The position numbers and the translations under genes were made by a program. Shown here piece after piece: positions 1 to 64,000 of a stretch of DNA of 64,000 bases. Where the stretch lies: positions 62,001 to 126,000 of the forward strand of contig CANPXF010000002.1 in the NCBI GenBank assembly GCA_947585745.1, read 5' to 3'. A model generated the notes under the pieces. It saw only the letters and a program-made list of their open reading frames with translations. It searched no databases and was not told the origin of the DNA. The stretch is from an uncultured Clostridia bacterium. Its GTDB lineage: Bacteria; Bacillota; Clostridia; Oscillospirales; Acutalibacteraceae. Position 1 is the first letter of the stretch. Every line of letters begins with the position of its first letter.

Positions 1-150
1 TTCGGACTTCTTCTTGCGCTTTACAGAAGGCTTCTCATAAGCTTCTCTCTTGCGAACTTCAGCGATAACGCCTGCTCTTGCGCATTGTTTTTTAAATCTT
101 CTCAACGCACTTTCAAGAGATTCATTTTCTTTAAGTCTTACTTCTGACAT
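1..150 (-). CDS. rpsU: 30S ribosomal protein S21 (partial, C-terminus cut by window edge)
   Basis: The minus strand from an ATG at 150 encodes about 50 residues beginning [20 protein letters not shown] and ending in a basic Arg/Lys-rich tract, the pattern of bS21. The family is usually about 58 residues, so only the last few residues lie beyond the window. S21 is a small, late-assembling protein of the 30S subunit. A GGGAGG ribosome-binding site lies just before the ATG, and a strong promoter lies further upstream (202-231), so the gene is probably transcribed on its own rather than only by read-through from leuS. Confidence 0.93.
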
Positions 151-201
151 TTCTATATCCCTCCCATCAATATGGGTAATTTGTTAACTAATGTAATAGT
201 A

Positions 202-231
202 ATTATACAACAAGTAGACATAAAATGTCAA
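202..231 (-). promoter_or_regulatory. sigma-A promoter for rpsU
   Basis: On the minus strand a perfect TTGACA (226-231) is followed after an 18-base spacer by a perfect TATAAT (202-207), about 50 bases before the rpsU start. It lies in the leuS-rpsU gap and points into rpsU. Confidence 0.75.
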
Positions 232-273
232 TACTTATCAAAAAATTAGTGAAAAAATATTAAAAAGTAACAT

Positions 274-2691
274 TTACGGCTTTACAACAATATTGACAAT
301 TCTGCCTTTAACATAAATTTCCTTTATAATATTCATACCTTCAATCGCCTTTTTGACATTTTCGTCATCTTTAGCAAGTTTAAGAACCTCATTCTGCTGT
401 AAATTAGGAGAAATATCAAGCTTAGTCTTTATTTTTCCGTTAACCTGAACAGCAATCTCAATTGTTTCTTCAACGCATTTTGACTCATCGTATTCAGGCC
501 AGCTTTGTTCAGCTACTATTCCCTCTCCTAACGAGCATATTTCCCAAATTTCCTCGGTAACGTGAGGAGCGAAAGGATTGAGGAGAATAGTAAATACAGC
601 GAGCTCTTTCTTTGAAATTGAGCCGAAAGATGTAACATCATTTATAAGCGACATCAAAGCGGCAATTGCCGTGTTAAACTTAATGTTTTCTATATCCTCA
701 CCGACCTTTTTAATCGCCTTATTAAACGCGCTTTCAAGCTCGGGACGGATTGTATCGCCGTCAACCAAAATATTTTGAAGATTATAAAAGCGTTCTATAA
801 ATCTTCTGCATCCTCTTATGCTTGAAGGGCTCCACGGAGCCGCCTTCTCAAAGTCGCCGATAAACATTTCATAAAGACGCATAGTATCGGCGCCGTACTC
901 GTTCACTATGTCATCGGGGTTCACAACATTTCCTCTTGATTTAGACATTTTCTCGCCGTTTTCTCCGAGAATCATACCGTGGCTTGTACGTTTAGCGTAA
1001 GGCTCTGGTGTCGGAACTACGCCTATATCATAGAGGAATTTGTGCCAAAAACGACTGTAAAGCAGGTGAAGAGTAGTATGCTCCATACCTCCGTTATACC
1101 AGTCTACAGGCGACCAGTATTCAAGCGCCTCCTTAGACGCAAGAGCATCGTTATTATGAGGGTCCATATATCTTAAAAAGTACCACGATGAACCCGCCCA
1201 TTGCGGCATAGTATCGGTTTCTCTTACGGCTTTTCCTCCGCAACAAGGGCATTTAGTATTAATCCAATCCGTCATCTTCGCAAGAGGAGATTCACCTGTG
1301 TCAGTCGGCTCATATGAGTCAACCATAGGCAATTTAAGCGGAAGTTCGCTTTCGTCAATCGGAACAAAACCGCATTTTTCGCAATGAACGATAGGAATTG
1401 GCTCTCCCCAATAACGTTGACGTGAAAAAACCCAATCGCGGAGTTTGTAGTTAACCTTGGCTCTGCCTATTTTCTTTTCTTCAAGCCACTCCGTCATTTT
1501 TTTCTTGGCTTCTTCTACAGATAAACCGTTTAAAAATCCCGAATTAGTTAAAATTCCCGTAGCGCAGTCGGTAAACGCTTCTTTTTGAACGTCATTTCCG
1601 CCCTTAACAACCTCAATAATAGGAAGGTCAAACTTCTTCGCAAACTCCCAGTCGCGCGTATCGTGAGCGGGTACAGCCATTATAGCGCCCGTTCCGTAGG
1701 AAACGAGGACATAATCTGAAACAAAAATAGGAATTTGAGTATTGTGCACGGGATTTACTGCCTCTACGCCTTTAAGACGAATACCCGTCTTATCCTTTGC
1801 TACTTCCGTTCTCTCAAAATCGGATTTTTTCGACGCCTCAAGCTGATATTTTTTTATCTCGTCTAAATTTTCAAGCTTATCCGCCCACTTTTCAATAAGA
1901 GGATGCTCGGGAGAGATAACCATATATGTAGCGCCGAAAAGCGTATCGCAACGCGTAGTATATACAGTCAGCGTATCGCCTGTCGTTGTCTTAAAATCAA
2001 CCTCAGCGCCCGTTGAACGTCCAATCCAGTTTTTCTGCTGTGCCTTTACTCTGGGCGGATAATCAACAAGGTCAAGGTCTTTTATAAGTCTGTCCGCATA
2101 GGCTGTGATTTTAAGCATCCATTGTGATTTAACCTTGTGGATAACCTCACTTGAACAGCGTTCGCAAACTCCGTTTACAACTTCCTCGTTCGCAAGAACG
2201 CATTTACAGGAGGTACACCAGTTGACATTCATTTCCTTTTTATACGCTAAACCCTTTTTAAAAAGCTGTAGAAAAATCCACTGTGTCCATTTATAGTAAT
2301 CGGGGTCGGTAGTATTAATTTCTCTGCTCCAGTCAAAAGAAATTCCCAATGACTGTATTTGCTTTTTAAAACGCTCAATATTTTGTTTTGTAACAATTTC
2401 TGGATGAATATGATTTTTAATAGCATAATTCTCGGTCGGAAGTCCGAAAGCGTCCCAGCCTATAGGATAAAGAACATTGTAGCCCTGAAGTCTGCGCTTA
2501 CGGGCTACGGTATCCAAAGCCGTGTACGGACGGGGATGTCCGACGTGAAGTCCCTGACCCGACGGATAAGGAAATTCTATAAGAGCGTAAAATTTTTCTT
2601 TCGAGGTGTCGTCGCTTGCGTGAAAAACACCTTTATCCTCCCAAATTTTTTGCCATTTGCTTTCTACATTCTTATGATTATATTTCACCAT
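274..2691 (-). CDS. leuS: Leucyl-tRNA synthetase
   Basis: This 805-residue class I aminoacyl-tRNA synthetase charges tRNA-Leu with leucine in the cytoplasm. The HIGH-type motif HVGH is at residues 49-52 and the KMSKS loop (GEKMSKSRG) is in the last third. Between them lie a zinc-ribbon-like Cys cluster (CTSCK...CERC), the CP1 editing insertion and the tryptophan-rich catalytic half ([17 protein letters not shown]). The length matches bacterial LeuRS. It is the last gene of the run rdgB-yhbY-yqeK-rsfS-leuS, starting 13 bases after rsfS. No T-box leader is present because there is no room for one, so expression should follow the upstream operon. Confidence 0.98.
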
Positions 2692-2704
2692 TATACCTCC
2701 CGAC

Positions 2705-3058
2705 TTATTTTAAAACTTCAGATATATCTATTTCTCTGCCGTCCTGCCAAAGACGTTCGAGGTCGTAAAAATCCCGAGCCTCTTCGTTAAATACATTTAC
2801 AATAATATCAACGTAATCAAGTAAAATCCAGCTGTTGGAGCGGTGTCCCTCAATATGATTTACGGATACGCCGAGCTCATCCATTCTGAATTCGACCTCG
2901 TCAGCTAATGCCTTTACCTGCGTACTGCTTCTTCCTGTGGCTATTACCATATAATCAGCAAGAATCGTTACATCGGTTATCTCAATTACTTTTATATCCT
3001 GGGCGATTTTTTTATCCAAAATTTCGGCTATTTTAAGAGCCTGCTCATAAGTTGTCAT
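2705..3058 (-). CDS. rsfS: Ribosome silencing factor RsfS
   Basis: A 117-residue protein of the RsfS/Iojap (DUF143) family. It binds ribosomal protein L14 and prevents joining of 30S and 50S subunits when nutrients are limiting. Recognisable family sequence includes [21 protein letters not shown] and [20 protein letters not shown]. The ATG overlaps the stop codon of yqeK (TAATG), which indicates translational coupling. The order yhbY-yqeK-rsfS-leuS is common in Firmicutes and supports the call. Confidence 0.95.
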
Positions 3059-3639
3059 TATAACAACCCTTTCTTTTCTAAATTACAAAGTATATCATTA
3101 TAACAATGAATTGCATTGTTATGTATAGGAAGTTTTCTTTGAACTAAATCCGATATTGTAAAGCGCAGTCCGTAAAGCATAGCGTCATCTATATCGGAAA
3201 ACGCCTTTTCACGCATAATGTCAACATCTCTGTAATCACGTTCCGCGCTGATAAAATCGGCGGTAAAAATTATTTTTTCAAGCATAGACATATTCTCTCT
3301 GCCTGTAGTGTGATACCTGATTGAATTTATAATATCTATGTCATCAATTTTTAAAACATCTCTGACATAAACGCTTCCCGCAATTGCGTGCCAGAGCTTT
3401 GACGAGCTTTTTTCGGTAGCGTCAAGTATTATACCACCGCATCGGATAATTTGCAACATTTCATCTTTCGGGGTTTCCTTGCAACAATCGTGAAGTATTC
3501 CGGCTATCTCTGCCTTTTCTATATCCGCGTTATACCGCCTTGCAAGCTCGACCGCGGATTTGGAAACATTTACGCTGTGAATATAGCGCCTTTCTCCCAT
3601 TCGTTTCTTTATTAAAGAACGGTATTCGTTTATGTCCAC
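3058..3639 (-). CDS. yqeK: YqeK-type HD-domain nucleotide hydrolase
   Basis: A 193-residue HD-superfamily protein. His and Asp ligands appear in HSVNVSKSAVELARRY, GILHDCCKE and the later H and D residues (RYHTTGRENMS, FTADFISAERDY). Bacterial YqeK proteins hydrolyse symmetrical Ap4A and related dinucleoside polyphosphates in the cytoplasm. In many Firmicutes yqeK follows nadD, but here it directly follows yhbY with no nadD visible nearby. It is coupled to rsfS by overlapping stop and start codons. Confidence 0.9.
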   Translation of the reverse strand: MDINEYRSLIKKRMGERRYIHSVNVSKSAVELARRYNADIEKAEIAGILHDCCKETPKDEMLQIIRCGGIILDATEKSSSKLWHAIAGSVYVRDVLKIDDIDIINSIRYHTTGRENMSMLEKIIFTADFISAERDYRDVDIMREKAFSDIDDAMLYGLRFTISDLVQRKLPIHNNAIHCYNDILCNLEKKGLL

Positions 3640-3655
3640 AATTCCACTTCCGTTT

Positions 3656-3961
3656 TTATTTTTTCTTTGATTTAGGAAGTTCTATTACAGGCTCATCGGG
3701 ATTCGGTCTGTATAAGACAAATTTTGAGCCTATAACCTGAACAACGTCTGAATTTGTTTTTTCTGAAATTAAATCGGCGGCCTCCCTCGAAGAAATCGGA
3801 CTGCTTTCAAGGCATCTGCCCTTTATAAGCTCACGCGCTGTCAGGGCGTCGTCTGTCTGCTTGATAATCTGCTCGTTCATTCCGCCTTTACCCACATAGA
3901 TAATAGTATCAATTGAATTTGCCAAGCCTCTTAAATACGCGCGCTGTTTACTCGTTAACAT
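3656..3961 (-). CDS. yhbY: YhbY-family RNA-binding protein (CRM domain)
   Basis: A 101-residue single CRS1/YhbY (CRM) domain protein with the family start MLTSKQRAYLRGLAN and the glycine-rich loop VGKGG. These proteins bind RNA and associate with pre-50S particles during ribosome assembly. I chose the ATG at 3961 because GGAGG lies just upstream and homologues start MLTSKQR; an eight-residue longer reading exists but lacks that support. The gene overlaps the end of rdgB by 14 bases. Confidence 0.92.
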   Translation of the reverse strand: MLTSKQRAYLRGLANSIDTIIYVGKGGMNEQIIKQTDDALTARELIKGRCLESSPISSREAADLISEKTNSDVVQVIGSKFVLYRPNPDEPVIELPKSKKK

Positions 3962-4556
3962 TATTTTCCTCCAAGTATTTTTCAAGTTCTTCTTTCATCA
4001 TTCTCAAGGCGTTCCCCCTGTGGCTTACTTTATCCTTTTCTTCCGCAGAAACCTTTCCGAATGAAACGCCGTTATATAGAAAAATCGGGTCATAACCGAA
4101 ACCGCCGTCACCGTCGGGAGTACGGGCAATCTCGCCGAAGCATTTACCCTCTGCCTGCAGCTTATCTCCGTTTGGGAATACGCAGGTTATAGCTGCCGTA
4201 TAATGCGCTTTTCTGTTATCTCCTCCGACATCTTCAAGCTGTTTTAAAAGAAGATTATTTTTTTCCTCGTCGGACGCGTCCTCTCCCGCAAATCTCGCGG
4301 AATAAATTCCGGGGCGTCCGTCTAAAGCGTCAACGCAAATTCCCGAATCATCAGCAATTGCGGGTAAACCCGTTTTTTTGCAGGCGGAATACGCCTTTAA
4401 ATAGGAATTTTCTTTAAAGGTTGTGCCCGTTTCCTCCACATCATCAAGAGTTATTCCCGCCTCTTTCGCGGAAATCGCGTCAATGCCGAGGGGAATTAAA
4501 ATTCTTTTAAGCTCTGTTAATTTTTTTGCGTTGTTTGTTGCAATTATAAATTTCAT
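3948..4556 (-). CDS. rdgB: XTP/dITP diphosphatase (non-canonical purine NTP pyrophosphatase)
   Basis: A 202-residue HAM1/RdgB family enzyme that hydrolyses XTP, ITP and dITP to monophosphates, keeping damaged purines out of nucleic acids. Family landmarks are the N-terminal IIATNNAKKLTELKRIL, ADDSGICVDALDGRPGIYSARFAG and GFGYDPIF, plus the C-terminal KDKVSHRGNAL. It starts about 9 bases after ftsY and overlaps yhbY. Confidence 0.96.
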   Translation of the reverse strand: MKFIIATNNAKKLTELKRILIPLGIDAISAKEAGITLDDVEETGTTFKENSYLKAYSACKKTGLPAIADDSGICVDALDGRPGIYSARFAGEDASDEEKNNLLLKQLEDVGGDNRKAHYTAAITCVFPNGDKLQAEGKCFGEIARTPDGDGGFGYDPIFLYNGVSFGKVSAEEKDKVSHRGNALRMMKEELEKYLEENNVNE

Positions 4557-4565
4557 ATTTACCTC

Positions 4566-5477
4566 TTAACTAAAATCAAACAGCGCTTTTGAAAATTCTT
4601 CAGGATTAAATGGCTGTAAATCATCAATCTGCTCGCCGACTCCGACAAACTTAACGGGAACGTCAAGAGAATTTTTAATTGCAAGAACAATACCGCCTTT
4701 TGCCGTGCCGTCAAGCTTTGTAAGAACAATTCCCGTAATTCCCGTGGCCTCCTTAAAATGCTCAACCTGCGAAACAGCGTTTTGACCTGTTGTTGCGTCT
4801 AAAACAAGTAAGATTTCCTTATCGGCATCGGGTAATTCTCTGTCAATAATTCGATTGATTTTCGCAAGCTCGTCCATTAGATTTTTCTTGTTATGGAGTC
4901 TGCCTGCCGTATCGGCAATAATAATATCCGCGCCTCTTGCCTTTGCCGCCGAAATGGCGTCAAATACAACTGCCGCAGGGTCGCTTCCCTCATTTTGCTT
5001 GATTATGTCGCACTTGCTTCTCTCTGCCCATACCTGAAGCTGGTCTATTGCCGCCGCTCTGAAAGTATCCGCAGCGGCAAGCAAAACCTTTTTACCTTCA
5101 TTTCTAAAGCGGTTGGCCATTTTTCCTATAGTAGTAGTTTTCCCTACTCCGTTTACTCCTATTACAAGAATAACAGAGGGTTTTGTATTGATATTAAGTT
5201 CCTGTCCTCCTTTAAGCATATCGCTTACAACTTCTTCAAGAAGAACGTAAATCTGCTGAGGATCGGTTGTACCTGTTTCCTTAACCTTGGCTTTAACTTT
5301 TTCACAAATATTTTGGGCTGTAGAAACACCTACGTCACCCATTACCAAAAGCTCCTCAAGCTCCTCAAAAAGCTCCTCATCAATTTTTGTAAAGGATTTA
5401 AGCATTGAATCAATTTGACCGATTACGCTGTCTCTTGTTTTCTTTAATCCCTGTTTAATTTTACTGAAAAATCCCAT
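4566..5477 (-). CDS. ftsY: Signal recognition particle receptor FtsY
   Basis: A 303-residue SRP-type GTPase that docks the signal recognition particle and ribosome-nascent chains at the membrane. The N domain is residues 1-95. The G domain has the P-loop GVNGVGKTT at 107-115, DTAGR, and TKLDGTAKGG near residue 254. The acidic A domain of E. coli FtsY is absent, which is usual in Firmicutes. It follows smc in the conserved smc-ftsY pair. Confidence 0.97.
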   Translation of the reverse strand: MGFFSKIKQGLKKTRDSVIGQIDSMLKSFTKIDEELFEELEELLVMGDVGVSTAQNICEKVKAKVKETGTTDPQQIYVLLEEVVSDMLKGGQELNINTKPSVILVIGVNGVGKTTTIGKMANRFRNEGKKVLLAAADTFRAAAIDQLQVWAERSKCDIIKQNEGSDPAAVVFDAISAAKARGADIIIADTAGRLHNKKNLMDELAKINRIIDRELPDADKEILLVLDATTGQNAVSQVEHFKEATGITGIVLTKLDGTAKGGIVLAIKNSLDVPVKFVGVGEQIDDLQPFNPEEFSKALFDFS

Positions 5478-5492
5478 ATTATCTGTCCTTTG

Positions 5493-8400
5493 TTAAATTC
5501 CCAGCTTTGCGCTGACTTCGCTTGCTCTAAGCTCCAAAAGCTTTGAAACGCCCTCGTCCTGCATAGTTACTCCGTATAGAACGTCTGCTTCTTCCATCGT
5601 TCCGCGCCTGTGGGTGATTAAAATAAACTGCGTTTTACCCGTTAAATTACGCACATACTGCGCAAATCTGTCTACATTTACCTCGTCTAAGGCCGCCTCA
5701 ATCTCGTCCATTACGCAAAACGGAGCAGGGCGGACCTTCATTATTGCAAAATAAAGAGCAATTGCGACAAGCGCCTTTTCACCGCCCGAAAGAGCGTCAA
5801 GATGTACTACTATTTTTCCGGGAGGATGAACAACAATATCAATTCCGCTTGCAAGAATGTCCTCAGGGTCAGTGAGAGAAAGCGACGCTGTACCGCCACC
5901 GAAAAGTTCTTTAAAGGTAAATGTGAAGTTTCGATTAATTTCTTCAAAACTGCTTATAAATTCCTCCTGCATCTGTTTCGTAAGTTCTTTTATAAGCTGT
6001 TCGATTTCTCTTTTTGACTTTTCAACATCATTAACCTGAGCGCTTATAAATTCGTATTTCTCGGAAACCTCTTTATACTCCTCTATCGCTCCGACGTTAA
6101 CGGTTCCGAGAGCGCGGATTTTTGATTTAAGTTCATTAAGACGCGTCTTTGAATTGGATATATTATCAAGTTTTACGGAAGTTTCCTGCGCTTCTTTTTT
6201 GGTGAGCTGATATTCTTCCCATAGCTTTGAAATAATATTATCATACTCTTTTTGGAGATTTATACGTCTTTCCTCAAGTCTTGCAAGCTCCTGTCCCGCG
6301 GTTTCACGCTCAACATTCTTTTCTCTTTCTAAAATTCTAAGCTCTTCGGAACGCTTTTCAAGGTCAGCCTTTTTAGCATTTAGATTTTCAATATCCTTAT
6401 TAAGAGAATGAACGGTTTTATTTAATTTATCAATATCGCTTTTATAAAATTCAATTTTATTTTCAGAATCATTAATAAGCTCGTTATAGCTTTCTATCTG
6501 CTTTTGAATATCTGATTTTCTTAAATTTCTTTCTTCTTCTGTAGAGATTGCGTAAGAAATTTCGGAATTAAGCGAATCAATATCCTTTTTTGCCGTTACA
6601 ATTTCCAAACGAATATTTTGCAGAATTTCACTCATTTCCTCGCGCTGTGCGGTAAGCTTTGAACGACTTCCGGTAATCTCCTCAATTTGAGCCTCGTACT
6701 CGGAAATCGACCAATTTATATCGTCAAGCTTCTCTTTTGCCTTTTTTTCATCTATTTTATATTGCTCTATTCTTTCTTTGAACGTCTTAATCTCATTTTC
6801 GGCGTCATCCATAGATTGCTTTTGCAGGTTCAAGTCGTTTTCGCAGGCCTTAGCCTCCGTGAGAACGCGAACCTGTTCTTGTTTTGCGTTGGATAAATCA
6901 GCTCTTGTCGCTAAAATCTCGCCTTCAATTGCCGAATAATCAGAAACGGCTTTTTCAAGAAGCTTTGCCGACTGTTCGGCTTTTTTACCTAAATCCTCAG
7001 CAATTTTCTTATGCTTTAAAATTTCACTCGCTCTTGAAAGAAGTCCTGATTTTTTACCCAAAGAACCACCCGTAAGCGAGCCTCCCGCGTTTACGACCTG
7101 TCCGTCAAGCGTTACTACCTTAAAACGGTAATTGTATTTTTTGGCAATTACGGTTGCGCTGTTTAAATCCTCCGCAACAACAATTCTTCCCAAAAGAGAT
7201 TTTAATATATCGTTGTATTCTTTATTGCAGTTACATAAATCTGAAGCAATTCCGATAAACCCGTATAAATCATCAAGACCTTTTTCGTTAAGCTCCTTTG
7301 GCTTAATCGTATTCATCGGCAGAAATGTGGCGCGTCCTCCGTCACGTTTTTTCAGAAAGGCTATCGCGGATTTTGCGTCCTGCTCGGTAGCGGTTACAAT
7401 ATTCTGCATAGCGGCGCCGAGAGCAATTTCAACAGCAACGGTATATTCAGACGGAACTTCAATAATTCTCGAAACAGGTCCTTTAATGCCTCTGAGCTGT
7501 CCGTTTTTTGAGGCTTTGACTACATTTTTTACGGAATAGGAAAATCCTTCCAGATTTCTCTCCAAATCTTCCAAAAGCTTAACGCGTCTTAGCGCCTGCT
7601 GTGCGTCAAGATTAAAATTATCAGTCTGTTCTTTTAATTCGTCGCGCTTTTTCTCCCTCGACTGCAGTTTAATTTCAAGACCGTTTACGGAATTTTGTAA
7701 AGATTCAACCTGCTGATTTATTTTTTCTATCTGATTTTTATAATTTTCAAAAATTTCAAGCGTAGTTTCGTACTGCTTTTTTTTCTGTGTTATCGAGTTA
7801 AGATTGCTTTCAATACGTTCCTGTAACTCCGTTACGGAAGTAACGCTTGTCATTTGAGTTACGCGAGCGTCGGCGGACTGAGCTGTTAATTCCGCAAGCT
7901 TTGCGTTTAACTCCTGTATTTTATCACCGCTTCTGCTTGAATCCGTGTTTATCGCATTAAGCTTGTCAGAGGTTTCATTATAGAAATTTTGCTTGTCCTC
8001 AATAAATTTTTTAAGCTTTTCAATTTCACTTTTTTTGTTTTCAATGCTGTCAAAGGCGTCCTTCGCGTCGTTGTCAACCTTTTCGATTTCCTCATACAAA
8101 CGGCTTATATTCTCTTTGTTATGCAAAATATCGTTCTCACATACAGATACGGAGGACTTTTTTGAACTTATTTCCGCGATTACATTATTAATATCCTCTC
8201 GTATTTTTTCAATTTCTGATAAATACCGACCGTTTTTTATGTAGATTTGCTCGCTTTCCGCCTGAATCTTGTCGAGAATTTCTCCCGCGTTTGTATGTTG
8301 CAGACGGGAAATTTCGATTTTATCTTCTTCTTCCTTTATAACCTTACTGCTGTTATTAAGCGTATTTACCCAAAGAGCAATTTCAATATCCTTTTTTTCA

Positions 8401-9059
8401 TCGGAATATTCAAGAAATTTTTCAGCCTTCTCCGACTGTTTTTTTAACGGCCCTACACGCTCGCTTAAATCAGCTACAATATCTCTAAGGCGTAAAAGAT
8501 TGTCCTCTGTGTATTTAAGCTTACGCTCCGACTCAATTTTTTTATACCTGTATCTTGAAATTCCTGCGGCCTCTTCAAAAATTTCACGTCTGTCCTCGCT
8601 TTTTGACGAAACAATACTGTCAATTTTTCCCTGACCTATCATTGAATATCCGTCGCGTCCCAAGCCTGTATCCATAAAAAGCTCGTTTATATCCTTTAAT
8701 CTGACCTGCGCGCCGTTTATAAGATACTCGCTTTCGCCACTGCGAAAATATCTTCTTGTAACTGAAACATCATCTCCGTCATACGGAAGAAATCTGTCTT
8801 TATTAGCGATATTCAAGGTTACCTCGGCATATCCCAAGGGTTTTCTGCCGTCGGTTCCGTTGAAAACAACGTCCTCCATCTTTGAACAGCGCAGACTTTT
8901 AGGCGACTGCTCGCCGAGTACCCAGCGTATAGCGTCGCTTATATTACTTTTTCCTGAACCGTTGGGACCTACTACAGAGGTCATTCCGGTATCAAAATTT
9001 AATTTAGTTTTATCTGGAAATGTTTTAAAGCCCTGAATTTCAAGGGATTTTAACAGCAT
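5493..9059 (-). CDS. smc: Chromosome segregation ATPase SMC
   Basis: A full-length 1188-residue SMC protein, the core of bacterial condensin with ScpA and ScpB. It has the Walker A GPNGSGKSN at 31-39, then a long coiled coil. The hinge lies around residues 520-660 (KGPVSRIIEVPSEYTVAVE and following). A second coiled coil is followed by the signature LSGGEKALVAIALYF and Walker B CVMDEIEAALDE near the C-terminus. The ATG is preceded by AGGTGG. It sits between the radical SAM gene and ftsY, a common Clostridia arrangement. Confidence 0.98.
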   Translation of the reverse strand: MLLKSLEIQGFKTFPDKTKLNFDTGMTSVVGPNGSGKSNISDAIRWVLGEQSPKSLRCSKMEDVVFNGTDGRKPLGYAEVTLNIANKDRFLPYDGDDVSVTRRYFRSGESEYLINGAQVRLKDINELFMDTGLGRDGYSMIGQGKIDSIVSSKSEDRREIFEEAAGISRYRYKKIESERKLKYTEDNLLRLRDIVADLSERVGPLKKQSEKAEKFLEYSDEKKDIEIALWVNTLNNSSKVIKEEEDKIEISRLQHTNAGEILDKIQAESEQIYIKNGRYLSEIEKIREDINNVIAEISSKKSSVSVCENDILHNKENISRLYEEIEKVDNDAKDAFDSIENKKSEIEKLKKFIEDKQNFYNETSDKLNAINTDSSRSGDKIQELNAKLAELTAQSADARVTQMTSVTSVTELQERIESNLNSITQKKKQYETTLEIFENYKNQIEKINQQVESLQNSVNGLEIKLQSREKKRDELKEQTDNFNLDAQQALRRVKLLEDLERNLEGFSYSVKNVVKASKNGQLRGIKGPVSRIIEVPSEYTVAVEIALGAAMQNIVTATEQDAKSAIAFLKKRDGGRATFLPMNTIKPKELNEKGLDDLYGFIGIASDLCNCNKEYNDILKSLLGRIVVAEDLNSATVIAKKYNYRFKVVTLDGQVVNAGGSLTGGSLGKKSGLLSRASEILKHKKIAEDLGKKAEQSAKLLEKAVSDYSAIEGEILATRADLSNAKQEQVRVLTEAKACENDLNLQKQSMDDAENEIKTFKERIEQYKIDEKKAKEKLDDINWSISEYEAQIEEITGSRSKLTAQREEMSEILQNIRLEIVTAKKDIDSLNSEISYAISTEEERNLRKSDIQKQIESYNELINDSENKIEFYKSDIDKLNKTVHSLNKDIENLNAKKADLEKRSEELRILEREKNVERETAGQELARLEERRINLQKEYDNIISKLWEEYQLTKKEAQETSVKLDNISNSKTRLNELKSKIRALGTVNVGAIEEYKEVSEKYEFISAQVNDVEKSKREIEQLIKELTKQMQEEFISSFEEINRNFTFTFKELFGGGTASLSLTDPEDILASGIDIVVHPPGKIVVHLDALSGGEKALVAIALYFAIMKVRPAPFCVMDEIEAALDEVNVDRFAQYVRNLTGKTQFILITHRRGTMEEADVLYGVTMQDEGVSKLLELRASEVSAKLGI

Positions 9060-9074
9060 CTTACCACCTATTTT

Positions 9075-10055
9075 TTAACATACTTTAATTTCGTACTTAT
9101 CTAAGCTTTTGTCAGTTTTAAACTTAATATTATATCCTAAAGAAACAAGCTCTTTTATGTTACACTTGTTCTGCCCCACAGCTTTTGATAATGATTTGGG
9201 ATTAACGAAAATCGTTTTATTTTTCTCTGTTTTTAAGCCGTCTAAAATTTTCTGCAGAAAAATTTTCCCTTCGCAAAGCTCCTTAAAAGCGGGATGATAA
9301 TTTTTAGTAACATCATTTTCTTTCAGGGAATCACTGTAATGAAGTCCGACGCGGATAACGTCGATGTCGTTTTCATAGAACATCATCATAATTTTTGCGC
9401 ATAAATTTACCGAATCAATAAGCGTTTTGGGTTTATATTCACCGTTTATAAATAATGCTTCAAGCTCGGTGTCCTTCATTACAACCGTCGGATAAATCCT
9501 TACGCAATCGGGATTAAGTTCAATAAATCTTTTTGCGGTATCAATATCCGTCGCATTTGTTGACTTATACAGCCCCGTCATCATTTGCAGTCCCAAATTA
9601 TATCCGTATTTTTTTATAAGTTTTGAGGATTTAACAACATCACAAGCCGAATGACCTCGGTTATTGGCAGTTAAAACCTCATCATTCATTGACTGCGCTC
9701 CGAGTTCAATAGTTGTAACATTATATTTCTTTAAAAGATTTAAAATCTCATCGTCAATATAATCGGGTCTTGTTGAAATTCGGATACCCAAAAACTTATT
9801 TATGTAAGGCTTTGTCGCGTCAAGCAGAGAAATCATATAATTTCTGTCAATAGCCGTAAAGCTTCCGCCGAAAAAGGCAATTTCGGACTCTTTGCATTTT
9901 ACTCCCAAATCACCAATAGCCTTTTTTACTGTTTCTTTAACATCATTCGGAGCGGGTTGTTTTGCATTTCCGATTATTTTTCTTTGTTCGCAAAAAGAAC
10001 ATTGATGAGGGCAACCGTTATGCGGTACAAATATCGCTATATTACTGTGTTTAAT
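9075..10055 (-). CDS. Elp3-like radical SAM protein, apparent ATT start
   Basis: From ATT at 10055 the frame encodes 326 residues with the radical SAM cluster motif near the N-terminus (CPHQCSFC, the CxxxCxxC form), then FFGGSFTAI and IELGAQSMN. These resemble the radical SAM half of Elp3-like proteins; no acetyltransferase domain is present. The first ATG (9908) would remove the iron-sulfur ligands. An in-frame TGA lies at 10064 and no ATG, GTG or TTG lies between it and the motif, so initiation must be non-canonical. ATT at 10055 overlaps the rnc stop, and GGAG lies 10 bases before it. The gene sits between rnc and smc, as in related Clostridia. The substrate is unknown. Confidence 0.82.
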   Translation of the reverse strand: MKHSNIAIFVPHNGCPHQCSFCEQRKIIGNAKQPAPNDVKETVKKAIGDLGVKCKESEIAFFGGSFTAIDRNYMISLLDATKPYINKFLGIRISTRPDYIDDEILNLLKKYNVTTIELGAQSMNDEVLTANNRGHSACDVVKSSKLIKKYGYNLGLQMMTGLYKSTNATDIDTAKRFIELNPDCVRIYPTVVMKDTELEALFINGEYKPKTLIDSVNLCAKIMMMFYENDIDVIRVGLHYSDSLKENDVTKNYHPAFKELCEGKIFLQKILDGLKTEKNKTIFVNPKSLSKAVGQNKCNIKELVSLGYNIKFKTDKSLDKYEIKVC

Positions 10056-10728
10056 AGCCCATCAACTCCAGAGCCTCCCGAGCCGCATTCTGCTCGGCTT
10101 CTTTTTTGCTCCTTCCTCCGCCTTTTCCTATAACATTACTGTTGAGGAGAACCTCAAAAATAAAATGCTTATCGTGGTCGGGACCCGACTCGGAAACAAG
10201 CCTGTAAGAAATTTTTTCACCGGGATTTTTCTGCACAATCTCCTGCAGGGAAGTCTTATAATCTTTAAAAGGTTTTTTATTGTGGTTTTTAATCTCTGGA
10301 ATTACAAATCTTAAAATATGCTTTTTAGCCGCCTCTATTCCTCCGTCAAGATATATGGCGGCTATAACAGCCTCAAACGCGTCCGAAACAATAGACGAAC
10401 GGTCTGCACCTCCGCCGTTTTTCTCTCCCCTGCTAAGCAAAAGGTAGTTGCCTAAATTAATTGATTTACCGAATTTATAAAGCGCCTTTTCACACACAAG
10501 AGCCGAACGCAGTTTTGTTAATTCTCCCTCGGGAAGCTCGGGGCAGTTCTCAAAAATATAATCAGCAACAACTATAGAAAGCACGGCGTCGCCTAAAAAT
10601 TCAAGCCGTTCATTACACTCAATCTTTTTATCTCTATGTTCGTTAGCGTATGAAGAATGAGTCAGCGCCTCTTTTAAAAGCTTTTGATTATTAAATTTAT
10701 ATTCTATTACCTTTTCAAATTCCTTCAT
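10051..10728 (-). CDS. rnc: Ribonuclease III
   Basis: A 225-residue endonuclease that cleaves double-stranded RNA, including rRNA precursors. The RNase III signature ERLEFLGDAV is at residues 40-49. The second acidic cluster is DAFEAVIAAIYLDGG. A C-terminal double-stranded RNA-binding domain ends KKEAEQNAAREALELMGY. It lies 7 bases after plsX; the acpP gene that commonly separates plsX and rnc is not there. The next gene overlaps its stop codon. Confidence 0.97.
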   Translation of the reverse strand: MKEFEKVIEYKFNNQKLLKEALTHSSYANEHRDKKIECNERLEFLGDAVLSIVVADYIFENCPELPEGELTKLRSALVCEKALYKFGKSINLGNYLLLSRGEKNGGGADRSSIVSDAFEAVIAAIYLDGGIEAAKKHILRFVIPEIKNHNKKPFKDYKTSLQEIVQKNPGEKISYRLVSESGPDHDKHFIFEVLLNSNVIGKGGGRSKKEAEQNAAREALELMGY

Positions 10729-10735
10729 TATTTCC

Positions 10736-11722
10736 TCATTTTACGGCTTGTGAAATCTCTTTTATAACATCTGCCTCAACAAACTCTTTTGTCAGCTTTA
10801 TAGCGTTTTTAATCGTTTTTGCCTTTGAGCTTCCGTGAGCTTTGAAAACAGGCTTTAAAGTCCCCATAATCGGAGCGCCGCCGTATTCATTGTAATCAAA
10901 TTCTTTAATCATTTTCTTTAAATCGCTCATAACAAGAGCCGCCGCAAGCTTGCTTTTAAGGTTTTTTGAAAACAAATTTTTAACTTTGTCGGCTATAGCC
11001 TTGGCGGTTCCCTCATAAGTTTTAAGAATGAGGTTACCTGTAAATCCGTCGCATACAACTACATCACATTTTCCGTACGGAAGCTCTCTGCCTTCAACGT
11101 TGCCGATAAAGTTTATATCAGCCTCTTTTAAAAGCTCGTACGCTTTGTGCTGAAGCTCCATTCCTTTATGTTCTTCCGTTCCGACGTTTGCAAGTCCGAC
11201 TCTCGGATTTTCTATTTTCATAACATTTTTCATATACGCTGAACCCATAACAGCGTACTGCAAAAGCAACTCGGGACGAGTTTCAAGGTTCGCTCCCGCG
11301 TCAATAAGCATAAAACAACCGCCTGCAAAATGAGGCAATAAAGGAGCAAAGCCGGGACGTTTTATGCCTTTTATACGCTTGGTTATCAGCGTACCGCCTA
11401 CACACAAAGAACCGCTGTTACCTGCGCTGACAAAAGCGTCGCCCTCGTTTTGCGCCAACATTCTAAACGCAACTGCCATAGAGCTGTCAGGCTTTTTCTT
11501 TAGCACCGTATTTGCTTCCTCGTCTGTTTCGATAACCTGTTCTGCGTTTATAATCTCAACATCGGAAATGTCAAGATTATTCTCCCTGGAAACAGAATTT
11601 ATAACACTTTCTTTTCCAACTAAAATAATATCAACATTGTATTCTTTTTTTGCAAGTAATGAACCCTTTATAATTTCTAACGGAGCATTATCTCCGCCCA
11701 TTGCGTCAACTATTATTTTCAT
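10736..11722 (-). CDS. plsX: Phosphate acyltransferase PlsX
   Basis: A 328-residue peripheral membrane enzyme that makes acyl-phosphate from acyl-ACP for phosphatidic acid synthesis. Family sequence includes MKIIVDAMGGDNAP at the N-terminus, SAGNSGSL and VCDGFTGNLILKTYEG. The ATG overlaps the trmFO stop (TAATG). No fabD, fabG or acpP follows, unlike the classic fap cluster. Confidence 0.97.
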   Translation of the reverse strand: MKIIVDAMGGDNAPLEIIKGSLLAKKEYNVDIILVGKESVINSVSRENNLDISDVEIINAEQVIETDEEANTVLKKKPDSSMAVAFRMLAQNEGDAFVSAGNSGSLCVGGTLITKRIKGIKRPGFAPLLPHFAGGCFMLIDAGANLETRPELLLQYAVMGSAYMKNVMKIENPRVGLANVGTEEHKGMELQHKAYELLKEADINFIGNVEGRELPYGKCDVVVCDGFTGNLILKTYEGTAKAIADKVKNLFSKNLKSKLAAALVMSDLKKMIKEFDYNEYGGAPIMGTLKPVFKAHGSSKAKTIKNAIKLTKEFVEADVIKEISQAVK

Positions 11723-13032
11723 TATCTCACACTTTCCAAATAATTATTTAAGTCCCTTATCGCCCTGTCGGCATACGCCTGTCCGCGTTCGCGTTTATCG
11801 CGCGGTCTTTCTTCAAGCTCGGGCAAAATTCCGAAATTAGCGCCCATAGGCTGAAAATCCTTAATACTGCCATCGGCAATATATCTGCTCAAACTGCCTG
11901 TCATAGTAGTCGGCGGTAAAGTTATGGTTTTTTCTCCTTTAAAGCGCTTTACCGCGTTTATACCTGCAACAATTCCCGACGCGGCGCTTTCCATATATCC
12001 CTCGACACCCGTTATCTGACCTGCAAAGAAAATTTTATCATTAAGCTTTGTACTGAAATCACTGTTTAATATTTCAGGTGAATTTAAAAAGGTGTTTCTA
12101 TGCATCACGCCGTAGCGTACAAATTCCGCATCTTTCAGGGCAGGTATCAATCCGAATACACGCTTTTGCTCGGAAAATTTTAAATTCGTCTGAAATCCTA
12201 CCATATTATACATTGAGCCTTGGTTATTTTCCTTTCTGAGCTGTAAAACAGCCCACGGACGACGACCTGTATTCGGGTCTGTAAGTCCTACGGGCTTCAT
12301 AGGACCGAAACGTATTGTATCATAACCGCGTTGAGCCATAACCTCAATCGGCATACACCCCTCATATACCTTGGGGTCTCTTACATCAAAATCGTGAATC
12401 GGAGCGCGTTGAGCGTTTACAAGTTCATTGTAGAAAACCTCATATTCATCTTTATTCATAGGACAATTGAGATAATCCGTCGTATTTCCTTTTCCGTAAC
12501 GCGATTCAAAGAAAGCCTTGTCCATATCAACGCTTTCAAATGTAACTATCGGAGCGGCGGCGTCAAAAAATGAAAGAGAATTTCCGAAAAGGCTATAAAT
12601 ATAATCCGAAAAATCATCAGACGTCAGAGGACCTGTGGCAATTACAGTTATTTCGTCAAAGTTTATCTCTTTTACTTCTTCACTTATAACCGTAATATTT
12701 TTATTATTTTTTATCTCATATGTAACAAGTTCGGAAAAAACATCACGCTCAACAGCGAGAGCGCCTCCCGCGGGGACTCTCGCTTTATCCGCGGCTTTTA
12801 AAAGCAATGAGTCGAGAATTCTCATTTCTTCTTTTAAAAGTCCTGCGGCAGAGTTTATTCTATCTGCTTTAAATGAATTAGAACAGACAAGCTCCGCAAA
12901 TAAATCAGTTTTATGCGCGGGGGATTTTTTTATGGGTTTCATTTCGTAGAGATTTACCTTAATTCCTCTTTTTGCAATTTGATATGCCGTTTCACAACCC
13001 GCAAGTCCCGCGCCGATTACATTAATGCACAT
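11722..13032 (-). CDS. trmFO: Methylenetetrahydrofolate-tRNA-(uracil-5-)-methyltransferase TrmFO
   Basis: A 436-residue FAD enzyme that forms ribothymidine at position 54 of tRNA using methylene-tetrahydrofolate. The FAD-binding GAGLAGCE is at residues 7-14. The family-typical PAHKTDLFAELVCSNS and GPLTSDD follow, and the C-terminal FAD region contains FAGQITGVEGYMESAASG. Its neighbours topA and dprA match the frequent dprA-topA-trmFO order in Firmicutes. It shares a TAATG junction with topA. Confidence 0.97.
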   Translation of the reverse strand: MCINVIGAGLAGCETAYQIAKRGIKVNLYEMKPIKKSPAHKTDLFAELVCSNSFKADRINSAAGLLKEEMRILDSLLLKAADKARVPAGGALAVERDVFSELVTYEIKNNKNITVISEEVKEINFDEITVIATGPLTSDDFSDYIYSLFGNSLSFFDAAAPIVTFESVDMDKAFFESRYGKGNTTDYLNCPMNKDEYEVFYNELVNAQRAPIHDFDVRDPKVYEGCMPIEVMAQRGYDTIRFGPMKPVGLTDPNTGRRPWAVLQLRKENNQGSMYNMVGFQTNLKFSEQKRVFGLIPALKDAEFVRYGVMHRNTFLNSPEILNSDFSTKLNDKIFFAGQITGVEGYMESAASGIVAGINAVKRFKGEKTITLPPTTMTGSLSRYIADGSIKDFQPMGANFGILPELEERPRDKRERGQAYADRAIRDLNNYLESVR

Positions 13033-15107
13033 TAGCTGTTAACGGTCTTTTCATAACCGCAGTCCTTATTTTCACAGAAAAGAACCTTTTTTTTGCCTTT
13101 TTTCTTGAAAAGAATTTCTCCGCATTGGGGACATCTTTCATTGACGGGCTCATTCCACGAAACAAAGTCGCACTTCGGGTAATTACTGCAACCGTAAAAA
13201 ATTGTTTTTCTTTTTGTTGTTTTTATAATAACGTCTCCGTCTTCACATTTAGGACATTTAACTCCGATTTTCTGAATATATTTTTTAACATTTTTACATT
13301 CGGGATAACCGGGGCAAGCGATGAATTTACCAAACCTGCCGACCTTTATAACCATATTTCTTCCGCAGTTTTCGCAGATAATATCGGTCTTATCCTCCTC
13401 GAGCTGAATTTTAACGCCTTCCATTTCGGTTTTAGCCTTTGCAAGAGTTTTATCAAAATCCTGATAGAAATCATCTATGAGAGCCTTCCACTCAACCTCT
13501 CCTTTTTCAACTGTATCAAGATTTTTCTCCATTTGCGCGGTGAATTTTGGGTTAACTATCTTTGAAAAACGCTCTTTCATAAGCTTAACCATAGCCTCAC
13601 CAAGCTCGGTGGGAACCAATGACTTGCTCTCGCGTTTTACATATTCGCGTCCTGTAATTGTTGAAATCGTAGCCGCGTAGGTTGAAGGACGTCCGATGCC
13701 GTTTTCCTCAAGCGTTTTAATAAGCGAAGCCTCTGTATATCTTTGGGGCGGTTGTGTAAAATGCTGATTTGGAACAATCTCTTTTTTTCTTACACTCATA
13801 CCCTTTTCAAGGTCGGGAAGCTGTGACTCCTTTTCTTCCTCAACATCCTTTCCCTCTACATAAAGTGACGTAAATCCGTCAAAGGAAACTGTATATCCCG
13901 AGGCTTTAAAAATATGACCGTTGTCCTCAATTTCAGCTCTGGTCGTCTTTTGCAGACATTCAGACATTTGCGATGCAACAAAGCGTTTCCATATAAGGCT
14001 GTACAGCTTATACTGGTCCGAGGTAAGATTATTTTTTATTTTATCAGGCTCTAAAGACGGCATTGTAGGACGAATTGCCTCGTGGCCGTCCTGAGCGTTT
14101 GAACGTGATTTGAATACCCTCGGCTTTTGAGGAAGGTATTTTTCCCCGTATTTTTTTGAAATATATTCAGTAACTTCAAAGATTGCCTGCTGTGAAATTC
14201 TAAGCGAGTCAGTTCTCATATAGGTAATAAGACCGGTTGCGCCGAGCGAGTCAATTTCAATTCCCTCGTAAAGCTCCTGCGCTACCCTCATCGTACGTCT
14301 TGATTGAAAGCCAAGCTTTCTTGATGCCTCCTGCTGGAGAGTTGAAGTTATAAACGGAGGCGCGGGAGATTTTTTACGAGTTCCGTGCTTTACGCTTGAT
14401 ACGGTAAACTCAGCGTTTTCAAGTTCAGAGAGTATCTTTTCGGCTTCTTCTTTAGTTTTTATTTTTTCTTTTCCGAGATAAAGAGTTGCGGAAAAGGATT
14501 TTCTTGAACCCTTTGGGATGAATTTAGCGTCAACAGTCCAATATTCTTCAGGATTAAACGCTCTTATTTCTTCTTCCCTGTCAACAATTATTCTGACCGC
14601 TACGGATTGAACCCGTCCCGCGGACATACCGCGTCTGATTTTCTGAGATACAAAGGGACTGAGTTTATAGCCCACAAGGCGGTCAAGAACACGTCTTGCC
14701 TGCTGTGCGTTGACAAGATTAAGATTTATACTTCTCGGTTCGCTCATACCCTTGTTAACACCGGATTTTGTAATTTCATTAAATTCGACACGATTTTTCT
14801 CACTTAAATCCAAATCAAGAATATATGCCAAATGCCATGAAATCGCCTCTCCCTCGCGGTCAGGGTCGGTTGCGAGAAATACTTTGTCTGACTGCGAGGC
14901 GCATTTTTTTATATCCTTAACAAGTGTTTCTTTTCCTTTTATAATAGTATATTTCGGCTCGTAATTGTTCTTTATATCAACGCTTAATCTCGCGTCAGGA
15001 AGGTCACGAACGTGGCCCATAGACGCGATAACATCGTAATCTTTACCTAAATATTTTTTAATTGTTTTAGCCTTTGCGGGCGACTCAACAATAACTAAAT
15101 TAGACAT
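13032..15107 (-). CDS. topA: DNA topoisomerase I
   Basis: A 691-residue type IA topoisomerase that relaxes negative supercoils. The Toprim domain begins LVIVESPAKAKTIKKYLG and carries DPDREGEAISW. The catalytic tyrosine lies in ITYMRTDS near residue 297. The C-terminus has three four-cysteine zinc ribbons: CENCGR...CPGYPEC, CPKCEDG...CSNYPKC and CPQCGE...CENKDC. The length and zinc-ribbon count suit a Firmicutes TopA. It follows dprA by 12 bases. Confidence 0.98.
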   Translation of the reverse strand: MSNLVIVESPAKAKTIKKYLGKDYDVIASMGHVRDLPDARLSVDIKNNYEPKYTIIKGKETLVKDIKKCASQSDKVFLATDPDREGEAISWHLAYILDLDLSEKNRVEFNEITKSGVNKGMSEPRSINLNLVNAQQARRVLDRLVGYKLSPFVSQKIRRGMSAGRVQSVAVRIIVDREEEIRAFNPEEYWTVDAKFIPKGSRKSFSATLYLGKEKIKTKEEAEKILSELENAEFTVSSVKHGTRKKSPAPPFITSTLQQEASRKLGFQSRRTMRVAQELYEGIEIDSLGATGLITYMRTDSLRISQQAIFEVTEYISKKYGEKYLPQKPRVFKSRSNAQDGHEAIRPTMPSLEPDKIKNNLTSDQYKLYSLIWKRFVASQMSECLQKTTRAEIEDNGHIFKASGYTVSFDGFTSLYVEGKDVEEEKESQLPDLEKGMSVRKKEIVPNQHFTQPPQRYTEASLIKTLEENGIGRPSTYAATISTITGREYVKRESKSLVPTELGEAMVKLMKERFSKIVNPKFTAQMEKNLDTVEKGEVEWKALIDDFYQDFDKTLAKAKTEMEGVKIQLEEDKTDIICENCGRNMVIKVGRFGKFIACPGYPECKNVKKYIQKIGVKCPKCEDGDVIIKTTKRKTIFYGCSNYPKCDFVSWNEPVNERCPQCGEILFKKKGKKKVLFCENKDCGYEKTVNS

Positions 15108-15119
15108 ATAATCCTCCGT

Positions 15120-16316
15120 TTAATTCAATCTATAGCTTCTTCCCTGTACGCACTTTATAAGCTTTCTTAGCTCAAGAGTTGTCAGAATAGGGAGCAGTTT
15201 AAATACAGGCAAACTTGTAATCTCTGAAATTTTATCAATATGAACAGGCTCAATGCCTATCGCGTAATACACGGCGCTTTCGTCATCAGTTAAATTCAAA
15301 TCCGTTTTATGAACGGGAGCATCGGTAAGGTCATAGGTTTTAAGACCGTTAATATTTTCAGGGGTTTTCCCTTTTATTGGTATAACATCAATAATATCGT
15401 CAGACGGTTGCGACGAAACATCAAGCTCCGTAGTAACATATACGCTGTCGAAAGCGTCAATTATGTCTTTATAATCAGTAACAAGGGTTGCTACCTTATC
15501 TTTAACGAGTTTGTTTGAACCGTCAAAATGAGAATCGACAGGACCCGCAAGCGCAAAAATCTTTTTACCGGCGTCCTGTTCCAATGCGGAATTAACAGTT
15601 ATAAGAGAACCGCTTTTTCTTCCTGCCTCAATTACTAAAATACCGTCTGATAAAGCAGATATAATACGGTTCCTCTGAGGAAAATGGTAGCTGTACGCAC
15701 TTGTATCGGGCGGATATTCTGAAATTACAGCTCCCTTAAATGTAATATCTCTCCTCATTTTAGCGTTTTCTCTCAGGTAATCATAATTTATTCCGCAACC
15801 GAGAACGCATATTGTAACTCCGTCTGCCGCCAATGCTCCGAGATGTGAAGAACAGTCAACTCCAAGCGCGCCTCCGCTTACAATAGTTACTCCGGATTTT
15901 GAGAGATTATACGCAAAATTATAAGATGACCTTATCGCATACATTGAAGCTTTTCTTGTTCCGATAACCGCAATTGACATTCTGTCGTCAATATCCGGCA
16001 AAACTCCCGAAATATAAAGCACCGCGGGCGGGTCGTCAATATCAAGCAGACACTTAGGATATTCAGGGCTGTCTATACAAATAATTTCATAACAATAATG
16101 ATTGCATTTGGAAATTATCTCATCACAAACGGACAGGGGTGTATTTATCATTTTTTCAATTTCTTTATTTGAAAACAGACCCGATAAACGCCATTCTTCT
16201 TCCCCTGATGTATAGAATTTCTCAATACTGTCGTAAAGAAAAGTAATCTGCTTAGCCTTCGGCGTACAATATCCAATTGCCTGAGTAAACCAAATCCAAT
16301 ACTTTAGATTGTTCAT
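15120..16316 (-). CDS. dprA: DNA processing protein DprA
   Basis: A 398-residue protein that protects incoming single-stranded DNA and loads RecA during transformation. The Rossmann-like DprA domain contains IAVIGTRKAS, IVSGGALGVDC, VLGCGINYDYL, FPQRNRIISALSDG and EAGRKSGSL. The C-terminal region resembles the DprA winged helix. I start it at the ATG at 16316, which overlaps the stop of the upstream methyltransferase; a TTG five codons earlier is possible. Confidence 0.94.
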   Translation of the reverse strand: MNNLKYWIWFTQAIGYCTPKAKQITFLYDSIEKFYTSGEEEWRLSGLFSNKEIEKMINTPLSVCDEIISKCNHYCYEIICIDSPEYPKCLLDIDDPPAVLYISGVLPDIDDRMSIAVIGTRKASMYAIRSSYNFAYNLSKSGVTIVSGGALGVDCSSHLGALAADGVTICVLGCGINYDYLRENAKMRRDITFKGAVISEYPPDTSAYSYHFPQRNRIISALSDGILVIEAGRKSGSLITVNSALEQDAGKKIFALAGPVDSHFDGSNKLVKDKVATLVTDYKDIIDAFDSVYVTTELDVSSQPSDDIIDVIPIKGKTPENINGLKTYDLTDAPVHKTDLNLTDDESAVYYAIGIEPVHIDKISEITSLPVFKLLPILTTLELRKLIKCVQGRSYRLN

Positions 16317-17095
16317 TTTACCATTTCCCAAATTATTATAGCCGCCGCAGTTGAGGCGTTAAGCGATTCTGCTCTGCCGTTCATAGGTATTGTAATTTTC
16401 TTATTGCATACCTCTATCGTTGAGCTTTTAAGACCGTTTCCCTCGTTGCCGACAGCTACTACACACGGTCTGTCAAATTTAATCCGCGTTATTTTATCGG
16501 CATCGCTGTCCACTACCGAAGCGTATGAGGTAATATTTTTGTTTTCTGAAATAAAATCAGCTATACTTTCTTTTATAATATACGGCAGTCTGAAAACAGC
16601 CCCCATACTTCCTCTGACAACTTTAGGCGAGTATATATCACAGCAATCGGAGGAAAGTATAACTCCGTCAATTCCAACCGCTTCAGCCGTTCTCAAAATA
16701 GTTCCCATATTTGACGGGTCCTGAATATTTTCAAGAGCCAGAAATTTACCGTTACTTTTCATTTTATCAAATAGATAGTGTTTGTCAAGAGTTTTTATAA
16801 CGCAGAGTATTCCCTGCGGATTTTTGGTATCTGAAATATTTTTAAAAAGAGCCTTTGGAAAAACATAGCTGTTATCAGACGCTTCGCTGATTTTCTTTAT
16901 TATATCCGAATATTTCTCTAAAATATCCTCGCATACAATAAGTGAAGAAATTTCAGCACCCGAAATTAAGGCGTCACCGCATAAGCGTATACCCTCTGCG
17001 ACAAATTCTTTACATTCTCTGCGGTATTTTACGCTTTTATTAAGTTTATTTATATGTTTTACCAAGGAATTATCCTTACTTGTAATTTTAGTCAT
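16313..17095 (-). CDS. TrmH/SpoU-family RNA 2'-O-methyltransferase
   Basis: A 260-residue SPOUT methyltransferase. Visible motifs are NIQDPSNMGTILRTAEA, VVRGSMGAVFRLP, VAVGNEGNGL and IPMNGRAESLNASTAAAI, the three trefoil-knot motifs of the TrmH family, preceded by a substrate-binding N-terminal domain. It probably methylates 23S rRNA or tRNA; the exact target cannot be read. The start at 17095 (MTKITSKDN) is preferred because longer readings add an AT-rich, unconserved stretch. It follows the rplT terminator, so it needs its own promoter. Confidence 0.88.
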   Translation of the reverse strand: MTKITSKDNSLVKHINKLNKSVKYRRECKEFVAEGIRLCGDALISGAEISSLIVCEDILEKYSDIIKKISEASDNSYVFPKALFKNISDTKNPQGILCVIKTLDKHYLFDKMKSNGKFLALENIQDPSNMGTILRTAEAVGIDGVILSSDCCDIYSPKVVRGSMGAVFRLPYIIKESIADFISENKNITSYASVVDSDADKITRIKFDRPCVVAVGNEGNGLKSSTIEVCNKKITIPMNGRAESLNASTAAAIIIWEMVK

Positions 17096-17169
17096 AATAA
17101 CATCATTTTTAATATAAAAAATTATTTTTACTTTATAATAATATTCTTTATATAAAATTTCCTGTAAAG

Positions 17170-17204
17170 TAAAATAGCAAAAGCGTTTGGGATAACCCAA
17201 ACGC
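17170..17204 (-). terminator. Intrinsic terminator after rplT
   Basis: A perfect 9-base stem GCGTTTGGG / CCCAAACGC (17183-17191 and 17196-17204) with a four-base loop lies 13 bases after rplT on the minus strand and is followed by TTTTGCTATTTT. It ends the infC-rpmI-rplT transcript. Confidence 0.85.
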
Positions 17205-17216
17205 AATCACATTTAA

Positions 17217-17570
17217 TTATTTTGCTTGCTTTGCCTGATCAACAAGAGAAGTAAAAGCCGCAGGGTCGGAAATCGCGATTTCCGAAAGCATTTTACGGTT
17301 AAGAGTAATTCCTGCTTTTTTTATTCCGTTCATAAATGTAGAATAGTTAACTCCGTTATCCTTGCACGCGGCGGAAATACGCGTAATCCAAAGGCGTCGG
17401 AAATCTCTCTTCTTCTGCTTACGGCCGATATACGCATAGTTGCCGGACTTCATAACGGCCTGTTTAGCCATTTTAAAATGTCTTGATTTAGAGCCGAAAT
17501 AACCCTTAGCGAGTTTTAAAACTTTTTTTCTTCTTTTGCGAGTAGTAATCGCACCTTTTACTCGTGCCAT
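17217..17570 (-). CDS. rplT: 50S ribosomal protein L20
   Basis: A 117-residue bL20 with the characteristic [22 protein letters not shown] basic N-terminus (here [18 protein letters not shown]) and the domain [17 protein letters not shown]20 is needed for early 50S assembly and represses its own operon by binding the infC leader. It is the third gene of infC-rpmI-rplT. Confidence 0.98.
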
Positions 17571-17607
17571 TTTAAATACCTCCGTTAATTAGAAATTCGT
17601 AAAAAGA

Positions 17608-17805
17608 TTATTTATAAGGGATAAGACGCTTAATCTGAGCCACATTTGTCTTATCAGCACAAGTAGTTTGGCGCAGACCTCTCTTACGTTTAGTTGTCTT
17701 CTTGTTTAAGATATGAGATTTGTTTGCGTGAGCGCGAATAACCTTACCGTTTTTGGAAAGCTTAAAACGTTTTTTTGCTCCGCTGTGTGTTTTAATTTTA
17801 GGCAT
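17608..17805 (-). CDS. rpmI: 50S ribosomal protein L35
   Basis: A 65-residue bL35 beginning [20 protein letters not shown], with a strongly basic body and the family hallmark [14 protein letters not shown] segment ([12 protein letters not shown]). It is the second gene of the infC-rpmI-rplT operon, with an AGGAGG-type ribosome-binding site just before the ATG. Confidence 0.97.
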
Positions 17806-17828
17806 AGTATTATCCTCCTTAACTTTAA

Positions 17829-18347
17829 TTACTTATTAGGCTTAGGTGACAGAAACATAAGCATATTACGGCCCTCAAGTTTGGCAGGCTTATTAATAAC
17901 CGCGTACTCACTGCAGGCCTCTGAAAATCTGTTCATAAGGTCATACCCAAATTCGGAATGTCCCATTTCACGTCCGCGAAATCTGATTGTAACCTTAACC
18001 TTATCGCCGTGCTTAATAAACTTAATGGCGTTATTGAGCTTGGTGTTAAAATCGTGAGTGTCAATATTAAGAGAAAGTCTTACTTCCTTAGTATCGACAA
18101 TCTTCTGATTTTTGCGGACTTCCTTTTCCCTTTTAGCCTGTTCAAATTTGTACTTACCGTAATCCATAATTTTGCATACGGGCGGTTTAGCCTGAGGAGC
18201 AATCTTTACAAGGTCAAGATCCTCTTTAGCCGCCAGATCAAGAGCCTTTTCAGCCGACATAATACCGAGCTGTTCTCCGTTAACGCTTATTACACGAAGC
18301 TCGCTGTCGCGTATATCCTCATTGATCTGAATTTCATGCTTACTGAT
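17829..18347 (-). CDS. infC: Translation initiation factor IF-3, ATC start
   Basis: From ATC at 18347 the frame encodes 172 residues, the normal IF-3 length. It begins [20 protein letters not shown] after the initiator. The first ATG (18260) would drop 29 conserved residues. GGAGG lies 9 bases before the ATC, and no ATG, GTG or TTG is available in frame between them. Rare AUU, AUC or AUA starts are known for infC in many bacteria and allow IF-3 to control its own synthesis. IF-3 discriminates initiator tRNA and start codon on the 30S subunit. The C-terminal domain contains [15 protein letters not shown]. Confidence 0.95.
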
Positions 18348-18505
18348 AACAAAGCACCTCCAAAATGGTTATAAAAAATAAATGCGGACAGAAAACCGTC
18401 CGCATCGAAATACAAATAAACACAGCACAAGCTGAAGTTTAAATAAGTATTACCCGTGCAGACGACACCCCACAGGTGAAGACATTACTGTCTTTCTTTA
18501 TTTTA
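18348..18505 (-). promoter_or_regulatory. L20-type leader / transcription attenuator upstream of infC
   Basis: About 158 untranslated bases precede infC. They end in a strong terminator-like hairpin ATGCGGAC/GTCCGCAT (18382-18389 and 18398-18405), followed by TTATTTTTTAT, about 25 bases before the infC ribosome-binding site. Leaders of this position and layout in Firmicutes bind ribosomal protein L20 and attenuate infC-rpmI-rplT. The terminator hairpin is seen directly; the L20-binding fold is inferred. Confidence 0.75.
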
Positions 18506-18512
18506 CCAAATG

Positions 18513-18541
18513 ATTATATAACATTAAATTTAATTTGTCAA
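18513..18541 (-). promoter_or_regulatory. Consensus sigma-A promoter for infC-rpmI-rplT
   Basis: A perfect TTGACA (18536-18541), a 17-base spacer and a perfect TATAAT (18513-18518) on the minus strand place the start site near 18505 and give a leader of about 158 bases before infC. Confidence 0.9.
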
Positions 18542-18545
18542 GCAT

Positions 18546-20324
18546 TTATTCTAAACATTTATAAATAAGCTTTGCAATTCTTTCCGAGGATTTACCGTCA
18601 AGGTCATCAAAAAACATATTTCTAAAGCGTTCAATCTTTTCGGCTTCAAAATCCTCCTCCTTAATCGCTTGCAGTAATGTATAAAGAGAAGTGCAGATTT
18701 TACCAGGTATATAAAGCTTATAATCAAAATAAAAATCTCTTGACTTAATATACGCTTGTAAATCATACGCATAAAAAAGCATTGGTATGTTAAGAAGCGA
18801 TGCCTCAAAAACAAGAGAGGAATAGTCGCTTATAATAATATCCGAAACAAAAAGAAGGTCGTTTATTTCAGTACTTTCGGAAAGGTCGATTACCCTGTCC
18901 TTATATTCATCCGGTATAGGATGCTTCTCTGTAATAAACGGATGATGCTTGATAATTACAGCGTAATCCTCTCCGAGCGTTTCGCAAACCTCGTTAATAT
19001 CAAAAAGCTCCATAGGGTATCTTGCGCTTTGTTTTAAATCGCCTCGGAAAGTAGGAGCGAAGAGAATAATTTTTTTGCCTTTAAGATTGGGATACTCGCT
19101 GAAAAACTTTTTTCTAAAGTTACTTTTATATTCTTCATCAAAGAAAATATCCGTTCTCGCTATACCTGTAGGTATAATATTTTTAGTCGCAATTCCAAAT
19201 CCCTCGGAGTGGCATTTACGGCAAAACTCCGAGCTGACCGTTACATAATCGTAGGAGCGGTGCATCCTCGTAGCCTGAGGAGAACCCTTAGGCTTGCCTA
19301 TTCTTGTAAATCCAAAGGTCTTAAACGCCCCGCAGGCATGCCATAACTGAATAATTTTAGTTTCGGGTTTTAAGTCGATTAAATGAATTTGCGGTGTATA
19401 TTCATCAAGAATAATTACTTTACTCGTAGCGCACGCTTCGGTAAAATCATCAATCTCTTTTCTCGTCATATATCTGAAAGATTTAGTGTTAAACAAGAAG
19501 TTTATGTCTAAATTCTTATCATCCTTGATTTTGTTATATACAAATTCAAAATTACCCGAAATATCCTCTCTTCTCGCAGAAAAGAAAGTAATTTTATTAG
19601 GCTGGATTTTTTTATGTTTTTTATGCTTGTATTTGCGTCTTATAAGCGACCTTTTATATCCGTCCATTGTGAGGTTCTCTCTTGAAACCCTCGAACAGCG
19701 GTAAATAATATAAGATAAAAGACGCGCAATTTTATTCTCCGATTCAATCTTACTCGGCATACTTTTAAAGCCTGTAAAAGTCAAAAGGCCTTCAATTATA
19801 AATATTGGAATAAGACAGATAGATAAAAGAAGTGTAATCAGCTTTATAAAGCTGTCCAAAGCGCTGACAAACGAACCTTTTCGTTTATAAGCAATTATTT
19901 TTTCAGGCTTGGAGGTGATTGAAAAGTGGTCTTTTTTATCTTCAAGTATAAAGAATTTTTTGTCCTGAATAAATTCCGAGGGAGTTACATCTATAGGAAT
20001 CTTTTCCTCATAAAAATCAGCAAAGCTTACATTAAAATAAAGGTCAAAAGGTAAGCCTTTTCCCCTTGTTTTCCAGAAAACATAATCTAATCGGTAAGTA
20101 TAAATCCCCGAAAACATACACTTTCCGTCAATATAAGTAATATCACGGAAACGAATCACAAGCGGTATGCGCCTGTCTTCCTCTCCGTTATCAAAGTACA
20201 AAACAACCTTTGGCGTAGAAAGAAATTTTGAATTTATAGACTCATCAATAAATTCACCCGACAAATCTATAGTCATAGACTGCTTTTCAACTACAAGACT
20301 GTTTATCTTTATCCTATACCGCAA
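18546..20324 (-). CDS. CDP-polyol phosphotransferase (TagF/TarL family)
   Basis: A 592-residue protein with an N-terminal beta-rich region (1-150), a hydrophobic stretch near 155-185 and a C-terminal glycerophosphotransferase domain. The domain has IIQLWHACGAFKTFGF, FAPTFRG, VIIKHHPF and ISDYSSLVFEASLLNIP, which match teichoic-acid polymerases using CDP-glycerol or CDP-ribitol. The neighbouring tarI and tarJ genes suggest CDP-ribitol as donor and wall teichoic acid as product. The start is TTG with GGGGGAG upstream. Family is clear; primase versus polymerase role is not. Confidence 0.88.
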   Translation of the reverse strand: MRYRIKINSLVVEKQSMTIDLSGEFIDESINSKFLSTPKVVLYFDNGEEDRRIPLVIRFRDITYIDGKCMFSGIYTYRLDYVFWKTRGKGLPFDLYFNVSFADFYEEKIPIDVTPSEFIQDKKFFILEDKKDHFSITSKPEKIIAYKRKGSFVSALDSFIKLITLLLSICLIPIFIIEGLLTFTGFKSMPSKIESENKIARLLSYIIYRCSRVSRENLTMDGYKRSLIRRKYKHKKHKKIQPNKITFFSARREDISGNFEFVYNKIKDDKNLDINFLFNTKSFRYMTRKEIDDFTEACATSKVIILDEYTPQIHLIDLKPETKIIQLWHACGAFKTFGFTRIGKPKGSPQATRMHRSYDYVTVSSEFCRKCHSEGFGIATKNIIPTGIARTDIFFDEEYKSNFRKKFFSEYPNLKGKKIILFAPTFRGDLKQSARYPMELFDINEVCETLGEDYAVIIKHHPFITEKHPIPDEYKDRVIDLSESTEINDLLFVSDIIISDYSSLVFEASLLNIPMLFYAYDLQAYIKSRDFYFDYKLYIPGKICTSLYTLLQAIKEEDFEAEKIERFRNMFFDDLDGKSSERIAKLIYKCLE

Positions 20325-20339
20325 TTAATTTCTCCCCCG

Positions 20340-21005
20340 TTATTTAACTAAATTGTAAAATTTTTCAACAGCTTTATCCAACGGATAATCATTGCCGTAA
20401 ACAGACGATGAACCCGCGACAAAAATATCCGCGCCTTTTTCTCTCATTTCAGAACAATGGTCCCAGCTGACGTGACCGTCAACCTCAATTAAAACATTTT
20501 TTCCCGAATCTGTAATAATTTTTTTAAGCTTTTCAAGCCTCTCCATACTTTTCGGAGCCATAGGCTGACCTGCAAATCCCGGATATACAGTCATAAGGAG
20601 AACAGCATATACCTCGTCAAGATAATCAAAAACGGATTCAACCGGAGTATCGGGACTTATGGCAAGACAAGGTTTAGCGCCCCTTGCCTTAATATCCGCC
20701 AAAACTGAATTCACATTTTCGCACGCCTCAAAATGAACGGAAACCATATCTCCTTCTCCGATTTCCATTCTGTCAAAATACTGCATAGGTTCAAAAGCCA
20801 TAAGATGAATATCACGCTTGATATTTTTCATCGGTTTTTTAAAGCTTTTAACCATATTTGTGTCAAATGTTATATTTGGAACAAACTTATTGTCCATAAA
20901 ATCTATGTGCAAATATTCAACATTAAGCTCATCAAGTTTTTTTATCTCATCAGCAAGATTGAGAAGGTCGGCGCACATAACCGACGGTGATAACATACCG
21001 CGCAT
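20340..21005 (-). CDS. rpe: Ribulose-phosphate 3-epimerase family protein
   Basis: A 221-residue TIM-barrel protein like Rpe: SPSVMCADLLNL, the metal ligands in HIDFMDNKFVPNITF, HFEAC, and a phosphate-binding end VAGSSSVYG. The usual VNPGFGGQ and VDGGI segments are altered to VYPGFAGQ and VDGHVSW, so it is divergent. Set inside the teichoic-acid cassette, it may supply ribulose 5-phosphate to TarJ. Another ketopentose or ketohexose phosphate epimerase is possible. GAGG lies five bases before the ATG. Confidence 0.82.
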   Translation of the reverse strand: MRGMLSPSVMCADLLNLADEIKKLDELNVEYLHIDFMDNKFVPNITFDTNMVKSFKKPMKNIKRDIHLMAFEPMQYFDRMEIGEGDMVSVHFEACENVNSVLADIKARGAKPCLAISPDTPVESVFDYLDEVYAVLLMTVYPGFAGQPMAPKSMERLEKLKKIITDSGKNVLIEVDGHVSWDHCSEMREKGADIFVAGSSSVYGNDYPLDKAVEKFYNLVK

Positions 21006-21017
21006 ATTTACCTCAAA

Positions 21018-22070
21018 TCAGTCGATAACGACCATAACTTTACTGTAAAATTCTTTATTATCCCTCATAATTTCAAGTCCCTTGTCCATATCTTCAAGAC
21101 TAAATTTATGAGTGATAAGAGGCTTAACTTTTATAGCGCCCGATGACATAGCGTCTACAACAATACTCCAGTCGCTTTGGGGAGTGTTGTTATAAGCGGA
21201 ATTCCACGTACCGTAAATTTTAAGCTGTTTTCTTAAGATTTGCCAATATGTGTTTTGGGGGAAAGTAAAATCTCCGTGCGGATTACCCACAAAAATAACC
21301 TTACCGCCCGAGGCAACGCTGTCAAGACAGTTTCCGGCAGTCGTTGCAATTCCTACAGCCTCAATCGCTACATCAGCGCCGTTTCCGTTTGTTTTTTCCA
21401 TAACCCACTTTATCGGGTCGCCGTGGGAAGCGTTAAAATAATCGTGAAAGCCTAAGCTTTCGATAAATTCGTAATTATTCAAATCAGTACCGACTAAAAG
21501 AACCTTTTTCGCTCCCCAAGCTCTCGCCCATTGAGCAATAAGAATACCGATTGTTCCAGGTCCGTAAATAACTACAGTATCTCCGATTTCTATTCCCGCT
21601 CGCCTTAATGCGTGAAGAGCGACAGCGGTAGGCTCCGCCATAGCCGCCTCCTCGTATGACACATTATCAGCGATGGGAACAAGGTTCCACACAGGAACTC
21701 TTACATATTCAGCGTATGCTCCGTCTGAACGCGAGCCTAAATAATCATAGCTTTTACAGGTTTCAAAAACACCCTTATTACAGCTTGTACATTCTCTGCA
21801 GGGTATAAGCGGAAAAACAGCGGCACGGGTACCGACAAGATGCTCGTTTTCTTTAGACGCCGCCGCTACCACCTGACCTGCAAATTCGTGTCCCGGAATA
21901 GTCGGAAAATGATATGTTCCGTTCACAAAAATTCTCGGAATATCCGAACCGCAGATACCGCAAGCCTTGACCTTTAAAAGAACCTCGTCGGGCTTCAGCT
22001 TTGGTATCGGATGGTCCTCATATCTCAAATCGCCTACAGCGTGTAAAACGCGGGCTTTCATTGTATCCAT
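21018..22070 (-). CDS. tarJ: Ribulose-5-phosphate reductase-like zinc dehydrogenase (TarJ)
   Basis: A 350-residue medium-chain zinc dehydrogenase. The catalytic zinc site has CGICGSD and GHEFAGQV, and the structural zinc loop is CRECTSCNKGVFETC. The NADP-binding segment is VVIYGPGTIGILIAQWA. TarJ reduces D-ribulose 5-phosphate to D-ribitol 5-phosphate, which TarI activates to CDP-ribitol. The call as TarJ rather than a generic sorbitol dehydrogenase rests on tarI immediately upstream. The ATG at 22070 is chosen because GGAGG precedes it. Confidence 0.85.
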   Translation of the reverse strand: MDTMKARVLHAVGDLRYEDHPIPKLKPDEVLLKVKACGICGSDIPRIFVNGTYHFPTIPGHEFAGQVVAAASKENEHLVGTRAAVFPLIPCRECTSCNKGVFETCKSYDYLGSRSDGAYAEYVRVPVWNLVPIADNVSYEEAAMAEPTAVALHALRRAGIEIGDTVVIYGPGTIGILIAQWARAWGAKKVLLVGTDLNNYEFIESLGFHDYFNASHGDPIKWVMEKTNGNGADVAIEAVGIATTAGNCLDSVASGGKVIFVGNPHGDFTFPQNTYWQILRKQLKIYGTWNSAYNNTPQSDWSIVVDAMSSGAIKVKPLITHKFSLEDMDKGLEIMRDNKEFYSKVMVVID

Positions 22071-22084
22071 ATTAAACCTCCTAA

Positions 22085-22774
22085 TCAACCGTTAACTATG
22101 GTTTCAAAAGTTTCCAAATCTTCTATTGTTGTAATTTTAAAATTGCGCTCACTGCCTTCAACAAGGCGTATATTCATATTGTGACGGTAAGCAATTTCAC
22201 TGCTCCCCGCGGTCGCTGAAATTTCATCATCTGTGACCGAATTATGAATGTCAAGATATTTTTTAAAATCAAAGCTTTCAGGCGCCTGCCCTGCAAAAAG
22301 CTCCGAACGCTTTAACAGGTTGTCAATCGACTTTCCGTCTTTACTCTGATAAATCGTATCTTTGACGGAAATAACGGGCATAGCGCCGTCATCTTCAATT
22401 GCTCCGATTATACAATCATCTATTATTTTATCGGAAACCAAAGGACGGGCGGCATCGTGAATAATAACAACGTCTGTATCAGGCGCGTTTTTATCAACAC
22501 ATTTCAGCCCGTTATATATAGAATGTTGACGGGTTTTTCCCGCCGAAGCGTAACCGCAAACCTTATCAATACCGTATTTTTTTATATTTTCGATTACATA
22601 ACTCTTCCACTCGTCGCTGACGACTATACATATTTTATCAACATTCTTATGATTTTGAAATATTTCAAGGCAGTATACGATAATCGGTTTTTCGTTTACA
22701 ATAAGGTACTGCTTTGGACGGTCCACGCCCATTCTTGAGCCTACTCCGCCCGCAAGTATAATCGCAGTATTCAT
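22085..22774 (-). CDS. tarI: Ribitol-5-phosphate cytidylyltransferase (TarI; IspD family)
   Basis: A 229-residue IspD-like nucleotidyltransferase with the CTP-binding GGVGSRMGVDRPKQY and the acidic segment IIHDAARPLVSD. IspD and TarI cannot be told apart by motifs alone; the adjacent TarJ and TagF/TarL-like genes make CDP-ribitol synthesis the better call. It is the first gene of tarI-tarJ-rpe-tagF, preceded by a good promoter. Confidence 0.85.
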   Translation of the reverse strand: MNTAIILAGGVGSRMGVDRPKQYLIVNEKPIIVYCLEIFQNHKNVDKICIVVSDEWKSYVIENIKKYGIDKVCGYASAGKTRQHSIYNGLKCVDKNAPDTDVVIIHDAARPLVSDKIIDDCIIGAIEDDGAMPVISVKDTIYQSKDGKSIDNLLKRSELFAGQAPESFDFKKYLDIHNSVTDDEISATAGSSEIAYRHNMNIRLVEGSERNFKITTIEDLETFETIVNG

Positions 22775-22806
22775 AAATTACCTCCAAAGGCATTTTCATT
22801 CTGATT

Positions 22807-22835
22807 ATTTTAACATACATAATATTTTACGTCAA
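22807..22835 (-). promoter_or_regulatory. Promoter of the tarI-tarJ-rpe-tagF operon
   Basis: TTGACG (22830-22835), 17-base spacer and TAAAAT (22807-22812) on the minus strand lie about 33 bases before the tarI ATG. Confidence 0.65.
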
Positions 22836-23004
22836 TTTAATATATAACAGTCGAGAGTATATTTACCTACTATTACATTTAAATCAAGTATAATATTTAT
22901 TGATAAAACTGTCAATTTTTGTAAAAAGAATGTAACCTTTTAAAGAAGATAAAGCCTCTTGATTTAGTATTACCTTTATGTTAATATCATTGTGGAGTGA
23001 TATT

Positions 23005-23934
23005 ATGGAATTTTATAATAGATTACAGCTTAGAAAAACCGCAAGCGGAATCGGGTTTTATATTTTTACAATTATAATATCAATGTATTTTTTTGCAATT
23101 ATAGGAACAACCGTTTCCGCTTTTACAACTAATTCTTACAGCACTATCGTTTCATTTTTACTTGATAATATTGTTTCTATATCAAGTATGTTTATAATCG
23201 GTCTTTTTTACTGCTCGTTTTCAAGAACCGATTTATCGGAAATTGCGCCCATTAAAAGAGTTTCGGGAAAGCTTTTATATAAATTGGTTTTAATAGCCTT
23301 ATCAATTGCCTTCATTGCTGATTATCTAACTGAAATTTTTCTCTCCGGCGTTTCTTTATTCGGAATACAGAATAAAGTATCTATGGATTACACAACAAAT
23401 AATTCAGTTGAATCAATACTTTATATTATCTCTGTCGCCGTAATTCCTCCGCTTGTCGAAGAATTTGCGTTCAGAGGAATTATCCTTCACAAGCTTAGAA
23501 AATACGGAGATACGTTCGCAGTATTAATTTCAGCCGTACTTTTCGGTCTTATGCACGGAAATATTGTTCAAATACCGTTTGCGTTTATCGCGGGAATCGC
23601 TCTCGGCTTTGTTACGGTTAAATCCAACTCGCTTATACCTTCAATGACGGCGCACTTTATGATAAACTTTACAAGCGTAATTTATTCAATAGCTTATGAT
23701 AATAAGGTCTTAGAGGAAAGCTTAATAGAATTAATATACATTTCATTTATTATAATTGTAATTATCGGAGCTGTATTCTCGGCGATTAAACTCTCTAAAG
23801 ATAAAAACTTTTTTAAATTTGAAGCTTACAGCGAAATTGCTTTTAAAGACAGAGTAAAAACAGTATTCACCTCGACAGGAATAATATTCGCGCTTATAGC
23901 CTTTTCCGTTGAAACGGTAATTTCGGTAATATAA
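23005..23934 (+). CDS. CPBP-family intramembrane glutamic endopeptidase
   Basis: A 309-residue polytopic membrane protein with about eight hydrophobic segments and the CPBP (CAAX protease/bacteriocin-processing) motifs: EEFAFRG in one helix, LMHG in the next, and MTAHFMINF near the end. These carry the Glu-Glu, Arg and His residues of the active site. Such proteases include Rce1-like enzymes and bacteriocin-immunity proteins; the substrate here is unknown. The ATG at 23005 follows GGAG by 7-8 bases; an upstream ATG at 22978 has no such site. tadA begins 1 base after its stop. Confidence 0.88.
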   Translation: MEFYNRLQLRKTASGIGFYIFTIIISMYFFAIIGTTVSAFTTNSYSTIVSFLLDNIVSISSMFIIGLFYCSFSRTDLSEIAPIKRVSGKLLYKLVLIALSIAFIADYLTEIFLSGVSLFGIQNKVSMDYTTNNSVESILYIISVAVIPPLVEEFAFRGIILHKLRKYGDTFAVLISAVLFGLMHGNIVQIPFAFIAGIALGFVTVKSNSLIPSMTAHFMINFTSVIYSIAYDNKVLEESLIELIYISFIIIVIIGAVFSAIKLSKDKNFFKFEAYSEIAFKDRVKTVFTSTGIIFALIAFSVETVISVI

Positions 23935-23935
23935 T

Positions 23936-24382
23936 ATGAACAGTAACGATTATATGAAAGAGGCTTTAAAACAGGCGCACATCGCATTTGAGCTTGGAGA
24001 AGTTCCAATCGGAGCTGTGATTACTCACAAAGGTGAAATTATTTCTACCGCCTACAACAAACGTGAAACTAAAAAAAACGCGCTCTTCCACGCCGAAACA
24101 GAGGCTATTTACAAGGCCTGCAATAAGCTTGGCGGTTGGAGACTTTGGGAATGTAATCTCTACGTTACCTTAGAGCCGTGCCCGATGTGCGCAGGCGCAA
24201 TTGTAAACGCAAGAATACCGAAGGTTTATTTCGGAGCGTACGATTTGAAGAACGGAGCCTGCGCGTCAAATTTAAATCTGTTTAATATGGAAAATAATTT
24301 CCGCCCCGAATTTTTCGGCGGAATACTTGAAAAAGAATGTTCAGATTTATTAAGGGATTTTTTCAAAAAATTAAGAAATTAA
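23936..24382 (+). CDS. tadA: tRNA-specific adenosine deaminase TadA
   Basis: A 148-residue zinc deaminase that converts A34 to inosine in tRNA-Arg. The zinc and catalytic residues are in FHAETEAI and EPCPMCAGAIVNARI, the cytidine/deoxycytidylate deaminase signature. It sits directly after the CPBP gene and is followed by a strong terminator. Confidence 0.95.
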   Translation: MNSNDYMKEALKQAHIAFELGEVPIGAVITHKGEIISTAYNKRETKKNALFHAETEAIYKACNKLGGWRLWECNLYVTLEPCPMCAGAIVNARIPKVYFGAYDLKNGACASNLNLFNMENNFRPEFFGGILEKECSDLLRDFFKKLRN

Positions 24383-24406
24383 AATATTATATTTCATAAA
24401 ATATTA

Positions 24407-24447
24407 CCCTCCTGCGGATATTAAATACCGCAGGAGGGTTTTGTTTT
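24407..24447. terminator. Bidirectional terminator between tadA and cca
   Basis: A perfect 11-base stem CCCTCCTGCGG / CCGCAGGAGGG (24407-24417 and 24428-24438) with a ten-base loop, followed on the plus strand by TTTTGTTTT. An AT-rich tract on the other side can serve cca from the opposite direction. Confidence 0.88.
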
Positions 24448-25807
24448 ACATATGATTATCAAGCTCTTTATAAAGCTCCAACGCTTTCTTTTTCAAGGAT
24501 ACTCTGTCATTTTCAATCGTTTCATCAATGACGCTGTCAAGTAAAATTTCAAGAATATCTCCGATTGTTTTTCCGTCGGTTATTCCAAGATGGATTAAAT
24601 CAGAACCGTTGATTTTCAGGTCGCGGATTTTATAACATTCGTTATTTTCCTGAATTTCATCAAATGCCTTCTGAGAAAGCTCCAAATTATTCAGTTTGCT
24701 TTCTCTCATATATTTAGATTGCGCGAGAATGTCCGCCCTTTGAACCTTTATAAGGCGTTTAAAGTTTTCCTCGCCGATTTTTTTAAGTATGTGTTTAATC
24801 TGTTTTTTATTATCGGAGGTCCTGGAATCGTGATACTCAATAAGAGTTACTGCGTCCTCAATAAATTTCGTGGGATATTTCAGACGTTGCAAGGCAGTCT
24901 TGGCTAAAACGGCGCTGAAATGATTATGCCCCTTAAAATGGTCAATTCCCTTTTTGTCAGTTCTCAAAGCAAGAGGCTTTCCTATGTCATGCAACAACAT
25001 AACCATTCTTAGCAGAGTATCGGCTTCAATATTTGAAACAGACGCGGTAATATGTCGCCATACAGTTTTGTTATGATGCGGAGTGTTTTGCGCAAAATCA
25101 AAGGTCGATACAATTTCAGGGAGGAAAACGGCAAAAACATCCTTGTATCTTCTTAAAATAAAGTTAACATTTTTTCCGCATATTATAAGATTTAATTCCG
25201 ACGCAATTCGTTCCTCTGAAATATTTGATAAAAGCTTTTTATTTCTAATAATTGAAACCGCTGTATTGCTTTCTATGCTGAAATTATATACTGAGGCAAA
25301 CCTCAGACATCTGAGTATTCTCAACGCGTCCTCGATAAATCTTTTATCGGGATTTCCTACGCACCTAAGCGCCATATATTTTAAATCCCTTTCACCGCCG
25401 AAAGGGTCTACCAGACCTTTTTCCTCATTATACGCCATAGCGTTTACAGTAAAATCACGTCTTGACAAATCAATCTCTATGTCATCGGTAAAAGTTACCT
25501 GTTCAGGATGTCTGCTGTCAGAATAGTTGCCGTCTATACGGTATGTAGTAACTTCATAAACCTTTTTATTTATAACAACGCCTACAGTTCCGTGCTGTTC
25601 CCCTACGGAAATCAAATGATAAGGTTTAAAACATTCTTTTATTTCTTCAGGTTTTGCGGAGGTAGTTATATCCCAATCCTTTGGCTCAATTCCCAAAACG
25701 GCGTCACGAACACAACCGCCTACAACAAAAGCGTCGTAACCGTTTTCTTTAAGTGTGTTCAAAATAATTTTAACGTCTTCGGGAATTTTTAAAGTCAAAT
25801 ATATCAC
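24446..25807 (-). CDS. cca: CCA tRNA nucleotidyltransferase
   Basis: A 453-residue class II tRNA nucleotidyltransferase that adds or repairs the CCA tail. The head domain has FVVGGCVRDAVLG and DWDITTSAKPEEI. The RNA-binding region includes DFTVNAMAY, KRFIEDALRILRCLRFA and EERIASELN. A following HD domain carries MVMLLHDIGKP. Length and order match the bacterial CCA/poly(A) polymerase family. A convergent terminator separates it from tadA. Confidence 0.95.
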   Translation of the reverse strand: MIYLTLKIPEDVKIILNTLKENGYDAFVVGGCVRDAVLGIEPKDWDITTSAKPEEIKECFKPYHLISVGEQHGTVGVVINKKVYEVTTYRIDGNYSDSRHPEQVTFTDDIEIDLSRRDFTVNAMAYNEEKGLVDPFGGERDLKYMALRCVGNPDKRFIEDALRILRCLRFASVYNFSIESNTAVSIIRNKKLLSNISEERIASELNLIICGKNVNFILRRYKDVFAVFLPEIVSTFDFAQNTPHHNKTVWRHITASVSNIEADTLLRMVMLLHDIGKPLALRTDKKGIDHFKGHNHFSAVLAKTALQRLKYPTKFIEDAVTLIEYHDSRTSDNKKQIKHILKKIGEENFKRLIKVQRADILAQSKYMRESKLNNLELSQKAFDEIQENNECYKIRDLKINGSDLIHLGITDGKTIGDILEILLDSVIDETIENDRVSLKKKALELYKELDNHM

Positions 25808-25848
25808 CTGTTGAATTATATCATAAAAAATGAGAAATTTACAAAAAA

Positions 25849-26265
25849 CTACAGATTTTCAATATATTTTTTAATCAATTCGTCGTTTTGAAACGATAGC
25901 CTTTTTAAAATAAAAAAATAAAAAATTTCCGCAACTATAACAATAATCGGCATAAAAATGCCATCATAATTTTTAAATAAAAGGGATACCGTTAAACTTT
26001 CAACCGCAACGGCAAAAAGAACAGCAAGTAAAATTATAACAAATGTTGCAGGTCTGAATTTACCTTTGATTTTATTTTCACTTAAAAATTCTCCGTAAAA
26101 ATAATTCGATATAAATGCGGAATGTTTACCGTAATCGTCCTCAAGATAAAGAGAAAATTTTTGTTTTGAAATATCTCCTGAAATTCTTTTTCCGCTTATG
26201 AGATATTTTCTTCCTAAATCAGAATTTAAAATTGATTTTGAATCAGAGCTTACGTTAAATATCAT
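25849..26265 (-). CDS. Small membrane protein of unknown function
   Basis: A 138-residue protein I do not recognise. Residues 1-65 are polar and may form a small beta domain (SGKRISGDISKQKFSLYLEDDYG). Two hydrophobic segments follow, near 72-95 and 102-120, and a charged tail ends KLIKKYIENL-like (ELIKKYIENL). Its start overlaps the stop of the upstream P-type ATPase, so the two are probably co-translated and it may assist that pump. Confidence 0.7.
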   Translation of the reverse strand: MIFNVSSDSKSILNSDLGRKYLISGKRISGDISKQKFSLYLEDDYGKHSAFISNYFYGEFLSENKIKGKFRPATFVIILLAVLFAVAVESLTVSLLFKNYDGIFMPIIVIVAEIFYFFILKRLSFQNDELIKKYIENL

Positions 26266-28595
26266 TTTACCCTCCTAATTTCTGTCCTATCGAATTTACA
26301 GCTTACATTGTAAAGAATGTTATATAAAATTATTGAAATAACAGAAAGAACAACAACCAGAGTAAGCGCAAACGGATTTAAAGGTACTATATTAAAGAAA
26401 AATCCGAAAACTGAAATACCCAAGGTTAAACCTCCGAATACAATCGCTATAAGCGCGCCTCTTAAAAGGTTAATGGGAATTGAAAGTCTTATTACCATCA
26501 TAGTTCCAACTAACGCGGTCAGAATTACCGCCATTGTGGAAAATTCCTCATAACTGTACTCGCGCGTAAAGAATACAAGCGTCAAAATATTTAACACTAC
26601 CATTAACGCCGCGGGCCAAGACCTCATAATTACATTTTTAATAAACCGCCCTTTTATTCTGCTGTGATTTGGTTGGAGAGCCAAAACGAAAGACGGTATT
26701 CCGATTGTAAAAGCGCTTATTAAGGAAAGCTGGAGCGGTTGGAAAGGATAATTTATATTAACAAAGATAAACGCAAACGCAAGCACAAGCGAATAAAGCG
26801 TCTTGACGATAAACAGAGACGCGCTCCTTTGAATATTGTTAATCGCTCGCCTGCCCTCGGCGACAACCTTAGGCATCGAAGCAAAATCATCATCAGTCAA
26901 AACAAGCTGTGATATATTTTTAGCCGCGTCCGAGCCCGAAGCAATTGCAACACTGCAATCAGACTCTTTAAGCGCGAGAACGTCATTCACACCATCGCCT
27001 GTCATCGCTACGGTATGACCGTTACTTTTAAGAGCCTCAACAAATTTTTTCTTTTGCTGGGGAGTAACCCGTCCGAAAACAGTATAATTTTCTACCGCGT
27101 CTGAAATTTCTTTATCCGTCACAAGTGTTGACGCGTCAATAGATTTTTCAGCCTCAGGGATACCGACAGACTGCGCAATTCTCTCCACGGTTTTTCTGTT
27201 ATCTCCTGAAATAACCTTGAGCCTTACTCCCTGTTCGTTAAAGAATTTTATTGTTTCATCGGCGTTATCTCTAACCTTATCTTTAATTTTAATTAACGCT
27301 AAAGGTTCAAGCTTTTTGGGTAAAATCTCATTGTCTGCAAATTTATCAGAGCTTACCGCCAAAGTTACAACCCTGAGAGTATCGTCAATTTCAGAAATTT
27401 TATTAAATATTTCTAAATCAGAATTATTAAATATACATTCAGCCGCGCCCAATACATATGACTTTCCGTCGCAAAGCTCAGCCGCCGACCACTTCTTTTC
27501 AGATGAAAACGGTATACATTTTTCAGCTTCAATCGTGTCGCAATTTAAGTAGTTGTCTATAGCGTCAATTGTTGAATTTTTATCAATTGAAGATTTCGCG
27601 ATTGATTTAAGATCCGTATCTACATCTTTTTTATCATTACCCAGATAATCTATATCAACAACTTCAAGCTCGCCCGTGGTAATTGTTCCCGTTTTATCAA
27701 GGCACAAGACGTCAATTCTCGCCAAGGTTTCTATACAAAACAACTGCTGAACAAGAACTTTTTTGGCTGACAGCCTTACTACCGAAACCGCTAAAACCGT
27801 ACTTGTGAGAAGTATAAGTCCCTCGGGTATCATTCCGATAAGAGCCGCAACCGTACTTACAATAGTATCTTTAAAGCTTTCGTGGTTAAAATAAAATTGA
27901 TTAATAAAAAGAGCAATTCCCATAGGGAATATCGCAATTGAACAAAACTTGATTATCTTGTTAAGAGTAATCATAATTTCAGAATTAATTTTCTTATGAT
28001 ATGTAGCCTCGTGCTGGATTTTTGAGGCGTAATTTTCTGCTCCGACTTTTTCAACCTTTGCAAAAACTATTCCCGAGGAAATAAAACTGCCTGATAAAAG
28101 TTTCTCTCCCTCTTTCTTTTCAATACGGTCGCTCTCTCCTGTTAAAAGGCTTTCGTTAGCGTAACAAAACCCGTCGATTATTTTGCAGTCGCAGGGAATC
28201 TGCATTCCCGACTTTAAAATAATAATATCATCCAATACTATTTTATTAACGTTTATATTTTCAATTTTACCGTTTCTGACAACGTCAATATTGCTTGATA
28301 CGACAATAGAAAGCCTGTCCACGGCTCTTTTTGAGCGTATTTCCTGTACAATACCTATAATAGTATTACATACGACAACGCCCATAAAAATCATATTTTT
28401 GTTTGAGCCTACCAAAAGCAAAAGCAACATTAAAAATAAATTTAAAAAATTAAATAAGGTAACAGTATTTTCAAACACAATTCTCTTAATTGATTTTGAT
28501 TTTGAACCCGCGTCTTTATTTACAAGTCCTTTTCTTATCCGTTCTTCAACGTCGCTTTGTGAAAGCGACTGATTTTTTACATATTCTTTTAACAT
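26262..28595 (-). CDS. CtpE-like cation-transporting P-type ATPase
   Basis: A 777-residue P-type ATPase with the actuator LLTGESDRIEK, the phosphorylation motif CLDKTGTITTGE, the hinge MTGDGVNDVLALKESD and the membrane motif PEGLILLTS. The PEGL form and the lack of a CPC motif or heavy-metal domains argue for a calcium or other light cation pump of the CtpE/HAD-IC type, not a copper pump. The ATG at 28595 follows GAGG by five bases; a GTG two codons earlier is possible. It overlaps a small membrane-protein gene downstream. Confidence 0.85.
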   Translation of the reverse strand: MLKEYVKNQSLSQSDVEERIRKGLVNKDAGSKSKSIKRIVFENTVTLFNFLNLFLMLLLLLVGSNKNMIFMGVVVCNTIIGIVQEIRSKRAVDRLSIVVSSNIDVVRNGKIENINVNKIVLDDIIILKSGMQIPCDCKIIDGFCYANESLLTGESDRIEKKEGEKLLSGSFISSGIVFAKVEKVGAENYASKIQHEATYHKKINSEIMITLNKIIKFCSIAIFPMGIALFINQFYFNHESFKDTIVSTVAALIGMIPEGLILLTSTVLAVSVVRLSAKKVLVQQLFCIETLARIDVLCLDKTGTITTGELEVVDIDYLGNDKKDVDTDLKSIAKSSIDKNSTIDAIDNYLNCDTIEAEKCIPFSSEKKWSAAELCDGKSYVLGAAECIFNNSDLEIFNKISEIDDTLRVVTLAVSSDKFADNEILPKKLEPLALIKIKDKVRDNADETIKFFNEQGVRLKVISGDNRKTVERIAQSVGIPEAEKSIDASTLVTDKEISDAVENYTVFGRVTPQQKKKFVEALKSNGHTVAMTGDGVNDVLALKESDCSVAIASGSDAAKNISQLVLTDDDFASMPKVVAEGRRAINNIQRSASLFIVKTLYSLVLAFAFIFVNINYPFQPLQLSLISAFTIGIPSFVLALQPNHSRIKGRFIKNVIMRSWPAALMVVLNILTLVFFTREYSYEEFSTMAVILTALVGTMMVIRLSIPINLLRGALIAIVFGGLTLGISVFGFFFNIVPLNPFALTLVVVLSVISIILYNILYNVSCKFDRTEIRRVK

Positions 28596-28746
28596 ATGCA
28601 CCTCTTTGAAAATACTGCTAAATTTAATTTATTTATCTTAATAAAAACGATATTCATAACAAATTATTATCTTAAAATCTTATTACCATTATATTATACA
28701 CTATCTTTTCAAAAAATAATAGAGCAAAAGTGAAGGAGGTGAACAA

Positions 28747-29751
28747 ATGTTAAAAAATGTAAAAATAAGAATTATCCCAACAATTCTTGTTATTATTTTT
28801 TCCTTTTCAATTTGCATAATTCCCGCGTCGGCAAAAAGCAGGCAGGTAATAATTGGCGGTGAATCGTTTGGCTTAAAGCTTTATTGTAAAGGAGTTATGG
28901 TAACTCACTTTGAAAGCTTTTTATCAAACGGTAAAAACGTCTGCCCCGCTAAAGATTCCGGAATTAAAAAGAACGATATAATTTTATGCGCCGATAGTAA
29001 AGAGGTTAAAAGCAACGAGCAAATAGATGAAATTGTAAAAAATTCTAAAGGCAAAGAAATTAATTTTAGAGTATTAAGAAATTCAAAAGTTTTTAATATA
29101 AAAGTAAAACCTCTTATTAATTCTAACGGAGAATATTATATCGGACTTTGGGTAAGAGACAGTTGCGCCGGTCTTGGAACAATAAGTTATTATGATACAA
29201 AAAACAAAACGTACGGCGCGTTAGGTCACGGAATATGCGATGTTGATACAGGTGGACTTATGCCGAGTTCAAAAGGAGAAGTGCTAAAAGCAAATATTAC
29301 AAGCGTAACAAAATCCAAAGATAATCAAATCGGAACGCTAAACGGTTATTTTACCGAATCAACAATAGGAAATATAAAAAATAACACTCCGATTGGTATT
29401 TACGGTGATATAACCGAAAACATCTGTAAAAACAAAAAGTACGAAATTTCAGATATTTCAGAATTAAAAGTAGGTAAAGCAAAGCTGATAACAACAATTT
29501 CGGGAACTACACCTAAGGAATATGATATTTCAATAACCTATATTTCAAAACAAAATGAAAATTCAAACAGAAATTTTGTTGTTAAAATAACAGATAAAAG
29601 GCTTTTAAATAAAACAGGCGGTATTGTTCAGGGAATGAGCGGAAGTCCGATTATCCAAAACGGAAAGTTTGCGGGCGCGCTTACTCACGTTTTTATAGAT
29701 GACTGCAAAAGAGGTTACGGTATATTTGCTGAAAATATGATTAAAAACTAA
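28747..29751 (+). CDS. spoIVB: SpoIVB-like peptidase (sporulation, family S55)
   Basis: A 334-residue protein with an N-terminal membrane anchor (residues 8-29), a PDZ-like domain (about 55-120; GIKKNDIILCAD) and an S55 peptidase domain. The catalytic His is in LGHGICDVDTG (about 161) and the Ser in GMSGSPI (about 298). SpoIVB is secreted into the intermembrane space of the forespore and triggers pro-sigma-K processing. It is shorter than the Bacillus protein. spo0A follows directly, the classic gene order. The start has GGAGGTGA upstream. Confidence 0.93.
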   Translation: MLKNVKIRIIPTILVIIFSFSICIIPASAKSRQVIIGGESFGLKLYCKGVMVTHFESFLSNGKNVCPAKDSGIKKNDIILCADSKEVKSNEQIDEIVKNSKGKEINFRVLRNSKVFNIKVKPLINSNGEYYIGLWVRDSCAGLGTISYYDTKNKTYGALGHGICDVDTGGLMPSSKGEVLKANITSVTKSKDNQIGTLNGYFTESTIGNIKNNTPIGIYGDITENICKNKKYEISDISELKVGKAKLITTISGTTPKEYDISITYISKQNENSNRNFVVKITDKRLLNKTGGIVQGMSGSPIIQNGKFAGALTHVFIDDCKRGYGIFAENMIKN

Positions 29752-29753
29752 GG

Positions 29754-29769
29754 CCTGCCTTCGGGCAGG
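29754..29769 (+). terminator. Short UUCG hairpin after spoIVB
   Basis: CCTGCC-TTCG-GGCAGG forms a 6-base stem with a stable tetraloop 3 bases after the spoIVB stop. There is no real T-run after it, so termination may be leaky or it may protect the RNA end. Confidence 0.5.
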
Positions 29770-29779
29770 TTACATAAGA

Positions 29780-29799
29780 TGTCGATATATTGTGTCGAA
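29780..29799 (+). promoter_or_regulatory. Pair of 0A-box-like sites upstream of spo0A
   Basis: TGTCGAA (29793-29799) matches the Spo0A box exactly and TGTCGAT (29780-29786) matches in six of seven bases; they are spaced 13 bases apart. They lie about 160 bases before spo0A, which would fit direct autoregulation as known in Bacillus and Clostridium. Confidence 0.5.
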
Positions 29800-29959
29800 T
29801 TATTTTTAAATATACAACATATTGTTATTTCGTTTAGAATTTTTTGTTCTCAAAATAAATTTTTTAAGAAAATTTAAAAAAGTTTTTTGGAAACTATTGC
29901 CAATTTTACCACTTTATGGTAGTATTAATTCGTAAACAAATCTTACGGAGGTTATAAAA

Positions 29960-30727
29960 ATGAATGACAGTATAAAACTACTTATTACAGAAGACAAATC
30001 GTCACTTTCTGATGATGATTTTCTGATTTTTCAGAATCACGGTATCTCCCCTGTTTTCTGTACAAAAGACGGCGAGGAGCTTTTATTAAAAATAGTTAAC
30101 GAGTCACCCGACGCTGTAATTATGGATTTATTTATGACAAGGCTTGACGCTCTCGGGGTTATGAGAGCCATCAAGAAAAAAGATATTAAAGAACCGCTTT
30201 TAATTGTTACAGCGTCATTCAGCAGTTCGGCTTTGGAAAGAGAAATTATGAACGGCGGAGCGAGTTATTATGCTTTAAAGCCTTATAATTTAGACGCAAT
30301 TTGCGAGGATATTGTCGCTTTATTAAGTAAAGGCAAAAACGCTCAAACATCGGGAAGGTATTATGACGCGTTCGGAATAGAACTAAAAGTTACTGAAATT
30401 CTCCACGAAATCGGCGTTCCCGCCCATATTAAGGGTTATAATTATTTAAGAGATTCTATCATTATGTCAATAGAAAAACCGGAAATCATTAACGCTGTTA
30501 CCAAACAGCTTTATCCCGGCGTTGCCAAAAAATACGAAACAACCTCCTCAAGAGTGGAAAGAGCGATACGCCATGCAATTGAAGTAGCGTGGGACAGAGG
30601 CGACGTTGACGTACTTAACTCATACTTCGGTTATACTATACATAACGGAAGAGGCAAGCCGACAAACAGCGAGTTTATTGCTATGATTGCAGATAAACTA
30701 AGATTACAAATAAGAAACGCAAGTTAA
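29960..30727 (+). CDS. spo0A: Sporulation master regulator Spo0A
   Basis: A 255-residue response regulator. The receiver domain keeps acidic residues E11 and D12, the phosphoacceptor D56 (VIMDLFM), the switch threonine (VTAS) and the lysine of LKPY. The DNA-binding domain is highly conserved: [35 protein letters not shown] and [17 protein letters not shown]. Spo0A~P turns on sporulation genes by binding TGTCGAA boxes. The gene follows spoIVB and is followed by a strong terminator. Confidence 0.97.
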
Positions 30728-30731
30728 AATT

Positions 30732-30758
30732 ACGGTCTGTTCTTACAGACCGTTTTTT
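30732..30758 (+). terminator. Intrinsic terminator after spo0A
   Basis: Perfect stem ACGGTCTG / CAGACCGT (30732-30739 and 30746-30753), six-base loop, then six Ts, starting 5 bases after the spo0A stop. Confidence 0.9.
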
Positions 30759-30759
30759 A

Positions 30760-30788
30760 TTGACTTATAAATTTGAATATGTTAATAT
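30760..30788 (+). promoter_or_regulatory. Promoter of copA
   Basis: TTGACT (30760-30765), 17-base spacer and TAATAT (30783-30788), about 33 bases before the copA ATG. No CsoR or CopY operator pattern was recognised nearby. Confidence 0.6.
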
Positions 30789-30820
30789 TTTAACAAATAA
30801 TAAATAAGGAGGAAATGTAA

Positions 30821-33289
30821 ATGAAAAATCAAAAATTCACTATAACAGGTATGACCTGTTCAGCGTGTTCATCAAACGTAGAGCGCGCCGTCAACAAGCT
30901 TGACGGAATCGAAAGCGTCAGCGTAAATTTAATCGCGAATACAATGGATACTCAATATGATGAAAATAAAATAAATGAAAAGAAGATTATAAGCGCTGTA
31001 AAAAAAGCAGGTTACGGAGCAAAACCGTTTGTTAGAGATGAAGAACAGTATGACAGAAATTCCGACTCCGTAAAACAAAGATTGATTTTTTCTATCCTCT
31101 TTCTTATACCGCTGATGTTTGTTTCTATGGGACATATGATTGGTATTCATATTTCCTTTTTAGAAAATATGATTATTCAGGGAATTTTAGAAATTTTATT
31201 TCTTATTCCAATTCTTATTTTTAATAAAAAATATTTTATTAACGGTTTTAAATCTCTTTTTAAGCTAAGACCTAATATGGACGCGCTGATTGCGCTCGGA
31301 GCAGGCGTGTCAATTGCCTACAGCTTATACACCTTTGTAAATATAATAATATTAAACGCTGATATGATGACTGCAAACGCTTTAGGTCTGCACTATTATT
31401 TTGAATCGGCAGGAATGATTCTCACATTTATTACTATAGGAAAATATTTAGAAAGCAAAAGCATAAGCAAAACATCTTCCGCAATAAGCGGTCTTATAAA
31501 GCTCACCCCAAAAACCGCGATTGTTGAAAAAGACGGAAAAGAAGTTGAAATTGATACCAACAAAATAGTCGGCGGTGACATAGTAATATGCAAAAACGGT
31601 ATGTCAGTGCCTGTTGACGGAAAAATAGTTGAAGGTAATTGCAGTATTGACGAAAGCGCTATTACAGGAGAAAGTATACCGATAGATAAAGCGGTCGGCT
31701 CTCAGGTCACGGGCGGTACGGTGCTTACTTCGGGTTATATAAAAATTGAGGCGGTCAATACAGGCGAGGATACAACATTGTCTAAAATAATAAAACTTGT
31801 TGAAAACGCTACAAGCTCAAAAGCGCCTATAGCAAGAATTGCTGATAAAGTTGCAGGAATTTTTGTTCCGTCTGTTATCGGTATAGCAATTGTAACAACT
31901 CTGATTTGGCTGTTCATTGGTATGGATTTTGCAAAAGCAATATCGTTCGGAATAGCTGTACTTGTAATTTCTTGTCCCTGCGCGCTCGGACTTGCAACCC
32001 CTACCGCAATTATGGTCGGAACGGGAAAAGCCGCTCAAAACGGTATTCTTATTAAATCCGCGCTCGCGCTTGAAACAGCGAATAAGGTTAAAACGGTAGT
32101 CCTTGATAAAACGGGAACTATAACAAAAGGAGCTCCGCAGGTTACAGATGTTATAGAATATTCGGATAATTTGCTAAGTATCGCGTACACAATTGAAAAT
32201 AATTCCGAGCATCCGCTTGCAAAGGCTGTTGTAGATTACGCTAAAGAAAAAAACATTGAGCTTTTAAAATCGGAGGATTTCAAATCATATACGGGTTTTG
32301 GTATATCAGCAAAAATCGACTCAAAAATTTACTATTCGGGAAGCTATGATTTTATTCAAAGCTTAGGAATAGAATTTGACAATAATTCTATTAAGGAATT
32401 ATATAGCAGTGGAAAAACTCCCCTGTTATTTGCAGATGAAAAAGAAATCATAGGAGTTATTGCGGTTGCGGACACAATCAAAGAAACAAGCAAAAATGCG
32501 GTAGAATGTCTTAGGGCGCTTGATGTAGACGCGGTTATGCTCACGGGAGATAATAAACAGACCGCTGAATCAATTCAAAAATCAGCAGGCATTAAGACGG
32601 CTTACGCTCAGGTTCTCCCCCAACAAAAGGAGGAAATAGTAAGAGAATACAAAAATAAAGGAAGCGTCGCTATGGTCGGTGACGGAGTTAACGACTCCCC
32701 TGCCCTTGTAAGCGCTGATGTAGGAATAGCAATCGGCGCGGGAACGGATATTGCGATTGACTCTGCCGATATAGTCCTTATGAAAAACGACTTGCTTGAT
32801 GTTGTAACTACAATTGAACTAAGCCGCGCGGTTCTCAAAAATATTAAAGAAAACCTTTTTTGGGCATTTATTTATAACGTAATATGTATTCCGCTGGCGG
32901 CAGGAGCTTTTTACTCTCTGCTTGGATGGCAGTTGGAGCCGATGTTCGGAACTGTCGCTATGAGTTTAAGCTCAATATGCGTTGTATCTAACGCGTTAAG
33001 GCTTAAACGCTTTAAGCCTAAAAAAATAAAATCGGCTGATGAAAATATAACAGATTTTAAAACTATTGTGCCTAACCGAAACGAAAACAATACTAAAAAA
33101 GTAAAAATAGAAGGTATGATGTGTGAACATTGTGTTTCAAGAGTTCAAAATGCGTTAGAAGAAATCAGCGATAAACCTGTCAAGGTGGTTTTGAGTGACA
33201 ATACTGCAATAGTCGATAAAGATTTACCAAACGATGCTATAAAAAATGCGATTAATAAAGCAGGATACAAAGTTATTGATACAGAATAA
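30821..33289 (+). CDS. copA: Copper-exporting P1B-type ATPase with N- and C-terminal HMA domains
   Basis: An 822-residue copper pump. An N-terminal metal-binding HMA domain has GMTCSAC (Cys13, Cys16). Transmembrane helices include the transport motif SCPCALGLATP. ATPase motifs are ITGESIP, LDKTGTITKG, SEHPLAKA and VGDGVNDSPAL. After the last transmembrane helices a second HMA-like domain occupies roughly residues 755-822 with GMMCEHC. A C-terminal HMA is uncommon and resembles a fused CopZ chaperone. Cu(I) export is inferred from the CPC motif. No copZ or csoR lies next to it. Confidence 0.95.
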   Translation: MKNQKFTITGMTCSACSSNVERAVNKLDGIESVSVNLIANTMDTQYDENKINEKKIISAVKKAGYGAKPFVRDEEQYDRNSDSVKQRLIFSILFLIPLMFVSMGHMIGIHISFLENMIIQGILEILFLIPILIFNKKYFINGFKSLFKLRPNMDALIALGAGVSIAYSLYTFVNIIILNADMMTANALGLHYYFESAGMILTFITIGKYLESKSISKTSSAISGLIKLTPKTAIVEKDGKEVEIDTNKIVGGDIVICKNGMSVPVDGKIVEGNCSIDESAITGESIPIDKAVGSQVTGGTVLTSGYIKIEAVNTGEDTTLSKIIKLVENATSSKAPIARIADKVAGIFVPSVIGIAIVTTLIWLFIGMDFAKAISFGIAVLVISCPCALGLATPTAIMVGTGKAAQNGILIKSALALETANKVKTVVLDKTGTITKGAPQVTDVIEYSDNLLSIAYTIENNSEHPLAKAVVDYAKEKNIELLKSEDFKSYTGFGISAKIDSKIYYSGSYDFIQSLGIEFDNNSIKELYSSGKTPLLFADEKEIIGVIAVADTIKETSKNAVECLRALDVDAVMLTGDNKQTAESIQKSAGIKTAYAQVLPQQKEEIVREYKNKGSVAMVGDGVNDSPALVSADVGIAIGAGTDIAIDSADIVLMKNDLLDVVTTIELSRAVLKNIKENLFWAFIYNVICIPLAAGAFYSLLGWQLEPMFGTVAMSLSSICVVSNALRLKRFKPKKIKSADENITDFKTIVPNRNENNTKKVKIEGMMCEHCVSRVQNALEEISDKPVKVVLSDNTAIVDKDLPNDAIKNAINKAGYKVIDTE

Positions 33290-33290
33290 A

Positions 33291-33313
33291 GGCGGTCAAT
33301 TGACCGCCTTTTC
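33291..33313. terminator. Palindromic terminator between copA and the sigma-factor gene
   Basis: GGCGGTCAA/TTGACCGCC (33291-33308) is a perfect palindrome followed on the plus strand by TTTTCTCTTT. It serves copA and may also serve the convergent sigma-factor gene. Confidence 0.8.
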
Positions 33314-33323
33314 TCTTTCATAG

Positions 33324-34709
33324 TCATCTTTGAGGATTTTTCCATTTTATTTCTTTCTTATTTATACCATACCGATTATTGATTTCGTCATAAAAATCGT
33401 ATTTTTCACGTTCCTTAACCCATACCTGAATATATCCATATTCGGTGCTTATATACTCTCCGGTCAATGCGTCAATTTGTATAATAGAATAGATTGATAA
33501 ATACGGATATTTCCAGAAATAATTTCCTTTTTCATCTTTCCAGACCAAACCTGATTTTATAGCTGTTGACGATAATCTTTTAAAATCAAAAGATTTGGGA
33601 ATTTTTTCAACATAATTTTCGTAGTGATTTTTGAAAATAACAATATATACAGGTCTTTTTAAGTTGTTATTTTTCAAGATTTTTTTATCTGAAATTAAAT
33701 TCACGCACGATTTTGCCGTAATCAGATTACAGGATGAAACATTATTTTCATCGTAATACTTCGACTTTTTTATTTCATTTTTAGCTTTTTTAAGCGCGAA
33801 ATCTTTTGAAATATATTTTCCCTGTTTTCTATATCCTGTAGCTTGCGCCGTTGTAGATGATTCAACAGTTTTCTGCTCTGAAGTTTTATTATTAAGAAGA
33901 TTATATGTAAAGATACCTCCTACGCCCGCGATTACTGCAGCGCATGCAACAGCCAAAGCCTTAACTCCCATACCGGCAGAGCCGGCTGATGCGGTTTTTG
34001 CTACAGAAAGAATATTTCCATTTGTTGAGAATGTCTTTAACGCGAAAATTGACTTAGGCGCCAATGTGCATTTATATTTTTCCGCTTCATTAATAAGAGC
34101 ATAGGCAATATATGCAGTGGGGCTTAACGCTAATAAATTTTCTTTGCCTATTTTTTCAAACTCACTTTTAATAGCCTTACGCGCTGTATACAGACGGCTT
34201 TTTACCGTGCCTTCCTTTACTTCAAGCACATTGGAAATCTCCTTTACGCTAAGCTGTTGAAAATAGTACATAAGCACACATTCTCTCTGAACATTCGGAA
34301 GTTTATCAACAACATTTCTGATTATATTGCAAATTTCGTTCGTTTCAACAGAATTTTCAGGAGTAATTTGTATGTCAGTATCCTCATAATCCTCAGTTAA
34401 CTCTTCTTCGGTTACGGATTTTGCAAATATATCCTTGCAGTAATTTGCCGTAACTGCTTTAAGCCAGCCTAAAAAAGCGTTCGGATTTTTTACAGAGGAC
34501 AGCTTGTTTAATACAGTAACATAAATATCCTGTACCGCGTCATTTGCCTTTTCTTCATCTTTAAGTAAACTAAGGCAATAATAGTAAACGTACGAGCCTG
34601 TTTCGTTTATAATATACTCCAACGCCTTTTTATCACCGTTCTGGGCTTTTAATACGTTCTTGGAAAGCTTTTTATTGTTAATTTTTTGTTTTGGTGTTTT
34701 GTGTTTCAT
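33324..34709 (-). CDS. ECF-type sigma factor fused to a membrane and extracytoplasmic domain
   Basis: A 461-residue protein in three parts. Residues 25-95 are sigma region 2 (DEEKANDAVQDIYVTVLNKL). Residues 125-185 are region 4 (LPNVQRECVLMYYFQQLSVKEIS and EGTVKSRLYTARKAI). Residues 248-270 form one transmembrane helix (ALAVACAAVIAGVGGIFTYN). The remaining 190 residues would lie outside the cell and have no domain I recognise. Such fusions tether a sigma factor to the membrane, so an outside signal could free or orient it. No separate anti-sigma gene is adjacent, which fits a built-in sensor. The ligand and target promoters are unknown. Confidence 0.85.
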   Translation of the reverse strand: MKHKTPKQKINNKKLSKNVLKAQNGDKKALEYIINETGSYVYYYCLSLLKDEEKANDAVQDIYVTVLNKLSSVKNPNAFLGWLKAVTANYCKDIFAKSVTEEELTEDYEDTDIQITPENSVETNEICNIIRNVVDKLPNVQRECVLMYYFQQLSVKEISNVLEVKEGTVKSRLYTARKAIKSEFEKIGKENLLALSPTAYIAYALINEAEKYKCTLAPKSIFALKTFSTNGNILSVAKTASAGSAGMGVKALAVACAAVIAGVGGIFTYNLLNNKTSEQKTVESSTTAQATGYRKQGKYISKDFALKKAKNEIKKSKYYDENNVSSCNLITAKSCVNLISDKKILKNNNLKRPVYIVIFKNHYENYVEKIPKSFDFKRLSSTAIKSGLVWKDEKGNYFWKYPYLSIYSIIQIDALTGEYISTEYGYIQVWVKEREKYDFYDEINNRYGINKKEIKWKNPQR

Positions 34710-34789
34710 AAAAATTTCATAACCTTTCTTTTTTATCTTCTATTTAAAAAGACGAATTTTAATCAAAAAGGTTCATTTTTCATATTTTT

Positions 34790-34816
34790 AAAGGGTTGCC
34801 GTAAAGACAACCCTTT
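34790..34816 (-). terminator. Intrinsic terminator after purD
   Basis: Stem AAAGGGTTG / CAACCCTTT (34808-34816 with 34790-34798 on the plus strand) with a nine-base loop, 12 bases after the purD stop; it ends the pur operon. Confidence 0.8.
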
Positions 34817-34827
34817 ATTTATTAAAA

Positions 34828-36093
34828 TTATTTTGTTCTTCCAATATCCGTGCGGTAGTGAGCGCCGTCAAAGCTGATTTTATCAACTGCGTTATATGCC
34901 TTTTTCAAAGCTTCGTCAAGCGTATCGGCTTTTGCGGTAACTCCTAAAACACGACCTCCGTTTGTAAGGAATTTTTCATTTTCAAGCTTAGTTCCTGCGT
35001 GAAAAACAACAGCTCCGTCTACCCCGCCGTTTTCGTCTAAGCCTTTAATTTCAATTCCTTTTTTGTAAGCAAGAGGATAACCTCCGCTTGCCATAACTAC
35101 GCACGCAGTAGCGCCGTCATACCATTCAATATCAATATCTGCGAGCTTTTCATCAATAATAGCCTCACAAATATTAACCAAATCGGTTTTAAGTCTTGGA
35201 AGTACAACCTGCGCCTCGGGGTCGCCGAAACGCGCATTATACTCAATAACCTTCGGGCCGTTCGGTGTTATCATAAGTCCGAAATACAAACACCCCTTAA
35301 ACGGTCTTCCCTCTTTAGCCATAGCCTTTATAGTCGGAACAAAAATTGTATCATAACACTCTTTGGCTATTTCATCAGTATAATACGGGTTAGGACTTAT
35401 TGTACCCATACCGCCTGTATTAAGTCCCTCATCATTATCATAAGCGCGCTTGTGGTCCTTTGAGCTTACCATAGGTTTAACGACCTTGCCGTCCGTAAAT
35501 GCCAAAACGCTTACCTCGGGTCCTGTTAAAAATTCTTCAATAACAATATTGTTTCCCGAATCTCCGAACTTTTTATCCTCCATAATGGATTTAATAGCGT
35601 TCTTCGCGTCATCAATGGTCTGCGCGATGATAACGCCCTTGCCGAGAGCAAGCCCGTCGGCTTTTACAACTATAGGAACCGTGTTTTCCTTTTCAACGTA
35701 TTCAATTGCTTTTTTGGGGTCGTCAAACACCTCATATTTAGCGGTGGGAATACCGTATTTCTTCATCAAATTTTTTGAAAAAACCTTTGACGCCTCGATT
35801 ATAGCGGCATTTGCGTTAGGACCGAAAGCCCTTATTCCCTCTTTCTCCATTGCGTCTACCATTCCTGCGGCAAGAGGGTCGTCAGGCGCTACGAAAACTA
35901 AATCTACGGCGTTATCCTTAGCGAATTTAACCATATTTTCTGTATCCATCGCGCCGATATTTACGCACTCGGCGTCTTTTGCAATACCTCCGTTACCCGG
36001 CGCGCAATAAAGCTTTGTGCATTTATCGGATTCTTTCAGCTTTTTAATTAAGGCGTGCTCGCGTCCGCCAGAGCCAATCATTAAAATTTTCAT
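34828..36093 (-). CDS. purD: Phosphoribosylamine-glycine ligase
   Basis: A 421-residue ATP-grasp enzyme of step two of purine synthesis. Landmarks are the N-terminal MKILMIGSGGREHALI, VVKADGLALGKGV, GPEVSVLAFTDG, NTGGMGTISPNPYY and EYNARFGDPEAQV. The start at 36093 fits the family and has GAGG upstream; a 16-residue longer reading runs back into purH. It is the last gene of the pur operon. Confidence 0.97.
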   Translation of the reverse strand: MKILMIGSGGREHALIKKLKESDKCTKLYCAPGNGGIAKDAECVNIGAMDTENMVKFAKDNAVDLVFVAPDDPLAAGMVDAMEKEGIRAFGPNANAAIIEASKVFSKNLMKKYGIPTAKYEVFDDPKKAIEYVEKENTVPIVVKADGLALGKGVIIAQTIDDAKNAIKSIMEDKKFGDSGNNIVIEEFLTGPEVSVLAFTDGKVVKPMVSSKDHKRAYDNDEGLNTGGMGTISPNPYYTDEIAKECYDTIFVPTIKAMAKEGRPFKGCLYFGLMITPNGPKVIEYNARFGDPEAQVVLPRLKTDLVNICEAIIDEKLADIDIEWYDGATACVVMASGGYPLAYKKGIEIKGLDENGGVDGAVVFHAGTKLENEKFLTNGGRVLGVTAKADTLDEALKKAYNAVDKISFDGAHYRTDIGRTK

Positions 36094-36107
36094 CTTAATA
36101 CCTCGAA

Positions 36108-37286
36108 TTAATGATGGAATAAACGTATACCCGTAAAGCACATTGTCATATTGTACTTATCGCAGGTTTCAATTACGTTATCGTCGCGGATTGAACCGCC
36201 CGGCTGAGCGACAAACTCAACGCCGGATTTACGCGCTCTTTCTATATTATCTCCAAACGGGAAGAACGCGTCGGAGCCGAGCGCAACACCTGAATTTTTA
36301 GCTATCCATTCTTTCTTTTCCTCCGCTGTAAGAGGTTCGGGTTTAACCTTGAAAAGATTTTGCCATACACCGTCTTTTAAAACGTCTTGGTATTCATCAG
36401 AAATATAAACATCAATTGTATTATCTCTGTCGGGACGGCGGATATTATCTACAAACTGAAGTCCTAAAACCTTCGGGTGCTGACGAAGCCACCATATGTC
36501 AGCCTTATTTCCCGCAAGTCTTGTGCAGTGAACCCTGGACTGCTGACCTGCGCCTACACCGATAGCCTGTCCGTCTTTAGCGTAACACACGGAGTTTGAC
36601 TGCGTATATTTTAAAGTAATAAGTGAAATTATAAGGTCGCGTTTTGCCTCGTCGGTAAGATTTTTATTCGCAGTAGGGATATTTGCCGTAATCATTTCCT
36701 CATCAATTTTAAGCTCGTTTCTTCCCTGCTCAAACGTTATACCAAAAACATCTTTATGCTCAATCGGTTCGGGAGTATAATCAGGGTCGATTTTAACTAC
36801 ATTATATGTTCCCTTGCGCTTTGTTTTTAAAACTTCAAGCGCCTCGGGAGTATAGTCGGGAGCGATAATACCGTCGGAAACCTCTCGCTGGAGGAGTTTC
36901 GCTGTCTGAACATCACAGGTATCGGAAAGCGCTACCCAGTCGCCGTAGGATGACATTCTGTCCGCGCCTCTCGCCTTTGCGTATGCGCTCGCAATAGGAG
37001 AAAGCTCTAAATCATCAACAAAATAAATTTTCTTTAATGTGTCGGAAAGTTCAGAGGCAACCGCTGCGCCCGCAGGGCTAACGTGCTTAAAGGACGCCGC
37101 CGCAGGAAGTCCCGTAGCCGCTTTAAGCTCTTTTACAAGCTGCCATGAGTTAAACGCATCGAGAAAGTTAATATAACCGGGTTTTCCGTTTAAAACCTCA
37201 ACAGGCAGGTTTTTACCGTTATTCATAAAAATTCGTGACGGTTTCTGATTAGGATTACATCCGTATTTCAAACTTAATTCATTCAT
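36108..37286 (-). CDS. purH: AICAR formyltransferase, single-domain PurH
   Basis: A 392-residue protein that corresponds only to the formyltransferase part of bifunctional PurH. It begins at the AICARFT start (LKYGCNPNQKPSRIF) and includes SFKHVSPAGAAVA, GQQSRVHCTRLAG and DAFFPFGDNIERA. The N-terminal MGS-fold IMP cyclohydrolase domain of about 130-200 residues is absent. Cyclisation is supplied instead by the adjacent PurO-type protein. It transfers the last formyl group to AICAR in purine synthesis. Confidence 0.92.
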   Translation of the reverse strand: MNELSLKYGCNPNQKPSRIFMNNGKNLPVEVLNGKPGYINFLDAFNSWQLVKELKAATGLPAAASFKHVSPAGAAVASELSDTLKKIYFVDDLELSPIASAYAKARGADRMSSYGDWVALSDTCDVQTAKLLQREVSDGIIAPDYTPEALEVLKTKRKGTYNVVKIDPDYTPEPIEHKDVFGITFEQGRNELKIDEEMITANIPTANKNLTDEAKRDLIISLITLKYTQSNSVCYAKDGQAIGVGAGQQSRVHCTRLAGNKADIWWLRQHPKVLGLQFVDNIRRPDRDNTIDVYISDEYQDVLKDGVWQNLFKVKPEPLTAEEKKEWIAKNSGVALGSDAFFPFGDNIERARKSGVEFVAQPGGSIRDDNVIETCDKYNMTMCFTGIRLFHH

Positions 37287-37343
37287 TTTATATTCCTCCG
37301 TTTTTTATAAAATAATTTCACTTTGTTTTACTGCGTTTTAGTC

Positions 37344-38078
37344 TTACTTATTTTTATTAATAATTCTTGAGGTCGCCTTATTTGTCGCAATATCTATGTA
37401 TCTGACAAAAAGACTGACTTTATTATCGCTGTCAAGAGCGTTCCATATTTTTTCGGCAAACGTATCAATATCATCATTGCCGATTTCAACCAATGTCGGT
37501 TCGCCCTCAAAGCTCGGGAGCGGATTTCCGTCACCCATATATGTGTGAATAAAATGTCCTTCTCCCTGAATCGGGTGGTCATAATCAAAAGTAAATCTCT
37601 GACAGCATTTGGGATTGCCGTTTGAGCTTTTTAATATCGACATACTATATGAAAGCTTTTCGCCTCTCGCGTCATTTTCAGTACGGCAGTTAACAATACC
37701 GCTGATACGCGGAGTGTAATTCGGAGCGTCAGGCTCAAATTCACGTCCGCTGAGCGACTGTTCAAATGTCTTTCCGCAGGACATAAGCGAAACGATTGTA
37801 TCTGTCTGGTCGCCGTTTGTAACAATAGTGCTCTCTGCCAGCGTGCGCACGGGAGCGTAAATTATAAGGCTCGGGTCTTCAAGCTTGCTCTCGTCAAACG
37901 CCTTTGTGCGTATTCCGTCGCCGTCTTCTACGAAAACTCTGTTACGGCTGTTTTCACTTCTTCCCATAATAAAGTAAGCGATTACCGCGTTATTTCCGTC
38001 CTTTGTTCTGCCCAAAACAATTCCTCGTCCGGGGTAGCTTGTTTTTGAAATTTCTTTTTCAAGTGATACAGCGTTCAT
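37344..38078 (-). CDS. purO: IMP cyclohydrolase, PurO type
   Basis: A 244-residue protein with the family sequence YPGRGIVLGRTKDGNNAV, FIMGRSENSRNRVF, TIVTNGDQTDTI, NYTPRISGI and GEGHFIHTYMGDGNPLPSF. This fits the PurO-type IMP cyclohydrolase family, first known from archaea, which closes FAICAR to IMP. Its place between purN and single-domain purH supports the role, because the purH product lacks the usual cyclohydrolase domain. Family assignment is from memory of the sequence pattern. Confidence 0.88.
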   Translation of the reverse strand: MNAVSLEKEISKTSYPGRGIVLGRTKDGNNAVIAYFIMGRSENSRNRVFVEDGDGIRTKAFDESKLEDPSLIIYAPVRTLAESTIVTNGDQTDTIVSLMSCGKTFEQSLSGREFEPDAPNYTPRISGIVNCRTENDARGEKLSYSMSILKSSNGNPKCCQRFTFDYDHPIQGEGHFIHTYMGDGNPLPSFEGEPTLVEIGNDDIDTFAEKIWNALDSDNKVSLFVRYIDIATNKATSRIINKNK

Positions 38079-38090
38079 AATTATCCTCCG

Positions 38091-38717
38091 TTAATCAATA
38101 ATTTCGGTTGTGTTTCCTACAACCTTTATCTTATCTTCACAAAAAAGCGACACAGCTTTCGGAAGTATTTTCCATTCCGCCTGTTCCATAACGCGTTTTT
38201 GTAATATTTCGGGAGTATCCCCGTTTTTTACTTCAACGGCTTTTTGAATTATTATCGGTCCGCCGTCGCACACCTCGGTAACAAAATGAGCGGTAGCGCC
38301 CGTAAGCTTGACGCCCTTTTCCAAAGCCTTTTCGTGAACCTTAAGACCGTAGAAACCTTCTCCGCAAAAGCTTGGAATAAGCGCGGGATGAATATTAATA
38401 ATTCTGTTTTTAAATTCCGAGATAACTTCTTTCCCGAGGATTGTCATAAATCCCGCAAGAACAATCAAATCGGCTTTTTTACTTTTTAACAGTTTGGTTA
38501 AAGCCTTGTCGTAATCAGAAAATTCTGAAAAGTCCCCGCGTCTTATAACCTCGGTTGAAATACCGTTATTTTTTGCTCTTTCAAGCGCATAAGCTTTACT
38601 GTTGCTTGAAATAACACAGGTTATTTTTCCATTTTTTATAAGTCCCGATTTTTCCGCGTCAATCAAGGCTTGCAGATTAGTTCCACCGCCTGAAACAAGC
38701 ACGATAATGTTTTTCAT
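38091..38717 (-). CDS. purN: Phosphoribosylglycinamide formyltransferase
   Basis: A 208-residue GAR transformylase using 10-formyl-tetrahydrofolate. It has the N-terminal VLVSGGGTNLQALIDA, LAGFMTILG, the catalytic Asn-His region INIHPALIPSF and TGATAHFVTEVCDGGPII. The ATG overlaps the purM stop. Confidence 0.96.
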   Translation of the reverse strand: MKNIIVLVSGGGTNLQALIDAEKSGLIKNGKITCVISSNSKAYALERAKNNGISTEVIRRGDFSEFSDYDKALTKLLKSKKADLIVLAGFMTILGKEVISEFKNRIINIHPALIPSFCGEGFYGLKVHEKALEKGVKLTGATAHFVTEVCDGGPIIIQKAVEVKNGDTPEILQKRVMEQAEWKILPKAVSLFCEDKIKVVGNTTEIID

Positions 38718-39751
38718 TATTCTAAAATTACTCCTTCGTCACCCTTAACAACTTCGCCTAAAATTACTGCGTCCTCTCCGTTTGCTTTAAGTATGTCGAG
38801 CGTTTTTTGAACATCGCTCTTATCAACCGCAAGCACCATACCGACACCCATATTAAAAGTGTTAAACATATCGTGCTCCGAAATATTGCCGACACGCTGA
38901 ATAACATCGAAAACAGGAAGTACGGGAATCGAAGATTTTTTGATTTTGGCGCTCAATCCATCTTTTAACATTCTCGGTATATTTTCATAAAAACCGCCGC
39001 CTGTAATATGTGAAATCGCTTTTACATCAACTTCATTTAAAAGGGCAAATATAGGCTTAACATAAATTTTTGTAGGAGTAAGCAAGGTTTCTCCGAGAGG
39101 CTTGTCGAGTTCTTCGTATTTATCGTTTATTGTGTTTTCATCAATATTAAATACTTTTCTTACAAGTGAAAATCCGTTTGAATGAACGCCCGAGGAAGGA
39201 AGTCCTATGATTACGTCTCCTTCATTCAGAGCGCTTCCGTCAATCATCTTCGGCTTATCCGCGATACCAACGCAAAAACCCGCAACATCATATTCGTCAG
39301 CAGGCATAAGTCCGGGGTGTTCCGCGGTTTCTCCGCCTATCAAAGCGCATTCAGACTGAACACAGCCCTCGGAAATTCCCTCCACAATCGAGGCAACCTT
39401 TTCGGGTATGTTTTTGCCGATTGCAATATAATCAAGGAAAAACAACGGCTTGGCTCCGCAACAGATAACATCGTTGACGCACATAGCAACAGCGTCAATT
39501 CCGATTGTGTTGTGTTTACCAAGGAGAAAAGCAAGCTTGATTTTTGTTCCGACGCCGTCTGTACCGCTGATTAATACAGGCTCCTGCATATCCTTGAAAT
39601 TCGGCGCGAAAAGTCCTCCGAAACCGCCTATGCCCGAAATTACACCCGGGATTTTTGTACGGGCGACGTGCTTTTTAATAAGCTCTACGGATTCGTACCC
39701 TGCGGTAATATCAACTCCTGCTTCCTTATAGCTTTCGCTGAAACTTTTCAT
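38717..39751 (-). CDS. purM: Phosphoribosylformylglycinamidine cyclo-ligase
   Basis: A 344-residue AIR synthetase. Landmarks are YKEAGVDITAGYESVELIK, ISGTDGVGTKIKLAF, ALIGGETAEHPG and ISHITGGGFYENIPRML. The ATG at 39751 is preferred because GGAGG lies upstream; an earlier ATG adds four residues. The gene lies 12 bases after purF. Confidence 0.96.
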   Translation of the reverse strand: MKSFSESYKEAGVDITAGYESVELIKKHVARTKIPGVISGIGGFGGLFAPNFKDMQEPVLISGTDGVGTKIKLAFLLGKHNTIGIDAVAMCVNDVICCGAKPLFFLDYIAIGKNIPEKVASIVEGISEGCVQSECALIGGETAEHPGLMPADEYDVAGFCVGIADKPKMIDGSALNEGDVIIGLPSSGVHSNGFSLVRKVFNIDENTINDKYEELDKPLGETLLTPTKIYVKPIFALLNEVDVKAISHITGGGFYENIPRMLKDGLSAKIKKSSIPVLPVFDVIQRVGNISEHDMFNTFNMGVGMVLAVDKSDVQKTLDILKANGEDAVILGEVVKGDEGVILE

Positions 39752-39763
39752 AAAGACCTCCAA

Positions 39764-41209
39764 TCAGACTTTTTTAATTTTATTTTCAAATTTGTCCTCA
39801 AACTTAATTTTTGGTTTATCCGCGTGGTAAACTCCGCTAAAGCAACCGTCGCAAATTCCGATTTTACAACCGGAGGCAATTTTGCGAATACCGTCGATAC
39901 TTAAAAATTTCAGCGTATCAGCGCCGATTAACTTTTTTAACTCCTCTACGCTGTATTTATTTGAAACCAAATCCTTTGAATCGGGCAAATCCATTCCAAA
40001 ATAGCAGGAATGGACAAACTCGGGAGAGCTTATACGAACGTGTACTTCCTTTGCCCCTGCGTCTCTTAAAACCTTTACAATATGTGCGGATGTATTACCG
40101 TGAATAATTGAGTCGTCAATTATCACGACGCGCTTTCCTCGAACAACATTTTTTATTACATTAAGTCTTGTTTTTAGCAAGCGCTGTTTTTTATCAATAC
40201 CGACAACGTCAAAGGTACGTCCGATATATTTATTTTTGATAAAAGCGGTAGCATATTTTATACCCGAAGCTGACGAATATCCTTGAGCGGCATCAAGGCC
40301 CGAATCTGGAACACCGCATACTATATCCGCGTCAACGGGATCTTCCTTATATAAAATTTCTCCGGCTTTCCTACGGGCAAGATTTACGTTAACTCCATCA
40401 ATTATTGAATCGGGCCGAGCAACATAAATGTATTCAAAAAGACAAAGAGAGGTTGTTTTTTTCTTGTTAACAAAGTAGCTGTGGAAACCTTCGCTGTCTA
40501 TAACAACCATTTCTCCCGGATTAATATCACGGATAAATTCGCCGCCGATTGATTCAATCGCGCAACTTTCAGAGGATAGAATGTAGCTGTTTTTCAACTT
40601 GCCGATACACAAAGGCTTAAATCCGTGGGGGTCTCTTAAACCAATCAGCTTACTCGGTGAACTTATAACCAAGGAATACGAGCCTTTTAAATCTTCCGCG
40701 GCGCAAAGAACAGCCTCTTCAATTGAGTCGGTTTCAATTCTGTGGGTAGAAATCATATAGCCGATTACCTCGGCGTGGGAATTAGACTGGAAAATCGCCC
40801 CGCCTTTTTCAAGCTTTGCGCGTATTTCGGGGAAATTTGTTATTGCCCCGTTGTTCGCAAGCGCAAGCGAGCCCTCTATGTATCTCATAACGAGGGGCTG
40901 GCTCGCCGCGCGGTCGAGATATTTATGCGAGGTATACCTGACGTGGCCGACTGAAATTTTACCCTGAGGTAATTTTTTAAGATTTTTTTCGGTAAAAACC
41001 GTAGATACAATTCCGATGTCCTTAACGGTAAACGGTTCGCCATCCTTAATTACGGTTATTCCCGCGCTTTCCTGTCCCCTGTGCTGAAGTCCGTAAAGTC
41101 CGTCCTGCGTCAGAGAAACTATGTCAAAATCGTCATTATTATAAAAGCCGAAAACACCACATTCATCATTAACCTTGTCACGGCTCTTATCTATTACAAC
41201 ACTTCTCAA
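39764..41209 (-). CDS. purF: Amidophosphoribosyltransferase
   Basis: A 481-residue enzyme of the first committed step of purine synthesis. The N-terminal glutamine amidotransferase uses Cys17 (DECGVFGFY), exposed after removal of a short propeptide. The PRPP-binding motif VVIIDDSIIHGNTSA lies in the phosphoribosyltransferase half. C-terminal cysteines (GCKIGICDGCFSG and an earlier CYFGMD) fit the iron-sulfur-containing Bacillus type. It overlaps the end of purE by 4 bases. Confidence 0.97.
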   Translation of the reverse strand: MRSVVIDKSRDKVNDECGVFGFYNNDDFDIVSLTQDGLYGLQHRGQESAGITVIKDGEPFTVKDIGIVSTVFTEKNLKKLPQGKISVGHVRYTSHKYLDRAASQPLVMRYIEGSLALANNGAITNFPEIRAKLEKGGAIFQSNSHAEVIGYMISTHRIETDSIEEAVLCAAEDLKGSYSLVISSPSKLIGLRDPHGFKPLCIGKLKNSYILSSESCAIESIGGEFIRDINPGEMVVIDSEGFHSYFVNKKKTTSLCLFEYIYVARPDSIIDGVNVNLARRKAGEILYKEDPVDADIVCGVPDSGLDAAQGYSSASGIKYATAFIKNKYIGRTFDVVGIDKKQRLLKTRLNVIKNVVRGKRVVIIDDSIIHGNTSAHIVKVLRDAGAKEVHVRISSPEFVHSCYFGMDLPDSKDLVSNKYSVEELKKLIGADTLKFLSIDGIRKIASGCKIGICDGCFSGVYHADKPKIKFEDKFENKIKKV

Positions 41210-41703
41210 AGTTCATTAGCCCTTCTTTTTATGTCTTCGTCTTTTTTAGCGACGCTTTCAGCCATATCGTTTTTCATATCAGCAAGCTTTTTACTTAAAC
41301 TTTCATCTGATAAAGCGAGAATCTGAACAGCAAGAATAGCCGCGTTTACTGCTCCGTCTACGCCGACAGTTGCGACTGGAACCCCCGGAGGCATCATAAC
41401 TGTAGCTAAAAGCGCGTCCATTCCGTCAAATGCCGCTGATTTAATCGGGATACCTATAACGGGCAGAGTGGTATGGGCCGCTAAAACCCCGCCGAGATGA
41501 GCCGCCATACCCGCCGCGGCAATAATTACTCCGAAACCGTCGTTTTTGGCGTTTTTTGAAAAATTCGCGGCTTCGTCAGGGGTACGGTGAGCGCTCATTA
41601 CCCTCACTTCATACGGAACATCAAACTCTTTTAATTTTAAAACCGTTTTCTGAACAACTTTAAAATCGCTGTCAGAACCCATAATTACAGCAACTTTTTT
41701 CAT
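41206..41703 (-). CDS. purE: N5-carboxyaminoimidazole ribonucleotide mutase
   Basis: A 165-residue PurE with VAVIMGSDSDFKV, VMSAHRTPDEA, AAGMAAHLGGVLAAHTTLPVIG-type sequence and MPPGVPVATVGVDG. It is the first gene of the pur operon. The ATG at 41703 follows AAGGAG. No purK is present in the operon, so carboxylation either comes from elsewhere or PurE acts directly on AIR; the sequence cannot decide. Confidence 0.96.
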   Translation of the reverse strand: MKKVAVIMGSDSDFKVVQKTVLKLKEFDVPYEVRVMSAHRTPDEAANFSKNAKNDGFGVIIAAAGMAAHLGGVLAAHTTLPVIGIPIKSAAFDGMDALLATVMMPPGVPVATVGVDGAVNAAILAVQILALSDESLSKKLADMKNDMAESVAKKDEDIKRRANEL

Positions 41704-41743
41704 AAAATAACTCCTTTTTACAATCTTCAAAAAATACCCTTAT

Positions 41744-41772
41744 ATTATACTAAAAAATTGGAATTTATTCAA
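41744..41772 (-). promoter_or_regulatory. Promoter of the pur operon
   Basis: TTGAAT (41767-41772), 17-base spacer and a perfect TATAAT (41744-41749) on the minus strand, about 40 bases before purE. The leader is too short for a purine riboswitch, so control, if any, would be by a protein such as a PurR. Confidence 0.7.
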
Positions 41773-41857
41773 TAGAACAATCCTTAATTTATATATTTCA
41801 TTACATAAGTTGATTAAATAAAAAAAAGTTGTATTTTTTTGTAAAAGATAAACAAAT

Positions 41858-41880
41858 AACCGACCGCAAAGCAGTCGGTT
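41858..41880 (-). terminator. Terminator after the SPFH gene
   Basis: Stem AACCGAC / GTCGGTT (41858-41864 and 41874-41880) with an extra GC/GC pair inside, 7 bases after the gene end, followed on the minus strand by an AT-rich tract with T-runs. Confidence 0.75.
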
Positions 41881-41887
41881 AACAATA

Positions 41888-42790
41888 CTATTCTTCTTTT
41901 TTATCGTTCTCCCAAAGAGCTTTGAGAGAGGTTACATAGCCCGCCATATTCTGAATATCGGAGGGAACAATAATTTTTGTAGCTTTACCGTCAGCCGCCT
42001 TTGCAAACGCTTCAAGACTGCGTATTGCAATAACGGGGTCAGACGGAGACGCCTCGTTGAGCATTTTTATAGCGTCGGCATTTGCCTTCTGTACCGTAAG
42101 AATAGCCTCAGCCTCACCGCTTGCCTCACGGATTTTCTGTTCTTTTACAGCGTCAGCTTTAAGAATAGCGGATTCCTTCATACCCTCGGCAACAAGAATC
42201 TGACTTCTCTTTTCACCCTCTGCGTCCAGAATACGCGCGCGTCTTTCACGTTCAGCCTTCATCTGCTTTTCCATTGCGTCTTGAATTTCTCTCGGCGGGA
42301 GAATATTTTTAAGCTCAACACGGATAACCTTAATTCCCCAAGCGTCGGTAGCCTCGTCAAGAATTATACGGATTTTATCGTTAATTGTATCGCGCGAGGT
42401 CAGTGTCGAGTCAAGCTCCAAATCACCGATAATATTACGCAAGGTTGTAGCGGTAAGATTTTCAATTGCGGCCAAAGGATTTTCAACACCGTAAGTGTAA
42501 AGCTTGGGGTCGGTAATCTCAAAATATACAACGGTATCTATCTGCATTGTAACATTATCGCGGGTAATTACAGGCTGAGGCGGAAAGTCAACAACCTGTT
42601 CTTTAAGAGATACTTTCTTTGAAATACGGTCAATGAAAGGGATTTTTAAGTGAAGTCCCGTATCCCACGTTGCGTAAAAAGCTCCCAGCCGTTCGATAAC
42701 ATAGGCGTGAGCCTGCGGAACAATCTTTATATTCCGTACAATAACAATCAAAACAGCCACTAAAATAATTAAAATTATAATAAACAGCAT
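41888..42790 (-). CDS. SPFH/band 7 (stomatin-like) membrane protein
   Basis: A 300-residue protein with one N-terminal membrane helix (residues 2-19). An SPFH domain follows (VPQAHAYVIERLGAFYATWDTGLHLKIPFID, shown in parts), then a coiled-coil tail rich in A, E and K (EKQMKAERERRARILDAEGE in part). Stomatin/QmcA-like proteins form membrane-bound ring assemblies. It follows an NfeD-like gene, the common SPFH-NfeD pairing seen across bacteria. Confidence 0.9.
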   Translation of the reverse strand: MLFIIILIILVAVLIVIVRNIKIVPQAHAYVIERLGAFYATWDTGLHLKIPFIDRISKKVSLKEQVVDFPPQPVITRDNVTMQIDTVVYFEITDPKLYTYGVENPLAAIENLTATTLRNIIGDLELDSTLTSRDTINDKIRIILDEATDAWGIKVIRVELKNILPPREIQDAMEKQMKAERERRARILDAEGEKRSQILVAEGMKESAILKADAVKEQKIREASGEAEAILTVQKANADAIKMLNEASPSDPVIAIRSLEAFAKAADGKATKIIVPSDIQNMAGYVTSLKALWENDKKEE

Positions 42791-42817
42791 TTATAATTCC
42801 TCCATAGAATTAAAATT

Positions 42818-43252
42818 TTAAATAACATCTACTAATAATTTAACACCCTCGATAGAAGTTATTCTTACATTTGCGCCTGATTTTATTTCTCTGCCGTCAA
42901 TACTTTTAGCGCTCCAGATTTTACCGTCAACGTTAACCTGTCCCTCGCCCTTTTGGTTAATTATGTCAACCGTAACAATTCCGACTCTTCCGATAAGACG
43001 GTCGGAATTTGTCGGTTGTTTTTTATTTTTCATAACTTTCCTAACAAGAGGGCGCGTTACAATTAAACAAATGAACGACACTACGATAAAAACCGAAGAT
43101 TGTATCAGCAAATTATCAGTAAATATACAGGTAACTGCCGCGGCAATACCGCCGATAACGAACCATATTGAAACAAGCTGGGTTGTTAATGCTTCGCAAA
43201 CCAACATAAAACCGGCGAAAATAAGCCAAACAAAGACAATATAATTTTCCAC
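42818..43252 (-). CDS. NfeD-like membrane protein
   Basis: A 144-residue protein with three to four hydrophobic segments in residues 1-70 and a C-terminal OB-fold domain (LIGRVGIVTVDIINQKGEG, then GKIWSAKSIDG). This is the short NfeD form that partners SPFH proteins, here encoded immediately downstream. The start is GTG. Confidence 0.85.
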   Translation of the reverse strand: MENYIVFVWLIFAGFMLVCEALTTQLVSIWFVIGGIAAAVTCIFTDNLLIQSSVFIVVSFICLIVTRPLVRKVMKNKKQPTNSDRLIGRVGIVTVDIINQKGEGQVNVDGKIWSAKSIDGREIKSGANVRITSIEGVKLLVDVI

Positions 43253-43367
43253 TTTTCCACACTTCCTTACGTAAAATATATTATCATTTTAGTAAAAACA
43301 AGTCAATAAAAAATACTATACATTTTTTCCTTTTTGTGCTAAAATAATATTAAAGGACGGTGAGAAT

Positions 43368-43958
43368 ATGGCATTTGATACATTTGATGAAGGAATTAAC
43401 TTAGGCGGTGTGCGTTCTAAAAATGAAATCAGAACATTAATCTGCTATTTATTAGCGTCTATCAAAAAACCTTTGGATAAATCAACTATAGTTGATGCCA
43501 TTCAAAAAAAGGGGCTTGCAAATTATTTTGAAACAAGCTCTTGCTTTGACGACCTTATTTCTCACAATAATATTAAACCCGAAAGCGAAAACTCAACGCT
43601 TTATGTTCTGACCGACAACGGCAAAATGGTTGCGGAACAGCTTGAAAACACTCTGCCGATTACAGTTAAGGAAAAAGCTTACACCTGCGCTATCGAGTTG
43701 TTGGAACAAAAAAGGATTGAAAAGGAAAACGCCGTTACAATCACCAAAACCGATAAGGGATATAATGTTAATTGCAGAATATCGGGCGGTGACGTTGATT
43801 TAGTGGCGATGGATATTTACGCTCCCGATAATAAACAGGCTAAAATCATAAAGAAGAATTTCCATAAAAATCCTGAACTATTCTATAAAATTATTATGGG
43901 AACAATAACGAAAAATAAGGACATTATAAAAGAATGTTTAAATGAGATTAATCTCTAA
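43368..43958 (+). CDS. DUF4364-family protein
   Basis: A 196-residue protein beginning MAFDTFDEGINLGGVRSKNE, which I recognise as DUF4364, a Clostridia family of unknown role. The N-terminal 75 residues look like a winged helix (TLICYLLASIKKPLDKSTIVDAI, shown in part, and YVLTDNGKMVAEQL), so it may bind DNA. It is divergent from the NfeD/SPFH pair and convergent with bofA, whose stop it overlaps by four bases. Confidence 0.8.
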   Translation: MAFDTFDEGINLGGVRSKNEIRTLICYLLASIKKPLDKSTIVDAIQKKGLANYFETSSCFDDLISHNNIKPESENSTLYVLTDNGKMVAEQLENTLPITVKEKAYTCAIELLEQKRIEKENAVTITKTDKGYNVNCRISGGDVDLVAMDIYAPDNKQAKIIKKNFHKNPELFYKIIMGTITKNKDIIKECLNEINL

Positions 43959-44215
43959 AAAAACAAATTTAAACAAAGCATTGATGTTACCCCGGGGATT
44001 CCTCCGATAACTGAAATTAAAATGCTCAAAAGGCTTATCGGCAGATACACACCTGTAAAAATACTGCTTATATCTACTGCCAAAAGCGCCCCTATACCTG
44101 ATAAAAAAGACAGAAAGGCTCGTTTTACGGGCCTTTTATTTTTGCCTATTTTATGAATTATTGCAAAAATTATAAAAGCGATAAACAGAATTAAAATAAC
44201 GTAATACCATTTCAT
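43955..44215 (-). CDS. bofA: BofA-like pro-sigma-K processing inhibitor
   Basis: An 86-residue membrane protein, almost exactly the length of Bacillus BofA. It has an N-terminal hydrophobic helix, a basic loop (KIGKNKRPVKRAF), a second helix and a C-terminal hydrophobic segment with IGGIPGVTSMLCLNLFF. BofA holds the SpoIVFB protease inactive until SpoIVB cuts the complex; a spoIVB gene is also in this window. The ATG at 44215 is used because the longer reading adds an unsupported 13-residue lead. Family call is by pattern. Confidence 0.7.
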   Translation of the reverse strand: MKWYYVILILFIAFIIFAIIHKIGKNKRPVKRAFLSFLSGIGALLAVDISSIFTGVYLPISLLSILISVIGGIPGVTSMLCLNLFF

Positions 44216-44240
44216 AAAAACACATCCGTAAAATAAAAAT

Positions 44241-44264
44241 AGACTGTAGGACAACCTACAGTCT
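44241..44264 (-). terminator. Intrinsic terminator after secG
   Basis: Perfect 10-base stem AGACTGTAGG / CCTACAGTCT with a four-base loop, followed on the minus strand by ATTTTTATTTTA. Confidence 0.85.
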
Positions 44265-44297
44265 ATAATTATGATTAGTTTTTAATTATTAGAACAA

Positions 44298-44543
44298 TCA
44301 AGTAAAATACGCAAGCACATTAAGTCCGATTACAGCGAGTACAAATATACCCGCGAAAACCTTTGTCCAGCGAGATAAGAACGCGTCAATCGAGCGTGCC
44401 TTATTCTTGGAGAAAAATGTATCCGCACCGCCTGTTACTACGCCTACGCCCTGCTGATTTCCTTCTTGAAGGATAATTACTATAATAATCGCAATAGACA
44501 TTAAAATCAAAACTGCGCCTAAAATAATTTCCCAAATTCCCAT
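44298..44543 (-). CDS. secG: Preprotein translocase subunit SecG
   Basis: An 81-residue protein with two membrane helices (residues 5-25 and 58-80). Between them lies the typical SecG loop: VILQEGNQQG-like sequence (IILQEGNQQGVGVVTGGADT in full) and FFSKNKARSIDAFLSRWTK. SecG supports the SecYEG channel. It is transcribed alone: it has its own promoter and terminator. Confidence 0.93.
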   Translation of the reverse strand: MGIWEIILGAVLILMSIAIIIVIILQEGNQQGVGVVTGGADTFFSKNKARSIDAFLSRWTKVFAGIFVLAVIGLNVLAYFT

Positions 44544-44599
44544 TATTTATGTCAATCCTTTCGATTACGCAAAACGCGTTATATTTCAATAGCCATATA

Positions 44600-44628
44600 A
44601 TAATATCATATTAAATATATTTTTGCAA
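44600..44628 (-). promoter_or_regulatory. Promoter of secG
   Basis: TTGCAA (44623-44628), 17-base spacer, TATTAT (44600-44605) on the minus strand, about 56 bases before the secG start and downstream of the topoisomerase A gene. Confidence 0.6.
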
Positions 44629-44659
44629 GAGTTTTTTTACAATTTATGTTAATCCCTGA

Positions 44660-46897
44660 TTAAATCAGGCTCAACTGTTCGCTTGTATCGTCAGATGACG
44701 GCAAAGCGCCCAAAGCGGGAAGATTTTTAGTACGGTAACGAGACGGTTTGCTGAATGTCCCCTCCTCATACGCTCTAATAGAGAAAAGTCTGTGGCCCTT
44801 TTTCAGCTTCATAACTGACACACCCTGTGTTGTACGCGAGGTCTTTAAATTTAAAACCCCAGTATGCAAAAGTAACATTCTGCCCGATGATGATGAAATT
44901 ATAAACTCTCTGTCCTCTTTTGAAAAAGCAATATCGGAAAGGACAAATTTATCGCAAAATGCTTTTGTAAGCTTTTTTCGGTTTGTTTTGGTGGCGTAAG
45001 CGTCAAGAGGTACCTTCGCGATTTTACCATTTTCAAAGCCAAAGAGTAAAAATCCCTTATAATCCTTTGTCGCTACCATTTTAACTGCCGTTTCTCCCTC
45101 TTCCATTCCCAATTTAGCGGGAATATAATCACCGAGAGCGCTTGCTTTTGTATCATTAAATTCATACGCCTTTGATTTATAACACTGACATTTATTTGTA
45201 AAAAACAACAAATCACAGTTATTGGTAAATTCAAATTCCTCGGTAATTTTATCGCCGTCTTTGAGCTTATGTTCACCGCTCATACGAAGGGATTTAGGAG
45301 TTATCTTTTTAAAGTAACCGTCTTTTGTAAAGAAAAGATGAACGGGATAATCGGGAATCTCCTCTATATCTTCCTCGTCATCCGTTTCATCGTTATATAT
45401 AATCTCGCACTTTCGCTCCTGACCGTATTTATCCGCAACCTCTTTTAACTCTTTAACGATAATGGTTTTTACTCTTGCCTTGCTTTTTAATACAGCGTCA
45501 AGCTGTTCAATATCGTTAACTAAATCCTCAATATCCTTTGTGCGTTTTAATATATACTCACGGTTTAAATGACGAAGTTTAATTTCAGCAACATATTCAG
45601 CCTGAATTTCATCTATACCGAATCCAATCATAAGGTTCGGTACAACCTCCGCCTCTTCGTCGGTTTCCCTGACAATTTTTACCGCCTTATCTATATCGAG
45701 GAGAATTTTTTCAAGTCCCCTTAAAAGATGAAGCTTGTCTTTCTTTTTATTTAAGTCAAAATATGTTCTCCTGCGGACACACTCAATTCTGAAAGCTATC
45801 CATTCCTCAAGAAGCTGTTTTACTCCCAGAACCATAGGGGTTCCTCCGATAAGGACATTAAAGTTGCACGCGTAGCTGTCCTCCAAAGGAGTCATTTTAT
45901 AGAGCTTTTTCATAAGCTTGTCGGGGTCCGTACCGCGCTTTAAATCAATAGTGATTTTAAGTCCGTCAAGTCCTGTTTCATCACGGATGTCGGAAATTTC
46001 TTTTAACTTTGAGCCTTTTACAAGATCAATAACCTTGTCGATAACCGACTCGCAGTTTGTAGAATACGGAACACTTAAAATATCTATACAATTAGCCTTT
46101 TTGTCAAAGCTGTATTTAGCGCGGAGCTTAATACTTCCGCGTCCTGTTTCATACACCTTTTTCATAACCTCATCGTCATAGACAATGTACTCTCCTCCTG
46201 GAAAATCGGGAGCGGGCATTGTACTCATAACATCGTGGTCAGGGTCGCGTATTAACGCCGCGGTAGTTTCGCACACCTCTTTTAAATTAAAAGAACAAAT
46301 ATTGGACGCCATACCGACAGCAATTCCCGTATTTGAATTAATAAGTACAGACGGAAATGTTGCGGGGAGCAACGTCGGCTCCTTCATAGTGTTGTCGTAG
46401 TTATCAACAAAATCCACAGTATCCTTATCTATATCCTTAAAAAGCTCCGTACACAGCTTATCAAGCTTTGCTTCGGTATATCTTGAGGCAGCCCACGCCA
46501 TATCTCTGCTGTAAAATTTACCGAAATTACCCTTTGAGTCAACATAAGGGTGCAAAAGCGCTTCGTATCCGCGTGACAAGCGGACCATTGTATCGTAAAT
46601 TGCCGCGTCGCCGTGGGGATTAAGCTTCATTGTCGCTCCGACAATATTAGCAGATTTCGTGCGCGCGGAATTTAAAAGCCCCATTTTATACATTGTGTAA
46701 AGCAGTTTTCTGTGAGACGGCTTAAATCCGTCAATTTCGGGAATCGCGCGGGATAAAATCAAACTCATAGCGTAAGGCATAAAATTTTCCTGAATTGAGG
46801 AAACAATATGCTGTTCGGCTACCTCGCCCGCTCCGTCGATTACACCGTTGACAGCAGACGTATTTACCTTTTTGGCGGATTTCTTTTTCTTAGCCAA
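44660..46897 (-). CDS. parC: Type IIA topoisomerase subunit A (ParC-like)
   Basis: A 745-residue breakage-reunion subunit. The N-terminal winged helix has SHRKLLYTMYKMGLL and HPHGDAAIYDTMVRL-like sequence (LNPHGDAAIYDTMVRL), and the catalytic tyrosine is in WAASRYTEAKL. The coiled-coil gate and a short C-terminal beta-propeller region follow. It is shorter than GyrA (about 820 residues) and lacks an obvious GyrA box, so ParC or a second topoisomerase is preferred. It follows the B subunit by 19 bases. Confidence 0.87.
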   Translation of the reverse strand: MAKKKKSAKKVNTSAVNGVIDGAGEVAEQHIVSSIQENFMPYAMSLILSRAIPEIDGFKPSHRKLLYTMYKMGLLNSARTKSANIVGATMKLNPHGDAAIYDTMVRLSRGYEALLHPYVDSKGNFGKFYSRDMAWAASRYTEAKLDKLCTELFKDIDKDTVDFVDNYDNTMKEPTLLPATFPSVLINSNTGIAVGMASNICSFNLKEVCETTAALIRDPDHDVMSTMPAPDFPGGEYIVYDDEVMKKVYETGRGSIKLRAKYSFDKKANCIDILSVPYSTNCESVIDKVIDLVKGSKLKEISDIRDETGLDGLKITIDLKRGTDPDKLMKKLYKMTPLEDSYACNFNVLIGGTPMVLGVKQLLEEWIAFRIECVRRRTYFDLNKKKDKLHLLRGLEKILLDIDKAVKIVRETDEEAEVVPNLMIGFGIDEIQAEYVAEIKLRHLNREYILKRTKDIEDLVNDIEQLDAVLKSKARVKTIIVKELKEVADKYGQERKCEIIYNDETDDEEDIEEIPDYPVHLFFTKDGYFKKITPKSLRMSGEHKLKDGDKITEEFEFTNNCDLLFFTNKCQCYKSKAYEFNDTKASALGDYIPAKLGMEEGETAVKMVATKDYKGFLLFGFENGKIAKVPLDAYATKTNRKKLTKAFCDKFVLSDIAFSKEDREFIISSSSGRMLLLHTGVLNLKTSRTTQGVSVMKLKKGHRLFSIRAYEEGTFSKPSRYRTKNLPALGALPSSDDTSEQLSLI

Positions 46898-46916
46898 ATA
46901 ATCACCTTCCGTTTAA

Positions 46917-48902
46917 TCAGCTGACGTCGAGCTGGTCAATATAATCAGCGCCGTGGTCAACAATAAAATCCTTTCTTCCCTGAAGATTATCTCCGAGCAA
47001 AGTGTCAAAAATAGCGGCTGTCTGCTCCGCCGAATCGGGCATAACCTTTATAAGCCGTCTTGTAGACGGATTCATAGTAGTTAAGTTCATCATCTCCGGT
47101 TCATTTTCACCGAGACCTTTGCTGCGCTGAATTGTATATTTCTGATTTCCTATCTCGCTAATGTACCTGTCTTTTTCAACCTCGTCATATGCAAAATAGA
47201 CTTTATCTTTGGTCGTAATTTCATAAAGAGGCGATTCGGCTATAAAAACCTTTCCCTCTTTAATCAGAGTAGGCGTCAGACGGTAAAGCATTGTTAAAAC
47301 AAGAGTTCTGATGTGAAAACCATCCACATCTGCGTCAGTACAGATTATTACTTTATTCCAGCGCAGATTATTCATATCAAAATTCGAGAGATTTTTATTA
47401 GCCTTGGATTTCACCTCAACTCCACAGCCGAGCACCTTTAAAAGGTCGGTTATAATATCGCTTTTAAAAATTTTATCATAATCGGCTTTAAGGCAGTTTA
47501 AAATCTTTCCTCTAAGCGGTATAATCGCCTGGAAATCAGGGTCGCGCGCCTGTTTGCAAGCGCCTAAAGCAGAGTCCCCCTCAACAATAAAGACTTCGCG
47601 TTCGTTAACGTCCTTGCTCCTGCAATCAACAAATTTGTTAATTCTGTTTGTGATGTCTATATTTCCCGTAAGCTTTTTCTTAATATTAAGACGGGTTTTT
47701 TCCGCGTCCTCGCGGCTACGTTTATTTATAAGAACCTGATTTGCGATTTTTTCGGCTTCAAGAGGATTTTCAATAAAATAGACCTCCAGACTATGGCGCA
47801 GAAAATCTGTCATAGCCTCTTGTATTCCCTTATTCGTAATCGCCTTCTTTGTCTGATTTTCGTAAGATGTAACGCTGGAAAATGATGAAATACAAAGCAC
47901 AAGACAATCTTGAACGTCTGCAAAATTTATTTTTGATTCAGTTTTATTATATTTGCCGTTTTGCTTTAAATACGAATCTATAATATATACAAAAGCGTTT
48001 TTAACCGCCTTTTCGGGCGCTCCGCCATATTCAAGCCAGCTTGAATTGTGGTAATACTCGGTTTGATTGATTTTATTGGAAAAAGCGCAGGACACGCAGA
48101 TTTTACATTTATATTCGGGCTTATCGGCTCTGTCGCGTACCTTTTTCTCCGTTTCCCAATACTGAACCGTGCTTAAACCGTCCTCGCCTACAATCTCTTT
48201 AATATGGTCCTCAATACCGTTTACATAATTGTAGCTTGTAACGTCAAAGCTTCTGCCGTTTTGATTGCGGAAAATAAATTCAATTCCAGCGTTAACTATA
48301 GCCTGCCGTTTCATAATATCGAGAAAATACTCCGCGCTTACATCAATTTCCGTAAACACCTCAATATCGGGCTTCCAATGTATTTTTGTTCCCGTATCAC
48401 GGCGGTTATATTCTTCCTTTTTAAGTCCGCCGATATTCTCTCCGTGTTCAAAATGAAGGGAATATTTATAGCCGTCGCGCTTAATTTCAACGTCCATATA
48501 CTCCGACGCATATTGCGTAGAGCAAAGGCCCAGACCGTTAAGACCTAAAGAAAACTCATAGTTTTCTCCGTCGTTATTGTTATATTTACCGCCTGCGTAC
48601 ATCTCGCAAAACAAAAGCTCCCAGTTCATTCGGTCTTCATTTTTATTATAGCCGACAGGTATTCCCCGTCCGTGGTCCTCAACCTCATAAGAGCCGTCAG
48701 AATAACGGGTAACCTGTATTTGTTTTCCATACCCCTCTCTTGCTTCATCAATTGAGTTTGACAGAATTTCAAACACGGAATGCTGACAGCCCTCAATACC
48801 GTCGGAGCCGAAAATTACCGCCGGTCTTTTTCTGACACGGTCTGCCCCGCTTAATGAGGATATACTGTCGTCGTTATAATCATTTGCTTTCTTTTTAGGC
48901 AC
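46917..48902 (-). CDS. parE: Type IIA topoisomerase subunit B (ParE-like)
   Basis: A 661-residue ATPase subunit. The GHKL domain has EILSNSIDEAREG, VEDHGRGIPVGY and LGLNGLGLCSTQY. The transducer follows, then the Toprim domain with IVEGDSALG and DADVDGFHIRTL. It pairs with the downstream A subunit to form a topoisomerase IV-like enzyme that decatenates daughter chromosomes. The start is GTG and overlaps the uvrB stop (TAGTG). Confidence 0.88.
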   Translation of the reverse strand: MPKKKANDYNDDSISSLSGADRVRKRPAVIFGSDGIEGCQHSVFEILSNSIDEAREGYGKQIQVTRYSDGSYEVEDHGRGIPVGYNKNEDRMNWELLFCEMYAGGKYNNNDGENYEFSLGLNGLGLCSTQYASEYMDVEIKRDGYKYSLHFEHGENIGGLKKEEYNRRDTGTKIHWKPDIEVFTEIDVSAEYFLDIMKRQAIVNAGIEFIFRNQNGRSFDVTSYNYVNGIEDHIKEIVGEDGLSTVQYWETEKKVRDRADKPEYKCKICVSCAFSNKINQTEYYHNSSWLEYGGAPEKAVKNAFVYIIDSYLKQNGKYNKTESKINFADVQDCLVLCISSFSSVTSYENQTKKAITNKGIQEAMTDFLRHSLEVYFIENPLEAEKIANQVLINKRSREDAEKTRLNIKKKLTGNIDITNRINKFVDCRSKDVNEREVFIVEGDSALGACKQARDPDFQAIIPLRGKILNCLKADYDKIFKSDIITDLLKVLGCGVEVKSKANKNLSNFDMNNLRWNKVIICTDADVDGFHIRTLVLTMLYRLTPTLIKEGKVFIAESPLYEITTKDKVYFAYDEVEKDRYISEIGNQKYTIQRSKGLGENEPEMMNLTTMNPSTRRLIKVMPDSAEQTAAIFDTLLGDNLQGRKDFIVDHGADYIDQLDVS

Positions 48903-50863
48903 TACTTTTCACCTCGTAGTTTTTTAATTTTATCTCTTAAATACGCCGCGTGTTCAAATTCAAGTAGCTTAGCCGCCGCTCTCATCTCACGCTGAAGGCT
49001 CTTTATAAGCTGTTGTTTTTCCGCTCGTGACATTTGTTTCATATTTTTAAATTCATCGTCAGTATGTGTAGAAATTTCAATAATATCACTTACCTTCTTG
49101 ACAATTGTCTTAGGAGTAATATTATGTTCCGAGTTATATTTCATCTGAATTTCACGCCGGCGGTTAGTTTCAACAATAGCGTTTTTCATAGACGGGGTAA
49201 CGCTGTCCGCGTACATTATAACAGTACCCTCGCTGTTTCTTGCGGCGCGTCCTATCGTCTGAATAAGACTGCGCTCGCTCCTTAAAAATCCCTCTTTATC
49301 AGCGTCGAGAACTGCGACCAACGACACCTCGGGAATATCAAGGCCCTCTCTTAAAAGGTTAATTCCTACAAGAACGTCAAACTCGCCCAAACGCAGGTCA
49401 CGGATAATCTCCATACGCTCAACGGTATCAATATCGTGGTGCATATATTTTACTCTTACGCCCATTTCGATAAGATATGAGGTTAAATCCTCAGCCATTT
49501 TTTTTGTAAGAGTTGTTATAAGCGTACGTTGCTTTTTTGAAACTCTTATATTAATTTCAGAAATAAGGTCGTCGAGCTGTCCCTCTGTCGGGCGGACGCT
49601 GATTTCGGGGTCTAAAAGTCCTGTAGGGCGTATAATCTGCTCGGCAATCAGAGAGCTTTTCTCCTTTTCGAAATCGCCCGGAGTCGCTGAAACAAAGCAA
49701 ACCTGATTTATTTTTGAATAAAACTCGTCAAAATTAAGCGGGCGGTTATCATATGCTGACGGAAGTCTGAATCCAAAATCAATAAGGCTCTTTTTTCTTG
49801 CGTGGTCGCCCGCGTACATTCCGCGGACCTGCGGTAAGGTTACGTGGGACTCGTCGACAAAAAGAAGAAAATCATCGGGAAAATAATTTAAGAGAGTGTA
49901 AGGAGATGAGCCAGGTTTTCTTCCCGACATAATTCTCGAATAGTTTTCTATTCCGCTGCAAAACCCGGTTTCAAGCAGCATATCAATATCATAATTAGTT
50001 CTCTGCTCAATTCTTTGTGCCTCTAAAAGCTTTCCTTCAGATTGGAAATACTTAATTCTCTCGGAAAGCTCTCTGCGAATTTCCGCTACAGCGTCAAGCA
50101 TCTTTTCTTTTGAAACTATATAATGCGACGCAGGATAGATTGCCGCATGGCGAAGAGTACCGATAAGCTCTCCCGTAAGCGGATTTATTTCACTTATCCT
50201 GTCAATTTCATCTCCGAAAAATTCAACCCTTATAATTCTGTCGCTTGATGACGCGGGGAAAATTTCAAGAGTATCCCCTCTTACACGGAATTTGTTACGG
50301 GTAAAATTCTCATCATTTCTCTCATACTGCAATTCAACAAGCTTTTTCACAAGCTCATTTCTGCCTTTTTCCATACCTGGGCGAAGTGAAATCACCATAT
50401 TTCGGTAATCTATCGGGTCGCCCAAGCTGTATATGCAGGACACCGAGGCTACTATAATAACATCTCTGCGTTCTGAAAGCGCCAAAGTAGCGCTGTGGCG
50501 GAGCTTATCTATTTCATCATTTATGGAGCTGTCCTTTTCAATATATGTGTCTGTTGTAGGAACATAAGCCTCAGGTTGATAATAATCATAATAAGACACA
50601 AAATACTCGACGGCATTTTCAGGGAAAAAGGACTGAAATTCCGAGCAGAGCTGTGCCGCGAGCGTTTTGTTATGAGCCAAAATAAGAGTCGGCTTTTGAA
50701 CCTTTTCTATTATATTAGCCATAGTAAAAGTCTTTCCCGAACCTGTAACACCGAGCAAGGTCTGCTCTCTGTTTCCGGAAAGAATACTTTTTGTAATTTT
50801 CTCTATAGCCTGAGGCTGGTCGCCCGTCGGCTTATATGAAGAATGGAGTTTAAATTCTCCCAT
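48902..50863 (-). CDS. uvrB: Excinuclease ABC subunit UvrB
   Basis: A 653-residue DNA-repair helicase-like protein of nucleotide excision repair. It has Walker A GVTGSGKT, the DNA-clamping beta-hairpin [18 protein letters not shown], helicase motifs VDESH and QTIGRAARN, and a C-terminal UVR domain ([17 protein letters not shown]) that binds UvrC. The length is normal. uvrA is not next to it. Confidence 0.98.
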
Positions 50864-50872
50864 AAAATCACC

Positions 50873-51580
50873 TTAATCGGAATCATTAAAGAAAATTCCC
50901 CGACCGTAATACTTGCTTTGAGCCAATGAAATCTGGTCGTCGTCACATACGATAATATGGTCGACTAAACGTTTATTCATAAGCTTTAACGTGTCGTATA
51001 TGGTTTTTGTTGTTTTAATATCAGCCTGTGACGGCAAAGCGATACCGTCGGGGTGATTGTGAGCTATAGCGACATATTCCGCGTTATAATACACGGCGTT
51101 TTCTATGATTTTTGTTATCGGAACGTCAGTTGTATTTATTGAGCCCTTGGATACAATACCGCAATATAGCTCCTTGTATTTACCGTCCATTAAAAGAAGA
51201 TACAAAACCTCGTTTGTTCTGCCGATAAACTTAGGGCGAAAATATTCGCAAAGCTCGCTTATTTCTATCCGCTTAGAATTATAATCGGTTCTATCCATAT
51301 TATATATTCTGGAAAAATCGGGAATTAATTTTAAAAGCGCTATCGTATTATCGGTTAATCCAAATCTTTTAAGTTGAACAATCGGAGCGTCAAATACGGC
51401 GGAAATTGAGCCAAACTGGTCAATAAGCTTATGCGCGATAGGGTTTGTATCACGTTGCGGAAACGCGTAGAAAAGCAAAAGTTCAAGCGCCTGATGGTGA
51501 TTAAAATTATCTATGCCCTCGTTAAGATACAAATTACGCATACGCTGTCTGTGACCTTTGTGGACATTTTTATCCGCCAT
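50873..51580 (-). CDS. radC: RadC-like JAB/MPN-domain protein
   Basis: A 235-residue protein with an N-terminal helical HhH-like region (NHHQALELLLFYAFPQRDTN) and a C-terminal JAB/MPN metalloprotease-like domain. The metal site is AHNHPDGIALPSQAD (His-x-His, Ser, Asp). The role of RadC is unsettled despite the name; a DNA-repair link has been questioned. It lies between uvrB and pyrE. Confidence 0.9.
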   Translation of the reverse strand: MADKNVHKGHRQRMRNLYLNEGIDNFNHHQALELLLFYAFPQRDTNPIAHKLIDQFGSISAVFDAPIVQLKRFGLTDNTIALLKLIPDFSRIYNMDRTDYNSKRIEISELCEYFRPKFIGRTNEVLYLLLMDGKYKELYCGIVSKGSINTTDVPITKIIENAVYYNAEYVAIAHNHPDGIALPSQADIKTTKTIYDTLKLMNKRLVDHIIVCDDDQISLAQSKYYGRGIFFNDSD

Positions 51581-51612
51581 ATTCTGCGCCTCCTCAATTT
51601 CATAAAAATATC

Positions 51613-52287
51613 TTATTTAACTCCGTATTTCTCGTAATAAGCGTCAATTGCTGACTTTAACTTATCGTCAATTATAACTTTACCCTTGTATTCTCTGTTA
51701 TAAAGATGTTCAACAACCTCTCCCATAGTCACAATCGCCGTGGTTTTAAGCCCGTATTTTTCTTCAATTTCAGAAAGAGCGGATTTTTTACCTTGTCCTC
51801 TTTCCATACGGTCAACCGAAACAACAAGTCCAATGGGACTTATATCTCCCTGCGCTTTAATAATCGGCAAGGTTTCCTGAATTGATGTTCCCGCGGTTGT
51901 AACGTCCTCAATAATAACTACCCTGTCGCCGTCTGAAATCGGGCTTCCGAGAAGTATTCCTTTATCTCCGTGGTCTTTTATCTCTTTACGGTTTGAACAG
52001 TATTTTATATCTTTATTAAACTTATCCGCAATAGCGATTGACGCCGTTACCGAAAGCGGAATACCCTTATATGCGGGTCCGAAAAGCACATCGAAATCAA
52101 GTCCGAATTTATTGTTAATCGCTTCGGCGTAATATTCGCCGAGCTTTTTAAGCTGAGAGCCTGTGCGATAGAAACCTGTGTTTACAAAAAAGGGCGTTTT
52201 CCTACCGCTTTTTGTTACAAAATCTCCAAATTTAAGAACCTGACAATCTACCATAAACTCTATAAATTCCTGTTTGTACTTTTCCAT
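51613..52287 (-). CDS. pyrE: Orotate phosphoribosyltransferase
   Basis: A 224-residue pyrimidine enzyme that joins orotate to PRPP. The PRPP motif is VVIIEDVTTAGTSI and the family segment FGPAYKGIPL is present. The ATG at 52287 follows GGAGG; a longer reading adds 11 residues. No other pyr genes are adjacent. The promoter region carries a perfect palindrome. Confidence 0.96.
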   Translation of the reverse strand: MEKYKQEFIEFMVDCQVLKFGDFVTKSGRKTPFFVNTGFYRTGSQLKKLGEYYAEAINNKFGLDFDVLFGPAYKGIPLSVTASIAIADKFNKDIKYCSNRKEIKDHGDKGILLGSPISDGDRVVIIEDVTTAGTSIQETLPIIKAQGDISPIGLVVSVDRMERGQGKKSALSEIEEKYGLKTTAIVTMGEVVEHLYNREYKGKVIIDDKLKSAIDAYYEKYGVK

Positions 52288-52332
52288 AATAATACCTCCG
52301 TTTAGAACATAATTACACATTTTTACTTATAC

Positions 52333-52362
52333 AATATATCACAATATATTGTGCCTTGTAAA
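52333..52362 (-). promoter_or_regulatory. pyrE promoter with a palindromic operator-like site
   Basis: On the minus strand TTTACA (52357-52362) and TATATT (52333-52338) are separated by 18 bases. The spacer holds a perfect 14-base palindrome CACAATATATTGTG (52340-52353), placed to block RNA polymerase if bound. Confidence 0.5.
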
Positions 52363-52421
52363 CAAATAAAACACAACTGTAATTTATATTTGCATATAAG
52401 AATTAACTGTTACAAAGTTAA

Positions 52422-52444
52422 TGCCCGGGGCTGTAACCTCGGGC
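52422..52444 (-). terminator. Hairpin after the nitroreductase gene
   Basis: GCCCGAGG / CCCCGGGC can pair with one A-C mismatch around a six-base loop, directly after the nitroreductase stop. The T-run is weak, so its strength is uncertain. Confidence 0.5.
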
Positions 52445-52451
52445 TTAATAA

Positions 52452-52994
52452 TTATATAAACCTTGATATTTCCGAAATATCTTTACGTTTTGGGGCTTTC
52501 GGCTTGTCATCAGTATATCCGAGCGCAATTAAAGCTGAAACCTTTTCATTTTGGGGCAGATTTATAAGCTCTGACACTCTATCCTCATCAAAAATCCCCA
52601 TTATAAGGGTTCCGAGTCCATTTGAATAAGCCGAAAGGCAAAACGTCTGCGCGCAAATTCCCGCGTCAAACGACTGCCAGTGCTCGCCTTTAGACGTTGT
52701 ATATGAGCCGTCAGGATTAAATCCCGAAATTTTATCAACTGTCGAAAGGACGACAAGTACAGGAGCATTTTTTATAATATTTTTATTCTTCTCAAACCCG
52801 CAGGTCGCTTCATCCGCAATTTTATCCTTTAAAGCTTCGTCAGTTATAATATTATATCTTGACGTTTGAGAATTTTTCCAGGACGGCGCATAACGTGCCG
52901 TTTCAATAATATTCTCAATAAGATTTTTATCAACCTTATCTGTCCTGTATTTCCGAATACTTCTTCTTTCCTTTAATCCATCGTTTAAATTCAT
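52452..52994 (-). CDS. Nitroreductase-family flavoprotein
   Basis: A 180-residue FMN oxidoreductase with KERRSIRKYRTDKVDKNLIE at the N-terminus (in part), TARYAPSWKNSQTSRY, and GLGTLIMGIFDEDRVSELI. Nitroreductases reduce quinones, nitro compounds or flavins with NAD(P)H; the natural substrate is unknown. AGGAGG lies upstream. It is distinct from, and about half as GC-rich in feel as, the nitroreductase gene at 60562. Confidence 0.88.
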   Translation of the reverse strand: MNLNDGLKERRSIRKYRTDKVDKNLIENIIETARYAPSWKNSQTSRYNIITDEALKDKIADEATCGFEKNKNIIKNAPVLVVLSTVDKISGFNPDGSYTTSKGEHWQSFDAGICAQTFCLSAYSNGLGTLIMGIFDEDRVSELINLPQNEKVSALIALGYTDDKPKAPKRKDISEISRFI

Positions 52995-53164
52995 ATTACA
53001 TTTTCCTCCTAAGATATAGAAAAGCCAATGCCATCTGCAAAATAAATACAGAAGTCATCAGCTTTTAAAGCGGTTTTAGCAATTTGCTACAGGAGAACTT
53101 CATTCCTGTCTGCTAAAAGTATATCATATGTAAAATGAAAATGCAACGAAATAATTTATAAGAT

Positions 53165-55132
53165 TTAATATAAACCGAATAAGCGAAGCAGTTTTTGCCA
53201 TAGATTGAGTTTTTCGCGTGGATTAACCTCTCCTGTATCCTTTTCCTTTATTTCAATTTTATCCGTCTTTATTACAAATTGAACAGAGGTTACGTCAGTA
53301 TTTTTCTCGGATACAAATGAACGGGTTTTGCTGTTAGAACCGCCTATTGTTGAAATTAAATCATTAATCTTATCATTAATTTTTTTATCCATTCCCGATG
53401 TTTTACTCTCTAATTCACAAGTGCCTTCATAAAGCTCTCCCGCTCCGCCGTACAATTCTGAAATACCGCTGTATAGACTTTTCATTCCTCCGTCAAATGA
53501 CCTTGTACCCTTAACGAGCGAATCGCTTCCTGTTGCAAGGTCAAAAACTCCGCGTTTAATTTTGGAAAATCCCTTTACAGCTTTTGAGACACCGTCTGTA
53601 TATGATTTAATTCCTGTGTCCAATGTTTTGTATTTCTTAACTAAAGTATTGATTCCGTCAGATAATTTTGAAATATTTACAAGCATTGTTTTTAGTTTAT
53701 TTGCCAGAGTATTTATTGAATTGTCAAATTCTGTATAATTAGTTTCAAGCAGTTCTAACCCTGAGTATAGCTTTGACGCTCCGTCGGCTAAACCGTCAAT
53801 ATATTCTTCAGTCCCTTTAATCATACCGTTATTCCCCGTCAGCAAGGTGACAATATCGGAAAGCTGTGAAATCTGCTCCTGTAACTCTTTAACCTGTTCC
53901 TTATACAGTTCATTTCCCTGAATTTTTAAAAGCGTTTCCTTTAACTGAGAAATTTGAGCAGTAAGGCTTTTAACCGCCTGTTCATTTTTTGATGAAAGCG
54001 CGTCAATATCAAGTCCGTTTGCGGACATTAATGATTTATATTGATTAAAATCAGTATTATTTTTTAATTCAGACGCTCCGTTTTTTAACTCTTTTATTGA
54101 CGTTTTTATTTGCCCTGACGCCGAAGTTAATTTTTTAATCTCTTTGGTATCTGCGGAAACAGAATTCAGGGAGGTTTTAATTGTGAGCAAAGCGTTTTTT
54201 ATCTGCAGAGAACCGCTTGTGAGATTTTTTGATTTAAAATTAAGCTTATCAAGCCCGCTTTTAAGCGTATTTATGCCTTTGGAAAGTTCCTCAACTCCGC
54301 TATCGAGCTCTTCTGTTCCGCTATAAAGCTTAGAAGAATTATTTTTTAATGTTTTTCCGCCTTTATTAAGCTGTGAGGAACCGTTGTTAACCTGTTTTGC
54401 GCCGTTATTGATTTTGCCGATACCTTTATTCAGTTCATCTACTTTGTCTGTTATTTCATCGGTATCGACATCTAAATCAAGATTCATTTTTATGCCGTTA
54501 ATCGAAACCGATGACATTTCAAAGTTTTTAACCTTTGAAGTTATGGTTGTGTCAATTCCATTACCGGGAAGAATTGTGTATGTAAGCTGTTTGTCACTGC
54601 CTACATTTGCGACAGTCGCATCATCAGCGGTTATTTTGGAGCATAATTTGGTATCAAGTGTAAAAATCGCCTGCAAAGCATAATTTTCATAAAAATTTGT
54701 TTTGCATTTTTTGTTTTCCGCAACCGAAAACTTTATTTTGAGATTACCGCTTTTACCGGCAATTTCTTTTGCTGTCAATTCCTCTCCATTTAAAAAATAT
54801 CTTATTGATATTATCCACGGAATTTCAGTATCTGTTAAAGTGCCTTGCATATAAACCTTTTTTGAAGACGAGGAAAATGTAATTTTATCTCCGTCGACGT
54901 TTACTTTATCGCTCGTATTAAGCATTTTTATTTTATCATAGTCCCCGTAATCTGTAATATCTCCGCCTTTAAAAATATTAACCGCGTAAACTCCACCTAC
55001 AGAACCCTCGGCGTCTGTCATAATATAAATTACTTCTTCTTTTTCTGAACTATGCGCGGAAGCCGAAAAAGTAACCGACATAATAATTAATATTGAAAGC
55101 GCTACGGATATTATCCTATTGAACAACTTCAT
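53165..55132 (-). CDS. Secreted heptad-repeat (xxxLxxG) partner of an MMPL exporter
   Basis: A 655-residue protein with a signal peptide (residues 2-26, ending SASAHS). A beta-rich region spans about 27-235. From about 240 onward there is a long helical stretch of repeats such as GIGKINNGAKQVNNGSSQL and LYSGTEELDSGVEEL, the xxxLxxG pattern found in YhgE/MMPL-associated proteins. The C-terminus is short and basic (LWQKLLRLFGLY). It follows the MMPL gene closely, so it is probably an extracytoplasmic part of the same exporter. The start at 55132 has an AGGTG site. Confidence 0.82.
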   Translation of the reverse strand: MKLFNRIISVALSILIIMSVTFSASAHSSEKEEVIYIMTDAEGSVGGVYAVNIFKGGDITDYGDYDKIKMLNTSDKVNVDGDKITFSSSSKKVYMQGTLTDTEIPWIISIRYFLNGEELTAKEIAGKSGNLKIKFSVAENKKCKTNFYENYALQAIFTLDTKLCSKITADDATVANVGSDKQLTYTILPGNGIDTTITSKVKNFEMSSVSINGIKMNLDLDVDTDEITDKVDELNKGIGKINNGAKQVNNGSSQLNKGGKTLKNNSSKLYSGTEELDSGVEELSKGINTLKSGLDKLNFKSKNLTSGSLQIKNALLTIKTSLNSVSADTKEIKKLTSASGQIKTSIKELKNGASELKNNTDFNQYKSLMSANGLDIDALSSKNEQAVKSLTAQISQLKETLLKIQGNELYKEQVKELQEQISQLSDIVTLLTGNNGMIKGTEEYIDGLADGASKLYSGLELLETNYTEFDNSINTLANKLKTMLVNISKLSDGINTLVKKYKTLDTGIKSYTDGVSKAVKGFSKIKRGVFDLATGSDSLVKGTRSFDGGMKSLYSGISELYGGAGELYEGTCELESKTSGMDKKINDKINDLISTIGGSNSKTRSFVSEKNTDVTSVQFVIKTDKIEIKEKDTGEVNPREKLNLWQKLLRLFGLY

Positions 55133-55145
55133 TACAATCACCTCG

Positions 55146-57203
55146 TTAATTTTCATAAAAGTTAGTATGTTTAGTGGTCTTTTTAATAATACCGTCCATT
55201 AAATACAGAAGTCCCGGCAAAACAAACATTACAATTGCCAATGAGAACAGTGTTCCCCTGCCGATAAATAAACCGAGTTGAGCCAGCAAACCGTGGGTTG
55301 AAAAATGTCCCAAGAGAAAACCTACAACCGTAAGAACACTTCCCGATGTAAGAATCGAAAGAGTACAAGATGAAATCACATTGACAATGGCCTCTTTTTT
55401 CGGCATTTTCTGACGAAACTCCATATATCTGTCCGTCATTAGTATCGCGTAATCTACAGTTGCCCCAAGCTGAATGGAGCTGATAATAAGATAAGCAATA
55501 TAGAAAATTGTATCACCGCTAAAATACGGAACTGAAAGATTTAACCATATAGCGGTTTCAATACCTGTAACAAGAACAACAGGAAGGGTAATTGATTTCA
55601 AAGTAAATACGAGAACTATAAAAACTGCTAATATCGCTATAAAGTTAACCTTCATCATATCGCTTGTAACGGTTTTCATCAAATCGTATGTACTTACGCC
55701 GTTTCCTGCCAAATAGTTCTCATTTCTGTAAAAGCTTTCCGCCGTGTTCCTGATTTTTTCCACAAGCTTAAATGTATCATCGCCCTCGTGGTCAGTTTCA
55801 AGATTAATAACCATACGGCTGTAATTGTCTGATTCAAGCATAGACAGCGTATCTTTATCAATATATTCTTCGGGGATTTCCTCTCCTACGGTATCTACAT
55901 AGGAAAGAATGTTTTTAACCTGCGGAAGCTTTTTAAGCTGATTTGATAACTTCTTCTGCTTTGCATTATCTCCGTTCGGCACCATTAAAACATACGTATC
56001 GCTTTTATCAAAAACTTTTTCAATTAATTTTGTATCCGAACCCAGCTTGGTATTTTCATTAAAAATATGAGCGGAGCCGTAATAATAATCATTTGAGTTT
56101 GAAGCCAAAAAAGAAGGAATAATTATCACAGCAAATACGCATACAAACGATACCATTACCTTGCTAACAAACTTGCCGAACCTCTCAAATTTCGGCAAAA
56201 AACGGCGGTGACGTGTTTTATCAATAATTTTAAATACTAACAGGATAAAGTTTGGCATAAAGACAAACACGCTTATCAGACTTATTAAAACCCCTTTGGA
56301 AAGCACCATACCCAAATCAGGCCCGATGCGAAATCTCATCAGACAAAGAGCGGCAAAACCTATAACGGTAGTCAGTCCGCTTGAAAGTATTGAGCTTGTG
56401 GATTTGCAAAGCGCGTCGACCATAGCCTCTCTCGGATTTGAAAAAATTTTTCGGCTTTCCTCGAAGCGGTGCAGTAGAAAAACATAGTAATCAAGTGAAA
56501 CCGCAAGCTGTAAAATAGCCCCTGCCGCGTTGGATACAAAAGAAATTTCTCCAAAAATAATGTTGCTTCCCATATTTATTAGGATTGCAACTCCAAGCCC
56601 TATAAGAATTATAACGGGTTCAATCCACGAAAGCGTGTTAAGAATCAAAACTATAAGAACAAAAATAACGGCAATTATTGCAATAAGGTATATTTCATTG
56701 ATTGTGCTGTCGGTAGCTACCGCAGTAGATACTGCCGAACCCTCCATAGCGTTATTATCGCCAATAATATTTCTTATTTTTGAAACAGCGTCAAGGATAT
56801 AATCTTCCTCAATTGTAACAGACAGAAGAGCGGTATTATCCTTATAATATGTTTCTACCGTTTTTGAATCTATAAACTCGAGAGGTTGAGTAATGTCAAC
56901 GCTGTCGTCAAGCCATGTTACGTTTGAAACGCCTTCAACATTGCTAATTTTATTCTTATATTCCAGCGCCTCGGCAACAGTTACATTTTGAATCATTACT
57001 CTGGCGTTTGGAATACCTCCGTCAAATTCTTTGTTCATTACATCTATCGAAACCGTAGACTTGCTGTCCTCGGGAAGGTAATCGTTTATATCATAGTTAA
57101 CCTCAACAAACCCCCTCAGTATTGTACCGAAAACAGCAAAAAGTATAAATATAATTATTACTGATTTTGGTCTTGCAGTTATCTTATTATAAAAATTTTT
57201 CAA
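55146..57203 (-). CDS. MMPL/RND-family exporter
   Basis: A 685-residue transporter with two repeats of one N-terminal helix, an extracytoplasmic loop and a five- or six-helix bundle, about 12 transmembrane segments in all. Helix motifs include LAVSLDYYVFLLHRFEESR and the equivalent LGATVDYAILMTDRYMEFR. These match the MMPL/HAE family (lipid or drug export driven by protons). It is flanked by a small protein gene upstream and the heptad-repeat partner downstream, with a divergent TetR regulator. Confidence 0.93.
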   Translation of the reverse strand: MKNFYNKITARPKSVIIIFILFAVFGTILRGFVEVNYDINDYLPEDSKSTVSIDVMNKEFDGGIPNARVMIQNVTVAEALEYKNKISNVEGVSNVTWLDDSVDITQPLEFIDSKTVETYYKDNTALLSVTIEEDYILDAVSKIRNIIGDNNAMEGSAVSTAVATDSTINEIYLIAIIAVIFVLIVLILNTLSWIEPVIILIGLGVAILINMGSNIIFGEISFVSNAAGAILQLAVSLDYYVFLLHRFEESRKIFSNPREAMVDALCKSTSSILSSGLTTVIGFAALCLMRFRIGPDLGMVLSKGVLISLISVFVFMPNFILLVFKIIDKTRHRRFLPKFERFGKFVSKVMVSFVCVFAVIIIPSFLASNSNDYYYGSAHIFNENTKLGSDTKLIEKVFDKSDTYVLMVPNGDNAKQKKLSNQLKKLPQVKNILSYVDTVGEEIPEEYIDKDTLSMLESDNYSRMVINLETDHEGDDTFKLVEKIRNTAESFYRNENYLAGNGVSTYDLMKTVTSDMMKVNFIAILAVFIVLVFTLKSITLPVVLVTGIETAIWLNLSVPYFSGDTIFYIAYLIISSIQLGATVDYAILMTDRYMEFRQKMPKKEAIVNVISSCTLSILTSGSVLTVVGFLLGHFSTHGLLAQLGLFIGRGTLFSLAIVMFVLPGLLYLMDGIIKKTTKHTNFYEN

Positions 57204-57217
57204 ATATTACCGCCCCT

Positions 57218-57523
57218 TTATATAACAGATGTCCCTGTAACAATAAGATTTCTGCCTTCAGCGTTTAGCGTAAAGGTAATTGTGCTGTCGTCCAAATATC
57301 CCTCTCCGTCACATTCAACTATATTAGTTAGAGTTTTTATATGCCCTTTAATTTTAAATTTACCATAGTAATTAATCGTTCCGCTGAAAAGGTTTTCATT
57401 TTTCATAACCTTTATAATACACTCTAATGTATCGCCATCAATTTCAGCGGATAACGTTCCTTTTTTATTCCCTAAGGTAGTATGAATAACTATGTTGTAC
57501 TCAATAATTTTTCTGTCAGCCAT
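57218..57523 (-). CDS. Small hypothetical protein in the MMPL operon
   Basis: A 101-residue soluble protein that I do not recognise. It has no membrane segment and alternates hydrophobic and polar residues (FSGTINYYGKFKIKGHI, SEGYLDD-like GEGYLDDSTITFTLNAEG), as in a small beta-barrel or lipocalin/SRPBCC-like fold. It is the first gene of the MMPL operon, next to the TetR operator, so a ligand-handling role is a guess only. Confidence 0.7.
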   Translation of the reverse strand: MADRKIIEYNIVIHTTLGNKKGTLSAEIDGDTLECIIKVMKNENLFSGTINYYGKFKIKGHIKTLTNIVECDGEGYLDDSTITFTLNAEGRNLIVTGTSVI

Positions 57524-57621
57524 TCTAATACACCCGCTTTCAAAATATTATTATAAATATTCAATGTATTACATCAACGGTTAAATTAATTAAAATGTTG
57601 AAAAATCGGACAAAACGGGAC

Positions 57622-57636
57622 ATTTGACGGTCAAAT
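57622..57636. promoter_or_regulatory. Palindromic operator, probably for the TetR regulator
   Basis: ATTTGAC-G-GTCAAAT is a perfect 15-base inverted repeat in the 173-base gap between the MMPL operon and the tetR gene, just upstream of the tetR -35 box. Confidence 0.6.
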
Positions 57637-57648
57637 TTAAAAAATATA

Positions 57649-57676
57649 TTGAAATTTTAACGGACAGGTGTATAAT
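57649..57676 (+). promoter_or_regulatory. Promoter of the tetR-type gene
   Basis: TTGAAA (57649-57654), 16-base spacer and TATAAT (57671-57676), about 20 bases before the ATG; the operator palindrome lies directly upstream. Confidence 0.65.
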
Positions 57677-57696
57677 AAATTATAGAGGTAAAAAAA

Positions 57697-58278
57697 ATGA
57701 AACACGAAATTACAACTTTTAATACAAAGAAAACAATAGCGGCTTCTCTCAAAAAATTTATGGAGAAAAAGCCGCTATCAAAAATAACAGTAAGCGAAAT
57801 AGTTGCCGACTGCAAAATTAACCGTAAAACATTTTACTATCACTTTGAAAATATCGAAGACCTGCTAAAATGGACGCTTGAACAAGAAGCAATAGATGTT
57901 GTAAAGAATTTTGATTTACTATTGGACTATGAGGATGCCATTAATTTTGTACTGGACTATGTCGAGGAAAATAAGCATATTCTTAACTGCGCCTATGATT
58001 CGATAGGTTCAAATGAATTAAAAAGATTCTTTCATAATGACTTCAACAGTATTGTAATGACTATAATCTGCCGCTACGAGGAAATTATGGGCATTGATGT
58101 CGGCAATGACTTCAGGACATTTATTTGCGATTTCTATACTGAAGCAATCGTCGGAATGATTGTGGAGCTATTAAAAAATAAGCGCCCGTACGACAGGCAA
58201 CAATTGATCAATTATGTATCATTAACGATAAGTTCCGCCTTACCTGACGTACTTAAAGAAGCGGCAAACAACTTATAA
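57697..58278 (+). CDS. TetR-family transcriptional regulator
   Basis: A 193-residue regulator. The N-terminal helix-turn-helix is KKTIAASLKKFMEKKPLSKI followed by VSEIVADCKINRKTFYYHFENIEDLL (in part), the DhaS/TetR pattern. The C-terminal part is helical, as in ligand-binding TetR domains. It is divergent from the MMPL operon and most likely represses it through the palindrome at 57622-57636. Confidence 0.9.
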   Translation: MKHEITTFNTKKTIAASLKKFMEKKPLSKITVSEIVADCKINRKTFYYHFENIEDLLKWTLEQEAIDVVKNFDLLLDYEDAINFVLDYVEENKHILNCAYDSIGSNELKRFFHNDFNSIVMTIICRYEEIMGIDVGNDFRTFICDFYTEAIVGMIVELLKNKRPYDRQQLINYVSLTISSALPDVLKEAANNL

Positions 58279-58305
58279 AAACTTAATACGATTAAGGACA
58301 AAATA

Positions 58306-58346
58306 AAAAGCCTAAAAGCCAGATATAGCCTGACTTTTGGGCTTTT
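58306..58346 (+). terminator. Terminator after the tetR-type gene
   Basis: A long imperfect stem pairs AAAAGCC (58306-58312) with GGCTTTT (58340-58346) and continues through AAAAG/CTTTT and CAG/CTG inside. It marks the end of the low-GC backbone; the GC-rich island begins shortly after. Confidence 0.7.
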
Positions 58347-58502
58347 ACTCTTTACTCCCACTCGCTCCCTAAAAGCGTGACTTAAACAATTTTGTATATG
58401 CCATTTCGCTCAGGGTGTCGGGATTATTTAGATTATCCAGATATTATGGAGTATCAAAACTTTTGTTGTCACGGTGTTGTCAGAAAATGATTGCCTCAAA
58501 AC

Positions 58503-58829
58503 TTATATTCTTTTCTTGTACTCCTCTCCCCACGCTTTCATGGAATCAAGAATCGGGCGCATCGATTCACCCAACTCCGACAGCGCATACTCCACTCTCG
58601 GCGGGACTTCAGGATAAACAGTACGGGTAATTAGGCCATCCGCTTCCATCGACCGCAGGCTGTCTGTAAGTACCTTTTGACTGATACCGTCCAAATCTCT
58701 TTGAAGTTCATTGAAACGCCACGGGCGATTAAGCAGATTTCGTATGATTAAAAGTTTCCACTTGTTCCCGATGAGTTGAACAGTAGTCGCTACAGGACAT
58801 TCGGGGATGAGTTCGGCTTTCGTTTTCAT
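58503..58829 (-). CDS. HxlR-family regulator with a single N-terminal cysteine
   Basis: A 108-residue winged-helix protein. It has CPVATTVQLIGNKWKLLIIR, RFNELQRDLDGISQKVLTDSL and a C-terminal wing and helix (YALSELGESMRPILDSMKAW), the HxlR pattern. Its only cysteine, Cys11, is at the position used for thiol sensing in YodB/HypR-type members, so redox or electrophile sensing is plausible. It is divergent from the ACGX operon and probably controls it. The ATG at 58829 has GGAGG upstream. Confidence 0.9.
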   Translation of the reverse strand: MKTKAELIPECPVATTVQLIGNKWKLLIIRNLLNRPWRFNELQRDLDGISQKVLTDSLRSMEADGLITRTVYPEVPPRVEYALSELGESMRPILDSMKAWGEEYKKRI

Positions 58830-58869
58830 AAAGCACCTCCGTTGCATCAGAAAAGAATATTACATTCAT

Positions 58870-58898
58870 ATTATATTGCTACATTCCTTAAAACGCAA
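58870..58898 (-). promoter_or_regulatory. Promoter of the hxlR-type gene
   Basis: TTGCGT (58893-58898), 17-base spacer and a perfect TATAAT (58870-58875) on the minus strand. Confidence 0.6.
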
Positions 58899-58970
58899 TA
58901 GCCTAGAACAAATTTATAAAAAATTAAAAGTTTTTTTAATGTTAAAGCGCCCTAAACGCCCAATAGTTAC

Positions 58971-59003
58971 AAAAAAGTGCGTATCCCCATAAAAAAGTGC
59001 GTA
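58971..59003 (+). promoter_or_regulatory. Direct-repeat operator in front of the ACGX operon
   Basis: AAAAAAGTGCGTA occurs at 58971-58983 and again at 58991-59003, exactly 20 bases apart, about two helical turns. The second copy abuts the -35 box of the rightward promoter. A binding site for the divergent HxlR-type regulator is likely. Confidence 0.6.
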
Positions 59004-59004
59004 C

Positions 59005-59032
59005 TTGTGCAGAGAAAAAATTTCCATACAAT
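59005..59032 (+). promoter_or_regulatory. Promoter of the ACGX-peptide operon
   Basis: TTGTGC (59005-59010), 16-base spacer and TACAAT (59027-59032), about 50 bases before the peptide ATG. The repeat operator touches its -35 box. Confidence 0.6.
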
Positions 59033-59084
59033 AATAGATACAGGAGGTCAAAAGCTCCCTGAATACATAAAGGAGGACACGATC

Positions 59085-59312
59085 ATGGCACTCTCTAATC
59101 TTGCTGGATGGACTGAGGATAAGTCGGCTTCCGCCTGCGGTGCAGCTTGCGGCGCTTCCGACAAGCCGGAAGAAAAACCTACCGCCTGTGGTTCTGCCTG
59201 TGGCGCCGGTGACAAACCCACCGAGTCTCCTGCTGCTTGCGGTGCTACTGACAAGCCGGAAGAAAAGCCTGCGGCTTGCGGAACTGCCTGCGGAGCCGGG
59301 GATAAGAAGTAA
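59085..59312 (+). CDS. ACGX-repeat cysteine peptide (putative RiPP precursor)
   Basis: A 75-residue peptide: a short leader (MALSNLAGWTEDKSAS) and then seven ACGX units carrying Cys18, 22, 35, 39, 52, 65 and 69. The units come as pairs or singles (ACGAACGA, ACGSACGA, ACGA, ACGTACGA), separated by near-identical linkers such as SDKPEEKPT, GDKPTESPA and TDKPEEKPA. Composition is Ala, Cys, Gly, Lys, Pro and Glu. The next gene is a radical SAM/SPASM enzyme; I recall an NCBI family for this pairing named the ACGX system. AGGAGG lies 8 bases before the ATG. The modification and the final role are unknown. Confidence 0.85.
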   Translation: MALSNLAGWTEDKSASACGAACGASDKPEEKPTACGSACGAGDKPTESPAACGATDKPEEKPAACGTACGAGDKK

Positions 59313-59328
59313 CCTATCATTCCAAACC

Positions 59329-59370
59329 GTTCCCGGTGGGAGCGATCCTGCCGGGAACCACGATTATTTT
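59329..59370 (+). terminator. Hairpin/attenuator between the peptide and the radical SAM gene
   Basis: GTTCCCGG (59329-59336) pairs with CCGGGAAC (59351-59358) and is followed by ATTATTTTT, 17 bases after the peptide stop. A partial terminator here would give more peptide than enzyme, a usual layout in peptide-modification clusters. Confidence 0.65.
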
Positions 59371-59380
59371 TCGGCTCTGC

Positions 59381-59419
59381 CGATAAAACGAAATAAAACC
59401 TGCGGCTTGCGGTGCCTAA
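59381..59419 (+). pseudogene. Decayed extra ACGX repeat
   Basis: GATAAAACGAAATAAAACC, followed by TGCGGCTTGCGGTGCC and TAA, aligns with the DKPEEKPAACG coding repeat of the peptide gene (59247 onward). Small changes and a one-base deletion introduce stops, but the last codons still read KPAACGA and stop. Confidence 0.5.
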
Positions 59420-59424
59420 TTGGG

Positions 59425-59452
59425 CCCCGAAAAGTCGCAAGACTTTTTGGGG
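59425..59452 (+). promoter_or_regulatory. 12-base stem with GCAA tetraloop in front of a strong ribosome-binding site
   Basis: CCCCGAAAAGTC / GACTTTTTGGGG forms a 12-pair stem (one G-U) around a GCAA (GNRA) loop. It runs directly into GAGAGGAGGAG, then a GTG at 59470 that opens a 32-residue frame overlapping the radical SAM start. It could protect or process the downstream mRNA. Confidence 0.5.
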
Positions 59453-59527
59453 AGAGGAGGAGCAACGGCGTGAGCGAGCTTTTCGTGCTTGCACGGAAAC
59501 GAGCGATACAAAGTTTGCGACGACGAG

Positions 59528-60562
59528 ATGAAGCAGTATTTCTCTTTTCAATGGCATATCACGGATGAATGTGACCAGCGGTGCAAACACTGTTATATTT
59601 TCTCCGGGGATAAGTGCCACGAACTCAAAAGCATGACATGGTCGGAGATGGAGGACACCTTTTATAACTGTCTGGACTTCTGCGAGGTGTATGGCCGACT
59701 GCCCTATTTCTATCTCACCGGCGGTGACCCGATCCTGCACCCGGATTTTTGGCGGCTACTGGCTCTGTTCAAGGAATACCATGTCCCCTTTACCATCATG
59801 GGCAATCCGTTTCACTTAAACGATCAAGTATGTCGGGAAATGAAATACTACGGTTGCGAAAAATACCAGCTTTCCCTTGACGGTCTCCATGAGACCCACG
59901 ATTGGTTCCGTAAGCCCGGCTCTTTTGACTGCACGATGGAGAAAATCGGCTGCATTAACCGCTCCGGGATGCGAAGCGTGATCATGACGACGGTATCCAA
60001 AACAAACCGCATGGAAGTGCCGGGAATCATCGATGCGGTGGTAGCGGCGGGAGCAAATGTATTCGCCTTTTCCCGTTATGTTCCCAGCGGCGGCGATCTG
60101 GACTCTTCCATGACACCGCAGGAATACCGGGAACTGCTGGCAATCTGTGATAAGAAATTCAAAGAGTATAAGGCGGAGGGCGCAGAGACTTATTTCAACA
60201 AAAAAGACCACCTCTGGACACTCTACGAGTATGAGACGGGAGCCTTCACGATCCCCGCAGACGCCAAAGAGGGCATGATTTACGGCGGTTGCAACTGTAG
60301 CAACTGCCATATCACGATCCTGCCCACCGGCGATGTGTACGCCTGCCGCCGCGTGGCGGAGAGTAAAGTCGGCAATGTATTTACTGACCGACTGGCGGAT
60401 GTGTGGGTGTGCGAAATGGAGCAGTACCGGGAGTATGATAAATTCGTCAAATGCGGGAAATGCGAACTGAAAGCGTGGTGTCGGGGCTGCCCCGCTGTTG
60501 CCAAGGGAACAAACGGCAGCTTCTATGAAGCAGACCCGCAATGCTGGAAGGAGGTAGGCTGA
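59528..60562 (+). CDS. Radical SAM/SPASM peptide-modifying enzyme (ACGX type)
   Basis: A 344-residue enzyme. The radical SAM cluster CxxxCxxC is Cys15, Cys19 and Cys22 (CDQRCKHC). A GGDP motif (LTGGDPILHPDFW) follows. The C-terminal SPASM domain carries the cysteines of NCSNCHITILPTGDVYACRR and CGKCELKAWCRGC, expected to bind two extra [4Fe-4S] clusters. SPASM enzymes commonly form thioether or other crosslinks in ribosomal peptides, so the adjacent ACGX peptide is the likely substrate. I use the ATG at 59528; a TTG at 59489 would add 13 residues. The stop overlaps the next start (TGATG). Confidence 0.92.
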   Translation: MKQYFSFQWHITDECDQRCKHCYIFSGDKCHELKSMTWSEMEDTFYNCLDFCEVYGRLPYFYLTGGDPILHPDFWRLLALFKEYHVPFTIMGNPFHLNDQVCREMKYYGCEKYQLSLDGLHETHDWFRKPGSFDCTMEKIGCINRSGMRSVIMTTVSKTNRMEVPGIIDAVVAAGANVFAFSRYVPSGGDLDSSMTPQEYRELLAICDKKFKEYKAEGAETYFNKKDHLWTLYEYETGAFTIPADAKEGMIYGGCNCSNCHITILPTGDVYACRRVAESKVGNVFTDRLADVWVCEMEQYREYDKFVKCGKCELKAWCRGCPAVAKGTNGSFYEADPQCWKEVG

Positions 60563-61140
60563 TGGAACTTTTAGAGCTTATGAAATACCGCCGCTCTATC
60601 CGAAAATATCAGGACTGGCAGATTTCCCGTGACGATATGGAAACGATCATCGAAGCAGGAACCTATGCGCCAAACGCAGGAGGCGGTCAGCGCAGTATCA
60701 TTGTCGGCGTTCGAAATGCGGAACTTACCGAGAAAATCGGCAGGCTGAACGTCGCCCGGTTTGACCGTACAAGGCTGTCCGGCAGTTATGTCTCCACCGA
60801 CCAGCCAAGCATCATTGACGATTCAACCATGAAAAGCGGATTCTATGGCGCTCCTGCTGTCTGCATCGTCTTTGCAATGAAAAATTTTCTTTACAGCATC
60901 CCGGACGCCTTTTGCTGTGCCGAAAACATGGTGCTGATGGCAGCGGAGCTTGGCATTTCTTCCTGCGTTATTGCAAGGGGCGAGGAAACCTTTGATAATG
61001 AGATCGGCGCGGCGCTTCTCCGGGAGTGGAATATCCCCGAAAACTATATCGCCCGCTGTTTTGTAATACTCGGATATTGCGACGGCGATTATCCGCAGCC
61101 GAAGCTGAGGAAAGCGCACCGGGCAAAAATCATTGAATGA
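60562..61140 (+). CDS. Nitroreductase-family flavoprotein of the ACGX operon
   Basis: A 192-residue FMN protein beginning MELLELMKYRRSIRKYQDW. It has TYAPNAGGGQRSIIVGV and AENMVLMAAELGISSCVIARG, typical of the family. It overlaps the radical SAM stop, so translation is coupled. It may deliver electrons to the radical SAM enzyme or act on the peptide itself; neither is shown. AAGGAGG precedes the ATG. Confidence 0.9.
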   Translation: MELLELMKYRRSIRKYQDWQISRDDMETIIEAGTYAPNAGGGQRSIIVGVRNAELTEKIGRLNVARFDRTRLSGSYVSTDQPSIIDDSTMKSGFYGAPAVCIVFAMKNFLYSIPDAFCCAENMVLMAAELGISSCVIARGEETFDNEIGAALLREWNIPENYIARCFVILGYCDGDYPQPKLRKAHRAKIIE

Positions 61141-61150
61141 GGTGTTTAGA

Positions 61151-61768
61151 ATGGACGCACAAACTTGTCTAAAAAAATTAGAATATGTCGGCGTACTGGC
61201 TTTTGCCACGGTGGACAAAAACGGCGCGCCGCAGATACGCAATATCTCCGCAATCCACTACGAGCCGAACAGAATGATCTTCTTCACCGCAAAAGGGAAA
61301 GCCTTCTGTGAGGAACTTCTGACCGACGGGCGCGTACAGGTGCTGGGTTACACCAAGTATAAAGAAATGATCCGCCTGTCCGCAAAGGCGATTCCCGTCC
61401 CGGAGGACAAACAGGAAAAGTGGATCGACACGATTTTTGCAGAGCAGCCCTATCTCTCGAATGTCTACCCCGGCGACACCCGAAAAATGGCGGGGATCGT
61501 CTTTGAGATCAGGGATACGGAAATCGAGTATTTCAATCTCGGCGTCAACCCGATTTTTCGGGAGAGCTACACGATTGGTGCAGGAAACCTCACCCAAAAG
61601 GGATATGTCATTTCCGAAAAATGTATCGGCTGCGGAAAGTGTTTGAAAAACTGTCCCCAGCGGTGCATTGAGCTGGGGACACCCTACTGTATTCAGCAAA
61701 ATCATTGCTTACACTGCGGAAACTGCTTTGCGGTTTGCCCGGTAAAGGCGATAGAAAAGCGGGGATAA
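61151..61768 (+). CDS. FMN-binding (PNPOx-like) / two-[4Fe-4S] ferredoxin fusion
   Basis: A 205-residue fusion. Residues 1-150 resemble the pyridoxamine 5'-phosphate oxidase-like flavin fold (GVLAFATVDKNGAPQIRNIS, shown in part). The C-terminal 55 residues carry two ferredoxin motifs, CIGCGKCLKNC and CLHCGNCFAVC. It is therefore a small electron-transfer unit and a good candidate reductant for the upstream radical SAM enzyme. The ATG at 61151 has GAGGTG upstream. Confidence 0.9.
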   Translation: MDAQTCLKKLEYVGVLAFATVDKNGAPQIRNISAIHYEPNRMIFFTAKGKAFCEELLTDGRVQVLGYTKYKEMIRLSAKAIPVPEDKQEKWIDTIFAEQPYLSNVYPGDTRKMAGIVFEIRDTEIEYFNLGVNPIFRESYTIGAGNLTQKGYVISEKCIGCGKCLKNCPQRCIELGTPYCIQQNHCLHCGNCFAVCPVKAIEKRG

Positions 61769-61769
61769 C

Positions 61770-62531
61770 ATGACACAAGACAAAAGAAGAATTTTTCTCA
61801 TAAAGAGGTTGCTTTCCGAGCAATCCCAGTATCGGGATTTGCACATTCCTGTCGATGAAGCGGGGCAGAAAATGCTGCTCCGCTCCCTGCTGAACGTCCG
61901 CCCGCCATATCCCATTTGGGAGGATTTTCTGGTGGTGCAGGACGCATATTTGCAGGAGGAAACCGCCCGGAAAGGCGTTACGGATATAGCTGATTTGACG
62001 CCTGTTGAGCCAGGTATCTATCTCTGGCAGGGCGACATTACCACTTTGAAATGCGGCGCTATAGTAAACGCCGCAAATTCTGGCATGACCGGCTGCTATG
62101 CTCCCTGTCACGGCTGTATCGACAACGCCATTCACACCTACGCCGGGGTACAGCTTCGGCTTGCCTGTGCCGAGATGATGAAAAAGCAGGGGCACAAGGA
62201 GCCGACCGGACTGGCAAAAATCACGCCCACCTACAATTTGCCCTGCGAGTATGTTCTGCATACCGTCGGCCCGATCATTTACGGTCATGTGACACAAAAG
62301 GATCGGAAACTGCTTGCCTCCTGCTATCGTTCCTGCCTGGAACTGGCGCAGCAAAACGGAATCGGGAGCGTGGCGTTCTGCTGTATTTCTACGGGGGAAT
62401 TTCATTTTCCGAATGACGAGGCCGCAAAAATCGCCGTGGACACAGTGCGGCAATATAAAGGCAACATGGAGGTGATCTTCAATGTTTTCAAAGATGTCGA
62501 TTACAAAATCTACCGTGAGCTACTCGGATAA
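61770..62531 (+). CDS. Zinc-type macrodomain ADP-ribose hydrolase
   Basis: A 253-residue macrodomain protein. The ADP-ribose-binding region is AIVNAANSG (about 97-105), followed by GCYAPCHGCIDNAIH (108-122), the Cys/His metal-binding signature of SirTM-linked macrodomains. The N-terminal 80-residue helical extension is also typical. Enzymes of this type remove mono-ADP-ribose added by SirTM. It overlaps the sirtuin gene by 50 bases, so the two are translationally coupled. Codon and base composition match the island. Confidence 0.93.
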   Translation: MTQDKRRIFLIKRLLSEQSQYRDLHIPVDEAGQKMLLRSLLNVRPPYPIWEDFLVVQDAYLQEETARKGVTDIADLTPVEPGIYLWQGDITTLKCGAIVNAANSGMTGCYAPCHGCIDNAIHTYAGVQLRLACAEMMKKQGHKEPTGLAKITPTYNLPCEYVLHTVGPIIYGHVTQKDRKLLASCYRSCLELAQQNGIGSVAFCCISTGEFHFPNDEAAKIAVDTVRQYKGNMEVIFNVFKDVDYKIYRELLG

Positions 62532-63351
62532 CGTATACCGCCTTCAGGAAGCGCTGGATAAATCGGACGCCGTTGTGGTAGGCGCTGGCGCAGGCCTGTC
62601 TACCTCGGCGGGATTTACCTATTCGGGCGACCGTTTCCGCCAATATTTTGCAGACTTTGAAAAGAAATACGGCTTTCACGATATGTATTCGGGTGCGTTT
62701 TGCCGTTATGATACGCCGGAAGAGCATTGGGCATATTGGAGCCGGTTTATCACGGTCAACCGCTATATGGATGCGCCAAAGCCCGTCTATGAGCAGGTTT
62801 TTGACCTTGTGCGGAATAAGGACTATTTTATCATCACCACGAACGTGGATCACTGTTTTCAGAAAGCTGGCGTGGATAAAAAGCGGCTTTTCTACACGCA
62901 GGGCGACTATGGGCTATTCCAATGCTCCAGGCCATGCTGTCAAAAGACCTTCGATAATGAGAGCATGATTCGGCAAATGATGGAGCGGCAGAAAGATATG
63001 CGGATTCCGTCCGAACTGCTGCCCGTCTGCCAGCATTGCGGAAAGCCCATGACGATTAATCTGCGCTCCGACGATACCTTTGTGGAGGACGAGGGCTGGC
63101 ACGAGGCGGCAGAGCGGTACAAAAACTTCCTGAGTACACGGAGAAACGGACTGATTCTGTTCCTTGAACTCGGCGTCGGGTACAACACGCCGGTTATTAT
63201 TAAATATCCGTTTTGGCGTATGACTGCACAAAACAAGGCGGCGACCTATGCCTGCATCAACTACGGCGAAGCGGTCTGCCCGACGGAGATTGAAAAGCAG
63301 TCGATTTGCATTGATGCGGATATTGGCAAGGCTCTGGAAGATTTGAGGTAA
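62482..63351 (+). CDS. M-class sirtuin (SirTM-like protein ADP-ribosyltransferase)
   Basis: A 289-residue Sir2-fold protein with GAGAGLSTSAG (34-44), TTNVDHCFQKAG (119-130) and YTQGDYGLFQCS (138-149). The catalytic His of deacetylase sirtuins is replaced by the Gln140 context, as in SirTM enzymes that ADP-ribosylate lipoylated GcvH-L. A zinc-ribbon-like set of cysteines (CSRPCC and CQHCGKP) follows. Start at 62482 has GGAGGTGA upstream. Substrate here is unknown because no GcvH-L or LplA2 gene is in the window. Confidence 0.92.
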   Translation: MFSKMSITKSTVSYSDNVYRLQEALDKSDAVVVGAGAGLSTSAGFTYSGDRFRQYFADFEKKYGFHDMYSGAFCRYDTPEEHWAYWSRFITVNRYMDAPKPVYEQVFDLVRNKDYFIITTNVDHCFQKAGVDKKRLFYTQGDYGLFQCSRPCCQKTFDNESMIRQMMERQKDMRIPSELLPVCQHCGKPMTINLRSDDTFVEDEGWHEAAERYKNFLSTRRNGLILFLELGVGYNTPVIIKYPFWRMTAQNKAATYACINYGEAVCPTEIEKQSICIDADIGKALEDLR

Positions 63352-63355
63352 GGCT

Positions 63356-63931
63356 ATGCACGATATTTGGAACCCGTGGCACGGGTGCGTGAAATGCAGC
63401 GAGGGCTGCCAGCATTGCTATATGTATTTCCTCGACCGTGTTCGTGACCGAAACGGCGCCGATATTTACAAAACAAAATCGGGCTTCACCTATCCCGTTC
63501 AAAGAAACCGAAACGGCTCTTATAAAATCCAAAGTGGGGAGCTGATCCGTGTCTGTATGTCCTCGGATTTCTTTTTGGAGGAAGCGGACGAATGGCGGAG
63601 TGATGCGTGGGAGATGAGGCAACGTAGCGACGTGAAATTCTTTCTTCTGACCAAGCGCCCGCAGCGGGTCAAGAACTGTCTGCCAAAGGACTGGGGCGAC
63701 GGCTGGGAAAACATCATGTTCAACGTCACCTGTGAAAATCAGCGCCGAGCCGATGAGCGTATCCCGATCCTGCTTTCGCTGCCCTTCAAGCACAAGGGAA
63801 TTATGTTTGCGCCGTTTATCGGTGCAGTCAGCATCGAAAAATACCTCGGTGACGGGCAGATCGAACATGTCATCTGCGGCGGCGAAAATTACGACGGCGC
63901 AAGGCAGTATAGTATATTTTCTCTGTATTAG
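63356..63931 (+). pseudogene. DUF5131 (Gp37/Gp68-like) gene, truncated at the C-terminus
   Basis: A 191-residue reading with the family start IWNPWHGCVKCSEGCQHCYMY (shown in part), whose closely spaced cysteines resemble a radical-SAM-type cluster site. It continues with FFLLTKRPQRV and ICGGENYDGAR, where homologues go on for about another 50-60 residues. Here the frame changes to QYSIFSLY and stops, and the following DNA is AT-rich and unlike the gene. The C-terminus has therefore been lost by a junction near 63903. Function is unknown. Confidence 0.75.
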
Positions 63932-64000
63932 TAAATTGAGGGGCGTTTAATCCAAGTTTTTTACACCATTGTTCTGCTCCGTCTGTGAACAGACCAATAT
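63905..64000 (-). other. AT-rich sequence beyond a junction; possible 3' fragment of a minus-strand gene
   Basis: The last about 95 bases differ from the island genes. On the minus strand from 63998 one frame reads GLFTDGAEQWCKKLGLNAP and onward without a stop up to the junction with the DUF5131 gene. This suggests a broken coding region, but I do not recognise it and it is too short to assign. Confidence 0.3.

Follow-up and report, generated by a model that had tools for sequence, protein, structure and literature searches.

The stretch of DNA analyzed here (64,000 nucleotides, referred to as the window) contains a cassette that opens with a divergent regulator gene and continues, on the forward strand, through an ACGX-repeat peptide gene and its radical SAM enzyme gene into genes for flavoproteins, a Zn-macrodomain and a class M sirtuin (SirTM). 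Its features, in window positions, are the following.

58503..58847, minus strand: divergent HxlR/DUF24 regulator gene (PF01638, 113 bits; Cys17)
58966..58984, plus strand: likely operator, upstream copy, GTTACAAAAAAGTGCGTAT
58989..59007, plus strand: likely operator, ATAAAAAAGTGCGTACTTG, with the core AAGTGCGTACTT at 58995-59006
59085..59312, plus strand: AcgA, ACGX-repeat peptide (75 aa, seven ACG units, leader MALSNLAGW; TIGR04341)
59425..59452, plus strand: near-perfect hairpin with one G-U, CCCCGAAAAGTC-GCAA-GACTTTTTGGGG, in the gap between the peptide and radical SAM genes
59528..60562, plus strand: AcgM, ACGX radical SAM/SPASM enzyme (TIGR04340; PF04055, PF13186; model closest to CteB)
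60562..61140, plus strand: nitroreductase-family flavoprotein (PF00881, 67.5 bits), overlapping acgM in TGATG
61151..61768, plus strand: PNPOx-like flavin domain fused to a 2[4Fe-4S] ferredoxin (PF01243, PF00037)
61770..62531, plus strand: Zn-macrodomain, predicted protein-ADP-ribose hydrolase (NF003163, 350.3 bits, cut-off 272; PDB 8rsi/5kiv)
62482..63351, plus strand: SirTM with QG replacing HG (PDB 5a3a, 237 bits; Q140-G141)
63356..63931, plus strand: DUF5131 protein, cut short (PF07505, 101.8 bits; 191 aa vs about 290 in relatives)

In a profile search, the 75-residue peptide matched TIGR04341 (target_ACGX, acgA) at 80.1 bits against a cut-off of 28, and the protein encoded after it matched TIGR04340 (rSAM_ACGX, acgM) at 575.1 bits against a cut-off of 400. 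The first-pass annotation had described a peptide with seven ACGX units, a SPASM radical SAM gene after it and a pairing named by NCBI; all three observations were correct, and the acgA/acgM pairing is already named in these two families. The ACG units are at residues 17, 21, 34, 38, 51, 64 and 68, in the order pair, pair, single and pair. Because the choice of synonymous codons varies among the seven units and the encoded unit is constant, the repeat is maintained at the protein level and does not reflect a recent DNA slip. Among the ACGX peptides of relatives, some of which are truncated at contig ends, the cysteines are regularly spaced (3 and 12 residues between them), Cys has the context xCG in 588 of 596 cases, and a 12-residue hydrophobic run is absent from all 92 distinct peptides. 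A literature search found no description of an ACGX product, its chemistry, a function of the peptide or a link to SirTM.

The start of acgM is most likely the ATG at 59528, since the longer reading frame aligns with the family model only from residue 16 onward. The relatives of AcgM in the PDB are weak at the sequence level (SkfB, 45 bits), and a structure model was therefore made. The predicted structure (mean pLDDT 90.2) has CteB, anSME and SuiB as its fold relatives, and such predicted kinship does not decide the chemistry of AcgM. CteB and anSME both act on cysteine. AcgM is 18% identical to CteB/SCIFF and other SPASM maturases and differs from them in that its putative substrate is a multi-repeat ACGX peptide.

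Downstream of acgM, the coupling of the nitroreductase gene by overlapping codons and the PNPOx-like/2[4Fe-4S] fusion, whose start is likely the ATG at 61151, were both confirmed. In relatives, the slot after acgM is occupied by a nitroreductase of the window type, by a nitroreductase 39-46% identical to it or by a zinc-binding dehydrogenase. The flavin and iron-sulfur partners had been read earlier as an electron supply or a further redox step on the peptide; such partners do recur, but the slot is swapped among unlike oxidoreductases, a pattern that speaks more for redox-stress cargo than for an invariant step of tailoring or electron supply.

The unit is not self-contained and does not end at 61768, where the first-pass annotation closed it. 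The Zn-macrodomain gene begins one base past that stop and overlaps the SirTM gene by 50 bases, the DUF5131 gene follows after 4 bases, and at the other border the cassette opens with the divergent HxlR gene. The Zn-macrodomain retains the zinc motif GCYAPCHGC, with C109, H114 and C116 in all alignment rows, and the zinc loop C-x4-H-x-C is present in all 43 distinct linked Zn-macrodomains. In the alignment of the SirTM to 5a3a, QG stands at the catalytic HG position; Q140-G141 is invariant in the alignment of relatives, and QG is found in all 54 distinct linked SirTMs. Of the 37 named loci that have both genes, 36 have them side by side on one strand.

The PDB matches of the HxlR protein include HypR (4a5m/4a5n), and its Cys17 aligns with the redox Cys of HypR 4a5m and is kept in all 69 rows of relatives. 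The gene product is likely a thiol-sensing regulator. HypR-type DUF24 regulators sense thiol stress through an N-terminal Cys, according to PMC6943732. The Bacillus HypR/DUF24 regulons described there share with our cassette a regulator with an N-terminal Cys that neighbors genes of flavin reductase type, whereas the HxlR neighbor here is a peptide-maturase and ADP-ribosylation operon. Upstream of the peptide gene, GCGTACTT was found in 79 of 81 distinct regions, and the operator core starts 81-109 bases ahead of the peptide ATG in 91 regions. The own genome holds one exact core, at this locus, and five copies with one mismatch. We infer that the conserved upstream site is likely the operator of HxlR.

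The GC content of the cassette is 51.8% compared with 38.4% for the window, with a step at both borders, and the operon was likely acquired horizontally. Carriage by phage was rejected, as no match was found at E 1e-40 among 50,697 phage records; four plasmid records matched, of which two represent versions of a single plasmid. The cassette on an annotated plasmid of Roseburia sp. 831b has an identical gene order up to SirTM, and an archaeal plasmid carries the ACGX unit with SirTM absent within 7 kb. The cassette occurs widely in gut-derived Clostridia genomes and is apparently mobile among them.

An ACGX peptide beside AcgM and a divergent HxlR gene were present in all 59 relatives whose upstream sequence spans at least 1500 bases, a result that bears out the pairing of peptide and enzyme across genomes. 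By tblastn, a macrodomain or SirTM gene follows within 6 kb on the same strand in 34 of the 46 relatives whose downstream sequence reaches at least 5 kb (35 counting either side), although the two genome collections overlap (e.g., L041 and L212) and row counts are partly non-independent. The linkage persists where AcgM is only 54-57% identical (G639, G067, G031 and G341); in G349, whose AcgM is 53% identical, the Zn-macrodomain is on a separate contig. Among 394 genomes of the order, a Zn-macrodomain was found in 22 of the 25 with AcgM, leaving three without, compared with 66 of the 369 others (Fisher p=6.5e-13); a genome with a split AcgM under the cut-off and no Zn-macrodomain (G340) and two with AcgM fragments and a Zn-macrodomain (G201 and G273) were counted as AcgM-lacking. 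Stratified by family, with family sizes entered by hand and only three of the 39 genomes outside the main list added, the co-occurrence gave p=5e-9. A control radical SAM/peptide family (TIGR04115) occurs in 3 of the 394 genomes, none of the three with a Zn-macrodomain, which is too few to count. Read by eye, AcgM and the Zn-macrodomain lie within 3 kb of each other in 15 of 26 genomes and apart in seven, two of which are at contig ends and so perhaps adjacent. Because 61 of the 73 Zn-macrodomain loci fetched class-wide have no AcgM in their stretch (some stretches being cut by contig ends), SirTM can do without ACGX. In L132 and L227, acgM has been lost, with a fragment remaining in L227, and the Zn-macrodomain and SirTM are retained. 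On the SirTM tree, the ACGX link requires at least 10 changes, 4 of them forced by starred branches.

PMC4518038 and PMC11490716 give lipoylated GcvH-L as the only known SirTM target, with ADP-ribose on acidic residues and not on sulfur. According to PMC11490716, Zn-macrodomains that are paired with SirTM elsewhere than in the GcvH-L operon do not act on GcvH-L, the targets of these systems are unknown, and Zn-macrodomains are the only known hydrolases of Cys-ADP-ribose. A clear GcvH (>100 bits) and the lipoate ligase TIGR00545, the one ligase family searched, occur in the same 2 of 37 genomes. The Pfam GcvH cut-off was passed by 9 of the 37, and the seven weak matches (21-29 bits) are presumed to be biotin-carrier-type domains and were hence discounted. 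The own genome has no GcvH over the cut-off (best 20.2 bits) and no TIGR00545 match, and neither GcvH-L nor LplA2 is among the cassette genes. GcvH-L was rejected as the target of the sirtuin here, 35 of the 37 genomes being without a clear GcvH. As far as those two sources describe it, the extended SirTM operon of Lactobacillales and Staphylococcaceae (GcvH-L, LplA2, Zn-macrodomain, SirTM, OYE and LLM) has in common with our cassette the Zn-macrodomain and SirTM, two proteins of the flavin oxidoreductase type and a small protein that bears sulfur. However, the cassette has the ACGX peptide and the radical SAM enzyme where that operon has GcvH-L and LplA2, the nitroreductase and PNPOx-ferredoxin in place of OYE and LLM, and a divergent HxlR gene of its own.

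We tentatively favor a reading, held with somewhat less than even confidence, in which the cassette is one thiol-stress operon, SirTM ADP-ribosylates AcgM-modified AcgA, and the Zn-macrodomain removes the tag. Thiol or electrophile stress would oxidize Cys17 of HxlR and open the promoter. AcgM would bind the MALSNLxxW leader and modify the ACGX cysteines, probably by a thioether or other Cys-centered change, and AcgA would then act inside the cell as a sulfur carrier or scavenger with several sites, which the flavin reductases would serve. SirTM would keep AcgA off by placing ADP-ribose either on cysteine or on an acidic residue close to each unit, and de-ADP-ribosylation by the Zn-macrodomain would switch it on, so that AcgA would correspond to the lipoyl-GcvH-L of SirTM operons in staphylococci and streptococci. 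The data show the linkage of these genes, and the substrate relation and the chemistry are proposed. Several of the observations above weigh against this reading: AcgM genomes in which the Zn-macrodomain is missing or lies elsewhere, Zn-macrodomain loci free of AcgM, the loss of acgM in L132 and L227, the acidic residues modified on GcvH-L, and the archaeal plasmid with no SirTM near its ACGX unit.

The ACGX-SirTM link could be due to shared stress control and nothing more, because the operator core, with at most one mismatch, also occurs at 20 of the 61 Zn-macrodomain loci unlinked to AcgM, and at 12 of these 20 an HxlR gene lies no more than 250 bases away. The SirTM/Zn-macrodomain pair and the ACGX unit would then be separate thiol-stress modules that travel together and are co-switched by HxlR, the modified peptide being a sulfur or electrophile scavenger and the SirTM target another protein. 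PNPOx-like and HxlR genes recur at Zn-macrodomain/SirTM loci without ACGX. Unlike oxidoreductases swap in the slot after acgM, so the cassette collects redox genes. Nevertheless, an adjacent pair is missing from 11 AcgM genomes, and seven of these, including the two at contig ends, have a Zn-macrodomain elsewhere, which is above the baseline of the other genomes; no other carrier-like protein was seen by eye in the 45 largest clusters of the class-wide Zn-macrodomain loci. The gene-order lists behind these clusters were made by greedy longest-ORF choice, with some antisense ORFs in the GC-rich block, and the cluster counts are lower bounds. Of the seven genomes with a separate Zn-macrodomain, five (L164 and L220-L223) have readable upstream DNA, and all five are without the operator site (L224 and L225 begin at the gene); this goes against one regulon in L164 and L220-L223 and also counts against the favored reading. 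We consider this explanation a serious but still doubtful one.

Two other explanations look away from SirTM, and we consider both improbable, the second even more so. The regular cysteine spacing and xCG context, together with a predicted AcgM fold near CteB and anSME, would suit a peptide whose modified cysteines bind a metal or redox cofactor, with SirTM incidental; however, no metal transporter or metalloregulator was seen by eye among the 40 largest neighbor clusters, and the HxlR protein belongs to the redox type of DUF24 regulators. An exported sactipeptide or ranthipeptide directed at competitors might be expected from the sactipeptide-type relatives of the SPASM enzyme and from the peptide of this type reported from a gut Ruminococcus (PMC6779426). 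Against export, none of the distinct peptides has a 12-residue hydrophobic run, and the cassette contains no dedicated exporter or leader peptidase. Moreover, by eye, the 40 largest neighbor clusters of 117 loci include no protease, and transporters in at most seven loci (MATE type 7, ABC ATPase 5). With no common exporter or peptidase seen by eye in these clusters, an exported product was judged unlikely.

If SirTM does act on AcgM-modified AcgA, the cassette would represent a second kind of SirTM operon. AcgA might then be the first ribosomal, radical SAM-modified peptide to undergo reversible ADP-ribosylation. It would take the place of lipoyl-GcvH-L as a thiol carrier with several sites, turned off and on by SirTM and the Zn-macrodomain, plausibly by way of Cys-ADP-ribose; we advance this broader claim as a speculative one that is probably too strong. 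The ACGX-SirTM link offers a testable answer to two gaps, namely, the target of the SirTM/Zn-macrodomain pair and the function of the ACGX peptide. If true, radical SAM peptide maturation would be joined to ADP-ribosylation signaling.

Both halves of what the first-pass annotation had given as the NCBI-named ACGX pairing match their models in the window:

59085-59312: AcgA, the ACGX peptide (TIGR04341, 80.1 bits)
59528-60562: AcgM, the ACGX-system enzyme (TIGR04340, 575.1 bits)

The names acgA and acgM were given to this pair in the Roseburia sp. 831b record. Synonymous codons vary among the seven ACG units of the window peptide. Among the 596 cysteines of 92 distinct peptides of relatives, some of which contig ends cut short, 588 lie within an xCG unit (565 in the strict form ACG[ASTV]). 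At least 513 gaps from one cysteine to the next were counted, with 213 of 3 residues and 246 of 12. The leader M[AS]L...W is present in 84 of the 85 relatives' peptides with a readable start, and the cysteines number from 2 to 12 per peptide. A constant unit and leader with a variable copy number are expected of a substrate modified one unit after another, and the putative product of AcgM would be such a peptide. The window's peptide-radical SAM gap (59313-59527) is long against a median of approximately 96 bases over 95 loci and contains a stray peptide tail (KPAACGA-stop) and a near-perfect hairpin; a similar element is found in these gaps at the fetched loci L035, L039, L041/L212 and L046.

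The unit does not end at 61768, as had been annotated, since the Zn-macrodomain gene (NF003163, 350.3 bits against a cut-off of 272) starts one base further on. This gene overlaps the sirtuin gene by 50 bases, and 4 bases separate the latter from the DUF5131 gene. Among solved structures, the macrodomain matches the Zn-macrodomains 8rsi and 5kiv best, and the sirtuin the SirTM 5a3a, which we take to be streptococcal. The zinc ligands C109, H114 and C116 are present in all aligned rows (43/43 distinct linked sequences), as is Q140-G141, the class M mark (54/54). DUF5131 also directly follows SirTM at L043, L049, L079, L087, L093 and L126, and one member weakly matches radical SAM mobile pair protein A (28.8 bits against a cut-off of 355).

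Co-occurrence of peptide and enzyme, the lack of which in other genomes would by the first-pass annotation have refuted its unit, was borne out by the 80 named loci, the best 80 of 441 relatives: peptide and divergent HxlR gene occur at 59/59 loci with at least 1500 bases upstream. Among the 46 of these 80 loci with at least 5 kb downstream, Zn-macro or SirTM lies within 6 kb on the same strand at 34 and on either side at 35; the wider count misses L040, L045, L051, L054, L060, L062, L073, L078, L081, L095 and L106, and the narrower also L068. The link is kept in genomes whose AcgM is just 54-57% identical to that of the window (G639, G067, G031 and G341); in G349 (53%) it is absent, with Zn-macro on another contig. 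Two cassettes, L132 and L227, have lost acgM and retain HxlR, the upstream site, PNPOx, Zn-macro and SirTM; L132 keeps part of the peptide and part of the nitroreductase, and in L227 the nitroreductase is whole and a fragment from the 3′ end of acgM remains.

Across 394 order genomes, AcgM is above cut-off in 25, Zn-macro in 88 and both in 22, so that Zn-macro accompanies 22/25 AcgM genomes versus 66/369 others (Fisher p=6.5e-13; stratified by family, 22 observed versus 8.7 expected, p=5e-9). When G340 is included, whose split AcgM gene falls below cut-off, the two genes lie within 3 kb in 15 of 26 genomes (on opposite strands in G282) and elsewhere in seven, two of them contig-end cases; four have no Zn-macro. 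Viewed from the other gene, AcgM lies inside the stretch at 12 of 73 fetched class-wide Zn-macro loci, the window being additional. Clusters at these loci include SirTM at 59/74, a PNPOx-like gene at 24/74 and HxlR at 23/74 (34/73 by tblastn). In a quick tree of 64 SirTMs, all 20 ACGX-linked sequences are confined to a single 39-row part with support 82, which is not starred. Because the ACGX label changes at least 10 times on this tree, with 4 changes forced by starred branches, the link was gained or lost repeatedly rather than inherited once. A literature search covering ACGX, acgA/acgM, SirTM or sirtuin with radical SAM or RiPP, recent SirTM work and cysteine-rich SPASM RiPPs, with subscription papers mostly outside its reach, found no publication on an ACGX-SirTM link.

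A divergent HxlR gene lies upstream of acgA; its Cys17, found in 69/69 aligned rows, aligns to a HypR cysteine (4a5m), and 4a5n has serine at that place. Ahead of the peptide gene lies ATAAAAAAGTGCGTACTTG, whose core AAGTGCGTACTT begins 81-109 bases 5′ of the peptide start in 91 regions (66 exact, 18 with one mismatch and seven with two). The window's own genome has a single exact core, at this cassette, and five with one mismatch; a control pattern matched four times. When one mismatch at most is allowed, the core is present at 12/12 ACGX-linked versus 20/61 unlinked Zn-macro loci; an HxlR gene lies within 250 bases of it at 12 of the latter 20. The core is absent from the separate Zn-macro operons of L164 and L220-L223, five in all. 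The core and HxlR at unlinked loci are the strongest ground for the rival reading, in which the ACGX unit and Zn-macro/SirTM are just co-regulated. From the same distribution, our reading is that Zn-macro/SirTM forms an old redox module under HxlR control and that the ACGX unit fits into it. An Rrf2-like regulator gene, named by eye, lies near the ACGX-less loci L128, L137, L147, L167, L170, L172 and L211, where it may represent a second redox-type control.

The cassette stands out in composition. GC climbs near 58400 and drops at about 63930, reaching 51.8% (59085-63931) versus 38.4% over window positions 1-58400, where no 5-kb stretch exceeds 42.3%. HxlR, AcgA, AcgM, the flavin proteins, Zn-macro, SirTM and DUF5131 probably arrived together, and we infer import. 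The titles of records that hold cassettes with AcgM identity up to 96% name Lachnospiraceae, Oscillospiraceae and others, and many of these records have 'Lapin', taken to mean rabbit, in the isolate name. Plasmids of Roseburia, Subdoligranulum and the archaeon Methanosphaera also carry cassettes; on pNP174 of Methanosphaera sp. ISO3-F5 (L236), AcgM is split in two annotated genes and no SirTM lies within 7 kb. This archaeal unit adjoins a zinc-binding dehydrogenase, with BREX genes near. In the window, the DUF5131 gene (63356-63931) is truncated where the high-GC block ends on its 3′ side. The low-GC DNA that follows (L002 6356-9700), perhaps a later insertion, holds by eye a short HTH-type frame, a restriction-enzyme-like frame and a DNA methylase; further on, past the window's end, sigma-factor-like frames and a Tn916-like tyrosine integrase (L002 11881-16750, by eye) may be left over from the element that carried the cassette in.

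PMC11490716 gives lipoylated GcvH-L as the only known SirTM target and describes those of other SirTM/Zn-macro systems as unknown. We searched 37 genomes (26 order genomes with AcgM, 10 of the class and G584, which has only a remnant) for GcvH and lipoate ligase. Clear GcvH (above 100 bits) was found in two, the same two that carry lipoate ligase TIGR00545; seven more passed the low Pfam GcvH cut-off with short matches of 21-29 bits, which we take for biotin-carrier-type domains, and the window's own genome had nothing above the GcvH or TIGR00545 cut-off. Since neither a clear GcvH nor TIGR00545 was found in most of these genomes, most of these sirtuins must need a different substrate. The ACGX peptide is the sole carrier-like product seen by eye to recur beside them in the clusters at Zn-macro loci, and we infer a relation between sirtuin and peptide, as well as a redox role.
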